NCBI GenBank assembly: GCA_002840645.1
Contig: PHBO01000003.1
Span: 186,001 to 250,000, forward strand
Length of the DNA stretch: 64,000 bases
Direction: 5' to 3'
Source of the DNA: Candidatus Cloacimonetes bacterium HGW-Cloacimonetes-3
Lineage (GTDB): Bacteria > Cloacimonadota > Cloacimonadia > Cloacimonadales > Cloacimonadaceae
The position numbers and the translations under genes were made by a program. The notes beneath the pieces are model-generated. The model did not search any database and was not told the origin of the DNA. It was given only the letters and a program-made list of their open reading frames with translations. Shown here one piece after another: positions 1 through 64,000 of this stretch (positions within the stretch are counted from its first letter, which is position 1; each line of letters begins with the position of its first letter).

Positions 1-1
1 C

Positions 2-1621
2 ATCCCCACCCCAACTATCACTACTACTGATAATGAGTTCATCTGGCCCACAGTGCAGATAGGCCCCTCCAACGTTGAAGGCAAACGTCGCGTGTACGTG
101 TCTGCCCGTAATGCAGTGAGCCATACTATTGATGCACTCCCTTCGGAAAACACTTATATTGCCTATGCCGATTTCAGTGGTTCTGATCTTGAAAACGGTG
201 TTCCCATGAATTGGAATTACACAAGTATCCCTGTTCTGGATGGTTGGAACCACTCTCTCACCAGCTTCCGCCGTCCCAATCACGCCCTTGTCTGTGATGA
301 TGCAGGCAGCATTTATTACATTGGTTACCACAGTGCTTCCGACACCGCTGATGTAGTAATTAACGAAGATGATTTTGATGTTTTCAAGCTCAGCAATTAT
401 GGACAAGGTGAGTGGACACGTAGCACCTTCTCCGGCAATATTCCTACTTGGAATCCTCCGGATTCATTGGGTAGTGTTAATGGCTATTTTACTGATACTG
501 ATAACGGTGACATACCTTATACCAATGATCAGCTCAGCTGGCAAATTGGTAATTCCAGCCATTTGAATGCAACTATCGATACAGGCGGAAAAATCCACGT
601 TCCCGGATTATGGTCTATTACTACCGATAAAGGCTCTTACTACTACGGAATGCAGTTTGTGAAAGAGTTTGTGTACGACACAAATAGTAATACCGCTGTT
701 GTTAAAGAAATCTATCCTAACAAAAATGATTACTTTGATGATTTCAACCAGGCTTTCACTCCATGGGATACGGAAGCACCTTTTGGTGTGGTAGATACCT
801 TCTACGTTGATACCGCCGGAGATCCATTCCCCGGTATGGTTGGTGACTGGAACTTCCCCTATTGGAACGATGCTTCTCATGACAATGCAATGATGTTCCA
901 TTGTGGAAATATGAAAATCACTGAAAAGAATGATCAGAACATGCTTGCATTAGTATGGCAGAATTCTCAGCGTGCCAGATGGTTTAATTCCAGCCAGATT
1001 GCAGAATATGCACCTTATGCCAATACACCGGAGATTTACATTGCCGTGTCTCAAGACAATGGTGGGCATTGGAGCGAACCTATCGTGATCAACAATCAGG
1101 AAACTCCTCAGTTTGCAGGCCTTAAACCCATGTGGGTTTATCCGGCAGATAAAGTGAAGTATGTTGGTATGCAAGGTAATCAAAAAGTTGGTAAACTTGG
1201 TATCATGTTCTACGACGACAACACCTGGGGTTCAAACTCCCATTCTCCCACAGAATTCCCGAATGATGGTGGCAGAGTTATGTTCACAGAAATTCAAATT
1301 ACCTTCCCCAGCGTGGCTAACGAAGATCCTACTGTTACTCCTGTAACCAGAATCCTCAACCAGAACTATCCCAACCCCTTCAATCCTGAAACAACTATCA
1401 GTTTTGATATGCCCAAAGCAGCTAATGCAAACCTTTCCGTTTACAACGTGAAGGGTCAGCTTGTTAAGACTCTTCTTAACGGCAGAGCTGATTTCGGCAG
1501 AAACAATCTGGTATGGAATGGTACCGATAACAGTGGTTCCAGTGTCAGCAGCGGTCTCTATTTCTATCGCCTGTCCACAGACGGAAAAGTAGAAACCCGC
1601 AAAATGATGTTGATGAAATAA
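2..1621 (+). CDS. Large secreted surface protein with C-terminal sorting domain, 5'-truncated by the window edge
   Basis: The reading frame is open from base 2, so the true start lies outside the window. The first residues match about residue 190 of the paralogue at 17770-21105 (shared TTDNEFIWPT and IGPS motifs), so roughly 190 residues are missing. The body is the same ~620-residue domain seen in the genes at 13574 and 17770, with shared blocks such as DWNFPYW and PMWVYPADK-KYVGMQG. It resembles exo-sialidase/BNR-type beta-propeller surface proteins only in general composition; no enzyme function is claimed. The last ~85 residues are a FlgD-like sorting domain (NYPNPFNPETTISF, then VWNGTDNSGSSVSSGLYFYRL, ending MMLMK). 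Unlike its paralogues it has nothing between the body and the sorting domain. Probably exported and surface-attached or released. A terminator follows at 1653. Confidence 0.85.
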   Translation: MPTPTITTTDNEFIWPTVQIGPSNVEGKRRVYVSARNAVSHTIDALPSENTYIAYADFSGSDLENGVPMNWNYTSIPVLDGWNHSLTSFRRPNHALVCDDAGSIYYIGYHSASDTADVVINEDDFDVFKLSNYGQGEWTRSTFSGNIPTWNPPDSLGSVNGYFTDTDNGDIPYTNDQLSWQIGNSSHLNATIDTGGKIHVPGLWSITTDKGSYYYGMQFVKEFVYDTNSNTAVVKEIYPNKNDYFDDFNQAFTPWDTEAPFGVVDTFYVDTAGDPFPGMVGDWNFPYWNDASHDNAMMFHCGNMKITEKNDQNMLALVWQNSQRARWFNSSQIAEYAPYANTPEIYIAVSQDNGGHWSEPIVINNQETPQFAGLKPMWVYPADKVKYVGMQGNQKVGKLGIMFYDDNTWGSNSHSPTEFPNDGGRVMFTEIQITFPSVANEDPTVTPVTRILNQNYPNPFNPETTISFDMPKAANANLSVYNVKGQLVKTLLNGRADFGRNNLVWNGTDNSGSSVSSGLYFYRLSTDGKVETRKMMLMK

Positions 1622-1652
1622 TCTAAAGCATCCACAAAGACCCATACATATA

Positions 1653-1686
1653 AAGTGCCCCGGTTAATCCGGGGCACTTGTTTAAT
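1653..1686 (+). terminator. Intrinsic terminator of the first surface-protein gene
   Basis: An 11-bp perfect GC-rich stem (AAGTGCCCCGG / CCGGGGCACTT) with a TTAAT loop is followed by GTTTAATAA. It lies 32 bases past the stop codon. The T-run is short, so termination may be incomplete. Confidence 0.75.
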
Positions 1687-1811
1687 AACCTGTGATTTCA
1701 ATATCTGTGAGAAAGATGGAGATGAGTCAGACGACAAATCTAATATAATCTATTCCTGCATTATTCCGGCAATAAGCTTGTAATGATGTTGGTCGCGCTC
1801 GAAACATTCAC

Positions 1812-2411
1812 CTACGCTACATAGCATAATCCCTTTTTGTGCATGGGATAGCTTCCTGCTTGCAGGTTTTTACAGAGGTCTATAAACTCGAAATCGGTTA
1901 CCGGAAGAGGCTCATACTGCCGATGCTTGTAGGTTAGCTGAATTTGGATACGCTTTTGCAATTCACCATCAATGATTTGCACAACCGCTTTATCAGTTTG
2001 GATCAGCAGCAGAGAATGGACTTGATTAAAACATAGCGTGCTATAGAAATCCCGGGGAATTCTTCGGTTGGTGTCATAAAAGATGTATTCCGTCTGATTG
2101 GGAGGATGGAGCTTAATCACATCATCAATAGAGGCAATGCCCTTTTTTCGCCATGTGGTTTTACTGCGGATGATGTAGTTCTCGGTTTGGAAGTATGTAA
2201 TTGCCTTATCTATTAGCTCCATCTGCACGATATCAAGCTTCTGCGCCATCGCCCCATCATCCAGAATCAGTTCCTTAGTATCGATAGCATAATGGGCATC
2301 AGAATCATTAGTAACCAAACGCAACCATTTCCCATTTGCCGTATCAATTCCCGCAACGCAGTACTTGCCGTATTTCTTTGATGTTGCCAAGAGGATGATT
2401 TCTTTGGTCAC
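1812..2411 (-). CDS. Probable dual-OB (DuOB-type) protein in a DUF488 operon
   Basis: A 199-residue soluble protein without signal peptide or membrane segment. It opens with a strand-rich stretch (EIILLATSKKYGKYCVAGID, then GKWLRLVT) and has a second strand-rich half from about residue 75. This matches my recollection of the 'dual OB-containing domain' family that often accompanies DUF488 genes; I could not verify it by search. If right, it would bind nucleic acid or another ligand through two OB-like barrels. The start is GTG, overlapping the stop of the upstream DUF488 gene by 4 bases (GTGA), so the two are translationally coupled. It is last in a three-gene minus-strand operon. Function unknown. 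Confidence 0.6.
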   Translation of the reverse strand: MTKEIILLATSKKYGKYCVAGIDTANGKWLRLVTNDSDAHYAIDTKELILDDGAMAQKLDIVQMELIDKAITYFQTENYIIRSKTTWRKKGIASIDDVIKLHPPNQTEYIFYDTNRRIPRDFYSTLCFNQVHSLLLIQTDKAVVQIIDGELQKRIQIQLTYKHRQYEPLPVTDFEFIDLCKNLQAGSYPMHKKGLCYVA

Positions 2412-2851
2412 AGATGGACAACCTCTGCTTCAGGGAAAAGTGCTTTAATTCTCTCAGCAATCAGGAGGCGGTGGCACTTATCTGCTTTAGGCTCAGAACA
2501 CAGCAAGCAGAATGGTTTGCTGATAGCTGTTATCTCCTGTCTCAGAAATTTATCAATGTCCCGCTGCTGCAATAGCAAGTTAAAGGCATTTACATAGGTA
2601 TCCCAATCTATTTCTTTGTTGCGATACGCAGTAAGTATTTCCTCGGACGGGGCAAGCACAGGGAAATGAACATATTGAATATTAGCAATTCGTTTCAGGA
2701 AAAAGGGTAGGTCGGCTGCCTTGCTAAATCCCGCCAGTTGGCTGCGGTTGTTCAGCCTAACATCAATCACGGTTCTTATCCTGCTCTGTTCCAGCAGACC
2801 AAAGAATGTTTCGGCATCCTTGCCACAAAAGCCAATTGTGTATATATTCAT
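2408..2851 (-). CDS. DUF488 family protein (short paralogue)
   Basis: A 147-residue protein with the DUF488 hallmarks: an N-terminal strand with IYTIGFCGKDAETF, then TVIDVRLNN, and a C-terminal cysteine motif LLCSEPKADKCHR. The family is a small alpha/beta domain with a conserved Cys...CysHisArg pair, suggesting a catalytic or metal-binding site; its reaction is not established. The start codon shares one base with the stop of the upstream DUF488 gene (TAATG) and is preceded by GGAGG. It differs from the larger paralogue: the residues after VDVR are not the usual SxPxS run, so substrate or partner may differ. Two non-identical DUF488 copies side by side suggest a heteromer. Confidence 0.85.
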   Translation of the reverse strand: MNIYTIGFCGKDAETFFGLLEQSRIRTVIDVRLNNRSQLAGFSKAADLPFFLKRIANIQYVHFPVLAPSEEILTAYRNKEIDWDTYVNAFNLLLQQRDIDKFLRQEITAISKPFCLLCSEPKADKCHRLLIAERIKALFPEAEVVHL

Positions 2852-3471
2852 TAATCCTCCGTTGCTTCCAGCCTCCAGGCAATAGCTTCATTGCGTTTCA
2901 GATAAGCCTGATTCAGCAATTCCGCAGGGTCTGTTTCGCCATCTATCAGATCAAAAATACTGCTCTCATTGCGTTTGGGGAAGTATTTGTCCAGCAAGCG
3001 TGTATCCAGTTCCTCCTGGGTTTGCAGGTTCCCATCTGCGAGGATATGGCGCAGGAAATAGCCTTGCAAGCTTAAAGCCCTCCCCACCATAATTGCTCTG
3101 TGGCAATCGAAGGGATCTTTTTCTGCACATAGCAGCACAGGCTTTTTCCCTTGCACCAGATAGTTATCCATTTCTTTGATGCCTGCTCCAAAGGTTGGAG
3201 AAGCGGTAAACCAGCTATAATTCAGCCATCCTGCAGGAGTGTAATATACTTCTTCAGATTGCCGTGCACCGAACCATAAACCGAAAGGCGCATATGCTAT
3301 TAGATGTCTGCCAAGAAATAGTTGCAGCTCATCGCTGTTAAACTGCGGGTAACGCTGCGAAAAGGGAGTGCTGCGAACATCCAGCACAACATCCACTCCA
3401 TGCTGCTGCAACAAAGCAAGCAACTGTGATGCTTCATGATTCGAGTGACCGATGCTGTAGATAGTATCCAT
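2851..3471 (-). CDS. DUF488 family protein (long paralogue), first gene of the operon
   Basis: A 206-residue protein with canonical DUF488 motifs: IYSIGHSNHEASQL at the start, VLDVRSTPFSQRYPQF near residue 30, and LLCAEKDPFDCHRAIM near residue 115. After the domain it has a ~70-residue tail (DLIDGETDPAELLNQAYLKR) that the short paralogue lacks. The ATG follows a GGAAAAAAC stretch. Upstream are a strong sigma70-like promoter (3520-3548) and a dyad on the predicted start site, so expression is probably regulated. DUF488 and dual-OB genes occur in accessory regions in many bacteria; a stress or defence role is inference only. Confidence 0.88.
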   Translation of the reverse strand: MDTIYSIGHSNHEASQLLALLQQHGVDVVLDVRSTPFSQRYPQFNSDELQLFLGRHLIAYAPFGLWFGARQSEEVYYTPAGWLNYSWFTASPTFGAGIKEMDNYLVQGKKPVLLCAEKDPFDCHRAIMVGRALSLQGYFLRHILADGNLQTQEELDTRLLDKYFPKRNESSIFDLIDGETDPAELLNQAYLKRNEAIAWRLEATED

Positions 3472-3494
3472 GTTTTTTCCTTATCAGGTGTCCG

Positions 3495-3519
3495 GTTACA
3501 GGTTGCAACACCTTGTAAC
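3495..3519. promoter_or_regulatory. Candidate operator dyad over the transcription start of the DUF488 operon
   Basis: GTTACAGGT...ACC-TTGTAAC forms an imperfect inverted repeat of about 25 bases around a central TTGCAA; one arm has an extra base. It begins directly downstream of the predicted -10 box, so a bound protein would cover +1. No regulator gene is adjacent. Confidence 0.4.
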
Positions 3520-3548
3520 AGTATGAGAGACGTGGGAATATTTGTCAA
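3520..3548 (-). promoter_or_regulatory. sigma70-like promoter of the DUF488 operon
   Basis: On the minus strand, TTGACA (3543-3548) is followed after exactly 17 bases by CATACT (3520-3525). The -35 box is a consensus match. It would start transcription near 3513, about 40 bases before the ATG. Confidence 0.6.
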
Positions 3549-3649
3549 CTCGTTTGTTCGTTAGAGATGGCGTGGTTCCACCAACAGCAGTACGCATTCC
3601 CACCTAATTTCGCATTGCTACGGCGATAATCTCCCACACAACAAAGGTA

Positions 3650-3678
3650 TTGACTAAATAACCAGTAACAGCATATTA
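3650..3678 (+). promoter_or_regulatory. sigma70-like promoter of recQ
   Basis: TTGACT (3650-3655), 17 bases, then ATATTA (3673-3678), about 25 bases before the recQ ATG. If +1 falls 6-8 bases past the -10 box, the leader is about 20 bases long. It is divergent from the DUF488 promoter. Confidence 0.5.
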
Positions 3679-3703
3679 GGATTATGGAGATTAAAGGTAT
3701 CTT

Positions 3704-5887
3704 ATGCAATACACGGATGAGTTAGTTTACCATATCCTCCAGGATAAGTTTGGCTTCAGTAACTTTTTGAATGCTCAGCACGAAGTAATAAGGCACATCC
3801 TGGATGGACAATCGTGTTTGGCAGTTATGCCTACCGGCAGCGGAAAATCGCTTTGTTTCCAGCTTCCGGCTCTTATATTTGAAGGACTGTCGCTGGTTGT
3901 TTCTCCCATGATCTCTCTGATGAAGGATCAGGTGATGCAGCTAAAAGCCCTGGGTATTGCCGCTGAAATGTTCAATAGCAGCATGACTTCTCCGGAACAG
4001 GAAGCCGTGATAACCGCACTGGCAAATAAACAGGTAAAGCTGCTTTACGTAGCCCCCGAAACATTGCTAAAACAATCATTCATGCAGCGCTTGGATAGCA
4101 ACCCACCTAAGCTGATAGCTATCGATGAGGCGCATTGCATCTCTATGTGGGGGCATGAATTTCGCCCGGAGTATCGCCAGTTATCGTTCCTGCGGGAGCG
4201 TTATCCTCTGGCAGTTTGTTTTGCTCTTACAGCCACGGCAATCCCCAAAGTGCGTGCAGATATCTGCTCTATTCTCACTATCCCTCCCGAGAATCAGTTG
4301 GTGGAGAGTTTCGACCGCCCCAATCTGCTGCTACTTGTGGAGCGTAAACAGGATTCCTTTGCCAAGCTGCTGAACTTCATTAAAAGGCACCGTAATGAAA
4401 GCGGGATAATATATTGCATGACCCGTAAAAGAGTGGATTCCATCACCGATAAACTACAAGCCGAGGACATTTTAGCCCTGCCATATCACGCAGGCTTATC
4501 TGACGCTGAACGCCACCACAATCAGGAAGCTTTCATTCGTGATGAAGCCCTTATCATGGTAGCCACTATTGCTTTCGGGATGGGGATCAACAAATCCAAT
4601 GTGCGCTATGTTATCCATACCGATCTCCCCAAAAGCCTGGAGACCTACTATCAGGAAATAGGACGTGCGGGCAGAGACGGCTTGCCGGCAACCTGTTTGT
4701 TCTTCTATTCTGTAGGCGATGTGGTGATGCTTAAAAAGATAATCATGGGGAGTGACGATCCAGAGCTAAACCGCATCACGAAGCATCATCTGGATGCCAT
4801 GATAAACTATGCTGAAACCTTTGGTTGCCGTAGAAAGCCAATTTTAAGCTGGTTTGGCGAGCTTTACGATGCTGTGAACTGCAAGATGTGCGATAACTGC
4901 CTGCGTGAAGAGGATGAGAAGGTGGATGCCACTGTGCAAGCCAAGAAATTCCTTTCCGCCGTGTTTCGCTGTAAGGAAGCTTATCCCGCAGATCATATTG
5001 TGAAAGTGCTGCGCGGTTCCGCAGCTAAGGAAGTTCTAAGTGCCGGACATCAGGACTTAAGCGTTTATGCCATAGGAAAAGATTGGACGGCAGCGCAATG
5101 GTATAATCTCTATCAAGCTCTGAAACGCGAGCAAGCTGTTTCCGAGGGATACCCCGCATTTCGGCTTATGCTGAATGAACGAAGCTGGGAAATCTTGCAT
5201 GGTCAGGCTGCTTTTGAGATGCCCGTTTCAATTGCAGCGATCCTTGCCGAACCTACTACCGGTGATTGTGATATGGAGCTGTTTGCCTTGCTTACTAATG
5301 TAAGAAGGATGCTTGCGGAAGAACGAAAGGTACCTCCATATATCATTTTCTCCGATCGTACCTTGCGCGAAATGGCAACTGCTTTCCCACAGGAAACCAG
5401 CGCGATAGCTTCCATCAGCGGAGTGGGAGCTTATAAATTGAAGGAGTTTGCTCCACACTTTCTAAGGGTTATAAAAGACTACTGCGAGCCGAAAAATATC
5501 CGGCAGCTTGTTTCTCCGGAATCCGATAGAACCCCACCGCCCCCTCCTACCTCCGGTGGCAAATCTGCCATAGTAGCGCAATATATCAAATCCGGGCACA
5601 GCATACAGGATGCTTTGGTGCAATTTGGAGTGCAGTTAAACACTATTATAGAGCATTTGCAGCGTTATCTGGAAGCTGATGGCAAGATTGATCCAAAGAT
5701 TATCAGAGACTTTTACGCCCTTGATGATCAAGCTATTGGAATTATCCAAAAGACTTTCAATGAACTGGGCATGAATACTCTGTCCCCTGTTTACCATACT
5801 CTAAAGGAAGAATTCAGCTATCTGGAACTAAAACTGGTGCGCTTAGAGATGCTTGCCAAAATCAGGGAACAAGAATCCACCATCTAA
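3704..5887 (+). CDS. recQ: ATP-dependent DNA helicase RecQ
   Basis: A 727-residue superfamily 2 helicase that unwinds DNA 3' to 5' in recombination and repair. Visible elements: Walker A MPTGSGKS at residues 42-49; DEAH box in AIDEAHCISMWGHEFRPEY near 140; motif VI YYQEIGRAGRDGLPA near 325; and the zinc-binding RQC cysteines (GCRR, then CKMCDNC) near 378-402. An HRDC domain (YIIFSDRTLREMA ... ISGVGAYKLKEFAP) lies at about 545-590. A further ~120-residue tail with a helix-turn-helix-like segment (HSIQDALVQFGVQLNTI) follows, as in Bacteroidetes/Firmicutes-type RecQ. No RBS is strong: AAAGGTATCTT precedes ATG. It stands alone. Confidence 0.96.
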   Translation: MQYTDELVYHILQDKFGFSNFLNAQHEVIRHILDGQSCLAVMPTGSGKSLCFQLPALIFEGLSLVVSPMISLMKDQVMQLKALGIAAEMFNSSMTSPEQEAVITALANKQVKLLYVAPETLLKQSFMQRLDSNPPKLIAIDEAHCISMWGHEFRPEYRQLSFLRERYPLAVCFALTATAIPKVRADICSILTIPPENQLVESFDRPNLLLLVERKQDSFAKLLNFIKRHRNESGIIYCMTRKRVDSITDKLQAEDILALPYHAGLSDAERHHNQEAFIRDEALIMVATIAFGMGINKSNVRYVIHTDLPKSLETYYQEIGRAGRDGLPATCLFFYSVGDVVMLKKIIMGSDDPELNRITKHHLDAMINYAETFGCRRKPILSWFGELYDAVNCKMCDNCLREEDEKVDATVQAKKFLSAVFRCKEAYPADHIVKVLRGSAAKEVLSAGHQDLSVYAIGKDWTAAQWYNLYQALKREQAVSEGYPAFRLMLNERSWEILHGQAAFEMPVSIAAILAEPTTGDCDMELFALLTNVRRMLAEERKVPPYIIFSDRTLREMATAFPQETSAIASISGVGAYKLKEFAPHFLRVIKDYCEPKNIRQLVSPESDRTPPPPPTSGGKSAIVAQYIKSGHSIQDALVQFGVQLNTIIEHLQRYLEADGKIDPKIIRDFYALDDQAIGIIQKTFNELGMNTLSPVYHTLKEEFSYLELKLVRLEMLAKIREQESTI

Positions 5888-5964
5888 CACCTGATATCCA
5901 TACTCCATAAGCTGTTACCTAACTCACTCAGCGTTCTTCAGCCCTGCTTGCAAATCTTATCCCT

Positions 5965-6003
5965 CCCGTAACCCTCCCGTATCGGATACGGGAGGGTTAC
6001 GGG
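5965..6003. repeat. Palindromic element, copy E (perfect 19-bp arms)
   Basis: CCCGTAACCCTCCCGTATC is followed by one base and its exact reverse complement, an almost perfect 39-base palindrome. The arms consist of iterated CCCTCCCGTA-like words. CTGCTTGC just upstream recalls the conserved ends of the other copies (17602, 23230, 28582, 49175). The rest of the 323-base gap 5888-6210 holds no gene that I can support. The hairpin may also end recQ and BaiN-type transcripts, but no T-run is present. Confidence 0.75.
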
Positions 6004-6210
6004 ATAGTTAACCGCGGCTTAAAGGCGAAATCAAAGCAAATAGTCACCAAGTTCTTTCCCCAAAGCCAAGCTGGGAGTGGATGAACGTATTATTTGCCTG
6101 CCTGAGATAAAACAGTTCAAGTAGCATGGTTAGGTGTGGGGGAATTTCATCATTAATGTGTGAATAGCGAAAGCTCAATAAAACTAAGTAACTGCCAAAC
6201 AGGCTAATGT

Positions 6211-7437
6211 TTAGGTTCTGACAGCAGATTCGCCTGCTAACCAGCCGGTGGAAACTGCCATCTGGATATTGAAACCGCCGGAGGGCAGTGCATAGTCCAT
6301 AATTTCACCGGCAAAGTATAGATCGGGGCAGATGCGGGATTGCATTGTTTTGGCATTTATCTCAGCCAAAGGGATGCCGCCTGCACTCGCCATAGCTGTG
6401 TCCAGGCTTTCCACCCGGGAGATGGTGTAATGTGAGCCGCTGAGCACAGTTGCAAGCAACAGAATTTCAAATTCGGTAAGTCTCTTCATAGATTGATGAA
6501 ACTCCAAGCCCCTGGCTTCGAGTATCGTTTTAAGCAATTTTTTAGGTATTGGCAATTCCCACAAAGCGTTTATGATATCCATCTTCGGGTACTTCTTCTG
6601 GGCTTCAAACAAACGTGTTTCTGCGTCTTGAGCCCAGCGAATAATTATCTCCATGCCTCTTTTTAGTCTATGGCAATTATCCAGAATCAATGGTCCTGAG
6701 AAGCCCTTATGCGTTATTAGTAAGTCCCCGCTGGCGGTGAAGCTTTTTTCTTTGCCTGCAAATGTAGCCTGGACATTTGGTAAAGAGATACCGGCACATT
6801 TTTTATAAAAACTAAACTCCTGTAGGTTTACATTTCCGAGATGCGGTCTAAAGGCAGTGGCTTCGTGTCCCAGAGATTTAGTATAGCTAAGAGCTTTTCC
6901 ATCAGACCCGGTTTGGGGGTAGCTGGCACCACCTGTGGTGATAATCAGTTTGTCGCAGCTCAGCTTGCTGCCGTTTTCCATATTGATAATAAAGCCTGTT
7001 TGGTTATGCTTACCCAAATCATAGACTCTGGCATTGTACAGTATGGTTACTCCGGCAGACACGGCTTGTTTCACAAGGGCATCCCGCACGTCTGAGGCTT
7101 TCATTGATAGTGGAAACAACTTGCCATCCGGGCGGGCGTAGCTTTGGCAGCCAGCATCGGTAAGCAGATTGGTAAATGCATCCTTATCGAAATTGTAATA
7201 AGCGGATTTTAGATAGTTAGCATTTTTGCCCAATCTATACAGAAACTCCAGAATGGGCAGATTATTGCTGAAATTACACTGACCGCTGCCACTTAGTAAC
7301 AGCTTTTTCCCGCACTCCTGATTACCCTCCAGTAGTAATACGCTGCCTTTGTTGCCTGCTAAAGCTCTGCCGGCAGAGATTGATGCGGCTAAGCCTGCGG
7401 GTCCCCCCCCGATAACAACGATGCTTGCATGCTTCAT
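6211..7437 (-). CDS. HI0933/BaiN-type FAD-dependent oxidoreductase
   Basis: A 408-residue flavoprotein of the HI0933-like (BaiN) family. The dinucleotide-binding motif VVIGGGPAGLAASISAGRAL lies at residues 6-25. A second motif, LLLSGSGQCNFSN, is the family signature. KLIITTGGASYPQTGSDG sits mid-protein. The C-terminal FAD site is LYFAGEIMDYALPSGGFN, then QMAVSTGWLAG. I place the start at the ATG at 7435-7437, which puts the FAD motif at the usual distance. The longer in-frame extension to 7509 has no homology-like content. GGAG lies 10-11 bases upstream. Substrate is unknown for most members; a few reduce unsaturated steroid rings. A promoter lies at 7508-7537. Confidence 0.92.
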   Translation of the reverse strand: MKHASIVVIGGGPAGLAASISAGRALAGNKGSVLLLEGNQECGKKLLLSGSGQCNFSNNLPILEFLYRLGKNANYLKSAYYNFDKDAFTNLLTDAGCQSYARPDGKLFPLSMKASDVRDALVKQAVSAGVTILYNARVYDLGKHNQTGFIINMENGSKLSCDKLIITTGGASYPQTGSDGKALSYTKSLGHEATAFRPHLGNVNLQEFSFYKKCAGISLPNVQATFAGKEKSFTASGDLLITHKGFSGPLILDNCHRLKRGMEIIIRWAQDAETRLFEAQKKYPKMDIINALWELPIPKKLLKTILEARGLEFHQSMKRLTEFEILLLATVLSGSHYTISRVESLDTAMASAGGIPLAEINAKTMQSRICPDLYFAGEIMDYALPSGGFNIQMAVSTGWLAGESAVRT

Positions 7438-7507
7438 AAGCGTTTGTCTCCGGGCGAGGATAGAATGGGCATACCTAAATGCTGTATAGTATTGATTATC
7501 ATCGGGC

Positions 7508-7537
7508 AATAGCTTTCTACTCCTGTTTAAATGTCAA
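7508..7537 (-). promoter_or_regulatory. sigma70-like promoter of the BaiN-type gene
   Basis: On the minus strand, TTGACA (7532-7537), 18 bases, then GCTATT (7508-7513). It lies about 70 bases upstream of the chosen ATG and supports the shorter start at 7437. Confidence 0.45.
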
Positions 7538-7642
7538 GCGAAACATCACTTGCATCCCTATTATGATTAATAGCAACGCGGATAGGGCGGATTGAACGGA
7601 TCTACAAGGATATAATAAAGGGGTGTATGAAACGGTTTATTC

Positions 7643-7671
7643 TTGACTTATAATGCCCGTATTCTTATAAA
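7643..7671 (+). promoter_or_regulatory. sigma70-like promoter of the NIF3 gene
   Basis: TTGACT (7643-7648), exactly 17 bases, then TATAAA (7666-7671), one of the best promoter matches in the window. The ATG follows 29 bases later, preceded by GAGGTGA. Confidence 0.65.
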
Positions 7672-7700
7672 GCACAAACGTAGTAATATCGAGGTGAAGC

Positions 7701-8780
7701 ATGCGAGTAACACAAGTATTGGCGCACATAGAGACCTTTGCCCCTCTGGGTTTAGCCTTAAGCTGGGACAATGTGGGGCTATTGATTGGGGATAGAGATT
7801 GGGAGGTTAGCAAGGCGTTTATCTGTCTGGATGTAACTCCCATGGCAGTGGAACAGGCAATAATGGCAAAGTGCAACATCATCATCAGTCATCACCCGCT
7901 TATATTTCGCCCTGTAAAGGGTATTACTAATCCGCTGTATATCAAGCTGATCCAGCATCAGATAGCGGTTATCTGCCTGCACACCAATCTGGATGTGGCA
8001 AAGCAAAGTGTGAACCATATACTGGCTAAGAAGCTGGGTTTGGAAGTGCTTTCATCCCTCAGCGAAGAAAGCGGAGCTATCAGCCATAGCATCACCGTTT
8101 ATTGCCCTCCAGAAGAGGCAGAACGTATAAGTGAGGCAGCATGGTCAGCAGGTGCTGGGGATATAGGCAATTATGACCGCTGTGGCACATGGCATGAAGT
8201 GATGGGCTATTTCCATGCCGGGAAGGGAAGTAAGCCATACCGGGAAAACCTTGCGGGCACCAAAGAAATGGCTTTGGAATTCATCTGCGATTCTTTGTTC
8301 CTGCCCGGTGTTCTGAATGCCATTCGCCAGGCTCATCCCTACGAAACTCCCTTGATTCTCCATCACCCGCTTGAGAGCCACAATCCCGCTTATGGCTTGG
8401 GTTTGGTGTGTAAGTATCCCTACGATCACAGCCTTGCCGAAATAGCAGAGATAGTAAAAACCAAGCTCGCTTGCCCCCATATAAAACTATGGCTGGCTGG
8501 TAATAAGAAGGACGAAACAATAAAGCGCATTGCGATATGCGGAGGCTCAGGAGGCTCAGTGTTAAGCCTTGCCGAAGCCAAAGCACAGCTATTTATCAGT
8601 GGGGATATCTCCTATCACAGCTTTTTGGATAGCCGCATCCCATTAATTGATGCCGGGCACTTTTACACCGAGTATCCTGTGCTGGATTACCTTGCCGAGC
8701 AGCTAAACTTGATTGATTTATCATGCCGGATAATGCCAAAGGAACAGCATGAGTATGCGGTTAACATGCTATTAGTGTAA
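7701..8780 (+). CDS. NIF3-like dinuclear metal centre protein (DUF34/NIF3)
   Basis: A 359-residue member of the NIF3/YbgI family. Metal ligands are recognisable: IIISHHPLIF near residue 62, CLHTNLDVAK near 98, and the C-terminal GDISYHSFLD and IDAGHFYTEYPV near 302-322. The length matches the longer form, which carries a PII-like insert (about 125-230) between the halves; short YbgI proteins are ~250 residues. The family forms hexamers with a dimetal site. GTP cyclohydrolase I-like or metal-insertion roles have been proposed but not settled. The start is ATG with GAGGTGAAGC upstream. It stands alone, divergent from the flavoprotein gene. Confidence 0.93.
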   Translation: MRVTQVLAHIETFAPLGLALSWDNVGLLIGDRDWEVSKAFICLDVTPMAVEQAIMAKCNIIISHHPLIFRPVKGITNPLYIKLIQHQIAVICLHTNLDVAKQSVNHILAKKLGLEVLSSLSEESGAISHSITVYCPPEEAERISEAAWSAGAGDIGNYDRCGTWHEVMGYFHAGKGSKPYRENLAGTKEMALEFICDSLFLPGVLNAIRQAHPYETPLILHHPLESHNPAYGLGLVCKYPYDHSLAEIAEIVKTKLACPHIKLWLAGNKKDETIKRIAICGGSGGSVLSLAEAKAQLFISGDISYHSFLDSRIPLIDAGHFYTEYPVLDYLAEQLNLIDLSCRIMPKEQHEYAVNMLLV

Positions 8781-9222
8781 TACGGGATACACGGGTTACA
8801 ATCCGGTTTTCCACGCAGTATCTTACATTGGGAAAGTAAGCACTCCCTTATCATAAACCTTTTAAGCCAATAGCCTTGTCATAATATTCAACACCCTTAA
8901 TCTCCACATATTAATAGAGAAATTTAACTTGACAAGCTAAAGATAAAACAGAGTATTGAATTATAGCCATTTGGGATGTCTAACACTGTAGGTGTGTTTT
9001 GCGATAAATGACAGGCAAACCATTCGGCAGTGGGATGTTAGGAGACTATATGGTCATCTGCTTAGATACTGTTTTTAGGTTTAATTTACAGGGTGGGATG
9101 ATAGCGTTTATTTCTTCATACACAGTTTCAAATGCAGCAAACAATCACATAAGCCCTCTCCAATTTGTAGTATTATTTCCACATCCCCCCACAATATTTT
9201 GTTTGATATCAAAGGAGACATC
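8781..9222. other. 442-base intergenic region with a candidate promoter
   Basis: No gene is supported here. TTGACA at 8929-8934, 17 bases, then AGTATT (8952-8957) is a possible promoter for the surface-protein cluster, which would leave a ~260-base leader. AAAGGAG at 9211-9217 is the ribosome binding site of the next gene. A 72-codon open frame at 9008 has no ribosome site and no recognisable content; I take it as chance. Confidence 0.4.
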
Positions 9223-12200
9223 ATGAAGAAGCAAATCATTTTTCTACTGTACCTCCTGCCATTACTAAACCTGTTCGCAGGAGCTGTCAGCATTGATAGA
9301 GCTGAGAACATTGGCAGGGATATGTTTTCCTACTTATGTAGCTCTGATGTTACGTTGTTAGAAATAGAGCCTATAAGGAATGCCGAAAGTCAGGAAGTGG
9401 ATATATATGTTCTGCGTTTTGTGCCGCAGGGTTTTTTATTGCTTGCTGCAGAGGATCAGTCTTCTCCTGTGTTGGCATATTCACTGGAGGCAGATTTCCC
9501 CACAGAAAATATGCCCCCGCATGTGCAGTGGTATCTAAGCCAATACTCGAGGAGTATGACAGAGCTGCGCAATCACCCGGAATGGGCTGTAGATCCGGAA
9601 TGGGCTGCACTTAGCCGAAGAGAGTTTTCTTCCTACCAGATAAGCCGTGATGTGGCACCGTTGCTAAGTACAAATTGGGATCAGGACTGGCCCTATAATT
9701 CCATGTGTCCTGCTGATGCAAGCGGTCCCGGGGGGAGGGTGTATGCCGGATGTGTGGCTACAGCCATGGGGCAGGTGATGAAGAAATGGAATTATCCCCC
9801 CACAGGCAATGGTACACATTCCTACTATGCGGCAGGTTATGGCAATCAATCCGCTAATTTTGGTGCTACAACATATAATTGGGCAAGCATGCCAAACAGC
9901 ATCACAAGTGTAAATACAAACATCTCAACTCTTCTATACCATTGTGGAATATCCGTGGATATGATTTATGCTCCTGATGGCAGTGGAGCGTATTCGGAGG
10001 ATGTGAGGAATTCTCTGGTAAATTACTTCCGCTATAATACCGCAGCTCAATACAAAACTGCCTCATCTTACACCGCCACAAATTGGGCGACTATGCTGCG
10101 GGGGGATTTGGATTTGGGGCGTCCGATTTATTACAGCGGACAAGGTAGTAATGGGGGACATGCGTTTGTATTAGACGGATATCAGGGAACCAACTACTTC
10201 CATTTTAACTGGGGCTGGAGCGGATATTACAATGGCTATTTCTATCTGAACAATCTTAACCCCGGAAGTAACACTTTTAACCAATATCAAGCGGCAGTTC
10301 TATACGTTTATCCTATTAGCACAGAGCCATTGAACCCGCCTGTAAATGCTGTGGCAACGGATATAAACAATAATTTGAATGTATCGTGGCAAGCACCGGG
10401 GGGCGCAGCAGGTAATTGGATTCATTACGACTCTGGCGAGAACACTGACAGCATTGGTACCGAGGGCGTTGCAGATTTTGACGTTGCTATTCGCTATCCG
10501 GCTAGTGCCCTTACTGCCTACGCCGGAATGTCCCTGTACAGTGTGAAGGTATGGCCTGCGGAGGCAGGAAGCTACTCCATCCGGGTATGGACAGGAGGCT
10601 CTGCTGCTGCCCCTGGAACTATGGTTGTAGACCAACCTTTTACTCCCGTAATAGGTGCCTGGAATTCAATAACCTTAGCCACTCCCGTACCAATAAGCGG
10701 AACTCAAGAACTTTGGTTTGGGATGCGCTGTAATGTGCAAACGGGATATCCCGCCGGCTGCGATGCAGGTCCTGCCATAAACGGTTTTGGAAACATGATT
10801 TATTGGAGTGGTACTTGGACCAATTTGCTGGCTTTATCCGCAAGCCTGAACTACAATTGGAATATACAAGGTTACGTAGGTAATTCTGCACCAAATCTGA
10901 CACAGGTGCTTACGCTCCGGAAAAGCAAAGCACTTTCACCCATTGCTGATGTAAAGAACCGGATTAGTTCTGGCAGCTTGTCGATATCCGGGAATCTGTC
11001 TCAAAGCAATACCTGTGGATCTGAATCCAACCGTGCCCTTACTGGTTACCGGGTTTGGCGTTTATTGTCCTCCAATCAGGATAATGAAGCAACCTGGACA
11101 AGCATAACTCCATCTGCCATCACGGCTACCTCAATCAATGATAGTGGATGGATTTCTGTTCCCAATGGTACATACAAATGGGCAGTTAAGGCAGTTTACA
11201 CTGGCGGCTTGGTGTCCCCACCAGCGTTTTCTAATATGATTGTTAAAGGCTCGCCAAACGGAACTCTTGCAGGTATAGTGCGCAATGCACAAAACCAGCC
11301 TATATCTGGAGCTACGGTTACCTGTGGAGCAGTTACAGCTACTACAAATACCTCCGGAGCTTATTCCTTAGTTATTCTTGCCGGGACTTATTCTGTAACT
11401 GCAAGCCAGGCAAGCTATACTTCTTCCACGCAAACCGGAGTAGTGATTATAGCTAATCAGACTACTAACCTGAATTTCGTGTTAACTACATCCACAAACC
11501 AGCTTCAGGATGGATTTGAAACCTATTCTGATTTCGCCCTCGCTTTTGCCCCCTGGACTTTGGTGGATGTTGATCTAAGTACTACATATGGATTTACAAG
11601 TCTCACCTTCCCGAATTCCGGTGCTGCTATGGCGTATATCATCTTTAATCCCAGTGCCACAATCCCTGCCCTTGATACACCTGCACATGCCGGAGCTAAG
11701 ATGGCTGCCTGCTTTGCATCCACAGTTCCTCCCAATAACGACTGGTTAATTACACCCCAGGTTACCGGTGCAACTGAGTTAAAGTTCTGGGCAAAATCCT
11801 ATACAGAAGTATATGGTCTGGAACGATTCAAAGTTGGTGTATCCACCACCGGAACTGTGCCCGCAAGCTTCACCATTATCAGCGGGGCGAACTATATTCA
11901 AGCTCCCACCACATGGACAGAGTACAGCTATGATCTTTCTGCGTATGGAAACACACCCATCCGAATCGGTATTCAGTGTGTGTCTTTTGATGCCTTCATC
12001 TTCTTTGTGGATGATGTAACTATTGGCAGCGGTGGCACCCCTCCCCAAGATCCCTTTGGTTCACCAACCGTTTTGCCAACCAGTATGACGGTAGTAGCAG
12101 GGGTTACAATAGGCGGCGTGCAAGCATCCAATGGTGATGTACTGGCTGCCTATGTAAATGTGGGTGGAACTCCACAGCTTCGTGGAAAGCAAACGGTTCA

Positions 12201-13533
12201 GGTGGTTAGCGGCATAGCTGGGTGCATGCTACAGGTTTACACCGAAACCAATGGTGAAACCATCAGTTTCAAGGTGTGGGATGCCTCTGCCAATGAGGTA
12301 ATCTCCTCACCTACCACTTTGGCATCTATAGTTAATGGAACTGTGGGCAGCGTGGAGAATCTGTTTATGGTGGATGCCTCTGCTTCTGTTACCCAAAGCA
12401 TTGCGCTAACCAGTGGCTGGAATCTGGTTTCACTAAATGTATCTCCTGCTAATCATAGCATAGCTTCGCTCTTTGCTACAATGTCTGGTAATGTGCAGCA
12501 GATCAAGGGCACAGATGGTGTTTATATTCCTAATAATCCATATTCTACTCTTACATCATTAACTGATGGCAAGGCTTACAATATCCTGTTGACATCCGCA
12601 GCAAACTGGAGTGTTACCGGAACCCCTATCGCTGCATCTACACCAATTGCCTTGCTGGATGGCTGGAACATGGTGGCGTATCTGCCCCAGAGTGCTATGC
12701 CGGTAACAACGGCAATTCAAAGCATCGCCACTTGGTTACTGCAAGTAAAAGGCACAGACGGGATTTACATTCCAGATAATCCCTATTCAACCCTTGCTAC
12801 CATGTCTCCCAACAAGGGCTATTGGGTAAAGATCAATGGTGCTCATAATCTGGTGTATCCAGCAAGCAGAGAGACCTGTGTTGCACATTATTCGCCTCAG
12901 GAAGCGAGCCGCATTGGCATTCTCAGCGACATGCGAGTGAAACAGCTTCCCGCCAGCATGACGGTTCTTGCCCAATGCCGGAAAGCAGCAAGTGGCGATA
13001 TCCTGCTTGCCAGAGTGAATGGAGAACTGCGTGGGGCAGAGGTGCTTGTTGCACCCGAAGGTATTCCTGCCGCTTTGTTACAGATTTATACGGAAACAGC
13101 AGGGGAAGAGATAAAATTCAGCATCCTGAAGCCGGATAAATCAGAACTCCCGATAGAGACCGCGCTAAGCAGCCAACCCCTGGAAAACATAGGTGTTTAT
13201 CCGAACCTCCTGATTCTGGAGATGAAGATAGCAGGAGATGAGACTATACCGACACCAACACTTCTAATAGGCAGCTATCCCAATCCCTTCAACCCCAGCA
13301 CTACCATATCCTTCAGCGTGGCAAATGATAACAGTCCCGTAACCCTTGAAATCTATAATCTTAAAGGGCAGAAGGTAGCTACTCTGATAAATACATCGTT
13401 GAGCAAAGGAAATCACAGCATCGTATGGAACGGTAAAGACGATGATAACCACAGCGTGGCTTCAGGGCACTATTTCATTAAGATGAACTGCGATACCTAC
13501 AACCGCAACCTAAAGGTATTGCTCGCAAAATAG
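9223..13533 (+). CDS. Secreted C10 (streptopain-type) cysteine protease with multi-domain tail and sorting domain
   Basis: A 1436-residue secreted protein. Signal peptide 1-20. A propeptide-like region (about 21-140) precedes a C10 papain-like protease domain. The nucleophile is Cys177 in YAGCVATAMGQVMKKW, the base His313 in GGHAFVLDGY, and FHFNWGWSGYYNGYF is the family's Trp/Asn strand. After ~365 come a galactose-binding/jelly-roll-like part, a carboxypeptidase-regulatory-like strand domain (TLAGIVRNAQNQPISGATV), a choice-of-anchor-J-like lectin part, the shared GDVLAAYV/LRGK module (about 945-1050), two GWNLVS/GWNMVA repeats, a second weaker module, and a FlgD-like sorting domain (SYPNPFNPSTTISF). 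I chose the ATG at 9223 because AAAGGAG sits six bases before it and it begins a clean signal peptide; an in-frame TTG at 9199 does not. Confidence 0.9.
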   Translation: MKKQIIFLLYLLPLLNLFAGAVSIDRAENIGRDMFSYLCSSDVTLLEIEPIRNAESQEVDIYVLRFVPQGFLLLAAEDQSSPVLAYSLEADFPTENMPPHVQWYLSQYSRSMTELRNHPEWAVDPEWAALSRREFSSYQISRDVAPLLSTNWDQDWPYNSMCPADASGPGGRVYAGCVATAMGQVMKKWNYPPTGNGTHSYYAAGYGNQSANFGATTYNWASMPNSITSVNTNISTLLYHCGISVDMIYAPDGSGAYSEDVRNSLVNYFRYNTAAQYKTASSYTATNWATMLRGDLDLGRPIYYSGQGSNGGHAFVLDGYQGTNYFHFNWGWSGYYNGYFYLNNLNPGSNTFNQYQAAVLYVYPISTEPLNPPVNAVATDINNNLNVSWQAPGGAAGNWIHYDSGENTDSIGTEGVADFDVAIRYPASALTAYAGMSLYSVKVWPAEAGSYSIRVWTGGSAAAPGTMVVDQPFTPVIGAWNSITLATPVPISGTQELWFGMRCNVQTGYPAGCDAGPAINGFGNMIYWSGTWTNLLALSASLNYNWNIQGYVGNSAPNLTQVLTLRKSKALSPIADVKNRISSGSLSISGNLSQSNTCGSESNRALTGYRVWRLLSSNQDNEATWTSITPSAITATSINDSGWISVPNGTYKWAVKAVYTGGLVSPPAFSNMIVKGSPNGTLAGIVRNAQNQPISGATVTCGAVTATTNTSGAYSLVILAGTYSVTASQASYTSSTQTGVVIIANQTTNLNFVLTTSTNQLQDGFETYSDFALAFAPWTLVDVDLSTTYGFTSLTFPNSGAAMAYIIFNPSATIPALDTPAHAGAKMAACFASTVPPNNDWLITPQVTGATELKFWAKSYTEVYGLERFKVGVSTTGTVPASFTIISGANYIQAPTTWTEYSYDLSAYGNTPIRIGIQCVSFDAFIFFVDDVTIGSGGTPPQDPFGSPTVLPTSMTVVAGVTIGGVQASNGDVLAAYVNVGGTPQLRGKQTVQVVSGIAGCMLQVYTETNGETISFKVWDASANEVISSPTTLASIVNGTVGSVENLFMVDASASVTQSIALTSGWNLVSLNVSPANHSIASLFATMSGNVQQIKGTDGVYIPNNPYSTLTSLTDGKAYNILLTSAANWSVTGTPIAASTPIALLDGWNMVAYLPQSAMPVTTAIQSIATWLLQVKGTDGIYIPDNPYSTLATMSPNKGYWVKINGAHNLVYPASRETCVAHYSPQEASRIGILSDMRVKQLPASMTVLAQCRKAASGDILLARVNGELRGAEVLVAPEGIPAALLQIYTETAGEEIKFSILKPDKSELPIETALSSQPLENIGVYPNLLILEMKIAGDETIPTPTLLIGSYPNPFNPSTTISFSVANDNSPVTLEIYNLKGQKVATLINTSLSKGNHSIVWNGKDDDNHSVASGHYFIKMNCDTYNRNLKVLLAK

Positions 13534-13573
13534 AGAAGATAATTCTTCTTTTAGTAGTATGCATGGGGGAAAC

Positions 13574-16500
13574 ATGTTGCAAAGAGCATTAATCTTTAGC
13601 TTTCTGCTGAGTTTACTGGCAAATTTAGCATTTGCTGAACTGCCGGATCCGGGTGTGCAACCCAGAAATATTGATCTTCCCAAGGGTGTGGCACTAAGCC
13701 GAGAATGGACAGAACCGGGATACATTTTTACCAGAACCCCGGTTTCACTAATGACGTCATTTTATGACTATATGATAGGTAGCTTTAATGGGTTGCCCTT
13801 ACGAGTAATCCCTGAATCGGCAGGTGGTGGATATTTCATGACTTATCATGGCACAGCGCTTTCATCTGCAACAAGAAGAGTATATTACGCTCACCTTAGC
13901 TCTGCAGGAAATGTGATAAGAAACTTTCCCATCACTTTGAATAATGTCCAGGAAGGCTATCCATCTCTTGCTATTGACCCTGTAAGCGGTAAACCCATGT
14001 ATGCTTGGCAAGCAAATGCTGATACCGAAGCTTTGCTTGAAACGATGATTGTGCCTGATGCATATATTGATGGTATTGATGGCTTGTGGAACGAGATACA
14101 AATTGCAGTTAACAATCCGTGGACAATAAATGCAACCACCGATAATGAATTCATCTTGCCTACTGCAATTATTGGACCGTCGCCTATTACGGGAAAACGA
14201 AGGTTGTATATTGCAACTCAAAACAACGTTACCCATGCCTCAATATCTTCTGAGAATGTTCTGATTGCCTATGCTGATTTCAGCACTTATGATATTGAGA
14301 ATGGGCTTCCATTTGTGTTTAGCTACACATCCATTCCAACCTTGAATGAATGGAATACAGATTCTGTGAGCCGTCGCCGTCCCAATTATGCTCTGGCTTG
14401 CGATACAGCCGGTTCCCTGTACTATTATGGGTATCATACAGCTTATGATGCAACGAGTTACCCTATCAACGAACCGGATATAGACGTGTTCAAATGCCCT
14501 GCTTACGGTAGCGGAACCTGGGAGAGATATTCTTATTCAAGCAGTTTGCCTACCTGGAATCCTCCTGCATATCCTGGAGGACTGGGCTACTTTGTTGAAG
14601 ATGCCGATGAGCCTTATACAAATGATCAATTGAAGTGGAAGATAGTAAACTCACCTCATTGTAATGCTATATTTGATGCATATAGAAACCTTCACTTTCC
14701 TGCTATATGGGGATTAACAACCCCCTCTGGTTCTAACTATATGAACCTGCAATGTGTGAAAGATGTTGTCTTCAATACTTACACAAACGAATTCCACATT
14801 GAAGAGGTTTACCCCCAAAACGATCCTTCTAACAGTAGTAGTCAGTGGTATCAGCCTTGGGATACAGAACCACCCTGGGGTGTTGTTGATGAGTATCATA
14901 CAGATGATGTTGGCAATACATATCCTGCCATGGCGATGGACTGGAACTTCCCATATTGGGATGATACTTCTCATGGGAATGCCATGATGTATTCTTGCAG
15001 CAATATGAAGATCACAGAGAGTAATGAGCAAAACATGATGGCGATGGTATGGCAAAACTCTCTGCGTGCAAGACGCAACAACCAATATGCGGATACAGGC
15101 TATGCTCCATATGCAAACACGCCCGAGATATTCATCTCTGTATCCTCAGATAATGGAACTACATGGAGCGACCCGATTGTTATAAACAATATAGATACCC
15201 CTCAGTTTGCCGGCTTAAAACCTATGTGGGTTTATCCTGCGGATAAGATTAAGTACGTTGGGATGCAAGGGAACCAGAAGGTGGGGAAGCTGGGCTTAAT
15301 GTTTTACAATGATTATGGATGGGGTGCAAACGCTATAGCTCCTACTGAGTTCTCTAATAGTGGGGGACAGGTGGTATTTACAGAGATTCAGATTGTGTTT
15401 CCCGGACAGTCAACAATTGCTATGCCAACCTTTAATCCAACTGGTGGAACATATGAAACTGCCCAGTACGTGTCGATCAACTGTTCCACTCCTGGGGCAC
15501 TGATACATTACACGACAGATGGGACAGAGCCTACCACCACATCCACTCTCTACACTGCTCCCATCCTGATATCAACAAATACAATTCTTAAAGCTCGAGC
15601 ATTTATTACCGGACTTATCCCCAGCCTCCGTGCAATTGATTATTATACAATAAACAGTAACGATATTGACCCATGGGGAACCCCCGCAGTTCTTAACGGT
15701 AGTATGACGGTGATGGCACAGGTTAACATAAATTCCGTTCCTGCTACTGTTGGCGATGTTTTGGCTGCATTTGTGAACGATGATGGAATTGACCAGCTTC
15801 GTGGGAAAGGATCTATAGAAGTAGTTCAGGATGTCCCCGGCTGCATACTACAGGTTTATACGGAAAACAACGGAGAGCAGATAAAGTTCAAAGTATGGGA
15901 TATTAGTGCCCATACCATTGTTCCTACTCTCCAGACGCTTACTGCTGAAGTTGGAGGTGTAATTGGTTCTTTTCCCAATGCACCGTATCAAGTAAATGCT
16001 GCTGATGATTTTCAGGTGGTCGCCACACCAACATTCATTCCCCCTGCAGGGACATATACAAGTGCTCAGATGGTAGCTATAAATTGTTCCACTGCTGGAG
16101 CGCAGATACGTTATACCACTGATGGGACAGAGCCAACTGCAACTTCCCCCCTGTATAATATGGCAATTTATGTTGCGCATAATGTTACTATCAAAGCCAA
16201 GGGTTTTTGTGCAGAATGGACGCCCAGTGCAACTGCTACTTCTGCTTATCAAATCACAGGAACAGTCCCACCTCCAACCTTCACTCCTGCCGGGGGAACC
16301 TATTATACCGCGCAGAATGTGACAATAACTTGTAATATGTTAACTGCTGAGATACGCTATACTTGGGACGGAACAGAGCCCACTGCAACATCGATACTCT
16401 ATGGCGGACAAATAAGCGTTGCCGTGAATACTACCATAAAAGCCAGGGCATTCCTAACGGGTTGGTCACCAAGCGCAACTGCTACAGCTACATTTGTAAT

Positions 16501-17551
16501 AACAGGAACAGTCTCCACACCAAATTTAACCCCTGCTGGGGGGACATATTTTACAGCACAGAGTGTGGTTATGACATGTTCAACACCTGGTGCGGAGATT
16601 CGTTACACCACCAATGGAACAACCCCAACAGTCAATTCCATGTTGTATAGTGCGCCAGTATCGGTCACTACTTCTACTTTTGTAAGAGCACGGGGATTTC
16701 TGACCTCATGGGGAAACAGCGCAACCGTTTCTGCCACATACTTTTTCCCAAGTACTGTTGCTAGCCCAACAATTACGCCCGAGGCAGGGATTTATACTGC
16801 TCCACAAATAGTTACCATGTCCTGCAGCACACCTTCGGCACAAATCCGCTATACAACCGATGGGACTGAGCCTGATCAGTCTTCAACTTTATATTCAAAT
16901 AGTTCTACAATAACCGTTGTGGGAACTACGCTATTTAAGGTTAAGGCGTTCATGGCTAATTGGATACCAAGTGCAACCGCGACTTTTGCATACATAATCA
17001 CCGGAACAGTTGCCACACCTACTTTCAGCCCAGCGCCCGGCAACTTCAATAATCAGGTGGATGTGCTGCTTACCTGTGCTACATCCGACGCAGTAATACA
17101 TTACACATTGGATGGAACCGAGCCTGACGAAGCTTCAGCAGAGTATTCTCAGCAGATTCACCTCACACAAACCACCGCAATCAAGGCAAAAGGGTTCAAA
17201 GCTTACTGGGCAACAAGCGAAACCGTAGAGGGTCAGTTCAACATAGCTGTAGCAAATCCTGAAGAGCCTAACGTGCCGGTGGTTACGGGAATCTATCAGA
17301 TCTACCCAAATCCCTTCAGCTCCAGTTTAAACATCAAATTGGGTGTAAAAGATGCCAATCAGGCATACCAAGTGAAGATATATAACATCAAAGGTGAATG
17401 CGTTTACCGCAACTCCGGCTATGCGGAAGGCAACTTCGAATTGAAGTGGAACGGACAGAGCAATTCAGGGGATAAACTTTCCTCAGGTATCTATCTTATT
17501 TCCTTCACTTCCAGTAGCACAACTCAGACCAGAAAGGCTGTTCTAAAGTGA
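13574..17551 (+). CDS. Large secreted surface protein with six chitobiase-type C-terminal (CHB_HEX_C-like) repeats
   Basis: A 1325-residue exported protein (signal peptide LIFSFLLSLLANLAFA). Residues ~20-615 are the body domain shared with the genes at 2 and 17770. One beta-sandwich repeat follows (TYETAQYVSINCSTPGALIH), then the GDVLAAFV/LRGK module (~700-810), then five more repeats of the pattern TP-F-P-GGTY-TAQ-V-I-CSTPGAQIRYTTDGTEPT, each ~80 residues. These match the chitobiase/beta-hexosaminidase C-terminal domain (CHB_HEX_C_1) found in many surface proteins. It ends with a FlgD-like sorting domain (IYPNPFSSSLNIKL ... KAVLK). GGGGGAAAC before ATG 13574 fixes the start; an ATG 15 bases earlier has no such site. 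It is 40 bases after the protease gene, so the two may be cotranscribed. Confidence 0.88.
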   Translation: MLQRALIFSFLLSLLANLAFAELPDPGVQPRNIDLPKGVALSREWTEPGYIFTRTPVSLMTSFYDYMIGSFNGLPLRVIPESAGGGYFMTYHGTALSSATRRVYYAHLSSAGNVIRNFPITLNNVQEGYPSLAIDPVSGKPMYAWQANADTEALLETMIVPDAYIDGIDGLWNEIQIAVNNPWTINATTDNEFILPTAIIGPSPITGKRRLYIATQNNVTHASISSENVLIAYADFSTYDIENGLPFVFSYTSIPTLNEWNTDSVSRRRPNYALACDTAGSLYYYGYHTAYDATSYPINEPDIDVFKCPAYGSGTWERYSYSSSLPTWNPPAYPGGLGYFVEDADEPYTNDQLKWKIVNSPHCNAIFDAYRNLHFPAIWGLTTPSGSNYMNLQCVKDVVFNTYTNEFHIEEVYPQNDPSNSSSQWYQPWDTEPPWGVVDEYHTDDVGNTYPAMAMDWNFPYWDDTSHGNAMMYSCSNMKITESNEQNMMAMVWQNSLRARRNNQYADTGYAPYANTPEIFISVSSDNGTTWSDPIVINNIDTPQFAGLKPMWVYPADKIKYVGMQGNQKVGKLGLMFYNDYGWGANAIAPTEFSNSGGQVVFTEIQIVFPGQSTIAMPTFNPTGGTYETAQYVSINCSTPGALIHYTTDGTEPTTTSTLYTAPILISTNTILKARAFITGLIPSLRAIDYYTINSNDIDPWGTPAVLNGSMTVMAQVNINSVPATVGDVLAAFVNDDGIDQLRGKGSIEVVQDVPGCILQVYTENNGEQIKFKVWDISAHTIVPTLQTLTAEVGGVIGSFPNAPYQVNAADDFQVVATPTFIPPAGTYTSAQMVAINCSTAGAQIRYTTDGTEPTATSPLYNMAIYVAHNVTIKAKGFCAEWTPSATATSAYQITGTVPPPTFTPAGGTYYTAQNVTITCNMLTAEIRYTWDGTEPTATSILYGGQISVAVNTTIKARAFLTGWSPSATATATFVITGTVSTPNLTPAGGTYFTAQSVVMTCSTPGAEIRYTTNGTTPTVNSMLYSAPVSVTTSTFVRARGFLTSWGNSATVSATYFFPSTVASPTITPEAGIYTAPQIVTMSCSTPSAQIRYTTDGTEPDQSSTLYSNSSTITVVGTTLFKVKAFMANWIPSATATFAYIITGTVATPTFSPAPGNFNNQVDVLLTCATSDAVIHYTLDGTEPDEASAEYSQQIHLTQTTAIKAKGFKAYWATSETVEGQFNIAVANPEEPNVPVVTGIYQIYPNPFSSSLNIKLGVKDANQAYQVKIYNIKGECVYRNSGYAEGNFELKWNGQSNSGDKLSSGIYLISFTSSSTTQTRKAVLK

Positions 17552-17601
17552 TTATATGAAAATGTTAGTAGCTTGCAAACTAATTGTTTAGGCTGGGCTT
17601 A

Positions 17602-17690
17602 CCTGCTGCCATTACGGTAGCATTACGCATGAATTACGCATGCCATCCGTATTTCATGCGTAATGCTTAAGCAATTCATGCAAGGAAGAA
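17602..17690. repeat. Palindromic element, copy A
   Basis: The core is a 14-bp perfect inverted repeat (17620-17633 with 17653-17666, GCATTACGCATGAA). It extends inward through TTACGCAT/ATCCGTAT with two mismatches to a GCC loop. The right end is GCAAGGAAGAA (17680-17690). It aligns in reverse complement with copy C at 28582 over nearly its whole length. Confidence 0.85.
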
Positions 17691-17769
17691 GTATGAAAAG
17701 TAACACCAAAAACATACTAATAACCCTCTACGAATTAATGCACGCAGAGGGGGAAAACATGGAGGAATC

Positions 17770-20700
17770 ATGTTAAAAAAAGCATTATCTCTTGTGATCC
17801 TGCTGAGCATTCTTGTATGCTTGGTTTATGCTGATTATCAGAAACCGGGGATAATCCCCCCAGCCCTTGAACTTCCCCCCGGAGTGGCATTACAACATCA
17901 GAGAACAGCTCCGGCTTTCACGTTCTCCAGAACGCCGGTATCGCTTATTACTTCCTATAATGACTATTTTATAGGTAGCTATAACGGCTTGCCTCTGCGT
18001 GTAATCCCGGAATCAGCCGGTGGAGGATATTTTATGACCTATCATGGTCAACCTACCACTACTGGAACTCGGCGGGTTTACCATACTTATCTAAGCTCGG
18101 CGGGAAATGTGCTAAACAATAATCTCATAACCTTAACTAACATCCGGGAAGGATTTCCTACAATGGCAGTTGATCCCGTAAGCGGAAAGCCGATGTATGC
18201 TTGGCACGCCAATGCTGATACAGATGCACAGCTGGAAGTACGCTTTGTATCAGATGCATTTATTGAAGGCATTGATGGATTATGGAATGAATATCAGACA
18301 ATTGTTGATAATCCCTATATTGTAGGCTCTACCACAGACAACGAGTTTATCTGGCCCACAGCGATTATTGGTCCATCACCCATAAACGGGAAACGCAGGA
18401 TATATGTGGCTTGTCGGAATGCGGTGTCTCATGCTGTTGATGCTATTCCTTCGGAGAATGTCATTATTGCCTATGCAGATTTCAGTGCTTTGGATATCGA
18501 AAACGGTATTGCTTTATCGTGGACACGCACCACTATACCTACCTTGAATCAATGGAATACCGATACCACTACTCATCGCAGACCTAACCATAACCTTGTT
18601 TGTGACAATGCCGGTAATCTATATTACATCGGTTACCACAGCGCAGCGGATGCTCTTGGCTCAAACATTGACGAACCGGATGTTGATGTATTCAAATGTA
18701 CTGCTTATGGAGCAGGGACTTGGACACGCCAAATATTTTCCAGTGATATGCCCACTTGGAACCCGCCTGCATCCCCGGGGGGACAGGGTTACTTTGTAAA
18801 CAGTGATACAGGCACTCCCTATACTAATGCTCAGTTGAACTGGCAAATTGCAAACTCTTCACATACAAATGCCACAATGGACAACAACGGTAAGATACAT
18901 GTTCCCGGGCTGTGGGCAATTAACACGCCTTCAGGCTCATACTATTATGGTATGCAATTCGTGAAAGAGCTTGTGTTTGATACTATCAACAATACCATGA
19001 GCATAAAGGAAGTATATCCCCAGAAAGACCCAATAGATAACTATAACCAAGCCTTCACTCCCTGGGATACAGAAGCACCCTGGGGTGTGGTGGATGAATA
19101 CGCAGATGACGGTATGGGCGGAGTATTCCCCAGCATGGCTGGAGACTGGAACTTCCCATATTGGAACGATGCCTCTCATGATAATGCCATGATGTTCCAC
19201 TGCGGGAATACGAAGATAACCGAAAGCAATTCAGAGGGAATGATGGCTGTCGTCTGGCAGAATTCCCAGCGGGCAAGATGGTATAATTACAGCCAGATTG
19301 CAGATTATGCAGCTTTTGCCAATACACCCGAAATCTACATTGCCGTTTCTGCAAATAATGGAGCAACCTGGAGCGAGCCGATTGTACTTAACAATCAGGA
19401 AACTCTTCAGTTTTCAGGGATAAAGCCAATGTGGGTGTATCCTGCGGACAAGATAAAGTATGTAGGAATGCAGGGTACGAACAAAATAGGTAAACTTGGT
19501 TTGATGTTTTATGATGATTACACTTGGGGCTCTAACACTCACTCTCCCACAGAATTCCCCAATGATGGCGGCAGAGTGATGTTTGCCGAGCTGCAAATAG
19601 AGTTTCCGGGTTACGAACCACCTCCTGTGGACCCATTTGGTACACCTGTGGTGCTAAGTGGTAGCATGAGCCTTATGTCCGGCGTAATGATTGATGGCGC
19701 AATGGCATCCAATGGCGATGTTGTGGCAGCTTTTGTGAATGTGGGTGGAATTCCCCAGCTTAGAGGTAAGGGAACTGTGGCGGTAACCAACGGAACCGCA
19801 GCCTGCCTTATACAGATATTCACGGAATCTAATGGTGAGAATATATTCTTTAAGGTTTGGGATGAAAGTGCTAATGAGATTCTGAATATTAACGAAACCC
19901 TTAGCAGCCAGATTAACGGCATCGTAGGCGAGTGGCCTAACAATCTCTTCTGGCTTCATGCTAATAATGCCCTGCAGCAGAGCATAAGCCTATCCGCCGG
20001 GTGGAACATGGTATCTCTGAATGTACATCCCGCAGATATGCAAATCACTACTCTCTTCAGTAATATAATGTCCTACGTGCAGTCCGTTAAATCTGTGGAG
20101 GGAGTATTCATACCCAACAATCCTTTCAACACCTTAACAAGCTTAACAGATGGGAAGGGATATTATGTTAAGGTTAGCCAGCCATGCACATTAACTGTTA
20201 CAGGTGCAGCTATAAATACAAGTACACCTATTGTATTGGCAGCAGGATGGAACTTAACAGCATTCACCCCGCAAGCACCTATGGACGTAATCTCAGCGGT
20301 GGCATCCTTAGGCAACAATCTGATTCAAGTGAAGGGTACCGAAGGCATATATATACCCAATAACCCATACAACACATTAACAACGCTTAGCCCCGGACGT
20401 GCATACTGGATCAAAGTAACTACCGGTGCTTCCTTAGTTTATGCTGCCCCAAGCAGGGGAGAGGCACAGGCTTTGCTGCCTTCTTGCGAAATCTGGGGAA
20501 CTCCTGTAATAAAGACCAATAGCCAGGTGATCCTTGCTTCTCTGGATGAGCATGCTCGTGCAGGCGATATCTTGGCTGCATTTGTTAACAACGAACTGCG
20601 TGGTTTAACTACGGTGATGAATGTAGAAGGTATCTCTGGTGCATTGTTGCAAGTGTTTACCGATGAAGCCGGAGAACAGATTCAGTTTAAGCTCTATAGT

Positions 20701-21105
20701 CCTACAAGCAATACTATTACTACCCTTACCCCCAATCTTAATACTGCACCCGGAGAAACGATTGGAGATTACCAAAGCGGAGAATTCCTTAGCTTCAAAT
20801 CAGACCAAACAGAAACTCCAGAACTGGTTACAAGCCTAATGTCCGCCTATCCCAATCCCTTCAAGGATGGCACATCTATCGCATTGAACATAGCCAAAGA
20901 TGCTCCAAACATTAAAGTGGATGTTTATAATGTCCGTGGTCAAAAGATAAAATCCTTGTTCCATGGTCAGCTTCAGCCAGGTGCTCAGAAGCTTTGGTGG
21001 AATGGCGTGGATGACAGTGGCAATCATGTTTCTTCAGGAATATATTTCCTCAGGATGGCAAATGGCAATTCCGCCCAGAGTATCAAGCTAATGATTGTTA
21101 AATAA
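17770..21105 (+). CDS. Large secreted surface protein, paralogue of the genes at 2 and 13574
   Basis: A 1111-residue exported protein. Signal peptide LSLVILLSILVCLVYA. Residues ~20-615 are the shared body domain, closer to the truncated first gene (DNEFIWPT, CRNAVSHAVDA, YYIGYHSA, QFVKELVFDT) than to its direct neighbour. Then come the GDVVAAFV/LRGK module (about 620-730), two GWNMVSLNV/GWNLTAFTP repeats with IPNNP-NTLT-L motifs, a second divergent module (GDILAAFVNNELRG, about 905-1000), and a FlgD-like sorting domain (SAYPNPFKDGTSIAL ... WWNGVDDSGNHVSSGIYFLRM). The ATG has GGAGGAATC directly upstream. Its order of C-terminal modules is the same as in the C10 protease gene, showing that the tails were exchanged between unrelated N-terminal domains. 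Confidence 0.88.
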   Translation: MLKKALSLVILLSILVCLVYADYQKPGIIPPALELPPGVALQHQRTAPAFTFSRTPVSLITSYNDYFIGSYNGLPLRVIPESAGGGYFMTYHGQPTTTGTRRVYHTYLSSAGNVLNNNLITLTNIREGFPTMAVDPVSGKPMYAWHANADTDAQLEVRFVSDAFIEGIDGLWNEYQTIVDNPYIVGSTTDNEFIWPTAIIGPSPINGKRRIYVACRNAVSHAVDAIPSENVIIAYADFSALDIENGIALSWTRTTIPTLNQWNTDTTTHRRPNHNLVCDNAGNLYYIGYHSAADALGSNIDEPDVDVFKCTAYGAGTWTRQIFSSDMPTWNPPASPGGQGYFVNSDTGTPYTNAQLNWQIANSSHTNATMDNNGKIHVPGLWAINTPSGSYYYGMQFVKELVFDTINNTMSIKEVYPQKDPIDNYNQAFTPWDTEAPWGVVDEYADDGMGGVFPSMAGDWNFPYWNDASHDNAMMFHCGNTKITESNSEGMMAVVWQNSQRARWYNYSQIADYAAFANTPEIYIAVSANNGATWSEPIVLNNQETLQFSGIKPMWVYPADKIKYVGMQGTNKIGKLGLMFYDDYTWGSNTHSPTEFPNDGGRVMFAELQIEFPGYEPPPVDPFGTPVVLSGSMSLMSGVMIDGAMASNGDVVAAFVNVGGIPQLRGKGTVAVTNGTAACLIQIFTESNGENIFFKVWDESANEILNINETLSSQINGIVGEWPNNLFWLHANNALQQSISLSAGWNMVSLNVHPADMQITTLFSNIMSYVQSVKSVEGVFIPNNPFNTLTSLTDGKGYYVKVSQPCTLTVTGAAINTSTPIVLAAGWNLTAFTPQAPMDVISAVASLGNNLIQVKGTEGIYIPNNPYNTLTTLSPGRAYWIKVTTGASLVYAAPSRGEAQALLPSCEIWGTPVIKTNSQVILASLDEHARAGDILAAFVNNELRGLTTVMNVEGISGALLQVFTDEAGEQIQFKLYSPTSNTITTLTPNLNTAPGETIGDYQSGEFLSFKSDQTETPELVTSLMSAYPNPFKDGTSIALNIAKDAPNIKVDVYNVRGQKIKSLFHGQLQPGAQKLWWNGVDDSGNHVSSGIYFLRMANGNSAQSIKLMIVK

Positions 21106-21116
21106 GAGGTAAGGGT

Positions 21117-23171
21117 ATGAAATTGAGATACATCACTCTTACAGTGCTGCTACTTCTATGCAGTACGATCTTCGCAATTGATCCCTGGGGAGAACCGGCA
21201 GTTTTAACCGGTAGCATGTCCGTGATGGCACAGGTGGGTATAAATTCCATTCCTGCTGTTGCTGGTGACGTTGTAGCAGCTTTCGTAACTGTGGGGGGTA
21301 TCCCTCAGCTTAGAGGGAAGGAAAGCGTTATGGTAGTAAGCGGCATTGCAGGTTGTTTACTGCAAGTTTACACCGAGAGCAATGGTGAAGTAATCAGCTT
21401 CAAAGTATGGGATGAGAGTGCACAACAAGTGTGTGATGTCACCCAAACTTTAGCTTCGGAAGTCGGTGGAATTGTAGGCAGCATGACCAATCTATACCAG
21501 ATAAATGCCGAAACAGGCACTCAGGTAATTACCGATCCCTGGGGAGAACCGGCAGTTTTAACCGGTAGCATGTCTGTGATGGCGCAGGTTGCGATAAACT
21601 CTGTTCCCGCGGTTACCGGTGATATCCTTGCTGCCTTCGTAACTGTAGGGACAGATGAACAACTGAGGGGCAAAATCCCCATTCAGGTTATTCAAGGGAT
21701 AGCCGGATGCTTAATCCAAGTATTCACAGAGACAAATGGCGAGCAAGTAACATTCAAGGTTTGGGATTTCAGTGCGCAGACGATTGTTCCTGTTACCCAG
21801 ACTCTGCCCTCTGAAGCTGGCGGAATAGTAGGCAGCTTTCCCGATAACCTCTACCAGATAAATGCCGGAACAGGTGCCCAGGTGGTAGCCATGCCTGTGT
21901 TCAACCCAGCGGAAGGTACCTACCAAACAGCCCAATCTGTTGTTATCAGCTGTTCCACGCCTGGGGCGCAGATACGCTATACAACCAATGGAACTGAGCC
22001 TACGCTTACATCCACACTGTATTCTGCACCAATAAACGTTGCCGCCACTACAACTGTTAAGGCTAAGGCGTTTCTCACAAACTGGAGTCCCAGTGCTACG
22101 GTTACGGCTGTTTATACTATCACAGGGACGGTTGCAACTCCCACATTAACACCTGCTGGGGGAATATACCAAACTGCACAGAATGTAACTATAGCTTGTG
22201 CCACTGCAGGGGCGCAGATACGCTACACAAGCAATGGAACAGTCCCCACTGAAGCATCAGCGTTGTATTCCACTCCTATAAGCCTTCCGCTAAACAGTAC
22301 TACCACTATCAAAGCGAAGGCATATTTAACGGGGTGGGCACCAAGTGAAATAATAAATGCCGTCTATACCATCACAGGCACTGTTGCAACGCCTGTTATC
22401 ACCCCACCGGCAGGCACGTATGCAACTGCTCAGACAGTGAGCATCACCTGTGCAACAGTTGGTTCGCAAATTCGCTATACCACTAATGGAGCTGAGCCTA
22501 CGCTAACCTCCACACTGTACTCTGCGCCAATAAACGTTGCTACCAGTATGACGGTAAAAGCAAAGGGCTTCTTAACAAACTGGACGTCCAGCGCATCCGC
22601 AGTGGCAAACTACACCATCACAGGTACAGTGGCTACGCCATCTTTCAGCCCGGAGCCTGGGCAGTATCAAAACCAGGTGGATGTAAGCATGGCATGCTCT
22701 ACTCCCGGAGCGCAGATTCGTTATACGCTGAATGATACTGAGCCGGTAGAGACATCATTTCTCTATGCTAATCCAATCCACATTAGCCAAAGCACAACGT
22801 TTCGTGCCAAAGCCTTTTTAACAGGTTGGACACCGAGCGCCACGGCAACAGCTATCTACTCTATAAGTGTGGCGAATCCAGAGAACCCCGCTGCACCCGT
22901 AGTTACAGGTATCCATGGCATCTACCCCAATCCCTTCTCCGACATCACAAACATCAAATTGGGGATTAGCGAAGCCAATCAGGGGTATCAGTTAAACATC
23001 TATAACATCAAAGGCGAGTGCGTTTACCGCATCGAGGGAAACGCAAAAGGAAGTATCGAACTGATCTGGAATGGCTATAGCAATGATGGAACCAAACTTC
23101 CATCGGGAGTGTATCTCATTTCTTTCAGTTCAGGAAGCACTTCACAAACCCGAAAAGCTGTCCTAAAATAA
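21117..23171 (+). CDS. Secreted module-repeat protein: two GDVLAAFV/LRGK modules plus four CHB_HEX_C-like repeats
   Basis: A 684-residue exported protein (signal peptide ITLTVLLLLCSTIFA) with no N-terminal catalytic or body domain. Two tandem copies of the ~118-residue module start DPWGEPAVLTGSMSVMAQV (about residues 21-135 and 140-257). The first 19 residues are identical between copies, so the duplication is recent or homogenised. Four ~85-residue chitobiase-type C-terminal repeats follow (258-600), then the sorting domain (GIYPNPFSDITNIKLG ... KAVLK), nearly the same as in the gene at 13574. GAGGTAAGGGT precedes ATG. It starts 11 bases after the previous stop, so it is cotranscribed. Likely a structural or binding surface protein. 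Confidence 0.87.
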   Translation: MKLRYITLTVLLLLCSTIFAIDPWGEPAVLTGSMSVMAQVGINSIPAVAGDVVAAFVTVGGIPQLRGKESVMVVSGIAGCLLQVYTESNGEVISFKVWDESAQQVCDVTQTLASEVGGIVGSMTNLYQINAETGTQVITDPWGEPAVLTGSMSVMAQVAINSVPAVTGDILAAFVTVGTDEQLRGKIPIQVIQGIAGCLIQVFTETNGEQVTFKVWDFSAQTIVPVTQTLPSEAGGIVGSFPDNLYQINAGTGAQVVAMPVFNPAEGTYQTAQSVVISCSTPGAQIRYTTNGTEPTLTSTLYSAPINVAATTTVKAKAFLTNWSPSATVTAVYTITGTVATPTLTPAGGIYQTAQNVTIACATAGAQIRYTSNGTVPTEASALYSTPISLPLNSTTTIKAKAYLTGWAPSEIINAVYTITGTVATPVITPPAGTYATAQTVSITCATVGSQIRYTTNGAEPTLTSTLYSAPINVATSMTVKAKGFLTNWTSSASAVANYTITGTVATPSFSPEPGQYQNQVDVSMACSTPGAQIRYTLNDTEPVETSFLYANPIHISQSTTFRAKAFLTGWTPSATATAIYSISVANPENPAAPVVTGIHGIYPNPFSDITNIKLGISEANQGYQLNIYNIKGECVYRIEGNAKGSIELIWNGYSNDGTKLPSGVYLISFSSGSTSQTRKAVLK

Positions 23172-23188
23172 TACCTTAAACAGACATA

Positions 23189-23232
23189 AGCCTTGCCGGG
23201 GTTAACATCACCGGCAAGGCTTCTTTTGTTTC
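23189..23232 (+). terminator. Intrinsic terminator closing the surface-protein cluster
   Basis: An 11-bp stem (AGCCTTGCCGG / CCGGCAAGGCT) is followed by TCTTTTGTTT. It is 18 bases past the stop, and the palindromic element copy B begins in its T-run. Confidence 0.85.
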
Positions 23233-23314
23233 CTTGCATAAATTGCCATAGAATTACGGATGAATTACGCATCCCATCCGTATTTCATGCGTAATGCATA
23301 AGTAATTCAAGCAG
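23230..23314. repeat. Palindromic element, copy B
   Basis: The left end is TTCCTTGC (23229-23236). The core ATTACGGATGAATTACGCAT-CCC-ATCCGTATTTCATGCGTAAT has few mismatches. The right end is TAATTCAAGCAGGGG. It matches copy C inverted. It sits between convergent genes, directly after a terminator. Confidence 0.85.
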
Positions 23315-23391
23315 GGGAGATGCAAGTATCAGGATAGCAGGCTTCAAAGAGGCTGTTAGATTGGTTAAAAAGCTGAGGATGAAGGGCTTAC

Positions 23392-24501
23392 TTAGGATTT
23401 ATCTACAAAAACGTATTTGCCTTTGATGTTTGTTTTCATTTGCATGCTGATGAGCTTGCTTTCTTCATTGAATATGGCTTGCAGATGCACTCCGGTGGCA
23501 CTATTGGTAAAATGATCACGCTTCTCTGTGGCATCCTGCACAAAGAAATAATCCACTTTGCCCTCAGCGGTGAATTTTCTTATCTGGTCGTCCACAAAGT
23601 GCATGGAGATTAGGTCTGCCTGCACGGTATTCTTCTTTTCGCCTTTTTTCTTTTCGCTAAAAGCCACTTTGCAGGAATCAATCAAGTCTGTGCGGGTTAG
23701 CTTGCGCTCTGTAAAAAAGAGCTGGAATTCCATTGCACTGGCACGTGCATAATCTGAGGTAAAGCTTGGTTTCCCAGTGAATACAGCCCTGTCTTCTTCC
23801 ATGAAATAGATCAGGAAATCACTTTTTGCTGCGTAATCCTGAGTGTAAACCTCCACATTGAAGGTGGCAATCATCTTGCGTTCTTTATCGAAAAACTCCA
23901 TTTTATCGGAGCTAATATAAAGGCTGTCTGATGTTCCTGCCTGAAGGCGTGGCTCCTCCAACAGCAATGCGTATCCGGCTTTTCTGTCCCATTGAGCATA
24001 ACCACATTTGGCATGGGCGTTTTCTTTCAGGTCATACGCTGAAACACGGCTCCAGGTAGTAAGCACATCGTTTTTCTTGTCATAGCTTGCATAGTCGCTT
24101 CTGGTCCAGCGGTATTCGCCTTGTTTGTTTTTATGGGTGGCAAACACTCTGCCCCCCATGTTCAGAAGCTCGGGGATGCGGTAATAGGCAAGAGTGTCCG
24201 CACTAAGGGTGAGGCTGTCATTGGAAACTACCACATTGCCGTAAAGGCGGGCAATCTTCTTGGTGTCAAAAATCAAGGCACGAGAACTGCGGAATTCGGT
24301 TTTACCGTAAAAGAAATGCACATTGCCGCTTAGCTCCAGAATCTGCTCCGCTTCCATCTTGTTCATAAACAGCTTATCGGCGTGGACAAGGCGAAACTTC
24401 TCGGTTGGGGCTTTTTTTGCTTGGGCGAACAAGGAGATATTACATCCAAGCAGAAGAATGGCTAGAAGCAGTTTGATAATAGAGTGTGGTAGCTTCACCA
24501 A
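23392..24501 (-). CDS. OstA/LptA-like LPS transport protein
   Basis: A 369-residue exported protein (signal peptide IIKLLLAILLLGCNISLFAQ). It carries OstA/LptA beta-jelly-roll repeats: ILELSGNVHFFYGKTEFRSS, ARLYGNVVVSNDSLTLSADT and FTAEGKVDYFF. LptA-family proteins bridge the periplasm and carry LPS from the inner-membrane LptBFGC complex to LptD. At 369 residues it is about twice the E. coli LptA length; Bacteroidetes have similar long OstA-like proteins. The ATG overlaps the lptC stop by 7 bases. It is last in metK-kdsA-kdsC-lptC-ostA; lptB, the usual next gene, is not here. Confidence 0.85.
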   Translation of the reverse strand: MVKLPHSIIKLLLAILLLGCNISLFAQAKKAPTEKFRLVHADKLFMNKMEAEQILELSGNVHFFYGKTEFRSSRALIFDTKKIARLYGNVVVSNDSLTLSADTLAYYRIPELLNMGGRVFATHKNKQGEYRWTRSDYASYDKKNDVLTTWSRVSAYDLKENAHAKCGYAQWDRKAGYALLLEEPRLQAGTSDSLYISSDKMEFFDKERKMIATFNVEVYTQDYAAKSDFLIYFMEEDRAVFTGKPSFTSDYARASAMEFQLFFTERKLTRTDLIDSCKVAFSEKKKGEKKNTVQADLISMHFVDDQIRKFTAEGKVDYFFVQDATEKRDHFTNSATGVHLQAIFNEESKLISMQMKTNIKGKYVFVDKS

Positions 24502-25043
24502 TCCAGTTCCTCTGGTTTTATCTTACCCTCGGCGGATACTTTATCCATTTCCACGAAACTAAGCTTGGAATTGGTGCGCAGGCTCTCGCCGCGTAGAACG
24601 CTTCCATCGCGTACCAGAGTTACATTCAGGGGAGCGGTAATCTCGTCCACGGCTCTGTCCCAAATAATCTTTGAGGTACTTAGCGAACCGTTGGGAGATG
24701 TCATTCTGGCATTCCCATTAGCGAAAATAATGTTGCGGGCATCATCCACAATGGTAGTATCTGCCTGTATGGTAGAATTTATCTGATTGTTTTTGTCAAA
24801 GGTGGTGAGGCTTACTCCATATCCATGCATCATGCGTCTATCATTAAAACGCTCTATCTTCTTTGCTTCCAGATAGTATTCTTGCCGGTTGTCTATGTAC
24901 TGGGTAATGCGGACATTGAAGCTGGTCTCGTCCGGTAAGCTGCGATCAAGCGCGTCTGTCTTCCCCTGCAGAATGGCTTCTTTGCAGGAAGCAAGAATCA
25001 GTAATAAAGTAGCAAGCAGCAGTAGCTTAACAAATATCTTCAA
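24495..25043 (-). CDS. lptC: LPS export periplasmic lipoprotein LptC
   Basis: A 182-residue LptC-type protein that accepts LPS from LptBFG and passes it to LptA. It has a lipobox (LILASC, Cys20) instead of the E. coli transmembrane anchor, as in Bacteroidetes LptC. It contains RIMRYIDNRQEYYLEA-like spacing (RITQYIDNRQEYYLEAKKIE) and a jelly-roll ending VRDGSVLRGESLRTNSKL, typical of LptC/YrbK. Its start lies inside the end of kdsC (17-base overlap), so translation is coupled. Confidence 0.88.
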   Translation of the reverse strand: MKIFVKLLLLATLLLILASCKEAILQGKTDALDRSLPDETSFNVRITQYIDNRQEYYLEAKKIERFNDRRMMHGYGVSLTTFDKNNQINSTIQADTTIVDDARNIIFANGNARMTSPNGSLSTSKIIWDRAVDEITAPLNVTLVRDGSVLRGESLRTNSKLSFVEMDKVSAEGKIKPEELDW

Positions 25044-25584
25044 GATAAAGCTTCACCGTCTTTTCATAGATGCCTTTATGCACCAGGATGTGATTTATCA
25101 GGTCTCTCACAGCACCATGTCCACCATTATGTTCTGCCACCCAATCGGCGATTTTCTGTACATCCGGCTGGGCATCGGCAGGAGTGGCGGAAAATGCAAC
25201 CTTACGCATCACAGGCACATCATTCCAATCGTCGCCCATATAAACCACATGCCTGTAGTCCAGATTAAGCTTGGCAAGAAGCTCATCAAGGCATTGCAGC
25301 TTATTGTGAACGCCTTGGTGCAGGTGCTGTATATGCAGGTCGCTACATCGACGCTCCAGCGCTTCGGATTTGCGCCCGGTGATCACTCCGGTTTGCATTT
25401 CAGTATATTTCAGCAGGAGAAAGCCCATGCCGTCATGACCGTGGAAGTGCTTCAATTCCTGGCGTGCTTCGCCATATATAATACGCCCGTCTGTAAGTAC
25501 GCCGTCGCAATCTAAAAGCAACAGCTTAATCTCACCCCAGGCAACGGGACGCTTGCTCGGTTTTGTAAGGCAGTTCTTTTCCAT
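25027..25584 (-). CDS. kdsC: KdsC-type HAD phosphatase (Kdo-8-phosphate phosphatase)
   Basis: A 185-residue HAD phosphatase that removes phosphate from Kdo-8-phosphate, the step after KdsA. Motif I is LLLLDCDGVLTDG (Asp25 nucleophile, Asp27). Motif II is TGRKSEALERR, and motif IV MGDDWNDVPVMRKV lies near residue 115. The compact form without a cap domain matches the tetrameric KdsC family. It starts 9 bases after the kdsA stop and overlaps lptC, the common kdsC-lptC-lptA order. Confidence 0.93.
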   Translation of the reverse strand: MEKNCLTKPSKRPVAWGEIKLLLLDCDGVLTDGRIIYGEARQELKHFHGHDGMGFLLLKYTEMQTGVITGRKSEALERRCSDLHIQHLHQGVHNKLQCLDELLAKLNLDYRHVVYMGDDWNDVPVMRKVAFSATPADAQPDVQKIADWVAEHNGGHGAVRDLINHILVHKGIYEKTVKLYLEDIC

Positions 25585-25593
25585 ATTACAACC

Positions 25594-26397
25594 TCAAATT
25601 GCGTTTGCTATGCGTAAACAGCCGTCCAACAGAGCTTCCATCTCATGCAGGGGTAGCATGGATGAAGCATCGGAAAGCGCTTTTGCAGGTTCCGGATGAG
25701 TTTCGATAAACAATCCCTTCAACATGCCTGTAGCGATGGCAGCACGTGCCATCATTGCCGCATATTCCGGGTTTCCCCCCGAGGTAGCGCTTACAGAAGG
25801 AAGCTGTAAAGAATGGGTAACATCATAAACCACGGGGTAGCCCAATTCTTGCATGATGGCGAAGCTACGGAAGTCCACAACAAGGTTATGATAACCAAAA
25901 CTGCTGCCTCGTTCACATAGCATGATCTGGTTATTCCCTGTGGCAGCAGCCTTCAAAGCGGCGGCATGCATGTCCTGAGGTGCCATGAACTGTCCCTTTT
26001 TTATATTCACAATCTTACCGCTTTGAGCAGCAGCCTGAATAAGCTCTGTTTGGCGGGAGAGAAACGCGGGGATTTGCAGGATATCACACACTTCGGCAGC
26101 ATCAGCCACTTCTGCGCATTCGTGTACGTCGCTGATTACAGGTAGTTCCAGCTGGGTTTTAATCCGGTTCAGGGTCTCAAGCCCTTTTATAGCTCCGGGA
26201 CCACTGGGGGAGCTGTAATTGCTTCGGTTTGCCTTGCGGTAAGAGGATTTGAATACAAGGATTACACCCTTGCGCAGGCATAGCTCCTTCAGGAATTCTG
26301 CCGTACGGAGCATCATGCTCTCTTCTTCCACCACACAAGGACCTGCAAGCAGGAAGAATGGACTGGCTTCAGACAGGCTTTGGTATAAATGCTTCAT
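25594..26397 (-). CDS. kdsA: 3-deoxy-8-phosphooctulonate synthase KdsA
   Basis: A 267-residue enzyme joining phosphoenolpyruvate and arabinose-5-phosphate to make Kdo-8-phosphate for lipid A-core LPS. Motifs: FFLLAGPCVVEEESMM at the N-terminus, FKSSYRKANRSNYSSPSGPG near 55, SRQTELIQAAAQSGKIVNIKKGQF in the middle, and VVYDVTHSLQLPS and IETHPEPAKALSDASSMLP toward the end. Cys18 near the N-terminus may belong to a metal-dependent KdsA site. I placed the start at ATG 26397, 8 bases after the metK stop with AAGGATA upstream, rather than the longer frame inside metK. Confidence 0.96.
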   Translation of the reverse strand: MKHLYQSLSEASPFFLLAGPCVVEEESMMLRTAEFLKELCLRKGVILVFKSSYRKANRSNYSSPSGPGAIKGLETLNRIKTQLELPVISDVHECAEVADAAEVCDILQIPAFLSRQTELIQAAAQSGKIVNIKKGQFMAPQDMHAAALKAAATGNNQIMLCERGSSFGYHNLVVDFRSFAIMQELGYPVVYDVTHSLQLPSVSATSGGNPEYAAMMARAAIATGMLKGLFIETHPEPAKALSDASSMLPLHEMEALLDGCLRIANAI

Positions 26398-26405
26398 TAT
26401 TATCC

Positions 26406-27566
26406 TTAGTGAATGGTTTTTACACTTTCCCAACTGAAGCTATCACGTCCGAAATGGCCGTAGCTGGCAGTTGGCAGGTAAATGGGTTTCCTAAGATCAA
26501 GGTAATCTATTATTCCCATTACTGTCAAGTCAAAGTTCTTGGCTACTAATCTTTCAATTTCTGTATCGCTTTCTCTACCGCTGCCAAAGGTATCTACCAT
26601 CAGAGAAACAGGCATCTGCTCGCCGATAACAAAGCTGAACTGAATCAGGCACTCCGCGGCTAAGCCCGAAGCTACAACGCTCTTGGCAATATGACGTGCC
26701 ATATATGCAGCGCTTCTGTCCACTTTGGTTGCATCTTTACCGGAGAAAGCTCCACCGCCATGCTGCGCCCAACCACCGTATGTATCCACTATTATTTTGC
26801 GTCCCGTAAGCCCTGTATCTGCTGCTGGACCACCATCGTGCCAGCGTCCTAAGGGGTTAATCTTGATTTCGCAATTCTTGGTTTCGAAAAAGCCTTTACT
26901 CTCTTCTTCCATTTGGGCAATACTGGGTAGGATAACCTGTTTGTTGATGGCGTGTTTCAGCTCATCGAACTCCATCTCGCAGATATCGTTGTGGTGCGTG
27001 GAAATAACCAGGGTCTTCAAATCTACAGCTTGCCTGCCGATATAGTGCATGCTTATCTGGCTTTTGGCATCGGGCAGCAGGCAGGGAATGGTGCCGCTTT
27101 TTCGGGCTTCGGCAAGGTTCATCAGCAGCTTGTGGGCAAGCTCGATGGGAATAGGCATCAAGCTTTTGGTTTGCGAGCAAGCATAGCCGAACATCAAGCC
27201 CTGATCTCCGGCACCGGTGTTTTCTTCCAAAGCCAGTTCTTGCTTATGTAGGTAGTTGTTTATTATGCAATTTGTGTCGAAGCCTTTATTGGCATTGGTA
27301 TAGCCTATATCACCGATCACTTTGCGGATAATCGGTTCCACTTCAATCTTCGCCCGGGAGGATATCTCACCAGATACAATAACTCTGTCTTCGGTTGCCA
27401 TCGTCTCGCACGCAACTTTGGAGCGAGGATCAGCAGCAAGGTAGGCATCGAGTATGGCGTCAGATATCTGATCGCAAACCTTATCTGGATGCCCTTCAGA
27501 AACCGATTCGGATGTGAAAATATATCCGCTTCTGTCCGGTGTGTCAAGTGCGTGTAATGCTGTCAT
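26406..27566 (-). CDS. metK: S-adenosylmethionine synthetase MetK
   Basis: A 386-residue MetK, which makes S-adenosylmethionine from methionine and ATP. Signature motifs: SESVSEGHPDKVCDQISDAI (ATP/Mg site), GAGDQGLMFGYA, and GGGAFSGKDATKVDRSAAY near residue 260. Length is normal. The ATG has AAGGAGAAGAAAC upstream. It is the first gene of the Kdo/Lpt operon. A small stem-loop (27583-27603) lies between the preceding tRNA terminator and the RBS. TATAAT on the minus strand at 27614-27619, right after the terminator T-run, could be its -10 box, but no good -35 is visible. Confidence 0.97.
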   Translation of the reverse strand: MTALHALDTPDRSGYIFTSESVSEGHPDKVCDQISDAILDAYLAADPRSKVACETMATEDRVIVSGEISSRAKIEVEPIIRKVIGDIGYTNANKGFDTNCIINNYLHKQELALEENTGAGDQGLMFGYACSQTKSLMPIPIELAHKLLMNLAEARKSGTIPCLLPDAKSQISMHYIGRQAVDLKTLVISTHHNDICEMEFDELKHAINKQVILPSIAQMEEESKGFFETKNCEIKINPLGRWHDGGPAADTGLTGRKIIVDTYGGWAQHGGGAFSGKDATKVDRSAAYMARHIAKSVVASGLAAECLIQFSFVIGEQMPVSLMVDTFGSGRESDTEIERLVAKNFDLTVMGIIDYLDLRKPIYLPTASYGHFGRDSFSWESVKTIH

Positions 27567-27582
27567 TGTTTCTTCTCCTTAT

Positions 27583-27603
27583 CTAACCGCTGCAAGAGGT
27601 TAG
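27583..27603 (-). promoter_or_regulatory. Small stem-loop in the metK leader
   Basis: CTAACC / GGTTAG pair over a 9-base loop immediately before the AAGGAG ribosome site. It is too short for any SAM riboswitch class that I know; a regulatory role is possible but not shown. Confidence 0.3.
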
Positions 27604-27617
27604 ACTGTGTATAATTA

Positions 27618-27644
27618 TAAAAAAAGCCGGCTGCTAAAGCCGGC
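27618..27644 (-). terminator. Intrinsic terminator after tRNA-Lys
   Basis: On the minus strand, a GCCGGCTTTAGCAGCCGGC hairpin (27626-27644) is followed by seven T residues (27619-27625). It separates the tRNA transcript from metK. Confidence 0.85.
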
Positions 27645-27758
27645 GAAGAATATGTAGCCGCGCTTTAGCACATTTATATAGCGGAGCAAAGGGCAAATTA
27701 CCGCTGTTCATCTATTCACCCGAAGCTAATTTACCCTCGGGGCTTGTGTTAAAAGGAA

Positions 27759-27834
27759 TGGTACACCTTCGGGGATTCGAACCCCGGACCCACTGATTAA
27801 GAGTCAGTTGCTCTACCAACTGAGCTAAAGATGC
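27759..27834 (-). tRNA. tRNA-Lys (anticodon CTT)
   Basis: The 76-base minus-strand sequence folds as a standard tRNA. The acceptor is GCATCTT/AAGGTGT with two G-U pairs. The D-arm contains AGCTCAGTTGGTAGAGC. The anticodon loop is CTCTTAA (anticodon CTT, Lys). The T-arm is CCGGGG-TTCGAAT-CCCCG, and ACCA is encoded at the 3' end. It has its own promoter upstream. Confidence 0.96.
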
Positions 27835-27847
27835 ACGCAATCAGGGT

Positions 27848-27876
27848 CATTTATTTTTATACAGGGCTAATGTCAA
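27848..27876 (-). promoter_or_regulatory. sigma70-like promoter of tRNA-Lys
   Basis: On the minus strand, TTGACA (27871-27876), exactly 17 bases, then TAAATG (27848-27853). Initiation would fall about 6 bases before the mature tRNA 5' end. Confidence 0.7.
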
Positions 27877-27920
27877 GGAAAAAGGCTGATCGCCCAATCC
27901 ATGAAACCAACTCTACCGCC

Positions 27921-28487
27921 TTAATACTTCTTTACGGCTGCTTCCAATTCCTTGAATGCTTGTGAGGCTTTGAACTGGTTGTAAAGGGCTTCTTCGTTGC
28001 GGATGTTGTTCACCAAAGTCTTATTTATCTGTTCTTTGGGTATCTTTACCTGAGTCCATGTTTTGTAGCGGCTGCCGCCCTTTTCCTGCACTATTCTGGT
28101 TTCGATAGTGCCGGGTATGGTGCCAGAAAAACGCGCGGAAGCAATTGCTTGCACCACACTTTCGGTGAGGGCAAGTAGCTGAGGATCATTAACCCCCGCT
28201 TCTTCTTCATACACTTTTATCATGCCATTCACGTGGGTTTCCACATACTGAGCTGCTTCCAACAGAGCGTTGGCTTTAGCCGTATTCATAGATGAAGTTT
28301 CAGAAGCTTTGGTGCCCTGACCGTAGGTGCAAACATAGGCAGGATCAGGTTGGCTTGCCCACCAGACGGGACGATAAACCATGTCGCCATCGGGTTTGGG
28401 GGTTTTAACCTTTTTAGAGCCGCAAGCAGCCATAAAAAGAGCTATTGTTAACACCAGCAGGATTAAAGTGAGTTTACGAAGTTTCAT
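27921..28487 (-). CDS. LPP20-type lipoprotein
   Basis: A 188-residue lipoprotein. The lipobox MAACG places the lipidated Cys at residue 22. The body has PVWWASQPDPAYVCTYGQGT, then a helical SMNTAKANALLEAAQYVET segment. This arrangement (P-W, G-G, then A..A..A helix) resembles the LPP20 lipoprotein family of Helicobacter and many diderms, whose role is unknown. I chose the ATG at 28487 with GGAGGAAGTA directly before it; the longer frame begins TTG inside that ribosome site. TTGACA (minus, 28550-28555) may be its -35. It is alone, between tRNA-Lys and repeat copy C. Confidence 0.8.
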   Translation of the reverse strand: MKLRKLTLILLVLTIALFMAACGSKKVKTPKPDGDMVYRPVWWASQPDPAYVCTYGQGTKASETSSMNTAKANALLEAAQYVETHVNGMIKVYEEEAGVNDPQLLALTESVVQAIASARFSGTIPGTIETRIVQEKGGSRYKTWTQVKIPKEQINKTLVNNIRNEEALYNQFKASQAFKELEAAVKKY

Positions 28488-28581
28488 TACTTCCTCCAAT
28501 ATAATTTTGTTAAGTTCACTAATTAATGCAATGATGTCCGCTTGCAGTTTGGTGTCAAGCGAATTGTGATTTCCAGCAGCT

Positions 28582-28670
28582 TTCCTTGCTTGAATTACTT
28601 ATGCAATACGCATGAATTACGGATGGGATGCGTATTTCATCCGTAATGCTACCCCAATTGCAGCAAGGAA
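28582..28670. repeat. Palindromic element, copy C (complete ends)
   Basis: This is the best-preserved copy. TTCCTTGC (28582-28589) and GCAAGGAA (28663-28670) are perfect terminal inverted repeats of an 89-base element. The core pairs GCAATACGCATGAATTACGGAT with ATGCGTATTTCATCCGTAATGC around GGG. The element ends 12 bases from the stop of the permease gene. Confidence 0.88.
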
Positions 28671-28681
28671 GAACGAGTGAA

Positions 28682-29599
28682 CTATTTACGTAGCAGCAGC
28701 CACATAAAGAAGGGGCAGCCAAGGAAAGCAGTGATGATCCCCACCGGCAGTTCGATGGCAAGCAGGTGCTTGGCAGCCATGTCGCAAGCTAACAGGAAGA
28801 TAGCTCCCGACCACAGGGAAAGCAGATAGATGCGGCGCTGTCCCGAGGGGACAAAAAAGCGCACCACATGCGGGATGATTAAGCCCACAAAGCCGATGAT
28901 GCCCGCATAAGCTACGCAGATGCCGATCACGATGGAAGTAAGCAGAAACACCTCTCGGCGCAGCTTCAATACGTTTATGCCCAGGCTACCGGCGTAGATA
29001 TCGCCATTACTGAGGATATCGATGGCAGTGGATTTAAAATACAGATAGGCAAGGATTAGCATGGATACAGCCAGCAATATGGAAAAGGTTAGCCATTCGC
29101 CGGTACTGAAGATGCGCCCCAGATTACCCATCAAAGTGCCCAAAATCAAGGCGGTATCTTTTAAATGCAGATACATCAGCAGCGAAATTCCTGCGGCAAA
29201 AAACATGCCGGCGATTACGCCGGAGATCAGCAGACGGCTTTTGTCGAAACGACCCTTCTGGTGGGCTAGTTTCCAAACTAAAAGCATGGTTAAGCCTGCT
29301 CCTGCAAAGCCGCCTAAGGGCATCAGGATCACAAAACCGGTTACGCCTGCCAGGATGCTGCCGAATGCCGAGCCGGAGGAAATGCCCAGTATATACGGCT
29401 CTGCTAAAGGGTTTGCCAGCATCACCTGATAGATGCTGCCGATGCCTGCCAGCGCCATGCCTGTAAACAGGGTTAGCAGCAAGCGCGGAATCCTTACCTG
29501 AGTGATGATGTTTGTGCCGGGACTGCCGATTGTCAGGTAGATGCAGACAAGCGCTATGCTGAACAGAACCCAGAGGGCAAGGATGGCTTTGTTTCTCAT
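28682..29599 (-). CDS. FecCD/BtuC-type ABC transporter permease
   Basis: A 305-residue integral membrane protein with about eight to ten hydrophobic segments, of the iron-siderophore/vitamin B12 permease family. Motifs: RIPRLLLTLFTGMALAGIG near residue 35; ANPLAEPYILGISSGSAFGS near 65 (family consensus NPLA-P-LGISSGA); and GFVGLIIPHVVRFF near 240, the ATPase-contact region. It overlaps the binding-protein gene by 4 bases (ATGA). No ATPase gene follows: the next feature is repeat copy C and then a lipoprotein. Substrate is probably cobalamin, haem or a siderophore; unresolved. Confidence 0.93.
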   Translation of the reverse strand: MRNKAILALWVLFSIALVCIYLTIGSPGTNIITQVRIPRLLLTLFTGMALAGIGSIYQVMLANPLAEPYILGISSGSAFGSILAGVTGFVILMPLGGFAGAGLTMLLVWKLAHQKGRFDKSRLLISGVIAGMFFAAGISLLMYLHLKDTALILGTLMGNLGRIFSTGEWLTFSILLAVSMLILAYLYFKSTAIDILSNGDIYAGSLGINVLKLRREVFLLTSIVIGICVAYAGIIGFVGLIIPHVVRFFVPSGQRRIYLLSLWSGAIFLLACDMAAKHLLAIELPVGIITAFLGCPFFMWLLLRK

Positions 29600-30435
29600 T
29601 TACCCGCGCTAAAGAAGAGCTTTTGGAGCTGGCGGATGCCTGTCATACTGCGGGGAGTGGCGCGCTGGATGAGATCAGGATTTATGTCTGTCTCAAAATA
29701 AATGCGTTTGTTGCGAATGGCGGGAATATCCTTCCAGCCTTTACGGGTGCGGATGGCGGAGAGAGTGTCTTTGGAGTAGCAAATCATGATGTCCGGCTTG
29801 GCGTTTATCACCGCTTCGGGGTTTACCCGGGCGTAATCACGCTCCAGAGTGGGGAAGATGTTGTCCCCGCCTGCGGCTTCGATAAGTTCGCCCACAAAGG
29901 AGGCATCGGATACGCTCATCAGGGGATCGCGGTATATTTCCAGATACACTTTGGGACGAGGTTTGCCGGCTACCTTGCTCTTTAAGTGTGTCAGTTCCGC
30001 ATCCATCTGTGCCACAAGATTTTTTGCCTGATTTACTTTTCCGGTAAGCTCGCCTAAGCGGATGATCTCTTCACTTAAGGCTTGCAGGCTTTTGGGGTAG
30101 ATAACCTCCACCCTGTAACCAAGCTTCTTCAGCTCCGCAGCACTGCCTTCCTGCTCCAACGCGCTGGCAAAGATGATGGCGGGATTAAGCGCGATGATGG
30201 CTTCTTTATCTATGGTGCTGAAGTTGCCGACTTTTGGCTTTTCGGCAAGGGTGGGAGGGAAGTCACACTCTTCGGTAACAGCAACAATATCATCCTGAAC
30301 GCCCATTGCACAGAGGATTTCGGCTACCTCAGGAGAAAGTACAACATAGCCCGATGGCGGTTTGCTAACGTTCTTTTTGCAGGAAAAAACCAACAGGATG
30401 AGCAGTAGGGCTAAGGCAGGTTTTATATATTTCAC
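29596..30435 (-). CDS. BtuF-type ABC transporter substrate-binding lipoprotein
   Basis: A 279-residue helical-backbone metal-receptor protein (TroA/BtuF class). The lipobox LLVFSC puts the lipidated Cys at residue 19. Features: YVVLSPEVAEILCAMGVQDDIVAVTEECDFPP near 30-65, PKVGNFSTIDKEAIIALNPAIIFA, and the C-terminal lobe with SVSDASFVGELIEAAGGDNIFP. The start is GTG with GAGGAAC upstream. In this class the Asn-Phe-Ser in PKVGNFS corresponds to the PxVGxxxxPNxE region. It delivers ligand to the overlapping BtuC-type permease. Confidence 0.9.
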   Translation of the reverse strand: MKYIKPALALLLILLVFSCKKNVSKPPSGYVVLSPEVAEILCAMGVQDDIVAVTEECDFPPTLAEKPKVGNFSTIDKEAIIALNPAIIFASALEQEGSAAELKKLGYRVEVIYPKSLQALSEEIIRLGELTGKVNQAKNLVAQMDAELTHLKSKVAGKPRPKVYLEIYRDPLMSVSDASFVGELIEAAGGDNIFPTLERDYARVNPEAVINAKPDIMICYSKDTLSAIRTRKGWKDIPAIRNKRIYFETDINPDLIQRATPRSMTGIRQLQKLFFSAGK

Positions 30436-30513
30436 GGTTCCTCAATGTCTATCTATTATTTGCTATCCTTGCTGATTTGAAGTTGTTTAGATGTCAAGCA
30501 CAAAATCCGGGCT

Positions 30514-30900
30514 TTAGCTGAAGTGGGAAAGTAAGGCATTTATAGTCTGGGCGATTTGCGAATCATCATAAAAGATGTTCTTGTAGTATATGCTGATGAT
30601 ATTGCCGGATTCGTCGAAAACTATATAGTAGCAAAAGCCGGTACGTTTCCATTTAAATGGAGATTCTGTAAGATACACGCTGGTATTGGTACGTAATCTT
30701 ACACCATAGTTAGACTTTGCAAGCAACTTGTCCACAAGCTCATTAAACCTATCAGGACTACCTGTAAAATCGACTGATCTGACTGGCCAAAAAAGCATGC
30801 TGTCGACCGAGGGAACTTTCCTGACCCTAAGTACCTTCATTATGTATGTGGTAGCAAGGGATATGGGTATGGTAATCAGTATAAAAGTCATAAAATCCAT
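30514..30900 (-). CDS. Small membrane-anchored protein of unknown function
   Basis: A 128-residue protein. The N-terminal ~20 residues (FILITIPISLATTYIMK) are one hydrophobic segment, an anchor or uncleaved signal. The rest is soluble, with a strand-rich region (YGVRLRTNTSVYLTESPF, then CYYIVFDESGNIISIYYKN). I recognise no family. The ATG follows GAGAGGTTCCCAA. It is alone, next to the REP/transposase unit. Coding is supported by the ordered hydrophobic profile and ribosome site rather than homology. Confidence 0.55.
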   Translation of the reverse strand: MDFMTFILITIPISLATTYIMKVLRVRKVPSVDSMLFWPVRSVDFTGSPDRFNELVDKLLAKSNYGVRLRTNTSVYLTESPFKWKRTGFCYYIVFDESGNIISIYYKNIFYDDSQIAQTINALLSHFS

Positions 30901-31039
30901 TTGGGAACCTCTCTATGTAGCATTGATACGTGCCTTGGAACATGAAAACAAGAAAGGAAATTTATGTCAAGAAATCAGTACTATTTGGCGAGTCTGGTGT
31001 TTGAGTATCAGCATGAAAGCCAACAATACATGAGAGGTT

Positions 31040-31228
31040 TGACTTAAAAATCCGCCCCAGGATAACTATCCGTTTCGTAACCACTGAAAAGGGCGGAATT
31101 TTGAGTTAAACCGGATAGTATCTGCGAATTGATATTGCAGCGGGTAAACCTCTGTTTAACTCAAAAAAAGCCACTGTGCACTAAGTACATAAGCAATGTT
31201 GGTTAAAGTGGCTTTTTTTAAGTCAAAC
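31040..31228. repeat. Left REP pair flanking the RAYT transposase (R1 and inverted R2)
   Basis: R1 (31040-31112) starts GACTTAAAAATCCGCCC and ends GGGCGGAATTTTGAGTTAAA. R2 (31154-31228) is the mirrored form: GTTTAACTC, then AAAAAAAGCCACT pairing with AGTGGCTTTTTTT, then AAGTCAAAC. Each is a hairpin bounded by GACTT and GAGTTAAA, and the two face each other, like a BIME. No gene is seen in 30901-31295. Confidence 0.85.
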
Positions 31229-31295
31229 AAAGATATTGCTTGACGAAAACATTAGAGTTGATGCTGTTATGCTAAACAGTTTGGGAGTAGTTGCT

Positions 31296-31871
31296 ATGCG
31301 TATTCATCCTACCCAATGCGGACCGGGGACATACATTCACATTGTAAACCATGCCATAGATGGCAGAGAGCTATTCTACGATCCTGGGGATTACAAAACC
31401 TATCTGACCTTTCTGAAAGAGCGGATGAGCGATGAGTTCAGTGTGATAGCCTACTGTTTGATGCCTAACCATTTCCACTTTCTAATCCGACAAAATGCTT
31501 ACGCTCCCATCTCTGCATTGTTTGAACAGCCACATAAACGGTATGCACGCTACTACAACAACAAATACGATTGCCGTGGCAGAATCTTTCGAGGCAAGCT
31601 GGCGAATAAGTATGTGATGGAAGACAATTATCTTGTTGCTGCTTGTGCATACATTCATGCTAATCCCTTGCAGGCAAATCTGGTAAGCCTGCCGGAGGAT
31701 TGGGAATATTCTAACTTCAGGGAGTTTATGGGGATTAGGCATGGAACATTGTTTTCTAAACAATTTGTTGATGATTGGATCGGCAACCGAGAGGATTACC
31801 GCAACAAGGTAGTAGATACTGCACGTAAGAAGAGCTTGCAGAAAGCATTTGCGATGGATAACATATTTTGA
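31296..31871 (+). CDS. REP-associated tyrosine transposase (RAYT, Y1/HUH family)
   Basis: A 191-residue single-strand DNA transposase of the IS200/REP class. The HUH metal motif is in LMPNHFHFLI (His59, His61). The probable catalytic Tyr119 is in the AYIHANPLQANLV helix, and SNFREFMG closes the domain. The family cuts REP hairpins and is normally domesticated as a single chromosomal copy. I prefer the ATG at 31296, which has GGGAG ten bases upstream and puts the TYIHIVNH strand at the usual N-terminal distance; in-frame TTG 31236 and ATG 31269 are alternatives. The stop codon TGA is itself part of the first downstream repeat (GACTT). Pairs of REP-like hairpins lie on both sides. Confidence 0.92.
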   Translation: MRIHPTQCGPGTYIHIVNHAIDGRELFYDPGDYKTYLTFLKERMSDEFSVIAYCLMPNHFHFLIRQNAYAPISALFEQPHKRYARYYNNKYDCRGRIFRGKLANKYVMEDNYLVAACAYIHANPLQANLVSLPEDWEYSNFREFMGIRHGTLFSKQFVDDWIGNREDYRNKVVDTARKKSLQKAFAMDNIF

Positions 31872-32044
31872 CTTACAACTGAAGCCATCTGCCAGCTTCA
31901 GCATATTCCCGGTTTCAGCGGCTTCAGTTGTGAGTTAAAATGTGGGCAATTTATGCGGGTGATCCCTCTGTTTAACTCAAAAAAAGCCACTGTGTAGCAA
32001 GTACATAGGCACAGTGGGGAGAGGTGGCTTTTTTTAAGTCAAAC
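31868..32044. repeat. Right REP pair flanking the RAYT transposase (R3 and inverted R4)
   Basis: R3 (31868-31940): TTTGACTT, then a perfect 12-bp stem ACAACTGAAGCC (31875-31886) / GGCTTCAGTTGT (31920-31931), then GAGTTAAA. R4 (31970-32044): GTTTAACTC, AAAAAAAGCCAC / GTGGCTTTTTTT, AAGTCAAAC, nearly identical at its ends and stem to R2. The boundary words are constant, while the R1 and R3 stem sequences differ. Confidence 0.88.
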
Positions 32045-32064
32045 AGGGGTGCGGGGCGATTTGT

Positions 32065-32120
32065 GAAAATAAACGCCAAATCTGTCCCAAAACTTCGGAT
32101 TTGTCCCCCACACTACTATG
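32065..32120. repeat. Dispersed AAATCTGTCCC repeat, copy 1
   Basis: AAATAAACGCCAAATCTG, TCCCAAAA, then a second related half GGATTTGTCCCCC and ACTACTAT. The same order recurs at 58522-58576. It lies just outside the right REP pair. Confidence 0.7.
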
Positions 32121-32165
32121 AAGGATAAAAATTCTCACACGGATTGTGCTTGACAGATAAAAACC

Positions 32166-32180
32166 CTATGCTAAGCATAG
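32166..32180. promoter_or_regulatory. 15-base perfect palindrome upstream of addB
   Basis: CTATGCT-A-AGCATAG, perfect 7-bp arms, lies 11 bases after a TTGACA box (32150-32155) and 60 bases before the addB ATG, where a -10 box would be. It is a candidate operator; no known LexA box matches. Confidence 0.4.
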
Positions 32181-32239
32181 TTTACTTAGCAAGATGGTTC
32201 GGAATAGAGTTATAACATAAAAGGTAAGGCGTTAGCTAT

Positions 32240-35068
32240 ATGGAAATTAAGACAATTCCCTTAAGTGCAGACCTGCTGGATGCTGCTTTTAGCGGCTTGG
32301 GCGATAGAACTGTGATGGTGTTCCCTACCCGCGTGGCGGCAGGCATAGCCAGGCAGCGGTTCATGCAGAACTGGAACTTGGCAGAGAACAGCTTCATCAG
32401 CATGGAAGATTTCAAGGAAGCGGTTATCCTGCCCCAAACTTCGGTGCTGATGGACGAAAAGCGGTTGCTGTGCCTGTATCTGGTGATGGGCGAGGAGCAG
32501 CGCGAGTTCTTTCATATAATGCAATACAGCGATATTGTGGAGTGGGGCAGGAAGTTCTTCGATTTCTTTGAGGAGCTGGCAGAAGAATGCGTGGAAGTGG
32601 AAAGCCTCTCCCAACTGAAGGACTCCGGCGTATTCTATATGCAGATGTGGCAGGAAACCTATCTGGAACGCATAATGCAGATAAGGGAAGATTACCAAAG
32701 CTATATCAGCGCACTGGGCTTTACCGATAAGCTGTTTTACGTGCATGAAGATAGTTTCTGCATCCCCTGGCAGGGCTGCCGGATTACTTTTGTTAACCAA
32801 TACTATTACAGTGCTATGGAAAGGCAATTGATACATGCCATAGAAGATGCGGGGAACAGCGTTACGGTGCTGTATCACGGGCTGGAGACAGCGCGCACGG
32901 CAGATAGCTGGAAAGTGAAAGAATTTGATCTTGAAGCTACCTGGCAAGCTCTGAAAGTAAAACCAAAGCTGCACATTGTGGAAAGTGAAAATGAAGACCA
33001 GATGGCTCTGGCATATCTTGACTGGATAAACAGGCAGGATGCTTGCAATTCCACGGGGGGAGTGATTATAGACAGCAGCTTCCACCAGAAGAGCTATTCC
33101 CGCTATTTTGATGCGCAGCGTTTCAGGCTTCCGGAGGTGATTCCTTTGGGGCAAACTGCCGTTTATCAAATGCTGAACGCCATCTATAAGGGTATAAAGG
33201 CACAGCAACAAAGCTCAGGATTTCTGCCTTTGTCGCTGGTGTCCAAGTTATTCACGATGCCCTGGTTTCTATCCTATTTCATTAGTGGTATTACAGAGCA
33301 GCAGCGTGAAGAGATTTGGCTTCAATTGGATAAGCTGCTAAATAATGACTTTCTGTATGTGGATATGCAGCTTTTTAACGGCAAAGATGATTCGCTGTTC
33401 GGGCGGGTAATAGGACAATACATCACCCTGATAAATAGCTTTGCCGGGGTTAATGGCATTAGTGGGCTATGCGCTTTGATAGACTCACCTTCGGGCTTAC
33501 AAATTGAAAAGCTGGTTAGCCCTGAAGAAGCGGATTATACAGACCTCTTAGCATGTTTCTGGGAACGGCTGGCGAACTTTGCTTCCATAGAAAGCATGGC
33601 TATAATCCCCTCCTGGACACAAGTGTTTAACGATGAAGAATGTGGTGCCGGCTTATTGGAACTGCTGCTAAGCTTTCTGAAATCCGCAAGGGTTTCATAC
33701 AGCAGCACGCAAACCAGGCATAGTAACTGGGAAATCAGCAATCTGCTGGATGCCCGCAATCGCAGCTTTGGCACGGTTGCTTTCTTTCAAATGATAGAAG
33801 GCTTGCTGCCTTCCAATCCTACACCGGTATGGCTGTTTAATGAAACGCAGAGAAGCAAACTGGGGCTTAAGTGTTATGCGGATATCAGAGCGTGGGAACG
33901 GTATTACTTCTTCCGCTTGCTGTTAACCGCCGGGGAAGCGGTGTGCTTCAGTTATCGCAATGTAGAACGGGATATCAGCTCCAGTTCGTTTATTGGGGAA
34001 ATGGAACAGCTTGTATCGGCAGAGTTATGCATTAGTAAAGAGGAAGTACACATACCTATCAAGTGTTTATACGAAAACTCAGCAGGCAAATCAAGCCAAA
34101 CTTTGCTATCTGAAGCAGATACCCTTGAAAGCTGTTGCCACGAAGCAATACCGGGAAAAGACTTCTTTATCATCCCCGCTGCTCCCGAGCAAGATCTGGA
34201 GAAGGACGGGGTGCTGAAGGCATCTGCATCGGGGCTTATCCAGTTTCTAAAGAATCCTTTTTTGTGGTATATAGAAACACACTCCCGCATCCAGGGGTTG
34301 TCCTATGAGGCGGAAGAGATTATCAGTAATAAGCTGTTCGGCAATATTATGCATGCTTACTTTGCCCGCATTCTGGGTAAAGAACAGGGATCTCATAATG
34401 GTTTGGCAAGGCTGGAAGCTGTGTTTGGCGACACCGTCTTTTTGCAGGAAGGGCTTGTGAACCTCCTTAGCAGTGGGGATTTTCGCTATCAGATACCAAA
34501 GAATTACAACGCAGATTTCTTAACGGAGATAATCTCAGTAAGGTTGGCGGAATCCCTTAACATGTTCTATGAAAACTGGCTGAAAACTCATCTTGATAAG
34601 CGCAGCTTCACCCTTATTCCGGAAGAAGACAAGATGACAACAGCAGAGCGGGATTACAAAACGCTTGGCACCGTACTGCTGGAGGGAAAGGAATACGGCA
34701 TTGCTTTGCGGGGTAAAGCAGACTTGCGCATCGAAACCGAACAAGAAGCCATGATAATTGATTTCAAAACAGGTAACCGGGATTATCGGCAATTGATAAT
34801 CTACGAGTGGTTTTACTACTTGCTGGATGCTACGCTTGATGAGGATAAAGTAAACTCGCTGTTTTGGAACATCCTGGATACAAAAGTAAGCGATGATAGC
34901 ATCACAGCAGATAAGCGCAGCAAGCTAAAGTCAGATATCCTTGATACTTTCCAGAGCAGCCTCACCATCGGATACACTCAGGGTACCAAAACTGCAGACA
35001 GGCAAAGGCTGATGAAGATAACAAGAGCAGATTTGATAACTGCCGATAAGGAGGAGAGCAATGGCTGA
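32240..35068 (+). CDS. addB: AddB-like subunit: PD-(D/E)XK nuclease of a double-strand-break repair helicase-nuclease
   Basis: A 942-residue protein, partner of the UvrD-type protein that follows. The C-terminal RecB-type nuclease is recognisable: LIQFLKNPFLWYIE near 675, GNIMHAYFARIL near 705, and the catalytic pair GKADLRIE ... AMIIDFKTGNRDY near 823-845 (Asp, then Asp-x-Lys). The N-terminal half looks like a degenerate helicase, without a Walker A, as in Bacteroidetes AddB. I do not see the four-cysteine iron-sulphur set of Bacillus AddB. The complex resects broken ends for RecA. addB and addA overlap by 8 bases. Confidence 0.85.
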   Translation: MEIKTIPLSADLLDAAFSGLGDRTVMVFPTRVAAGIARQRFMQNWNLAENSFISMEDFKEAVILPQTSVLMDEKRLLCLYLVMGEEQREFFHIMQYSDIVEWGRKFFDFFEELAEECVEVESLSQLKDSGVFYMQMWQETYLERIMQIREDYQSYISALGFTDKLFYVHEDSFCIPWQGCRITFVNQYYYSAMERQLIHAIEDAGNSVTVLYHGLETARTADSWKVKEFDLEATWQALKVKPKLHIVESENEDQMALAYLDWINRQDACNSTGGVIIDSSFHQKSYSRYFDAQRFRLPEVIPLGQTAVYQMLNAIYKGIKAQQQSSGFLPLSLVSKLFTMPWFLSYFISGITEQQREEIWLQLDKLLNNDFLYVDMQLFNGKDDSLFGRVIGQYITLINSFAGVNGISGLCALIDSPSGLQIEKLVSPEEADYTDLLACFWERLANFASIESMAIIPSWTQVFNDEECGAGLLELLLSFLKSARVSYSSTQTRHSNWEISNLLDARNRSFGTVAFFQMIEGLLPSNPTPVWLFNETQRSKLGLKCYADIRAWERYYFFRLLLTAGEAVCFSYRNVERDISSSSFIGEMEQLVSAELCISKEEVHIPIKCLYENSAGKSSQTLLSEADTLESCCHEAIPGKDFFIIPAAPEQDLEKDGVLKASASGLIQFLKNPFLWYIETHSRIQGLSYEAEEIISNKLFGNIMHAYFARILGKEQGSHNGLARLEAVFGDTVFLQEGLVNLLSSGDFRYQIPKNYNADFLTEIISVRLAESLNMFYENWLKTHLDKRSFTLIPEEDKMTTAERDYKTLGTVLLEGKEYGIALRGKADLRIETEQEAMIIDFKTGNRDYRQLIIYEWFYYLLDATLDEDKVNSLFWNILDTKVSDDSITADKRSKLKSDILDTFQSSLTIGYTQGTKTADRQRLMKITRADLITADKEESNG

Positions 35069-38000
35069 TTTATTCTGCCGCATTATCTGTGCCAGTGCAG
35101 GAACCGGGAAGACTTACCGTCTATCGCTGGAATACATTGCTTTGCTGCTGCAATACTATGGCAAACCGGAATTCAGCATCGATAACATACTGGCATTAAC
35201 CTTCACGCGGAAAGCAACTGCGGAGATCAGAGACCGGATTAATTCGCAACTATCGATGTTGCTTGATACCCAGCCCTCTGATAAACGAAGCGGTTTGCTG
35301 CAAGACCTGCGCCGCTTACTTCCGGGCAACGAACCTGAACTAAGCACCCGGGAACGCAATTTACTGCTGAGTGCCAAACGTGAGATCAGCTGTGATCACA
35401 GCCGTTTGCAAGTGATGACAATTGACGCCTATATTGGCAATATATTCCGCAATATTGTCCGTCCTCTGCGCAATATCGAGAGCTTTGATATAGATACTCA
35501 GGCAGTTACCAAACGCATGCCTTTTCTGATGAACCACCTGATGCAGCCTGCTTTCAGGGCACGGCTAAACAAACTGCTAAGCAGGAAGGTAAGCCGCTCT
35601 CTGGATGCCTATGCCAAGCTTTTTGCTTCTCTTATTCAGGGCAGATGGCTGTATTACATGATCACCCAGCGGCTGCTACCCAATGGCGATAACCGTGAAA
35701 CAAGTTTCCGTGTGCGCGACATTGGGTTACAGCCTGATAACAACAGCAATCTAATTGCCTTTACCGAAGCTATGCAGGTGCTTTTATCCCTGATTCACGA
35801 TATATGGCAGGGGCAGCAGAAATATGATCTGCAAGGCTATCTAACCAAGGATTTCAGGCAAATAGTGGAATCTGGTGGTTTTAGTATAGCAGCGATTGTG
35901 CAAACTCTGAAGACAATCTCCGCTTCTCCGGTGGAAGCGGAAAAGCTGTTAGCGGTGCTGATTGCCAAGAATATCTGGAGCGGTAGCCTGATACGCAAAG
36001 CCACCCACGGGGAGCATACTGCCCTGATGGAAAATGCGCAGCAGGAAGCCATCCGCCATCTGGCAGATCACCTGATGCAATGCCTGTATGTGCCGGAACA
36101 GAATGAGATTATCGAGCTGTGGAAGATTATTCTGGATGAGTATGACCGCTTGATTTACCGGTACAAGAATATGACTTATGATGACATCTCTTGGTTTAGC
36201 TTCGAGGCACTCTTCAGCGAAGAACCGCCCTTCTTCGATCCGCAAAGTGAGGTGTCTGCCAGCGAGTTTTACCAGTTCCTTAGCCACCGCACCAGATTTT
36301 TGCTGATTGATGAGTTTCAGGATACTTCTCTCATTCAGTTCAATATCATAAAGCCCATTATTGGAGAAATAACTGCCGGTGAGGGTAGCAAACCTTTCGG
36401 GGGCTTGATTGTGGTGGGAGATGAAAAGCAATCCATCTTTGGCTGGCGAGGAGGGCAGCGCGACCTGCTGCTGAACCTGCAAAGCATATTTCCCAGCATG
36501 CAGGATGTGCAAACAGAGCGTCTGGATCAGTGCTGGCGATGTGGCTTCACCCTTATGCAATTCATCAACAGCCTATTCCGCGAACCCCAAATCCACAGCT
36601 ATCTTGCCGATAAAAAGATGAATTGGGAATATAACACTATTCGCAGTGCTAATGCAGCGGCAGAGCCGGAAACCTGCGTGGAGCTTTGTCTGCGCAACCA
36701 TAGCCGGGCTAAAGGCGGTCAGCTTCGTGCCGAGGATATCTATGCGGATTTTGTAGCTACGATGGTGGTTCCTGCTATTCAGGAAGATCCCACCGGCAGC
36801 ATCGCAATCCTTTGCCGTAAGGGAAAGGAATTAAGCCAAATCCAGCAAGCTCTGGACGATTGCGGGATAAAAAGCCTGTATCAACCGGACCGCAGTATCT
36901 GCGAACACCCTCTGGTAAGTCCGCTTTTGGATTGGTTACGCTTTGTAGCATGGGGAGACTGGAGCAATTTCCTAGGCTTTTTACGCTCGGACTACCTGCG
37001 GATCAACACAGCTTTGCTAAAACAAGTGCTGGATACTATAGCGCAAAGCCAGGCACAAAGCCGCAAAAACGGTAGCTGTATGTCAATTGATTTCAAAGCT
37101 ATGCCTATCATCGAGAGCTTACATACTATGGCGCAAACCCAATGCCGGCAATCCCTTTCACATATATGCCGTCAGATGGTGGATATTTACCTTGCTAACC
37201 AGGACAAAAGTGAGCGGGATTACCTGAATTTGCACAAGTTCCAGGGGATTGTTACCGATTGGGAGCTTAATAGTAGCGCAGGGGGTAAATCCATCCCGGA
37301 TTTCCTTGCTTATATGTCTGAGAATGCTGCCTCAGAGGATTTTAAACAAGCATCTGTATCGGTAACGGACAGCCTGCAGCTTCTTACCATCCATAAGTCC
37401 AAGGGTTTGCAGTTCAAACGCGTGTTTGTGTTTTACAACCTTTCCGGTGGGCACAGCGTTGATTCTACTCGTTTGGCGTGGGCTTTGGAATATGCGGATA
37501 AAGACTTTCACCAGATTAGTGATTTTGGGATAAGCTATCACTATCAGAAAGTGTTGAAGGCTTCCAGTTACAGGCATCTGTGGGAAGCGGAGCAAAACAG
37601 GGAACTGTTAGAAGAAATGAACAATCTGTATGTTGCCTTCACCCGCGCCGAGAGCAAGCTTCATCTGTATTTCACCTACCAAAACAAGGACGGTTGGGCA
37701 GAGTTTCTGGCTTCACGCAAGGAAGAATCATTGCCTGCTCTGCTCTGTGATTCCTGCCTTAATTACTATGTAAGCAAAGGTATCCAAGCAGACAATCGCG
37801 GTATTTACCGCCTCGAAAGCGAATATAAACGGCAGAGCTCAGAGCCTGTAAGAGAGCAGCCTGCGGTACAGCAGCATGCAGAGAAGGATTATTCCTCATT
37901 GCTGCAAAACATACCAGTTTCTCTGGAGCCGGATTGGGGCAGTATGAAGCCAGTTGACAAACCTACCATCTTGGATTGGAAGAAGGTGTGGTTGGAGGAA

Positions 38001-38420
38001 CGGCCTAATTTGCTGGGAGATCTGGCGCATTACTACCTCAGTTTTGTTATTCGTAACCTTGCCTCGGAGCACGATTACGCATTAAGGCGTTGTATGCTTC
38101 GTTTCGGCTCATTACTCCCCCGGGAAAACATCCTAAGCCTGGCGGAACTGTGCCACAGAACATGCCAACAAAATCCCATGCTCTTCGAGAAACAATGGGA
38201 TAAGATATTTACAGAGCTGGAGATAAGGGGCGATACTGGTTTACTCCGCATCGACAGGCTGATGCTAAATACAGCTTCTAATGTGGCTTTGATTGTGGAC
38301 TATAAAAGCGGACAGATACATGATACAATGCAGCTTGAGGAATATCGCTTAGCACTGCAAAAGTTATACAATCTTAGTGCTTATCGTATCGATCTCATGT
38401 TTCTGAAGTTGGATAAGTAA
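35061..38420 (+). CDS. addA: AddA-like UvrD-type helicase-nuclease
   Basis: A 1119-residue superfamily 1 helicase with a C-terminal nuclease. Walker A CASAGTGKTYRLSLE near residue 10; LALTFTRKATAEIRDR (motif Ia) near 45; Walker B RFLLIDEFQDTSLIQF near 412; GDEKQSIFGWRGG (motif III) near 453; LLTIHKSKGLQFKRVFVF (motif V) near 773; LYVAFTRAESKLHLYF (motif VI) near 853. The C-terminal LLRIDRLML ... ALIVDYKSGQ (about 1062-1085) is the PD-(D/E)XK site. The ATG has GGAGGAG upstream. With AddB it forms the RecBCD-like end-processing complex. The intact helicase and nuclease motifs suggest an active subunit. Confidence 0.92.
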   Translation: MADLFCRIICASAGTGKTYRLSLEYIALLLQYYGKPEFSIDNILALTFTRKATAEIRDRINSQLSMLLDTQPSDKRSGLLQDLRRLLPGNEPELSTRERNLLLSAKREISCDHSRLQVMTIDAYIGNIFRNIVRPLRNIESFDIDTQAVTKRMPFLMNHLMQPAFRARLNKLLSRKVSRSLDAYAKLFASLIQGRWLYYMITQRLLPNGDNRETSFRVRDIGLQPDNNSNLIAFTEAMQVLLSLIHDIWQGQQKYDLQGYLTKDFRQIVESGGFSIAAIVQTLKTISASPVEAEKLLAVLIAKNIWSGSLIRKATHGEHTALMENAQQEAIRHLADHLMQCLYVPEQNEIIELWKIILDEYDRLIYRYKNMTYDDISWFSFEALFSEEPPFFDPQSEVSASEFYQFLSHRTRFLLIDEFQDTSLIQFNIIKPIIGEITAGEGSKPFGGLIVVGDEKQSIFGWRGGQRDLLLNLQSIFPSMQDVQTERLDQCWRCGFTLMQFINSLFREPQIHSYLADKKMNWEYNTIRSANAAAEPETCVELCLRNHSRAKGGQLRAEDIYADFVATMVVPAIQEDPTGSIAILCRKGKELSQIQQALDDCGIKSLYQPDRSICEHPLVSPLLDWLRFVAWGDWSNFLGFLRSDYLRINTALLKQVLDTIAQSQAQSRKNGSCMSIDFKAMPIIESLHTMAQTQCRQSLSHICRQMVDIYLANQDKSERDYLNLHKFQGIVTDWELNSSAGGKSIPDFLAYMSENAASEDFKQASVSVTDSLQLLTIHKSKGLQFKRVFVFYNLSGGHSVDSTRLAWALEYADKDFHQISDFGISYHYQKVLKASSYRHLWEAEQNRELLEEMNNLYVAFTRAESKLHLYFTYQNKDGWAEFLASRKEESLPALLCDSCLNYYVSKGIQADNRGIYRLESEYKRQSSEPVREQPAVQQHAEKDYSSLLQNIPVSLEPDWGSMKPVDKPTILDWKKVWLEERPNLLGDLAHYYLSFVIRNLASEHDYALRRCMLRFGSLLPRENILSLAELCHRTCQQNPMLFEKQWDKIFTELEIRGDTGLLRIDRLMLNTASNVALIVDYKSGQIHDTMQLEEYRLALQKLYNLSAYRIDLMFLKLDK

Positions 38421-38638
38421 TATTAGCAAGAGTGATGTATATGCCTTGGTTGCTTGCTTCTCAGCACCAGCAATGCTTGTCAGAACCATAATAAAACTTG
38501 ACGTAATTTAGCTTCGTACAAACATAGATTGCATTGTTGCAAGCAAGCACTTGGTGCCTTGGTAGCATCAGTGTACATTGCATGAGAACCGAGCGGACGA
38601 GGTTTAATTAATGGTATAGTAAATGGAGTTGTGTGGAT

Positions 38639-40882
38639 ATGAACGAGAAGCCAAATGTGAATACAATCCTAACAGAGGCTCAGAAAATGGAGCTGAACCC
38701 TGTGGCATATCTCAACACCAAAATTAGTGATAACAAGCTTACTCCAATGGAATTATGGGAAAAGAAACAGGTGCTGGCATGGACAAATGTCCTTGTAATA
38801 AATCCTGAAAGAGCTCTTAAACTTTGTGAAGAGATAGTGCGGGAAGTAAACAAGGATAAGCTGCCTGGGCTCTATGCCAACGTTATGCTTATCAAATCCT
38901 TAGCCCTTTCCATGATGATGCGTTTACCCGATATGAAAAGCTGTTTGGACGATGCTCAGGAATCCGCTCAACGCTCCCAGATGCTGTACACAAACCTGTC
39001 TTTAAACCTAAGCTATGCTATATATTATGCCCGGGTGCAGGAGACTTCTAAAGCCGAACAGTTAGCACTAAAAACCATAAACTTGGTAGATACATTAGTA
39101 GAGCCATACCTTAAGGTGGACATATTCTGGCGCTTGGCTACAATATACAGTATTTTGCGCAAGTACGACATCGCTTTGTTCTACTATGTTGATTGTTTTA
39201 AACACTGCCTACAAAACAGTTTTAGGTTAAAAGCTCTGCAAGTTGCTGTGGATATGGTTTCTTTATATTCCAATTTAGACAATTTCAAACAAGCAGAGAA
39301 GTTCTACCAACTTGGAATTGAGTTAGAGGCTGATCTGGGGCTTCCTGTATATCTGATAAGCCTGAACTTTAACTATGGATTGATGCATAAGCGCCAGAAT
39401 AAGCTAACAGAGGCGGTTCATTATTACGAAATCAGTCTTGAACTTATGAAATCTGCAAAGTTAAACATGCCAAATCTGATGTTTAGCATCAAAAACAACC
39501 TTGCAAATGTCTTATCTCAAATAGGAGAAGGGGAACGTGCTCTCGCATACCATGAAAAAGCCGAGCAATTAGCCATAACAATGAAGAATGTTGCGCTTCA
39601 GATACAAAGCTCGAATAATATAGCTCTGGCGAATATTGCATTAAAACGCTATGATGAAGTTCTCCCCCGGCTAAAAAAAGTAATCTCGTACTATAGAAAG
39701 AATAAGAATTGGGAGCTGTTGACAAAGGCATTGCGTACAGAGGGTTTCTTGTATCAGGAAACCAAAAACTACAAGAAAGGTTTAACTACTATGCACCGGC
39801 TTGATGAAGCACAGACCAAGCTAATAGCGCAGATGAGGGCTGATTTTGCCTTGCATAGCAACAAATTAATGGACGCCCACTTAGAAGATACCCGCAGCTT
39901 GAAGAACAAAATTGAGCTGGTTGAACAGCGCTTGGGTCAAACCAATCCTCAGACCTTCATAGGCTCATCTGTTGCATCGAAGCAGATTATAGAAAACGCG
40001 CTTTTAGCATCCTTGTATCCTGATACATGTGTGTTTATCGAAGGTGAAAGCGGAACAGGCAAGGAAATAGTGGCACAGATGATACATTCTAACAGCATCA
40101 GAAGCGAACAGCCTTATGTAACCGTGAACTGCGCTTCCATATCACCAAGCCTTTTTGAAAGTGAATTCTTTGGACACATACGAGGTTCGTTTACCGGAGC
40201 AAATCAGGATAAACGGGGTTTCTTTAAGCTGGCAAATAATGGCACATTGTTTCTGGATGAGATTTCAGAGATGCCCATCGAATTTCAGGCAAAGCTGTTG
40301 CGTGCTATCGACACAAAAACCATTATGCCCGTGGGGAAGGGTAGCGAAGAGAGAATAAACTGCAAAATTATAGCTGCTACCAATAACAACATCCACAGGC
40401 TGATTATTGAGAACAAATTCCGCCTTGATCTTTTCCATAGGATAAACACAGTTGAAATTCGCATACCGGCATTACGGGATCGTAAAGACGACATCCCTGT
40501 TCTGTTGAACTTCTTCCTGGACAGGTTTGCCGCAGAAACTAAGAAACACAAGCCTAAAGTAACGAAGGACTTCATTGCAAGGTTTTGCGAATACACTTTC
40601 CCCGGTAACGTTCGTGAATTGAAGAACTATGTGGAGAGAATTTACGTTATGTTTTACCAGCCTGTTTGGGATGCACACATTTTGGATAACATCAGCACCT
40701 TCAACCAAGCAATAACTTATGAAAATCCTATAGATATAAGCGATCTGCCAAGCATGGAAGCTAAGATTATCACTGATGCTTTGCGGAAATGCGGAGGCAA
40801 ACAAAAAGATGCGGCTAAGCTGCTTCACTTAACAGAAAGCACCCTCAGCCGCAAAATCAGACGTCTGGGGATTAGAGCTTAA
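38639..40882 (+). CDS. TPR-sensor sigma54-dependent transcriptional activator
   Basis: A 747-residue cytoplasmic regulator. Residues ~1-400 are TPR-like helical repeats (for example QAEKFYQLGIELEADLG, LTEAVHYYEISLELMKSA, RALAYHEKAEQLAI). A coiled linker leads to a sigma54 AAA+ domain: Walker A IEGESGTGKEIVAQMIHSNS near 465; the sigma54-contact loop reads GSFTGA rather than GAFTGA; Walker B GTLFLDEISEMP; R-finger region FRLDLFHRINTVEIRIPALRDRKDDIP. A Fis-type HTH (GGKQKDAAKLLHLTESTLSRKIRR) ends it. There is no receiver domain, so input is probably protein or ligand binding to the TPRs. Starts: ATG 38639, ten bases after GGAG, is preferred; in-frame GTG at 38633 is possible. The 212-base upstream gap holds TTGACG-N17-AACATA and facing CTTGCTT / AAGCAAG words. 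Confidence 0.92.
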   Translation: MNEKPNVNTILTEAQKMELNPVAYLNTKISDNKLTPMELWEKKQVLAWTNVLVINPERALKLCEEIVREVNKDKLPGLYANVMLIKSLALSMMMRLPDMKSCLDDAQESAQRSQMLYTNLSLNLSYAIYYARVQETSKAEQLALKTINLVDTLVEPYLKVDIFWRLATIYSILRKYDIALFYYVDCFKHCLQNSFRLKALQVAVDMVSLYSNLDNFKQAEKFYQLGIELEADLGLPVYLISLNFNYGLMHKRQNKLTEAVHYYEISLELMKSAKLNMPNLMFSIKNNLANVLSQIGEGERALAYHEKAEQLAITMKNVALQIQSSNNIALANIALKRYDEVLPRLKKVISYYRKNKNWELLTKALRTEGFLYQETKNYKKGLTTMHRLDEAQTKLIAQMRADFALHSNKLMDAHLEDTRSLKNKIELVEQRLGQTNPQTFIGSSVASKQIIENALLASLYPDTCVFIEGESGTGKEIVAQMIHSNSIRSEQPYVTVNCASISPSLFESEFFGHIRGSFTGANQDKRGFFKLANNGTLFLDEISEMPIEFQAKLLRAIDTKTIMPVGKGSEERINCKIIAATNNNIHRLIIENKFRLDLFHRINTVEIRIPALRDRKDDIPVLLNFFLDRFAAETKKHKPKVTKDFIARFCEYTFPGNVRELKNYVERIYVMFYQPVWDAHILDNISTFNQAITYENPIDISDLPSMEAKIITDALRKCGGKQKDAAKLLHLTESTLSRKIRRLGIRA

Positions 40883-40886
40883 GCCA

Positions 40887-41825
40887 TCATTTTACTATCT
40901 TGGCATACATTGTGCCACCGGCAACACTGCCGAAAAATCCCAAAGCACCATTCACCCCACCATGGAAATAACCTTCCGGCATATAGGTATATTTGTAATA
41001 GTTATCATCTGCGATCCACAGAGTGATCTGGTAGCGTCCAAAGAACACGAAAGCCTGACGGTAATCCTTAATCAACAGATAATTATCGTTTGAGCCATTC
41101 TGTGGTTGAGAAATATAGCGTCCTATAAACTGAATTCTTCTTATACTTTCTCCACCTGCATTGTAGGCATCTTCCATTTCAGCATCGGGATGTTCAATTC
41201 CGAATATGGGATTGGTGAATTCCAACTCTGTGCTAAAATCCTCCATGCAATACATCTCTGCCATAAAGTTACATGCTCCACTAAAGGCACCTGTGTTCAT
41301 AGCAAGAGGGTACTTAATATCTATATCATCATACTTCAAGGTAGATACTGGTGTTTCAGTAAGGCTGTAACCCTCTGCGGGAATATTGTTCTGCAGATAA
41401 TCCGGTATCAACTGAGCTTGCGCGGGAACGGTAGTCTCCGCAGTAATAAGCTGGGTGTGTCCGGGGATTTGAATCTCGATGCGGTACCTGTGCTCAGGCT
41501 GGATGATATGATCCGCAGGATCAATATATTTCACCTTCATTTCTGCCGAGTCATTGTAAACCGATAGTGTCCACTGAGCGGGATTGCTAAGGTCTTTAAC
41601 GGTTACAATGGCATCCGTTACAAACAGGGACAAGGGATCGAAAGCCTCGATCGTGGTGCTGCGGGTGATATACACCGGATTCTGCACGCTGATAGACTTC
41701 CCCGCAACAAGCAATCCCGCCAGGGAATACACTTCTCCCTCAAACCGTTCCGGGGCAGTGAATTTTGTGCAGGAAGCACTAATCAGAATAACAAAGGGCA
41801 ACAAATATCTTATATACTTTACCAT
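40887..41825 (-). CDS. DUF4249-like outer-membrane lipoprotein
   Basis: A 312-residue lipoprotein with lipobox ISASC (Cys19). The body matches the Bacteroidetes DUF4249 pattern: FEGEVYSLAGLLVAGKSI, then SLFVTDAIVTV, HRYRIEIQIPGHTQLITAETTVPAQ, and a C-terminal YRQAFVFFGRYQITLWIADDN. DUF4249 genes normally sit next to a TonB-dependent receptor, as here: the receptor stop overlaps this start by 7 bases, with AGGAGTG as the ribosome site. A role as surface partner of the receptor is inferred. Convergent with the sigma54 regulator; only 4 bases separate the stops. Confidence 0.8.
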   Translation of the reverse strand: MVKYIRYLLPFVILISASCTKFTAPERFEGEVYSLAGLLVAGKSISVQNPVYITRSTTIEAFDPLSLFVTDAIVTVKDLSNPAQWTLSVYNDSAEMKVKYIDPADHIIQPEHRYRIEIQIPGHTQLITAETTVPAQAQLIPDYLQNNIPAEGYSLTETPVSTLKYDDIDIKYPLAMNTGAFSGACNFMAEMYCMEDFSTELEFTNPIFGIEHPDAEMEDAYNAGGESIRRIQFIGRYISQPQNGSNDNYLLIKDYRQAFVFFGRYQITLWIADDNYYKYTYMPEGYFHGGVNGALGFFGSVAGGTMYAKIVK

Positions 41826-44137
41826 TTTACATTCACTCCTATAAAGGGTAGTAAGGGGAATTGGGTGCCATCGTTAGAATCCAGCTCCAAGCCACCGGCA
41901 TCGTTCAGCACCAAAGAGTAATCCCGCGAGCCAACGTTTTTGCGGTTGAATACGTTTATCACTTCAAAATAAGGCTCGATAGAACCCCAGCTTTTCACCC
42001 ATTCATACTTGGTGCTAAGGTCCAGGCGCACATATTCCGGTAAGCGCACCCTATCCCTATAGCTGTAAATCAGATTGAAGTTGTTCCCATCAAAAAATAT
42101 ACGTTCCGGTTTATAGCCCGGCTGACCGCTGTTGTAGGTGAAATTCATCCCCACCTTAAAATCGCTGCCAAGCACCTGAAATCCGGTAGCTCGGGTAAGG
42201 TTATATGTCTCCACAATGGTCAGGCTATGGTTACGATCATACTTGGGGTAATACTCCACCCCCTCATGCGTAATAGGATCCAGATTATAGTTCTCCATCT
42301 TGCGCTTTGTTTTGCTTAAAGTTAAGCCAACAAAGCCTTCAAAGCCCTTCCAATCTGTTCGCAGCATAATATCTGTTCCATAGGTGAAGCCTGTCCCTTT
42401 GTGAAATACGTCGGAGAGCGTCCCCGTTTCGTTACTCCAGCTATAATCTGTAGCTACGTTATACTCCAGCAGGTTCTTATAGGTCTTGTAATACGCTTCT
42501 ATATCAAAGGCAAAGCTGGAAGTAAGCTGGCGTTTGTAACCCAAAGTGTAGTGCAAAGATTCTCCCGGTTCAAGGCTTCCATCCAGGGGGAACCATACAT
42601 CAAAGGGAGTGCTCATTTCCATGGTCATCAGCGTTAGATACTGGTGGTAAAGCCCAAAATTGGCATAAACGCTTTCGCCTACATCCAGATTCCTGCGCAG
42701 TGAGATACGTGGTTCCAGATTCATATAGCTGGCATCCGGTATTTGTTTAAGATTCTTCTTAGTTGTTTGGTACATTGCCAATCGCAAGCCGGGCTGCAAA
42801 GTCCAGAGCGGATTGATATCCCACACATCCTGCACATAGGCAGAAGCTGTGATGCTGCTGAGGTTCACATCCGGCAGGGCATTAGGATCGTATTGATAGG
42901 TTGTATTCATTTCCAGCCAGGTGCGGTTCCATTTCAGCTCACCCCCGAAATCAAACTGGTGGCTGTTATTGGGCTTATAACTCATGTTCGCCTTACCGGT
43001 GAGATCGTGTATTCCGTTCAAACGCTCAAAAACAAGCTCTCCGCTATCGGCAACCTGAGAGAAGTTGCTGGTGAATTCGCTTCCGGCGAACACGAACTGC
43101 GCAAACAGCTTAGGATTAAAGATATGCACCACCTGCGTGGTGAAGGTTTTGTTACCCCAATCAAGATTAAGCACGGCACCAAAATCAAACTTCAGCTTAT
43201 CCCTGCCAAAATAAGCACTGGCAGATACTTTATCCCTCGGGCTGGCATCCCAGTTCACCTTGAAGTGCCCATCGTAGAAATAATAATCCGGCAGATCATC
43301 ATAAATCTTCTTCACCAGTTCCAGATAGGTGCGGCGGATTGAGCCCATGTAAGAGCCATTTTGGTTAGCTATGTGTATTGGTCCTTCCAAGGTTGCGCTG
43401 CTGGAGATCGCCGATAACCTGGCGGTGCCCTGATGATAATTGCGGTTGCCTTGACGGTTCGTTACGTCCAATACGCTGGAAAGCCTGCCGCCGTATTTTG
43501 CCGGATAACCGCCTTTAATAAGCTCAATACTCTCCACAGCGTCGCTATTGAAAGTGCTGAATACACCACCGAAGTGATTGGGATTATACACATCTATATC
43601 GTCTAACAAGATCAGGTTTTGGTCTGGTGAGCCGCCCCGCACATAAAGCCCGGAAGAGAAATCCGAAATGGGGGCTACTCCCGGAAGGGTAAGCACTGCA
43701 CGGAAAACATCTGCTTCAATAGGGGAGACAACGCTTTGGATTTCCGCAGTATTACGGCGAATCAGGCTATTGCGGATGGAGGGTCCCTCGTCATCACTTG
43801 TCCCCGTAACTGTCACAGTTTGCATCTCAATAGCATTCTTCTGCATCTGCGCATCATAGCTTATGTCCTGGTTCAAGTCACTAATGCTGAAACTGTGGCT
43901 GATGGTTTGGTAGGAGATCATCGTGAAATCTATGGTATAACTTCCCGGATCTTGTATATTCAGCACGTAATAGCCTTTTTTATTGGTCTGCATTCCCACT
44001 TTCGTCTCTGAAATGCGCACGTTCACATATTGTAAAGGTTCTGCGCTATCTGCACGAGTTACAAAACCGCTGATCGTGGCAGCGGACAAGGGCAGAGTAG
44101 TAAGCAGCAAAAGGCAAAGGAACACATAAAGTCTCAT
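41819..44137 (-). CDS. TonB-dependent receptor with carboxypeptidase-regulatory-like N-terminal domain
   Basis: A 772-residue outer-membrane receptor. Signal peptide LYVFLCLLLLTTLPLSA; a CarboxypepD_reg-like domain (TISGFVTRADSAEPLQYVNV) at ~22-105; a plug domain with VQSVVSPIEADVFRAVLTLPGV, LYVRGGSPDQNLILLDDIDV and GGRLSSVLDVT; then a ~530-residue barrel ending in aromatic strands (LPFIGVNVKW). It lacks a SusD-like partner and instead pairs with the DUF4249 lipoprotein. Ligand unknown. I placed the start at ATG 44137, with TGAGG just upstream; the frame extends to a TTG at 44149 that overlaps that site. TTGACA on the minus strand at 44191-44196 may be its -35. Confidence 0.92.
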   Translation of the reverse strand: MRLYVFLCLLLLTTLPLSAATISGFVTRADSAEPLQYVNVRISETKVGMQTNKKGYYVLNIQDPGSYTIDFTMISYQTISHSFSISDLNQDISYDAQMQKNAIEMQTVTVTGTSDDEGPSIRNSLIRRNTAEIQSVVSPIEADVFRAVLTLPGVAPISDFSSGLYVRGGSPDQNLILLDDIDVYNPNHFGGVFSTFNSDAVESIELIKGGYPAKYGGRLSSVLDVTNRQGNRNYHQGTARLSAISSSATLEGPIHIANQNGSYMGSIRRTYLELVKKIYDDLPDYYFYDGHFKVNWDASPRDKVSASAYFGRDKLKFDFGAVLNLDWGNKTFTTQVVHIFNPKLFAQFVFAGSEFTSNFSQVADSGELVFERLNGIHDLTGKANMSYKPNNSHQFDFGGELKWNRTWLEMNTTYQYDPNALPDVNLSSITASAYVQDVWDINPLWTLQPGLRLAMYQTTKKNLKQIPDASYMNLEPRISLRRNLDVGESVYANFGLYHQYLTLMTMEMSTPFDVWFPLDGSLEPGESLHYTLGYKRQLTSSFAFDIEAYYKTYKNLLEYNVATDYSWSNETGTLSDVFHKGTGFTYGTDIMLRTDWKGFEGFVGLTLSKTKRKMENYNLDPITHEGVEYYPKYDRNHSLTIVETYNLTRATGFQVLGSDFKVGMNFTYNSGQPGYKPERIFFDGNNFNLIYSYRDRVRLPEYVRLDLSTKYEWVKSWGSIEPYFEVINVFNRKNVGSRDYSLVLNDAGGLELDSNDGTQFPLLPFIGVNVKW

Positions 44138-44365
44138 TGCATACCTCAAATGTAGATGTTTTTAGGACAATTTCACAGAAGCAGAGTTTCTGTCAAGCTT
44201 AGCAGCGCAGCTATGCAAGTTGTTGTTAAAGCAGGTTTGTAATCTGTGATACCTGGAGTTTATAAACAAAGAAAGACCATTGCACATAGACCGGTCCAGC
44301 CCGCTGAATCCAGCGTTCCAGATTTTTCCACGGTCTTAAAGAGTAAAAGAGTGAAGGTGAGCCAG

Positions 44366-44395
44366 AAAAAGAGACCCGGTACAAACCGGGTCTCT
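44366..44395 (-). terminator. Intrinsic terminator of the giant adhesin-like gene
   Basis: An 11-bp stem AGAGACCCGGT / ACCGGGTCTCT, followed on the minus strand by a T-run (44366-44370). It lies 23 bases past the stop at 44419. Confidence 0.85.
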
Positions 44396-44418
44396 TATTA
44401 CTTATGTGATTGCCTTTG

Positions 44419-47400
44419 TTATTTCATCAGTACAGCTTTACGGGTAAAGCTGTCTTTTCCGGCTTGCATTTTGACGTAATAGACACCGGTGGTGCAAGTT
44501 TTACCGCTGTTATCCTTACCATTCCAGTTCAATCTGTAATTGTTGGCGGATTTCATACCTTCGTTGAAGGTGCGGACAATCTGACCACGGGAGTTATATA
44601 CGGTGATAGTCACATCCGCTGCTTTGGCAAGACCATAGCCAATCGTGGTGGAAGGATTGAAGGGGTTGGGATACACTGATTTTAGCTCTGTCACTAATGG
44701 AATACCGGGAGTGCCGGGATTACTGATATCAGTGTAATTAAATGCGATAGGACCATAGAATACATTGCTGCCGTCCATTTCGGCAATTTGCAACCAATAA
44801 TAATATATTCCCTCATTCACAAGCGTAATATCCGTAAACAGATAACGCTGCTGTTGGGAAGTGTTGGTGGAGTTTATTAGTGCACTTATCTGCATAGCAT
44901 CGCTAAGTTCATCGTTATTAGAGCGATACACGTAAAAACCTGTAAGATTTGTTTCACTTTGAGTTGTCCACAGGATACTTACATTGTTTTGAGCGTTGGT
45001 AGTGGCAGAGAAAGAGCTTAGCACCACAGGAAGGGTTCCGCCGTCCACTCCGACAGTAAAACCATCTTTGGAGCTTACAGAGGTAATCTCAACAGTAATT
45101 GTACGCGTCCCATAAGAAATTGTGTTAAGCTGCACCAAGCCCTGATATGCAACAGGGGTCATCCCAGACCAGTTATAATCTTCATCGTCATCTGAAGTCC
45201 AGGTAAAGGTTGCATATAAGCTTGAAGAGATAGCACCGGAAATAGTCCATTCTCTTTTAACTCTATCTGGGAACAACAGCGCATTCTCTGTTTCTGTAGC
45301 ACTCAAGCTTGTTACCACGCCGGTTCCGGGAAGTACAAGATGGGGAGCAGCACTAAACGACAAAGAATTGCCATTCAGATTCAGGCTGCCGGTGGGGATG
45401 GATAGAGTGCCAACCGTGATATTACTGGGAAGGTTTACCGCACTTCCATTGTTAATGGTTAAAGCGTTTACCACTGCCGGCAAGGTGAAAGAACTGCCGG
45501 TGGTAACCGACACATTGGCGGTAGTCCCTCCGATGATTATACCGGAACCCGTGGTCGCTCCGGAGATAACTAAAGTGTTTCCACTCCCTATGGAGTAATC
45601 TCCCACGAGGTTGAGGTTGCCATTTACTTTTGCATTTGATGCTACGGTGTTTACCGCATCCACTACAAAATTATCAATAAACCAGTAATCCAGACAGTAA
45701 AAATCACCCACGAAAGCGAAACGGAAATATATATCTCCACCCACATCGGTGCTATGAAGCGGAACAAACACATTTGTAGCAGCATGAGCTGCGTAATCCA
45801 TAGACCAAACATCGTGCCAAGTCCCAGAAGTGCTTGTGGCAGATTGGAGCTTTAAATAGGATGGCACATTCTGCAGATAATCTCCTGCAGCCATAGTTTT
45901 GAAAGATACATTTACCGAGGATAAACCCGCAGTGTCTATGGGGTTTGTACGGTAGATGTAATAAGTTGTATCACCGTGGGGGAAGGGAGTTGTGATAGAA
46001 CCTGTAAACCTTGCTTCAGGTGTTGTTCCACCTGCATATACAGATGTAGCAGCCGTAAACTGCCCATCTCCGCTTCCGATGTTTCCTGTCCAACTTGTTA
46101 AATCAGCGAAAGGCTCAGTAAGCAAGGTTGTGGTGCTGTAGGCATATTGCGTAAATCCGCCTGCATTCGTAGCTAAGTTATTTATCACAGATGCTCCGGT
46201 AGGCAGCTCTTTTCCTGCAATTATGGGTGTAGCACCGCTATAGGTTAGATTCACCGTCCCCGCGAAAGTCGGGGCTACCGATAACGCCCCACCTGAACGG
46301 TTTATGGTAGTGTTGTTAGCCATTGTTAGTGTATTCCCGCTGCCAACTGTGTAATTCCCTGCCAGATTTAGTGTGCCATTTACAGTAATATTGGAGGCTT
46401 GTGGCGTAATGGTTACTCCATCCACTACTAAATTATCAAAATCCCAGTAATCAAGGGCATAGGGATCTCCCACAAAAGCAAACTGGAGGTACATGTTTCC
46501 ACCAACATCATTAGCGTAATTGGAAATTGAGACATTAGCGGCTGCATGTGAAGCGTATGCATAAGACCAAACATCATTCCAGGGACCGGAGGTACTGGTG
46601 GAAGACTGAAGCTTTAGATAAGTAGGATAGTCTTGAGTGTAATTCCCGGTAGCATAAGTTTTGAAAGTTATATTCACCGCGTTTTTCCCGCTTGTGTTTA
46701 TCGGTCCTCTATATATCGCTCTTGTAATGTTGGAATGTGTAACTTCTGTGCTGTAGAACCGAACTTCCGGAGTAGTACCGCCCGCAAGCACCGTTGAAGA
46801 AGGAGCAAACATGAGATTGGTTGGGGTGGCTGCCTTATTTCCTGTCCAGCTGGTTAAGTCTGCGAATGGCTCAGTAAGTATAGTAGAGGTGCTGGAACTA
46901 TAGGCATATTGTGAGAATCCGCCGGGATTGGTAGTAAGGTTATTAATAGCCGTTGTCCCGGTAGGCAATTCTTTGCCCGCAGTAATAGGCACATTTCCGC
47001 TATAAACCAGGTTTACGGTACCCAGAAGGGCTGGTGGAGAAACCAAAGCTCCGGCAGACCTATTGATCGTAGCTCCGCTTGCCATGGTTAAAAATGTTCC
47101 ATTGTTAACCGTCCCCTGGGTTAATGTGAGTGCGGTATTCACCGTAACAGTTCCAGCCATGGTGATAATCCCCGAAGTATCAAAAGTAAGGTTCGCCAGT
47201 CCATTTACCACAGCGGGCATGATGGAGGAAGTTTCCCCACTATAAATGATATTGGAAGAGGTGCCACCCGTTACTGTTCCTGAGGTAACAGCCACTGTTC
47301 CCTCTATCGTGAGAGTGTAAGCTCCGAGGTTCAGATTTCCTGACCCCAGATTTAAACCGGTAGCATAAACATAAGGCACAGTGATGTTCCTGTTTAAGCT

Positions 47401-48816
47401 AACCGTTCTGGGAGTGGAAACCATAGAAAAATAAGCAACATTACCATCCGTTGGCACTTCATAAGAGGTAGAATAATCTACAGAAGCAGGGGCATATAAT
47501 ATTTGGTAGCCTCCGTCTCCGGCGTTGAAAGTAGGTGCTTGGTCAAAATTACCTCTGGGGTACGAAGTGCTTGTGCCAATCTGCACCACGCCGTAAGTGG
47601 TTCCGCCATTACCGAGGTTTATTTTATTGGAATTGGTTATCGTCCCATAATATAGGTTCACCCTCTGGCAGGTAATTTGGTTACTACCCAAAAGAGTTAA
47701 ACCTGCCGAATTACCCAGAGCTAAGGTATTCAAAGGTGCCGTTATTGTGGCATTGTTAGTAAACTGCTGAGCCGCTGTCCCAAGAAAGTAAACAAGAGTG
47801 TATGCAGCTGTAGCTGTTATAGTTCCGTTGTTCGTTAAATTTCCACCCATTATCAGATAAGTAGTAGTAGTACTGGTTCCGAGCGTCAATACAAGGGTAG
47901 AGTTGTTTGTAAGATTTCCGGATACTGTAACAGTGGTGGAGGCGGCAATTGTTTTAGTGCCTGTACCTGATAAGCCCATATTGCCGGCATAGGTTCTGGC
48001 ATAAATTGTCTGCGCACCTGCTCCGGTATAGTTCAGATTGCTGCCTGCAACCAGTGTAATAGCAGTGGATTGTGCTGCTGTAAGCGTACCAGTCCAACCG
48101 ATATTTAAGTTGCAACCAGAATAAGTTGTTATGGCTGGGGAACCTGTCAAAGCACCGGTAAAAGTTAAAGAGCCTGCACCGGTAAAATTAATTATACAAC
48201 CGGTTGTACCCGCAGTGGTTGTCCCCGCTATTGTCAAAGAACCGGTTGTTATATTAATGATATCGTTTCTTGTTGAGGTGGTTGCTGACATCGTCAATGT
48301 GGTGCCAATCGTCATAGTCCCTGCGTTCACATTTATCGTAGTTGTAAACCCTGCGTTTGGACGTGGCATTACAACAGCGCCAGAAACAGTGAGAGTATTA
48401 GTTCCGCTGATTGTTAAGGCAGTAGTCCCTGTTGAGGCAAACGTGATAGACGTGCAAGCAGCGGCAGCAGTTACGGTAACCGTAATTCCAGCGTTTATCG
48501 TTACCGCATCACCATCCACAGGAACAGATAGCCCTCCCCATGTAGCGGTGGAATTCCAGTTACCCGTTACTGACGCAGTTCTTGCTGCACGGGTGCCATC
48601 TTTAGGTGTTTCAGTTATTTGGGGGCTTTCGCTAATTTCCGTAACAACTTCTGGTGAAGAGGTCACGTTTGTAAAATCAAGCTTGTCGCTTTGAACTTCT
48701 GCCATAGAAGTTAAAGCTCCTGTTTTGGATACTTGTTTCACAATTGAAGATGTTTGACCCCAAACCAGGGTCAAGCTGCTGATCAACAGCACAAGGATGA
48801 GCATCGTTCTTTTCAT
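44419..48816 (-). CDS. Giant Thr/Gly-rich adhesin-like secreted protein with sorting domain
   Basis: A 1465-residue exported protein. Signal peptide LVLLISSLTLVWG. The segment SVTGNWNSTATWGGLSVPVDGDAVTINAG near residue 80 is the start typical of G8-like/adhesin beta-solenoid domains. A Thr/Asn/Gly-rich solenoid of short strands follows (to ~600). Two tandem ~230-residue units come next, each with INRS-GALS-P, TAGKELPTG, GGF-QYAYS, LTEPFADLTSWTGN, and a jelly-roll (YLKLQSSTSTSGPWNDVWS, YLQFAFVGDPYALDYWDFDN) like choice-of-anchor-J domains. The end is a fibronectin-like segment and a sorting domain (VYPNPFNPSTTIGYG ... KAVLMK). Composition suggests an extended stalk. TTGACA on the minus strand near 49021-49026 with TATCTG downstream may drive it. 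Confidence 0.85.
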   Translation of the reverse strand: MKRTMLILVLLISSLTLVWGQTSSIVKQVSKTGALTSMAEVQSDKLDFTNVTSSPEVVTEISESPQITETPKDGTRAARTASVTGNWNSTATWGGLSVPVDGDAVTINAGITVTVTAAAACTSITFASTGTTALTISGTNTLTVSGAVVMPRPNAGFTTTINVNAGTMTIGTTLTMSATTSTRNDIINITTGSLTIAGTTTAGTTGCIINFTGAGSLTFTGALTGSPAITTYSGCNLNIGWTGTLTAAQSTAITLVAGSNLNYTGAGAQTIYARTYAGNMGLSGTGTKTIAASTTVTVSGNLTNNSTLVLTLGTSTTTTYLIMGGNLTNNGTITATAAYTLVYFLGTAAQQFTNNATITAPLNTLALGNSAGLTLLGSNQITCQRVNLYYGTITNSNKINLGNGGTTYGVVQIGTSTSYPRGNFDQAPTFNAGDGGYQILYAPASVDYSTSYEVPTDGNVAYFSMVSTPRTVSLNRNITVPYVYATGLNLGSGNLNLGAYTLTIEGTVAVTSGTVTGGTSSNIIYSGETSSIMPAVVNGLANLTFDTSGIITMAGTVTVNTALTLTQGTVNNGTFLTMASGATINRSAGALVSPPALLGTVNLVYSGNVPITAGKELPTGTTAINNLTTNPGGFSQYAYSSSTSTILTEPFADLTSWTGNKAATPTNLMFAPSSTVLAGGTTPEVRFYSTEVTHSNITRAIYRGPINTSGKNAVNITFKTYATGNYTQDYPTYLKLQSSTSTSGPWNDVWSYAYASHAAANVSISNYANDVGGNMYLQFAFVGDPYALDYWDFDNLVVDGVTITPQASNITVNGTLNLAGNYTVGSGNTLTMANNTTINRSGGALSVAPTFAGTVNLTYSGATPIIAGKELPTGASVINNLATNAGGFTQYAYSTTTLLTEPFADLTSWTGNIGSGDGQFTAATSVYAGGTTPEARFTGSITTPFPHGDTTYYIYRTNPIDTAGLSSVNVSFKTMAAGDYLQNVPSYLKLQSATSTSGTWHDVWSMDYAAHAATNVFVPLHSTDVGGDIYFRFAFVGDFYCLDYWFIDNFVVDAVNTVASNAKVNGNLNLVGDYSIGSGNTLVISGATTGSGIIIGGTTANVSVTTGSSFTLPAVVNALTINNGSAVNLPSNITVGTLSIPTGSLNLNGNSLSFSAAPHLVLPGTGVVTSLSATETENALLFPDRVKREWTISGAISSSLYATFTWTSDDDEDYNWSGMTPVAYQGLVQLNTISYGTRTITVEITSVSSKDGFTVGVDGGTLPVVLSSFSATTNAQNNVSILWTTQSETNLTGFYVYRSNNDELSDAMQISALINSTNTSQQQRYLFTDITLVNEGIYYYWLQIAEMDGSNVFYGPIAFNYTDISNPGTPGIPLVTELKSVYPNPFNPSTTIGYGLAKAADVTITVYNSRGQIVRTFNEGMKSANNYRLNWNGKDNSGKTCTTGVYYVKMQAGKDSFTRKAVLMK

Positions 48817-49174
48817 CGGAACTCCTTACAAGGGAATAAATTAAAGTTCTATAGCTTCACACAAACCGGCAGCACATACATGCTAACCATCTCTTCATAA
48901 GTTAAAAAAAACAGCAGACTGCCTCTTAAGTTACCTGTGTGAATTTGAACACCAATCCACTAACTAAGGCTAATCCACTAATATTACTATAAGTATGATG
49001 CCCAGATACAACTGGGTAAAAATTTGTCAATACTAATGCTTAGCAAAGCTTCAAGTGCGTGTAGAAATATATCCACACACAGGAAAGAACCTTATTCTGA
49101 CAGTGCTCCCCGGTGATTAAAACACAGGATTCGAACAGATTCGGACGTTTTCTTAGAACCTTCAACATTGCTTC

Positions 49175-49285
49175 CTCCTTGCTTCACGACCTTAATCAAG
49201 TGATCATCCCCTCTTAATCAAGCGTTAATAGTTAACGCTTGATTAAGGGGGGATTAAGAAGTGATTAACGCCTTCGAGCAAGGAA
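49175..49285. repeat. Palindromic element, copy D (same ends, different core)
   Basis: Ends TCCTTGC (49176-49182) and GCAAGGAA (49278-49285) match copies A-C. The core is unrelated: a perfect 16-bp stem CTTAATCAAGCGTTAA (49213-49228) / complement (49232-49247) with a TAG loop, flanked by further TTAATCA-like words. The 562-base gap 48817-49378 contains no supported gene; it also holds a CCCAG-TTGTAT-CTGGG stem near 49000. Confidence 0.82.
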
Positions 49286-49378
49286 GAACTAAGCAGGATG
49301 CCATAAACCTATGTGTAGTAACTGGTTAGTAACTGATTGGAATAGTGCTGGGAAAACTTAGTGTTTTTAACGGGTTAT

Positions 49379-49942
49379 TTAACTCTTGCTATATGCCAGT
49401 TGCAACCATTCAATCACTTCCGGGGTGATATCTTCCAGGCTGTTTACCTTTATTTTGTGGGTACACATCCCGGGGCTGGGCAATGCCTCCAGAACGCCTT
49501 TGGGTTCTTGTCCTTTCAGCTTTAGAGCTACATCAAAGCGAATTCTGGTGGCGGGAGTAAACATGGCGAACTGGGTGTTGCGGGTGATAGAAACATAAGA
49601 AATGCGGGGGGCAATTTCCACATCGTCACCAAACTTTTTAACTATTTCCACCAGTTTATCATAGATAGGCTTAAGATTCTCTTTGCCTGTGTATTGCTTC
49701 TCTATCAGTTGTTCAGGGGTGTCCGGAGCACCCGCAGCGGCTACTTTTGCTTTGTAAATTATCAAGCCGGCATAGCCCTGCCCCAAACCAAATTCACTTT
49801 TCAGGTAATGCACTTTGTCGCTGGTGCGGGTGAAGGGCTGCTTGTTTATAATCTCAATCCACTCCTCTAAAGGCTTACCGGTTTTGGCTTGCAGGTTATT
49901 TTCCATGCTCTGCCAGACTTTTTCGATGCGTTTCTCACTCAT
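49379..49942 (-). CDS. DUF4287/DUF5655 domain protein
   Basis: A 187-residue soluble protein. The N-terminal ~65 residues (NNLQAKTGKPLEEWIEIINK, then HYLKSEFGLGQGYAGLIIYK) match the DUF4287 helical domain. The C-terminal half (KPIYDKLVEIVKKFGDDVEIAPRISYVSITRNTQFAMF, then RIRFDVALKLKG) matches DUF5655, a domain found alone or beside transport and modification proteins. No activity is known. The ATG has a weak upstream site. Alone, with 430-560 base gaps on both sides. Confidence 0.85.
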   Translation of the reverse strand: MSEKRIEKVWQSMENNLQAKTGKPLEEWIEIINKQPFTRTSDKVHYLKSEFGLGQGYAGLIIYKAKVAAAGAPDTPEQLIEKQYTGKENLKPIYDKLVEIVKKFGDDVEIAPRISYVSITRNTQFAMFTPATRIRFDVALKLKGQEPKGVLEALPSPGMCTHKIKVNSLEDITPEVIEWLQLAYSKS

Positions 49943-50412
49943 GATCTATACCTCAGTTTTATTAACATTACTTCTCTATAAATACTAAGCAATAATGCTA
50001 CTATAACCAGTAAAGAGTGAAAAAATGAGGTATGCGCGGATTGTTTAACCCACCTAGCACCTACAATAAAACAGACATCAGCTTAACAAGAATATTTTGC
50101 TTGACAGTTATCCGCTACTTAGTTTCCTATGAAACCGACTGTAAATTGGCATATGTAATGAGTGATAATCACTTGTTGCGTTTGGGGTTATATGAATAAG
50201 ATGCTTTGCAGAGCAAGCTTATGGAAAGATGCAATTCCTACCTTACACCAGATAAGTGCTAATTTTTCTGCCAGTTTAACCTACTATACCAAAACTTTGT
50301 GTAATAGGGCAATCTCACTGCGATGAATGTGACAGCTTACTCCCTCAGATTCATCCACCTCATACTTAGAATCAATTTACCCCATCCAATCCTGAATAGC
50401 TAAGGAGCTTAC
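49943..50412. other. 470-base intergenic region, possible promoter only
   Basis: TTGACA at 50101-50106, 18 bases, then TCCTAT is a possible promoter for the secreted-protein cluster, about 280 bases before its first ATG. I see no coding signal, RNA gene or repeat in the rest. Confidence 0.35.
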
Positions 50413-51408
50413 ATGGAGCGAATCACGATAGCTATTTGTTTTTTGTTTTTCGCCATTAGCATTTCTGCTGTGCAGTTCCAAGGTAGGGATGTCCCTCCCA
50501 CAATTGTCGATACCCTGTACTTGGAGAGGGAAGAGTGTGTTGTTTCTGCTGTGTTCATTGCCCCTTATGGTGACCCAAACAATACATACTATTATTTTAA
50601 CAATCCATCTCCTTCAGGTGCTTCAATCTCGGTAGGTGACTCGTACTCTTTTGATGATGCATGTAACAGCGCAAGCCGGATTTATTACACTTTTCCCATG
50701 CCGGAGGGTCTTCCTGATTATGCCTTATCATCAGTGCAGTTACTTGTGCTGCAAGTATTCTCTTCTGGTAACTCGCAAGATAATATATTCCCCATTTGGG
50801 GTCAGGGGGGAAGCCATGGTCTGCTGGCGGCACATGTGAATTTCACTCATCCACTAACCTCTGCTTCCTTTACCCCCACATTTTGCCACAATATGGGGGT
50901 TATCAGCAGCGATGCTGTAGGAGGCTGGAAGAGCTTGGATGTAACCTCTTATTACCAATATGCCCAAGAGCAACAGAACTGGAGTAACTTTCAAGTTATG
51001 CTCTATTTTGATATTCTCACAGATTGGGATTGCCTTAGAGACAACTTGCTAATCGGAAACCCCAGTTATGCTCCAGGTTGCCCAAAATTGCTACTTACCT
51101 ACAAAGTCCAATCCGCTAATCAAGATGAGACTCATGTATGTCAAGCACCCAAACTAAACATCTATCCTAATCCTGCTAGAACCCAAACTAGTATAAAGCT
51201 AGAAAACGGCTCCCAAATATCGGAACTAAACCTCTATAACCTAAAGGGACAGAGGATTGAAAGTAAACATCTCATTAGTGAAAAATCCCCCGCTGAACTG
51301 CTGATAGACACCCAAAACCTACCCACCGGAGTATATTTCATTAAATGCGTAAGCACCATGGGAACCAACCGATATTCCCATACCCAACGAATAATGATCA
51401 CACATTAA
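50413..51408 (+). CDS. Secreted protein with sorting domain, tandem paralogue 1 of 3
   Basis: A 331-residue exported protein (signal peptide IAICFLFFAISISAVQF). The mature part opens RDVPPTIVDTLYLEREECVV and continues FIAPYGDPNNTYY, VNFTHPLTSASFTPTFC and QVMLYFDILTDWD. That layout recalls DNRLRE-type beta-sandwich surface domains, which carry conserved Asp residues and bind polysaccharide or calcium; I cannot confirm family membership. Residues ~250-331 are the sorting domain (KLNIYPNPARTQTSIKL, then LYNLKGQ and LPTGVYFIK). AAGGAG lies upstream. First of three near-identical genes. Confidence 0.85.
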   Translation: MERITIAICFLFFAISISAVQFQGRDVPPTIVDTLYLEREECVVSAVFIAPYGDPNNTYYYFNNPSPSGASISVGDSYSFDDACNSASRIYYTFPMPEGLPDYALSSVQLLVLQVFSSGNSQDNIFPIWGQGGSHGLLAAHVNFTHPLTSASFTPTFCHNMGVISSDAVGGWKSLDVTSYYQYAQEQQNWSNFQVMLYFDILTDWDCLRDNLLIGNPSYAPGCPKLLLTYKVQSANQDETHVCQAPKLNIYPNPARTQTSIKLENGSQISELNLYNLKGQRIESKHLISEKSPAELLIDTQNLPTGVYFIKCVSTMGTNRYSHTQRIMITH

Positions 51409-51422
51409 TAAAGGAAGAAACA

Positions 51423-52418
51423 ATGAGAATATTCATTAGTACATTATTATTCCTGCTGCTATCCCCAAGCATTTTTGCTACAACATCTCCCGCCAAAGAT
51501 ATCCCTCCCACTATCGTGGACACCCTATATCTTGAAAGAGAAGAATGTGTTATAGCGGCAGTTTACATAGCCCCTTATGGTAATCCGAGCAATACTTATT
51601 ATATATTCGGCAATCCGACGCTCACAGGAGGTCTTTCTTTCATAGGAGATGGATACTATTTTGATGAAGCCTGCAACACTGCAAACCGTTTGTATTTTTC
51701 CTTCCCCATTTCCGAGGGGCACACGGGCTACAATCTATCATCAGCTCAGTTAATGGCTTATCAGTGGAATTCATCAGGTAATTCAGACGAGCATGTATTC
51801 CCTATATGGGGGCAAGGGGAAAGCCATGGATTATTAGCAGCTCATGTGAACTTTTCACACCCACTAACTTCAGATACATTCACCCCTACTTTCTGCCAGA
51901 ATATGGGTACCTTAAGTAGTAATGAGGTGGTCGGTTGGAGGAACTTGGACGTGACCGGATACTACTTGAACGCCAAGGAACATCAAAATTGGGATAGCTT
52001 TCAAGTGATGCTCTATTTTGATATTCTCACAGACTGGGATAATTCATATGATGATATAGCTATAGGGAACCCAAACTATACTCCCACTAGACCCAGATTG
52101 CTGCTTACTTACCAAACCCAATCTGCGTCAGAGGATGAGACTCAGGTAAACCAGACACCCAAAGTAAACATCTATCCCAACCCTGCAAGAACGCACACAA
52201 ACATAAAGGCAGAAAACGGATATAGAATCACAAACGTATGCTTGTATAACCTAAAAGGGCAGAAAGTGAGGTGTGATAATATATTAACATACAAATCACC
52301 CAATGAGTTGCAACTGAACACTGAAACATTGCCCGCAGGGGTGTACATGCTGAAGTGCGACAGCACTAATGGAAATATAACTTACCATCAAACACAACGC
52401 ATGGTAATAACAAATTAA
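51423..52418 (+). CDS. Secreted protein with sorting domain, tandem paralogue 2 of 3
   Basis: A 331-residue paralogue, the same length as copy 1 and aligned throughout (RDIPPTIVDTLYLEREECVI counterpart is KDIPPTIVDTLYLEREECVI). Signal peptide FISTLLFLLLSPSIFATT differs from copy 1. Sorting domain VNIYPNPARTHTNIKA. I chose the ATG at 51423, 14 bases after the previous stop with AAAGGAAG upstream. The frame runs back to 51345 inside copy 1, but that start would bury the signal peptide. Confidence 0.87.
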   Translation: MRIFISTLLFLLLSPSIFATTSPAKDIPPTIVDTLYLEREECVIAAVYIAPYGNPSNTYYIFGNPTLTGGLSFIGDGYYFDEACNTANRLYFSFPISEGHTGYNLSSAQLMAYQWNSSGNSDEHVFPIWGQGESHGLLAAHVNFSHPLTSDTFTPTFCQNMGTLSSNEVVGWRNLDVTGYYLNAKEHQNWDSFQVMLYFDILTDWDNSYDDIAIGNPNYTPTRPRLLLTYQTQSASEDETQVNQTPKVNIYPNPARTHTNIKAENGYRITNVCLYNLKGQKVRCDNILTYKSPNELQLNTETLPAGVYMLKCDSTNGNITYHQTQRMVITN

Positions 52419-52430
52419 CCCGGAGGATAA

Positions 52431-53423
52431 ATGAGAAGGTTAATTGCAATCATCTGCTTCATATTATGTGTACTAAGCTTATCGGCTGTTCAGTTCAAAG
52501 TTAGGGACATTCCTCCTACAATTGTGGATACACTGTTTCTGGTAAGGGAGGACTGTGTTTCTGCTGCCGTGTTTATTGCTCCATATGGTAACCCGAACAA
52601 TACATATTATCAATTCAGCAATCCAACCCCTTCAAGTGGAACGGTCACTATTGGTGACGGTTATTCATTTGATCAAGCATGCAACAGGTCAAATAGAGTG
52701 TACTTCTCATTTCCGATGCAAGATGGGCATGAAGATTATACCCTTTTGTCGGTTGATTTGTTGACCTACCAAATAAATTCATTTGGAAATGAATTAATAA
52801 ATACTTTCCCTTTGTGGTTTGGAGGCGAACAGCATTTCCTGTTAGCAGCCCATGTCAACTTTATACAACCATTGACTGAAGGTTCTTTTAACCCTGCGTT
52901 TTGCCAAAACATGGGAACCCTAAGCAGTGATGAGGCGGTTGGCTGGAAGAGCATGGACGTAACAGGACACTATATATATGCAAAGGAGCATCAAAACTGG
53001 AGTAGTTTCCAAGTTATGCTGTATTTCGATATTTTGACAGATTGGGACAATAACTACGACTCGGTTTTAATCGGGAGTGGAAGTTTCCAAGTTAGAGCAC
53101 CAAAACTGGTCCTGACCTATCAACACCAATCAGCGACTGAAGATGAAACCCAGGTTAGCCAGATACCCAAAGTAAACATCTATCCCAACCCGACTAAGAC
53201 CATCACAACCATAAAAGCAGATATCGGGTATAGAATAACAAACGCAACCCTATATAACCTGAAAGGGCAGAAAGTGAATTGCGAAAATTTGTTAATAAGC
53301 AAATCACCCAATGAGTTATTACTGAACACCGAATCACTGCCCTCAGGGGTGTACATCATAAAAAGCAAACTCAGCAATGGAACCGACCAAAAGGAATTGT
53401 GCAATAAGCTATTGATCTACTAA
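52431..53423 (+). CDS. Secreted protein with sorting domain, tandem paralogue 3 of 3
   Basis: A 330-residue paralogue (signal peptide LIAIICFILCVLSLSAVQF, close to that of copy 1). Core blocks are conserved (RDIPPTIVDTLFLVREDCV, QNMGTLSSDEAVGWKSMDVTG, QVMLYFDILTDWDNNYDS). Its sorting domain resembles copy 2 (VNIYPNPTKTITTIKA, LYNLKGQKVNCENLL). The mosaic signal/tail pattern suggests conversion among copies. ATG preceded by GGAGGATAA, 12 bases after copy 2. Confidence 0.87.
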   Translation: MRRLIAIICFILCVLSLSAVQFKVRDIPPTIVDTLFLVREDCVSAAVFIAPYGNPNNTYYQFSNPTPSSGTVTIGDGYSFDQACNRSNRVYFSFPMQDGHEDYTLLSVDLLTYQINSFGNELINTFPLWFGGEQHFLLAAHVNFIQPLTEGSFNPAFCQNMGTLSSDEAVGWKSMDVTGHYIYAKEHQNWSSFQVMLYFDILTDWDNNYDSVLIGSGSFQVRAPKLVLTYQHQSATEDETQVSQIPKVNIYPNPTKTITTIKADIGYRITNATLYNLKGQKVNCENLLISKSPNELLLNTESLPSGVYIIKSKLSNGTDQKELCNKLLIY

Positions 53424-53446
53424 CAAATATTCTACATGGAGGAAAC

Positions 53447-56400
53447 ATGAGAAAGCTTGTATTAGTCTGGCTTGGGCTGTGCTTAACCTTGGGCATCTTT
53501 GCCGAATACGCACCCCAGTCAATTATCTTCACCACAACCGACGATATTAAGGTGTCCGTGCAATATCCTGATTCTTTAGCCACAGATTGTGCATGGTTCA
53601 ACGATCTTTCTTCGCAATACAGGATTCACTATCTGGAAAAACTCTATGAGTATAGTGACAGTCCATATGACAAATACTGTTATTACCTTAGGTACAAAGA
53701 CAGTATGGAAGTAGAAGATATGTTGGACGTCTTTACATCGGAAATCAAGGTCACCATTGCCGAAGCGGATATGTATCTTGAGCCTTATGGAGACCCTATG
53801 GAAGGGGATCAATGGTATCTCTCTAAGATTGGTATGGATTTAGTTAGGGACAATTACAATTATGCGGGGGGTAATATCTTAGTAGGCGTGGTGGATTCCG
53901 GTATTGATTTAGGGTTGAACCTTATTCCGCCCGGTAACCCTCATCCAGACCTTCTCAACAACCTATTTACCGATTCTTTCGGTTCACATGGATATAATGC
54001 TTTTGCTATTAATGATCCAGATCAGAGTTCGAATATTGTGCAGGACGATCTTGGACACGGGACACATGTTGCAGGATTAATAGGTGCCGTTACAGACAAC
54101 AATGTTGGTATTGGTGGGATTTCTGGTGGGGTTCATGGAGAAAGTATTGAAGGATGTAAAATTTACTCAGTAAAAATTGGGGGTACTATGGATGACGATA
54201 CATTCCATGCATCAGCATTCATTAGGGGTGCAAGGGATGCAATAGAGAATGGAGTACGGATATTGAACTGTAGTTTTGGAGCATTTGTGTTCCTCGAACA
54301 AATTAACCAACTTATCGCAAATGTTTCAAACTACGAAGATCAATCTTTGTTTATTTGCGCAGCGGGAAACAGTGCTCAAGATATAGCTGTGCTCCCTGCT
54401 TCAAACCCGAACTGCATTAGCGTAGCTGCAACCTCACAGGATGATGTTATTACCTCGTATTCAAATTATCATAGTTCTGTAGATATTTGTGCCCCAGGGG
54501 GTCCCGGAGGGCATGGAGTTGAAACCGGGATACTCTCGACTATGCCTCAAGATTCACTATTCTTCTACCATACTCAGAAAGGATATGCAAGGAACTACGA
54601 GTTCGCTTCGGGCACCTCAATGGCGGCACCCATGGTTACGGCTGCGGTCGTCCTTGTTAAACAAGCATTTCCCAATTTGACTATGCAACAAATCAAGGCG
54701 CGCATTCTCGGTACAGCAGATGATGTTTACCGTTATAACGATATTAGTTTAGCCGGTAAACTCGGTTCGGGTAGATTGAATGTTTACAAAGCCATCAGCA
54801 CAGAGAGACCGCACATGACCCTAAGGCTACAGAATGTGAATGTGGATAATGACAGCTACATTGTTTGTGACCAGGACTCAATGTCCTTGAACGTTACCCT
54901 GAAGAACTGGTGGGCAAGCAATACTGATCCGGTTACAGGCACCTTATCCACTACCGATTCCAACATCATGGTGTTGCAGGATAGCTTGGAATTTGTCTTT
55001 AGTACAGTACAGGGTGATGAACGTTTCGATGCCACATTTCTAATAAATGACAGTTCCGAGATTTATACAGATGCGCCTTTTAAACTGGTTATGAATTGCG
55101 GAACATACTGTGATACCCTCTATTTTAAAATACCCAAGAGAGCTAATACAGACCTTTTCAAAATTAACATCCCCAATAGAACAGCAGTGTCGCAAGCTAT
55201 TGTTGATGATATTGATAATGATGGTATGGATGAAATGGCATTTATATCGACCAACAATAACAATACCTACTTGAACATGCTTCGTGGGGGATATGTTAAT
55301 GAGATACAGTTACCAAACCCCACAACCTGTAAACCTGCTTTCGCTGATGTGGACTATAATGGAAATTTAGAAACCATTATCGTGGATAGTATCGGGAACA
55401 TAACTGTGTTTGATGTAAACTTAAACGTTTTAGCCACCATATCTCAAGAAATATTAGCAGATTCGATTCAATCATTTGTTGTGGAAGATATTAATAATGA
55501 CGGGCAGTTAGATTTTGTGATAAGTTCACTGCTGGGTGCCCAGAGCAGCATTCACATAGTTAAGTTGACGGGCAATTTTGAGTATTCGGTTTATGCCTAT
55601 CAATTAGGTACTGGTTATAAATTGATTTCACCCTTAGCTATAGGTGATGTAGATTCAGAACACAACAAAAATATCCTCTTTATCAAAAGCAACTATAACC
55701 CCTCAAACCATATTACAATATCCACAACGTTAACGAAATTAACCTATTTTGAAGGCAAATGCGGGTACTTCAAAGAGTATGATTATGAAGTAGATACACA
55801 AGAATGGAATGACGATGTATTATGTCACTATGGTAGCACAGAAATTATCCTGGCAAAAACCTATCCGGAGGAATATGCTTCGCCCTTTGATTTGATCTAT
55901 TTTGGGATAGGCTTTACCCAAGTAAGCGGTTCGCCCACAATTGATGGAACATACGGGTATTATAAACTGTACTGCATGGAATATGAGGGGGAACCTACAA
56001 CCGTGTGGAGCCATTTAATGAGCGATAATCCTCAAAATGACTATTACAATTTTCAAAGAGCATATAACATAATAGCCGGAGACTTTATTAGTGATAAAGA
56101 AGGTTTGGAAGTCATTACAGGAGCAACCGAAGAAGTTTTTGATGCTGACACGGGAGAGTTTATTCAATACTTAACGAACTACAGACGGATGGATGGCGTA
56201 CACATTAATAATCACTATCAACCCGCGGTTATTACTGATGTGGTTACCCCCAGTATTATGGATGTATTCGTGCATAAGGGAAATCAAATTATCTGCTTTG
56301 ATGAACATAAGAGTATCTCACCATATTTTCAGGCAGCCCTACCTTCAAGTGCCAATGTTATTTCTATAGTAGCAGGCAATGCGAGAATAATTGATACACA

Positions 56401-58048
56401 CGATCTGTACGCCCTCACAACCTGTAATGGCTCAACAAATGTTTATTACATTCCCATCGTAAGCAACAAGCCGGAATTGATGTACCAGTGGAGACAAATG
56501 GGAAACAACGCCAGAATGTCTTGCGAATTTCAACAACCGATACCTTCAGATATCGATAAGCACTTGATTATTTGGAATAACACCGAGATTGCCCATGATA
56601 TTGCAATCAAGCTGGATGCTGTTATGGATATTGTTGCTGGGGTTAATCTACGGATGCGATATGGTAGTTCAATAACATGTATCGGATCATTAAGCTCCGA
56701 TAGGTGCTATCAAGTTCCTGTCTCTATTAAAGGTCTTTGCCCCAAGTTTATGATAGGCTATTGGGATGGTATAGCTTTGTTGAATCTTTCCCAGCCGGCT
56801 TTGGAACACCTAGAAATATCTAATGCGACAAGTGCTCTGGAGCTTTTTGATCTGGGAGAGTATAGGCTAAATTATTGTAAGTTCTTTGGTAACCAATCTG
56901 GTGTTAGTGTTTACAACTCTATTGTGGATAGTAGGGGAAGTAGCTACTCCTCGGGTGGTGTTGGCGTAACGGTATTGAATAGCGGGGTATTCAACGCAAG
57001 CGGAACTTACGGGGTAAACATTATTGAGAATAACGATATCGGAATCTACGCTTATAATTCTTTCCCCAACTTGACTGAGGGGTACAATAACCTTGATAAT
57101 ACAGCCTACAACATTTTCGTTAATGATAACAATAATGGCATCGAAGCCAAATACAACTGGTGGGGCAATGCAAACGAACCTGCAATTATCGCAAAATTTA
57201 ATAGACCATATTTAGTTGATTATTCCTATTGGCTGGAGCAGCCCAATGAATCTAAAGGAAAAGATGCATATAACGAGGGATTCTTTTATGCTGAGGATTT
57301 ACGTTCTTCCATGCAATGGTCTCAAGCAATACCCGTGTACCAAACTATTTGCAGTAATCCTTCTGATCCGTTCAGGTATCCGGCAGCCAGAGCACTAATG
57401 CAATGCTATATGAAACTAAATGATGGACAGATTTTTAAAAACTGGCTTACCCAATTGATTATATCCTGCAATGATCCTGATTATGTACAATACCTAAACA
57501 AGCTGAAAGCTCTTACTAACAGAGCTTTGCATCAGTATCAGGATGCCTTGGATTATTATGAGACAATTCTTGAAAGCAACCCAAGCTATGCTGATTCTTG
57601 CTATGCGGTGATTGATATTGGTTTCACCTGGTTGGAATCAAGCTATTACTTACAAAGTAAGAGGCTGTCCTTGAGACCATACAATGTACAAAGCCATATG
57701 GAAACAACCCGTGCACTACTGAAATCAATCCAAAACAACACCGAAATAGGGGTAGAGATAGTACCTGAGAAAGAGGTTATTCTTAATCAGAATTACCCTA
57801 ATCCCTTCAATCCCTCTACCACGATAAGCTATTATCTTCCCGGAACAACCGATACTGAATTAAAAGTATACAATATTAAGGGGCAATTGGTGAGAACATA
57901 TCGGTATTTAGGGCAAGAGAAAGGCCAAAATAAGATTGTATGGGATGGTAGAGATAACAAAGGAAACACTGTCTCCACCGGTGTTTACTTTTACAAACTT
58001 GACGCCAATAAAGCTTCATTCATCAAGAAATGCCTCTTGCTTAAATAA
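53447..58048 (+). CDS. Secreted subtilisin-like (S8) protease with FG-GAP-like repeats and sorting domain
   Basis: A 1533-residue exported protease. Signal peptide LVWLGLCLTLGIFA. Catalytic residues are all present: Asp150 (GVVDSGIDLG), His204 (GHGTHVAGLIGA), oxyanion Asn308 (AAGNS) and Ser391 (ASGTSMAAPM). Residues ~570-800 contain FG-GAP/VCBS-like DxDNDG repeats (VDDIDNDGMDEMAF, VEDINNDGQLDFVI). A parallel beta-helix-like stretch (GIEAKYNWWGNANEP) lies near 1240. A TPR-like segment (about 1280-1400) precedes the sorting domain (QNYPNPFNPSTTISYY ... KKCLLLK). ATG follows TGGAGGAAAC, 23 bases after copy 3, so the protease and three paralogues probably form one operon. The paralogues could be substrates, inhibitors or partners. 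Confidence 0.93.
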   Translation: MRKLVLVWLGLCLTLGIFAEYAPQSIIFTTTDDIKVSVQYPDSLATDCAWFNDLSSQYRIHYLEKLYEYSDSPYDKYCYYLRYKDSMEVEDMLDVFTSEIKVTIAEADMYLEPYGDPMEGDQWYLSKIGMDLVRDNYNYAGGNILVGVVDSGIDLGLNLIPPGNPHPDLLNNLFTDSFGSHGYNAFAINDPDQSSNIVQDDLGHGTHVAGLIGAVTDNNVGIGGISGGVHGESIEGCKIYSVKIGGTMDDDTFHASAFIRGARDAIENGVRILNCSFGAFVFLEQINQLIANVSNYEDQSLFICAAGNSAQDIAVLPASNPNCISVAATSQDDVITSYSNYHSSVDICAPGGPGGHGVETGILSTMPQDSLFFYHTQKGYARNYEFASGTSMAAPMVTAAVVLVKQAFPNLTMQQIKARILGTADDVYRYNDISLAGKLGSGRLNVYKAISTERPHMTLRLQNVNVDNDSYIVCDQDSMSLNVTLKNWWASNTDPVTGTLSTTDSNIMVLQDSLEFVFSTVQGDERFDATFLINDSSEIYTDAPFKLVMNCGTYCDTLYFKIPKRANTDLFKINIPNRTAVSQAIVDDIDNDGMDEMAFISTNNNNTYLNMLRGGYVNEIQLPNPTTCKPAFADVDYNGNLETIIVDSIGNITVFDVNLNVLATISQEILADSIQSFVVEDINNDGQLDFVISSLLGAQSSIHIVKLTGNFEYSVYAYQLGTGYKLISPLAIGDVDSEHNKNILFIKSNYNPSNHITISTTLTKLTYFEGKCGYFKEYDYEVDTQEWNDDVLCHYGSTEIILAKTYPEEYASPFDLIYFGIGFTQVSGSPTIDGTYGYYKLYCMEYEGEPTTVWSHLMSDNPQNDYYNFQRAYNIIAGDFISDKEGLEVITGATEEVFDADTGEFIQYLTNYRRMDGVHINNHYQPAVITDVVTPSIMDVFVHKGNQIICFDEHKSISPYFQAALPSSANVISIVAGNARIIDTHDLYALTTCNGSTNVYYIPIVSNKPELMYQWRQMGNNARMSCEFQQPIPSDIDKHLIIWNNTEIAHDIAIKLDAVMDIVAGVNLRMRYGSSITCIGSLSSDRCYQVPVSIKGLCPKFMIGYWDGIALLNLSQPALEHLEISNATSALELFDLGEYRLNYCKFFGNQSGVSVYNSIVDSRGSSYSSGGVGVTVLNSGVFNASGTYGVNIIENNDIGIYAYNSFPNLTEGYNNLDNTAYNIFVNDNNNGIEAKYNWWGNANEPAIIAKFNRPYLVDYSYWLEQPNESKGKDAYNEGFFYAEDLRSSMQWSQAIPVYQTICSNPSDPFRYPAARALMQCYMKLNDGQIFKNWLTQLIISCNDPDYVQYLNKLKALTNRALHQYQDALDYYETILESNPSYADSCYAVIDIGFTWLESSYYLQSKRLSLRPYNVQSHMETTRALLKSIQNNTEIGVEIVPEKEVILNQNYPNPFNPSTTISYYLPGTTDTELKVYNIKGQLVRTYRYLGQEKGQNKIVWDGRDNKGNTVSTGVYFYKLDANKASFIKKCLLLK

Positions 58049-58081
58049 ACCCTGCAGGGCATAAACGACTGCCCTCTATAG

Positions 58082-58124
58082 AAAACCATGCTAACCACGG
58101 GTTATTCGTGGTTAGTATGGTTTT
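58082..58124 (+). terminator. Intrinsic terminator of the protease operon
   Basis: A long stem AAAACCATGCTAACCACG / CGTGGTTAGTATGGTTTT (one mismatch-like G-T) over GGTTATT, followed by ATT. The A-rich 5' arm makes it potentially bidirectional. Confidence 0.7.
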
Positions 58125-58179
58125 ATTCCAAACAGGAAACCATGAAACTGGCGATCTTATTCCACAAATATTTGAGGTT

Positions 58180-58335
58180 CGTAAATTGTTTAGTTCCAGC
58201 CTGCAGGAAGGACAACACAAGCTAATCTGGGATGGCAGGAGTGATAACGGCAGCACTGTAGCCAGCGGGATCTACATTTACCGCATCAGCACCAACCAGG
58301 GCAGCATTACAAAAAAGATGATACTGGCGAAGTAG
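58180..58335 (+). pseudogene. Orphan fragment of a C-terminal sorting domain
   Basis: About 50 codons ending in a stop read FSSSLQEGQHKLIWDGRSD, NGSTVASGIYIYRIST and KKMILAK, the second half of the FlgD-like sorting domain. The upstream YPNPFNP half and any body domain are missing, and no signal peptide precedes it. An ATG at 58108 is in frame but follows noncoding-looking sequence and sits inside the terminator. It lies 280 bases after an intact sorting domain, so I read it as the remnant of a lost or deleted surface-protein gene. Confidence 0.75.
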
Positions 58336-58521
58336 CGGGGTTTGGTGACAGTAAGGTAATGAAGTGATGAGGTGATGAGGTAATGAAACGATGGACTGGC
58401 ATTGCCCAATACCTTGGCTCTTTTTCTCTTTTCTCTTTGTTCAACTCTCTCTGCTTTTCTCTGCCTTTATCTGCTTTTCTCTGTGGTGAAAAAGAAATCT
58501 TCATATTAAACCCTCTGTTTC

Positions 58522-58576
58522 GAAAATAAATGCCAAATCTGTCCCAAAATCCAAAATCTGTCCCCCTATATACTAT
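58522..58576. repeat. Dispersed AAATCTGTCCC repeat, copy 2
   Basis: AAATAAATGCCAAATCTG, TCCCAAAA, then AAAATCTGTCCCCC and ATACTAT, closely matching 32065-32120. It is preceded by CCCTCTGTTT, which also precedes the REP unit R4. The rest of the gap 58336-58686 holds short GATGAGGT repeats (58360-58385) and a pyrimidine-rich tract (58420-58480), no gene. Confidence 0.7.
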
Positions 58577-58686
58577 AGATAGCTATCTTCCGGTTGCCGA
58601 TAAGCGAACCCTTAAACAAAACTATTGACTAAATTGGCAAGCTTAAAGACTGTGGCTATCTGAAGACTAATGTATTAGGAATCGTA

Positions 58687-58938
58687 ATGTTAAAAGCAAA
58701 AATCTTTGTTCAGCTTAAAGCCAGTGTGCTTGATCCCCAAGGGAAAGCAGTAACTAATTCGCTGCATAATCTTGGGTTTGGCGGTGTTGTGGATACCAGA
58801 ATAAGCAAGTATATCGAGATATTGTTTGATTCAGCCGACGAGGCAGAAGTACGCACGCAGGTAGATAAGATCTGTGACAGCTTGCTTGCCAACCCCAACA
58901 CGGAAACCTATCATTATCAGCTTGAGGCACAGGAGTAA
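58687..58938 (+). CDS. purS: Phosphoribosylformylglycinamidine synthase subunit PurS
   Basis: An 83-residue PurS, the small subunit of FGAM synthase in purine synthesis. It matches the family in length and sequence: AKIFVQLKASVLDPQGKAV, NLGFGGVVDTRISKYIEILF and the C-terminal LLANPNTETYHYQLE. It bridges PurQ and PurL. ATG is preceded by TTAGGAATCGTA. It is followed by purQ after 5 bases; purL is not in the window. Confidence 0.95.
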   Translation: MLKAKIFVQLKASVLDPQGKAVTNSLHNLGFGGVVDTRISKYIEILFDSADEAEVRTQVDKICDSLLANPNTETYHYQLEAQE

Positions 58939-58943
58939 AGGGT

Positions 58944-59639
58944 TTGCGGGTTAGCGTTATTACTTTTCCGGGTTCGAACTGCGATCATGATGCCTTTGCG
59001 GTATTCAGCTCGCGTGGGCATAGCAGCAAAATGATCTGGCACAAGGATACTGATCTGGAAAAGCCGGATCTGGTAATCTTGCCGGGGGGATTCTCCTATG
59101 GAGATTACCTTCGTTGCGGTGCTTTGGCAAGGTTTTCCCCCATCGTGAACGAGGTAATCAGTTTTGCTAAAAAAGGCGGGCTGGTGATGGGTATATGCAA
59201 CGGATTTCAGGTACTTACAGAGACAGGATTATTACCCGGTGCACTGATGATGAACGAATCTCTCAGCTTTATCTGCAAGCACCAGCTTGTGCGGGTAGAA
59301 ACGGCTAATAGCCCATATACCAAAGGGCTGGCGGTGGGGAGTGTGCTGGATATTCCCATTGCTCACAAGGAAGGCAACTACTTTATTGATAAAGAGGGAC
59401 TTAAAACCCTTGAAGATAATGACCTGATTGCGTTCAGGTATTGCGATACTAAGGGACAGATCACCCGGGCGAGCAACCCCAATGGTGCTTTGAAGAATAT
59501 TGCCGGAGTGCTAAACCCGGCGCGAAACATTTTGGGTATGATGCCCCATCCGGAGCGTTCGGCTACGGATACAGTCCTCACTCAGGACGGCAGGCGGATA
59601 TTTGAAGCTTTGGAAAGCTATTACGGCACCATTGCTTGA
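58944..59639 (+). CDS. purQ: Phosphoribosylformylglycinamidine synthase subunit PurQ
   Basis: A 231-residue class I glutamine amidotransferase that supplies ammonia to PurL. The N-terminus VSVITFPGSNCDHDAF is the PurQ signature. The nucleophile elbow GICNGFQVLTE gives the catalytic Cys near residue 86. The His-Glu pair is in MMPHPERSATD near 215. The start is TTG (TTGCGGGTTAGC), because the PurQ N-terminus begins here and AGGAG overlaps the purS stop. There is no usable ATG nearby. Confidence 0.95.
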   Translation: MRVSVITFPGSNCDHDAFAVFSSRGHSSKMIWHKDTDLEKPDLVILPGGFSYGDYLRCGALARFSPIVNEVISFAKKGGLVMGICNGFQVLTETGLLPGALMMNESLSFICKHQLVRVETANSPYTKGLAVGSVLDIPIAHKEGNYFIDKEGLKTLEDNDLIAFRYCDTKGQITRASNPNGALKNIAGVLNPARNILGMMPHPERSATDTVLTQDGRRIFEALESYYGTIA

Positions 59640-60309
59640 TACCTTTATCCCACCGGCATGCCTGGTGTGCGGCGAAAGGCTGGAAGATCAGATTCAGGTG
59701 ATTTGCAGCAACTGCGAAGCAAAAGTATCCATGTATCAGGGAAACCTGTGCAAGGTTTGCGGTAGTGAGATAAAAGAGCTTCCTTGCGAGGTATGTGCGG
59801 TAGAGAAGTTCGCTTTCGACCATGCCCGCTCCGTATTCCGCTTTCGCAGCCCGATAGACGATTTGATCCATATCCTGAAGTACGATGGATATATTTCACC
59901 GGCAGGTTACTTTGCTTTACCTCTGGCGGAAATGATAGAAAGCGACGAAGAACTGCAAGGCTATGACTATATGTGTGCAGTACCATTACACAAGGTTCGA
60001 AACCGTGAACGCGGCTACAACCAATCTGATCTTATTGCTTATGCCACGGCAATGCTTCTTGATATGCCGTATCAGAACCCGGTAAGCAGGTGTGTGAACA
60101 CCCAAAGCCAGACTCTGCTAAGCAAAGCCCATCGGGTGAAAAACCTGAATGGTGCTTTTTGTGTGAAGGATGTTGCGGCTGTAAAAGGGAAGAAGATTAT
60201 GGTTGTGGATGATGTATTCACTACCGGGACTACTTTAAACGAGATAGCCAAACTACTGCGCTTGGTCGGTGCGGAAAAAGTAGCAGCCGTAACGGTTGCC
60301 AGAGCGTGA
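59602..60309 (+). CDS. ComF-family phosphoribosyltransferase-like protein
   Basis: A 235-residue ComF/GntX-type protein. Four CxxC-like zinc motifs (PACLVCGERL, ICSNC, LCKVCGSE, PCEVC) at ~18-66 precede a PRTase fold whose PRPP loop is KKIMVVDDVFTTGTTLNEIAK near 200. VPLHKVRNRERGYNQSDLIA is the family block. ComF proteins support DNA uptake in some bacteria and are of unknown function in others. The frame begins TTG at 59602 with AGGCGGA upstream, overlapping purQ by 38 bases; an internal TTG at 59632 would cut the overlap. Part of the purS-purQ operon. Confidence 0.9.
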   Translation: MKLWKAITAPLLDTFIPPACLVCGERLEDQIQVICSNCEAKVSMYQGNLCKVCGSEIKELPCEVCAVEKFAFDHARSVFRFRSPIDDLIHILKYDGYISPAGYFALPLAEMIESDEELQGYDYMCAVPLHKVRNRERGYNQSDLIAYATAMLLDMPYQNPVSRCVNTQSQTLLSKAHRVKNLNGAFCVKDVAAVKGKKIMVVDDVFTTGTTLNEIAKLLRLVGAEKVAAVTVARA

Positions 60310-60310
60310 A

Positions 60311-60706
60311 ATGAATAAAGAATTTAACGAGATCAGACCTCAGGTTTCCGAAGGTGAGATCAATGACATGATCGAGAAAGTAGCCCGCTTCATTGCAGAG
60401 CGTCATTTAGCTCCGGCGGGGATACTGTTTCTGGAGTCTGTGCGCCCCCTGCATGGGATAGGCAGCCAGGCGATGTTCTTTATCCTGCCTTTTGCGGAGA
60501 TTATCTTCGATTCCCGCAAATACCAACAGTTTGCCATTATGATAGAGAACGAAGAGAACCTGAAGAAACTGGTGAACAGAATCGATGAGCTGGATGAAGA
60601 GCTTTCCCGCGACAGACGCAAAGCTTCCCGGCTACAAAGCCAACGCCGTAAAGCACAATTTAAAGCCTTTATACATAGAATAATTAAACCAAAAAAAGCT
60701 GAATAA
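60311..60706 (+). CDS. Small conserved-looking protein between ComF and MutL-type genes, unknown function
   Basis: A 131-residue soluble protein. The N-terminal part (VSEGEINDMIEKVARFIAER, then LAPAGILFLESVRPLHGIGSQAM, then FILPFAEIIFDSRKYQQFAI) looks like a compact alpha/beta domain with a conserved-looking LAPAGILFLES block. The C-terminal ~45 residues form a charged coiled coil (LKKLVNRIDELDEELSRDRR) and end in a very basic tail. No family recognised. The ATG comes one base after the comF stop; the frame extends 15 bases upstream but only as overlap. Its tight position suggests a role with the MutL-type ATPase. Confidence 0.75.
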   Translation: MNKEFNEIRPQVSEGEINDMIEKVARFIAERHLAPAGILFLESVRPLHGIGSQAMFFILPFAEIIFDSRKYQQFAIMIENEENLKKLVNRIDELDEELSRDRRKASRLQSQRRKAQFKAFIHRIIKPKKAE

Positions 60707-60718
60707 GCGGAGGAATAT

Positions 60719-62581
60719 ATGCAATACGATGAGAAACGCCTTACCCGCATAGTTGCTACAGACTGTGGCAGCACGACAACCAAGGCGATATTGATCGAAT
60801 GGGTGGATGGCGAATTTCGCCAAACCATCCGCGGCGAAGCTCCCACAACCGTGGAAGCTCCGTTGAACGACGTAACAAAAGGTGTGATTAACGCTACTCA
60901 GGAGATGGAAGAACTTGCCCGTTTGAAATATGATAATCCAAACATCAAGTTCATGGAAAACGGAGAGTTCATCATACCCCGCAAGGGGGACATAGGTATC
61001 GATGCTTATGTGTCCACATCCTCGGCAGGTGGTGGATTACAAATGATGGTTACCGGTGTGGTGGCATCCATGACCGGTGAAAGCGCAGAACGCGCAGCCC
61101 TGGGTGCGGGTGCGATTGTTATGGATCTTATCGCCAGCAATGACAAACGCATGAACCATGAAAAGATTGAGCGCATTCGTCAGCTTCGCCCCGATATGAT
61201 TCTGATGGCAGGCGGAGAAGATAGCGGAACCGTGAAGCATGTGGTGGAAATGGCAGAGTTGGTAGGCGCAGCTGATCCGAAAGCAAGATTGGGCTCATCC
61301 TATAAGCTTCCTGTAATCTATGCCGGGAATAAAGATGCACAACAGGAGATTATCAGTACTCTTGGCTCTAAAGTGGATTTGATAGTAACCGATAATATCC
61401 GTCCCAAGTTGGAACTGGAAAACCTTGGACCTGCCAGAGATAAGATTCACGATCTGTTCATGGAGCATGTGATGCAGCAAGCTCCGGGCTATAACAAGCT
61501 TATGGAATGGGCAAAGGGTCCGGATTTGGAATCTGTACCAATTATGCCAACTCCCGCCGCAGTTGGAAATATCATGCAAGCCATAGCCAAAGACGAGAAG
61601 ATCGAGGTTGTAGGCGTGGATATCGGTGGTGCCACTACAGACGTGTTTAGTGTGTTCACGGAAGAGTATTTGTTCAACCGTACCGTTAGTGCAAATCTCG
61701 GTATGAGCTATAGTATTTCTAACGTGCTGGCTTCGTCAGGGCTGGCGAATATCATGCGCTGGGTTCCTTTCGATATAGACGAAAGCGAGCTGCGTAACAT
61801 GATAAAGAATAAAATGATCCGTCCTACCACCATTCCTTCGTTATTAGAAGAGCTGGTGCTGGAACAGGCAATTGCCAAGGAAGCCCTGCGTTTGGCTTTC
61901 GAGCAGCACAAATTGTTTGCCAGCGGCTTGAAGGGTATGCAGCGTCAGCGTGATATCTCAGAAGCATTCAGCCAATCTACTTCAGGAGCATCTATCGTAA
62001 ATCTGATGACTTTGAACCTGCTGGTGGGTAGCGGTGGCGTGCTGTCTCATGCACCTCGCCGTAACCAGACGGTTATGATGCTTATTGATGCTTTCTTACC
62101 AGAAGGCATTACCCGCCTTGCTGTGGATAGCATCTTCATGATGCCGCATCTGGGTGTGCTGTCTGAAATTAGTGCCAAGGCTGCAACGGAAGTGTTTCGC
62201 AAGGATTGCATGGTTTATCTGGGCACTTGTGTAGCTCCTGTGGGAAAGAGCAAGATTGGCAAACCCGCGCTGCATGCAATACTTGAGTTTGCTGATGGCA
62301 GGAAGTTTGATGAGGAAATTCCTTTTGGCGAGGTTCGCCTTATTCCATGTGAAGTAGGACAGGTTGCCAAAGCTACTTTGAAGGCTTTGGGCGGTTTGAT
62401 TTTGGATAAAGACAAGAACCGTGAGCTATCAGTAGATTTGCACGGAGGCAAAGTAGGTATAGTTTTAGATACCCGCGGTCGCCAACCCTTTGCTTTGCCA
62501 ACCGAGAAAGTAGAGCGCATTGCCTCACTTAAAAAGTGGATGCGCGAGTTCAAAGTTTATCCCGAGCACATCTTGGTATAG
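60719..62581 (+). CDS. Glutamate-mutase MutL-family actin-like ATPase
   Basis: A 620-residue protein of the MutL family encoded beside B12-dependent glutamate mutase and aminomutases; it is unrelated to mismatch-repair MutL. It has ASKHA-type sites: RIVATDCGSTTTKAILIEW at 9-27 and VVGVDIGGATTDVFSVF near 300-316, with MILMAGGEDSGTVKHVVEMA between. A C-terminal region (KVGIVLDTRGRQPFALP) closes the fold. The family may reactivate or assemble adenosylcobalamin mutases, by analogy with diol-dehydratase reactivases; this is inference. GCGGAGGAATAT precedes the ATG. No mutase gene is in the window. The next gene starts 9 bases on. Confidence 0.9.
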   Translation: MQYDEKRLTRIVATDCGSTTTKAILIEWVDGEFRQTIRGEAPTTVEAPLNDVTKGVINATQEMEELARLKYDNPNIKFMENGEFIIPRKGDIGIDAYVSTSSAGGGLQMMVTGVVASMTGESAERAALGAGAIVMDLIASNDKRMNHEKIERIRQLRPDMILMAGGEDSGTVKHVVEMAELVGAADPKARLGSSYKLPVIYAGNKDAQQEIISTLGSKVDLIVTDNIRPKLELENLGPARDKIHDLFMEHVMQQAPGYNKLMEWAKGPDLESVPIMPTPAAVGNIMQAIAKDEKIEVVGVDIGGATTDVFSVFTEEYLFNRTVSANLGMSYSISNVLASSGLANIMRWVPFDIDESELRNMIKNKMIRPTTIPSLLEELVLEQAIAKEALRLAFEQHKLFASGLKGMQRQRDISEAFSQSTSGASIVNLMTLNLLVGSGGVLSHAPRRNQTVMMLIDAFLPEGITRLAVDSIFMMPHLGVLSEISAKAATEVFRKDCMVYLGTCVAPVGKSKIGKPALHAILEFADGRKFDEEIPFGEVRLIPCEVGQVAKATLKALGGLILDKDKNRELSVDLHGGKVGIVLDTRGRQPFALPTEKVERIASLKKWMREFKVYPEHILV

Positions 62582-62590
62582 GAGGATATA

Positions 62591-63721
62591 ATGGGACAAG
62601 CATATTCTGCCGGATTAACCGTAACCGATAGCATAATCTTACGTAAGGAACGAATTCTGCCCCTCAAAGGTCAGGTTTTAGTAAAAAAGGGCGATAAAGT
62701 AAAAGCAGAAACTGTGGTAGCAGAAACACTGCTCCCCGGTAAAGTAGTTCCCTTCAATCTTGCTAATAAACTTGGGGTAACACCCTCCCAATTAGTTGGT
62801 TACATAAAGATTGAGCCGGGGCAAAAGATAACAAAAGATACTATCCTTGCCGAAAACAAAGGACTCTTTGGTCTTGGTTTCTTCAAGAACGAAGTGCGCT
62901 CCCCTGTGGAAGGTGAAGTGGAAAACATTTCATCCGTTACCGGGCAAGTGCTGCTTCGTGAACCCCGTATTCCCGTGCAAGTGAAAGCTTTCATGGACGG
63001 TCTTGTTACCAATGTTATAGAAGGCGAAGGCGTGATTATCGAGAATAAGAGTGCCTATATTCAAGGCATTTTTGGCATAGGTGACGAAACCGTAGGCGAG
63101 CTTAAAATGCTTGCTGTTACCCCGGATGATGAGCTGGACATTGGCAAGATAGATGAATCCTGCCGGGGCAAAGTAATAGTTGCCGGAGCATTTGTACCTT
63201 TGAATACCATCAATGCTGCTGTAAAGCACGGCGTTAAAGCCATCATAACCGGTGGTATAGACGATCAGGATCTTAAGAAGCTACTGGGATATGACATAGG
63301 GGTTGCAATCACCGGACATGAGAAGATTGGGCTTACAATAGTCTGTACCGAAGGCTTTGGCAAGATTACCATGGCGCAGAAGACTTTTGACCTGTTGAAA
63401 GCATTCGATGGTCATAAAACATCCATCCATGGGCGCACCCAAATCCGTGCAGGTGTGATTCGCCCCGAAATCATTATCCCCATGGATTTCGAAGAATCCG
63501 AGCTTGTTAGCAAAGAAGCAAGTTTGCCAATTCTGGAGCCCGGTACCATGATAAGAATAATCCGTCAGCCACACTTTGGACGCATTGCCAAGGTAATCTC
63601 CCTACCTGAAAAGCTTACCAAGGTGGAATCTGAAACTATGGTTCGTATTCTGGAAGGAGAATTTGAGGATGGCACCAGATTCAGCATGCCGCGTGCCAAT
63701 GTGGAAGTGATAGAATCCTGA
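62591..63721 (+). CDS. Uncharacterised barrel/KOW-like protein coupled to the MutL-type ATPase
   Basis: A 376-residue soluble protein. Its first 150 residues contain repeated short hairpins around KKGDKV, LLPGKVV, IEPGQKI, SPVEGEVENISSVTGQVLL and EGEGVII, like biotinyl/lipoyl or RnfC barrel-sandwich domains without a lipoyl lysine motif. The middle (GKVIVAGAFVPLNTINAAVKHGVKAIITGGI) looks like a nucleotide- or acyl-binding Rossmann segment. The end (RIIRQPHFGRIAKVISLP) resembles a KOW fold. GGAGGATATA precedes the ATG. I do not know a named family; the tight coupling suggests it acts with the upstream ATPase. Confidence 0.8.
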   Translation: MGQAYSAGLTVTDSIILRKERILPLKGQVLVKKGDKVKAETVVAETLLPGKVVPFNLANKLGVTPSQLVGYIKIEPGQKITKDTILAENKGLFGLGFFKNEVRSPVEGEVENISSVTGQVLLREPRIPVQVKAFMDGLVTNVIEGEGVIIENKSAYIQGIFGIGDETVGELKMLAVTPDDELDIGKIDESCRGKVIVAGAFVPLNTINAAVKHGVKAIITGGIDDQDLKKLLGYDIGVAITGHEKIGLTIVCTEGFGKITMAQKTFDLLKAFDGHKTSIHGRTQIRAGVIRPEIIIPMDFEESELVSKEASLPILEPGTMIRIIRQPHFGRIAKVISLPEKLTKVESETMVRILEGEFEDGTRFSMPRANVEVIES

Positions 63722-63760
63722 TAACATAATGATGTAACATAGCTTTGTAAGCTGTTGTAT

Positions 63761-63788
63761 GAGCGGGTGTGTAACCCGCTCTTTTTTT
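63761..63788 (+). terminator. Intrinsic terminator of the purS-MutL operon
   Basis: GAGCGGGT / ACCCGCTC stem with a GTGTA loop and seven T residues (63782-63788), 40 bases past the last stop. Confidence 0.9.
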
Positions 63789-63836
63789 ATCAAGAGGAAA
63801 GGGAGGTGTTAGGTATTAAGTGTGAGGTGTTTGTAG

Positions 63837-63856
63837 AGCAGGATGCCGATCCTGCT
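63837..63856. other. Short perfect hairpin, AGCAGGAT-GCCG-ATCCTGCT
   Basis: An 8-bp perfect stem followed by seven A residues. On neither strand is it followed by a T-run, so it is not an ordinary terminator. AGCAGGATGCC also appears at 49291-49303 next to repeat copy D. Confidence 0.45.
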
Positions 63857-63934
63857 AAAAAAAGCAATACAAATCCCCGGAACCCAAAGCTTGATACCCA
63901 ACATGAAGCTCTATATCCGCGATTCTCTCTGTTC

Positions 63935-64000
63935 TTCCCTTCCCTTCCCTTCCCTTCCCTTGCTTCAATTACAGTACCATTACGGATTTATTGCAGATTT
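63935..64000. repeat. TTCCC pentanucleotide run leading into a cut-off palindromic element (copy F)
   Basis: Five TTCCC units (63935-63959) run into TTGCTTCAATTACAG, which matches the end of copy C (TTCCTTGCTTGAATTAC), then CATTACGGAT. The element is cut by the window edge. The run may have expanded from the element's own end. Confidence 0.6.

Follow-up and report, generated by a model that had tools for sequence, protein, structure and literature searches.

A REPtron-like unit of a RAYT-like transposase and mirrored hairpin pairs without a GTAG foot in a Cloacimonadota genome

The window, the 64,000-nucleotide stretch of DNA analysed here, lies on a 324-kb contig of the genome of Candidatus Cloacimonetes bacterium HGW-Cloacimonetes-3 (the host genome, G000; assembly 2.68 Mb, 97.5% complete). 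Approximately 1 kb of the window sequence (31038–32043) holds four hairpins and a transposase gene in the order R1> <R2 – gene – R3> <R4 (Table 1), the order given in the initial annotation, whose coordinates were off by 1-2 nt. Each hairpin is ~73 nt long, with a stem of ~20 bp and a loop of 30–35 nt. All four are bounded by TTTGACTT and GAGTTAAA, one on each side; the boundaries had been described as GACTT and GAGTTAAA, and both are present, the left word being longer. For the pattern GACTTN{30,60}GAGTTAAA the window gives 4 matches where 0.03 would be expected, and the fold z-scores of R1–R4 are -4.6 to -6.5 relative to shuffles on the GACTT-first strand. R2 and R4, noted earlier to have a common stem, are 86% identical over 81 nt, and R1 and R3 have nothing in common beyond the words. 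The observation made in the initial annotation is confirmed.

Table 1. Hairpins, pair units and transposase gene at the locus (window positions).
Feature	Position	Strand	Description
R1 hairpin	31038–31110	+	TTTGACTT...GAGTTAAA; stem AAAATCCGCCC/GGGCGGAATTTT; loop ~33 nt; diverged copy G000:C15:108233-108305
R2 hairpin, mirrored	31155–31227	-	stem AAAAAAAGCCAC; right-hand member of pair unit 1; diverged copy G000:C15:108350-108424
RAYT-like Y1/HUH transposase gene	31296–31871	+	191 aa; HUH = H59-F-H61; predicted catalytic Y119 in YIHANP
R3 hairpin	31867–31939	+	stem ACAACTGAAGCC/GGCTTCAGTTGT; first word holds the gene stop; diverged copy G000:C15:154569-154642
R4 hairpin, mirrored	31971–32043	-	stem of the R2 family; right-hand member of pair unit 2; diverged copy G000:C15:154701-154786
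Pair unit 1 (R1> <R2)	31038–31227	.	outer words GACTT-side, inner words GAGTT-side; dispersing (REPIN-like) unit; homologous unit G000:C15:108227-108430
Pair unit 2 (R3> <R4)	31867–32043	.	homologous unit G000:C15:154563-154786

The TGA stop codon (31869-31871) lies within the first word TTTGACTT (31867-31874) of R3, an overlap that had been read as a physical fusion of the gene with its substrate. The fusion is real here and in the orthologue of genome G001, where stop codon and hairpin likewise overlap. In the G004 orthologue (L029) the stop reads TTTTGATTT and an intact hairpin begins just downstream, so fusion is not obligatory. The gene most likely starts at the ATG at 31296 and not at the TTG of the longest ORF, as the proteins of its relatives begin MR... 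A consensus search found no sigma-70 promoter for the gene. Just 3' of R4, at 32066-32124, lies a distinct dispersed repeat of ~60 nt (GAAAATAAACGCCAAATCTGTCCCAAAACTTCGG...), with about 25 or more genome copies at 78-92% identity.

The gene encodes a Y1/HUH transposase with a predicted fold that most resembles E. coli TnpAREP/RAYT (4ER8). In brief, the protein matches the Pfam family PF01797 (Y1_Tnp; 4.5e-8) and scores 57.6 bits with the NCBIfam REP-associated tyrosine transposase model NF047646, which is below the equivalog cut-off of 80. A single-sequence phmmer search against PDB gave no match and an alignment profile was needed; the profile built from ten relatives hit 4ER8 at 1.5e-6, with H59/H61 and Y119 falling on its HUH and Tyr regions. 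The AlphaFold2 model (pLDDT 92.7), compared with all PDB chains, also matched 4ER8 best (E 7e-8, TM 0.71 on target), followed by the IS608 and ISDra2 transposases. H59, H61, Y119, N123 and P124 are invariant across 48 relatives. As judged from sequence, the protein has the HUH motif and the single putative catalytic Tyr in a Y1 domain that mark RAYT class 2. The Y motif, YIHANP at 119-124, has the form Y---NP of class 2 and not the Y---Q of IS200 TnpA, a distinction drawn in PMC6006769. The host genome has one gene of this type, the next relatives being 39-40% identical, which agrees with the low copy number of RAYTs and not with an IS. The earlier identification as a RAYT is supported by these matches.

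Hairpins of the same kind are dispersed in the host genome. A scan for further GACTT-hairpin units, the absence of which was to speak against the initial annotation, gave 15 exact units of TGACTTN{40,70}GAGTTAAA genome-wide and none with the reversed pattern, so that this refutation fails. The pattern TTTGRYTTN{30,60}RAGYTAAA gave 21 matches genome-wide (control 0), one of which looks spurious with an unconvincing stem, and a covariance model added a few further copies. The stems of the 21 copies covary strongly: 93.8% of cells are paired, against 71.4% in shuffled alignments. The covariation score is 0.566 versus 0.168 in shuffles (0/500 shuffles), and it collapses when the alignment is slid by one column. 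None of the 21 model hairpins lies wholly within an ORF of at least 100 aa; two, including R3, overlap ORF ends. The copies read have the foot (G)TTTGACTT / GAGTTAAA(C), and the 5' GT[AG]G tetranucleotide of canonical REPs is not present. At ~20 the copy number is low for REPs. An Rfam search gave only sub-threshold chance miRNA matches. TTGAC is found 12-33 nt outward of six right-hand hairpins (L062, L066, L068, L069, L071, L074), as if the pairs were located just upstream of promoters.

The hairpins are dispersed as pairs. Adjacent hairpins are convergent (R> <R) in 9/9 cases in this family, 8/9 in a second family of the host and 9/9 in genome G011, in total 26/27. On contig C15 of the host genome there are homologues of both R1–R2 and R3–R4 (Table 1), spacers and loops included, from which the transposase gene is absent; no decayed RAYT copies were found at these pair loci. 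A third pair family, on C22 and C29, has GTCGC in the left stem and GAAGCC in the right stem. Within a pair, the stems of the two hairpins are usually unrelated. At L297 (G000:C15:108233-109813), the place that the RAYT has in the window is taken by a 385-aa ATPase-like ORF (108512-109669), with an R1/R2-like pair on one side and an R4-like hairpin on the other.

The limits of the copied unit are visible in G011. In this related genome, across ten units of another pair, the identity rises from ~30-60% to 99% at the left outer word TTTTGACTT; the first block is 99% identical and the left flanks are unlike one another. Directly past the right outer word AAGTCAAAAC the copies diverge again, so the copied unit begins and ends with its outer words. 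CTG is found directly before TTTTGACTT in 9/10 of these copies, and as the known TnpAREPs cut at CT (PMC8266576), this gives a lead on the cut site. Many pair units in G011 (L262-L271) are directly followed by another short palindromic repeat (GTGCGTCATCCTGACGCACAG...GAGCGACAGGATGTCGCTC).

The words track the transposase. In G010 (53% identity), G001 (60%) and G004 (58%) the orthologues are flanked by hairpins that have words of the same kind, TTTTGACT(T/C)…GAGTTAAAA and GACT...GAGTTAAA-type, on other stems. The RAYT region of G001 (L028 1-3543, G001:C1:631803-635345) also has tandem repeats of ~124 nt with GAGTTAAAAC hairpin halves, a local amplification beside the gene. The host genome encodes a second type of RAYT, on C26 (39% identity) and as a frameshifted copy on C12 (about 40% identical), flanked by hairpins whose words are GGAGTTC…GGACTTC; 26 dispersed copies of these hairpins are found in the host genome, against 0 in the control. 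The C12 copy (G000:C12:14850-15420, L299) is frameshifted yet still flanked by hairpins.

Among the genomes compared, G003 belongs to the same genus as the host and G047 to the same family. L055 and L032 (G047) have the words GGAGT(C/T)C…GGACTTC, and L107 and L110 have GAGTTCA…TGGACTT. L117, from another phylum, Neomarinimicrobiota, has the complete layout R> <R–gene–R> <R with the words TTGACTTAAG…GAGTTAAG and shares its core words with the window unit. Together these RAYTs make up one supported clade of 19 (100/100). RAYTs from Chloroflexota and Cyanobacteriota, outside this clade, are flanked by hairpins with unrelated words. It had been proposed that the boundary words are kept as the stems vary, and this holds across species, from one paralogue to another and in one further phylum.

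When GACTT pairs with GAGTT it forms G·T, three ordinary pairs and T·G (G.T-NNN-T.G). On the opposite strand the wobbles become A·C mismatches, and one strand therefore folds somewhat better than the other (GACTT-first versus opposite strand: R2 –17.4 vs –16.0, R4 –17.3 vs –14.5 kcal/mol). The fixed wobbles, two G·T pairs with three base pairs between them, form a putative strand-specific mark. It should be noted that the search pattern fixes some of the wobble letters, so that the word-selected alignment cannot alone prove wobble conservation; hairpins found beside other RAYTs without a word search were therefore used as independent evidence. In the window, L023 and L117, each of the four hairpins has the signature; hairpins of L032, L107, L110 and L031 have it too. 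Those of L055, L033 and L034 deviate from the exact G.T-NNN-T.G. The outward-facing word is constant within a family, GACTT in that of the window and GAGTT in the second one.

The unit has the features of a REPtron as described in PMC6006769, with the exception of the GT[AG]G foot: the gene is flanked by several hairpins, some of them inverted pairs, and like hairpins are dispersed between genes elsewhere. The initial annotation had called it REPtron-like, which agrees with the layout; the formal mark of a REP, the GTAG foot, is absent. The E. coli REPtron (TnpAREP, RAYT group 2 / subclass 2.2, REP/BIME pairs) likewise has a single-copy Y1/HUH gene flanked by inverted hairpin pairs, pairs dispersed as intergenic copies, and two conserved stem irregularities, mismatches that are required for activity in E. 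coli (PMC8266576). The window unit differs in that it has no GTAG foot and in that its stem irregularities consist of G.T wobbles formed where the edge words pair with each other. E. coli REPs are 20-40 nt long and present in hundreds of copies, whereas this family has ~73 nt and ~20 copies. The E. coli protein is the best profile and fold match, yet only 15% identical by structural alignment, and the window protein lacks its W-Q guide-reading motif (F98 is about there, as read from the alignment).

RAYT-like genes flanked by 'atypical secondary structures' that lack GT[AG]G and recur elsewhere in the genome are described for TnpAY1 subclass 2.6 and class 3 by Quentin et al. 2018 (PMC6006769). 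The Y motif of subclass 2.6, YIH[QN]NP, resembles the YIHANP/YIHQNP found here. According to the same paper, subclass 2.6 is mostly from Bacteroidetes and has WQ, whereas the window protein has NHFH and YIHANP and no WQ, so that agreement, compared by motifs, is partial. The atypical REPs were noted in 2018 by manual inspection, and the part of that paper covered gives no recognition rules, nor any word, wobble or pair rules.

Another related system is TIRYT/TIRtrons (Di Nocera et al. 2013, PMC3733652), TnpAY1 subclass 2.1. These are RAYT-like genes flanked by non-GTAG inverted repeats, some of which are self-complementary and dispersed as dimers and some of which overlap the gene end. The window protein has motifs close to those of subclass 2.1 (NH[YF]H, FQ and Y[IV]HLNP). 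The common TIR consensus given there, GGGGWSAS, is not seen here. Subclass 2.1 also differs by a C-terminal HTH domain, and PMC6006769 reports that no REP-like hairpins were found for it. The REPINs of Pseudomonas fluorescens (PMC3116915) share the RAYT-linked inverted hairpin pair with spacer as the dispersing unit, and differ in words and hairpin size and in that the pairs here usually have unrelated stems. The window system overlaps the 'atypical' REPs of Quentin et al. 2018, and its kind is already known, since both GTAG-less structures (PMC6006769) and TIR-flanked relatives (PMC3733652) have been reported. In the passages of the two papers covered, no mention was found of the word rule or the wobble box, of an association between words and clade in this branch, or of two systems sharing a genome.

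At the orthologous chromosomal locus no RAYT was found in five relatives (G001, G002, G004, G005, G007), and the G001 orthologue sits at another chromosomal position; the position of the RAYT gene is thus not conserved. The locus in G002 is without the unit, and its intergenic DNA is too diverged to mark the insertion point. In G001, G004, G005 and G007 (L258-L261) a 522-aa gene lies between fecB-like and helicase-like genes; at this place the window has the RAYT unit and lacks the gene. The gene at 53–1621 of the window was considered as its counterpart and is a different gene. Hairpins and transposase are also not always found together, which, like the low copy number, speaks against the reading proposed below. 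G011 (99% complete) has 25 hairpins with these words; no relative of the window transposase was found in it, and its sole Y1 gene is distant. The transposase gene may have been lost, may lie in an assembly gap, or another enzyme may serve the hairpins. G002 and G006 have hairpin copies with no close transposase relative detected, both assemblies being about 80% complete.

The lack of conserved position would also be seen if the 1-kb unit were an autonomous insertion sequence of the IS200/IS605 type, with subterminal hairpins and moving as a whole, and a Y1/HUH enzyme with hairpins at both ends is what such an element would have. We regard this as very improbable. Per genome, each RAYT type is present once or as two diverged copies, and hairpin pairs are multicopy without the gene; several near-identical whole elements carrying the gene were not seen, and the related C15 loci hold no decayed gene copy. 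Moreover, each flank is a full mirrored pair and not a single end, and the Y---NP motif is that of class 2, not the Y---Q of IS200 TnpA (PMC6006769).

An improbable alternative is that the gene merely happens to lie among intergenic RNA elements of an ordinary kind, the hairpins being bidirectional terminators or stabilisers of mRNA 3' ends. The dispersed copies are all intergenic or nearly so, the stems of R2 and R4 end in T runs, R4 received one terminator-like call, and the outward TTGAC motifs place six right-hand hairpins near putative promoters. R1 and R3, however, have no long T tail, and neither the 26/27 convergent pairing nor unit ends exactly at the words is expected of terminators. 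Ordinary RNA elements would also leave it unexplained that the words track the transposase clade, with orthologues having the same words on other stems, a paralogue in the same genome other words, and a relative in another phylum the same layout. Integron attC-like sites, or substrates of another recombinase, came into view through the boundary GTTAAAC, which resembles the attC R-box core, GTTRRRY, and through the structured, single-stranded form with built-in mismatches. Mirrored pairs in place of head-to-tail cassettes, and the constant link to Y1 transposases across species, make this extremely improbable; the integron reading was rejected, as no integron integrase (TIGR02249) scored above the curated cut-off in the host genome.

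Based on these observations, we suggest that the locus is likely a REPtron-like unit of a GTAG-less RAYT family, whose enzyme would read the edge words, cut by the outer word and spread the pairs. Recognition and spread of these hairpins are very probably the work of this gene's product, because the pairs are scattered in the genome and the words track the transposase across species as the rest of the hairpin varies. In brief, the product would be a single-strand-specific HUH/Y1 nuclease, its putative substrates being the mirrored hairpin pairs (R> <R), both those on either side of the gene and those dispersed in intergenic DNA. We infer that the enzyme most likely binds the two edge words, paired via G.T wobbles, on the strand that forms wobbles rather than the one with A.C mismatches, the sequence of stem and loop being free provided that the stem pairs. 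Y119 would then cut next to the outer word, and the whole pair, bounded by its outer words, would be copied or moved to further intergenic sites, the gene itself staying at one copy per family.

We further speculate, tentatively, that in this RAYT branch (Cloacimonadota, Neomarinimicrobiota) recognition could have moved: instead of a GTAG foot next to the hairpin, the enzyme would read a mirror-symmetric wobble box (G.T-NNN-T.G, core GA[CG]T) within the base of the hairpin. Such a box might set strand choice and specificity, might have co-diverged with each transposase, and might allow two orthogonal RAYT-hairpin systems per genome.

The finding bears on how RAYTs recognise REPs without GTAG, and extends the RAYT-driven spread of intergenic hairpins to the little-studied phylum Cloacimonadota. 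Two transposase families coexist here in one genome, both having words of their own and 20–26 dispersed putative substrates, and there are natural variants of word, stem and wobble; word specificity, the role of the stem irregularities and the transposed unit are therefore directly testable.
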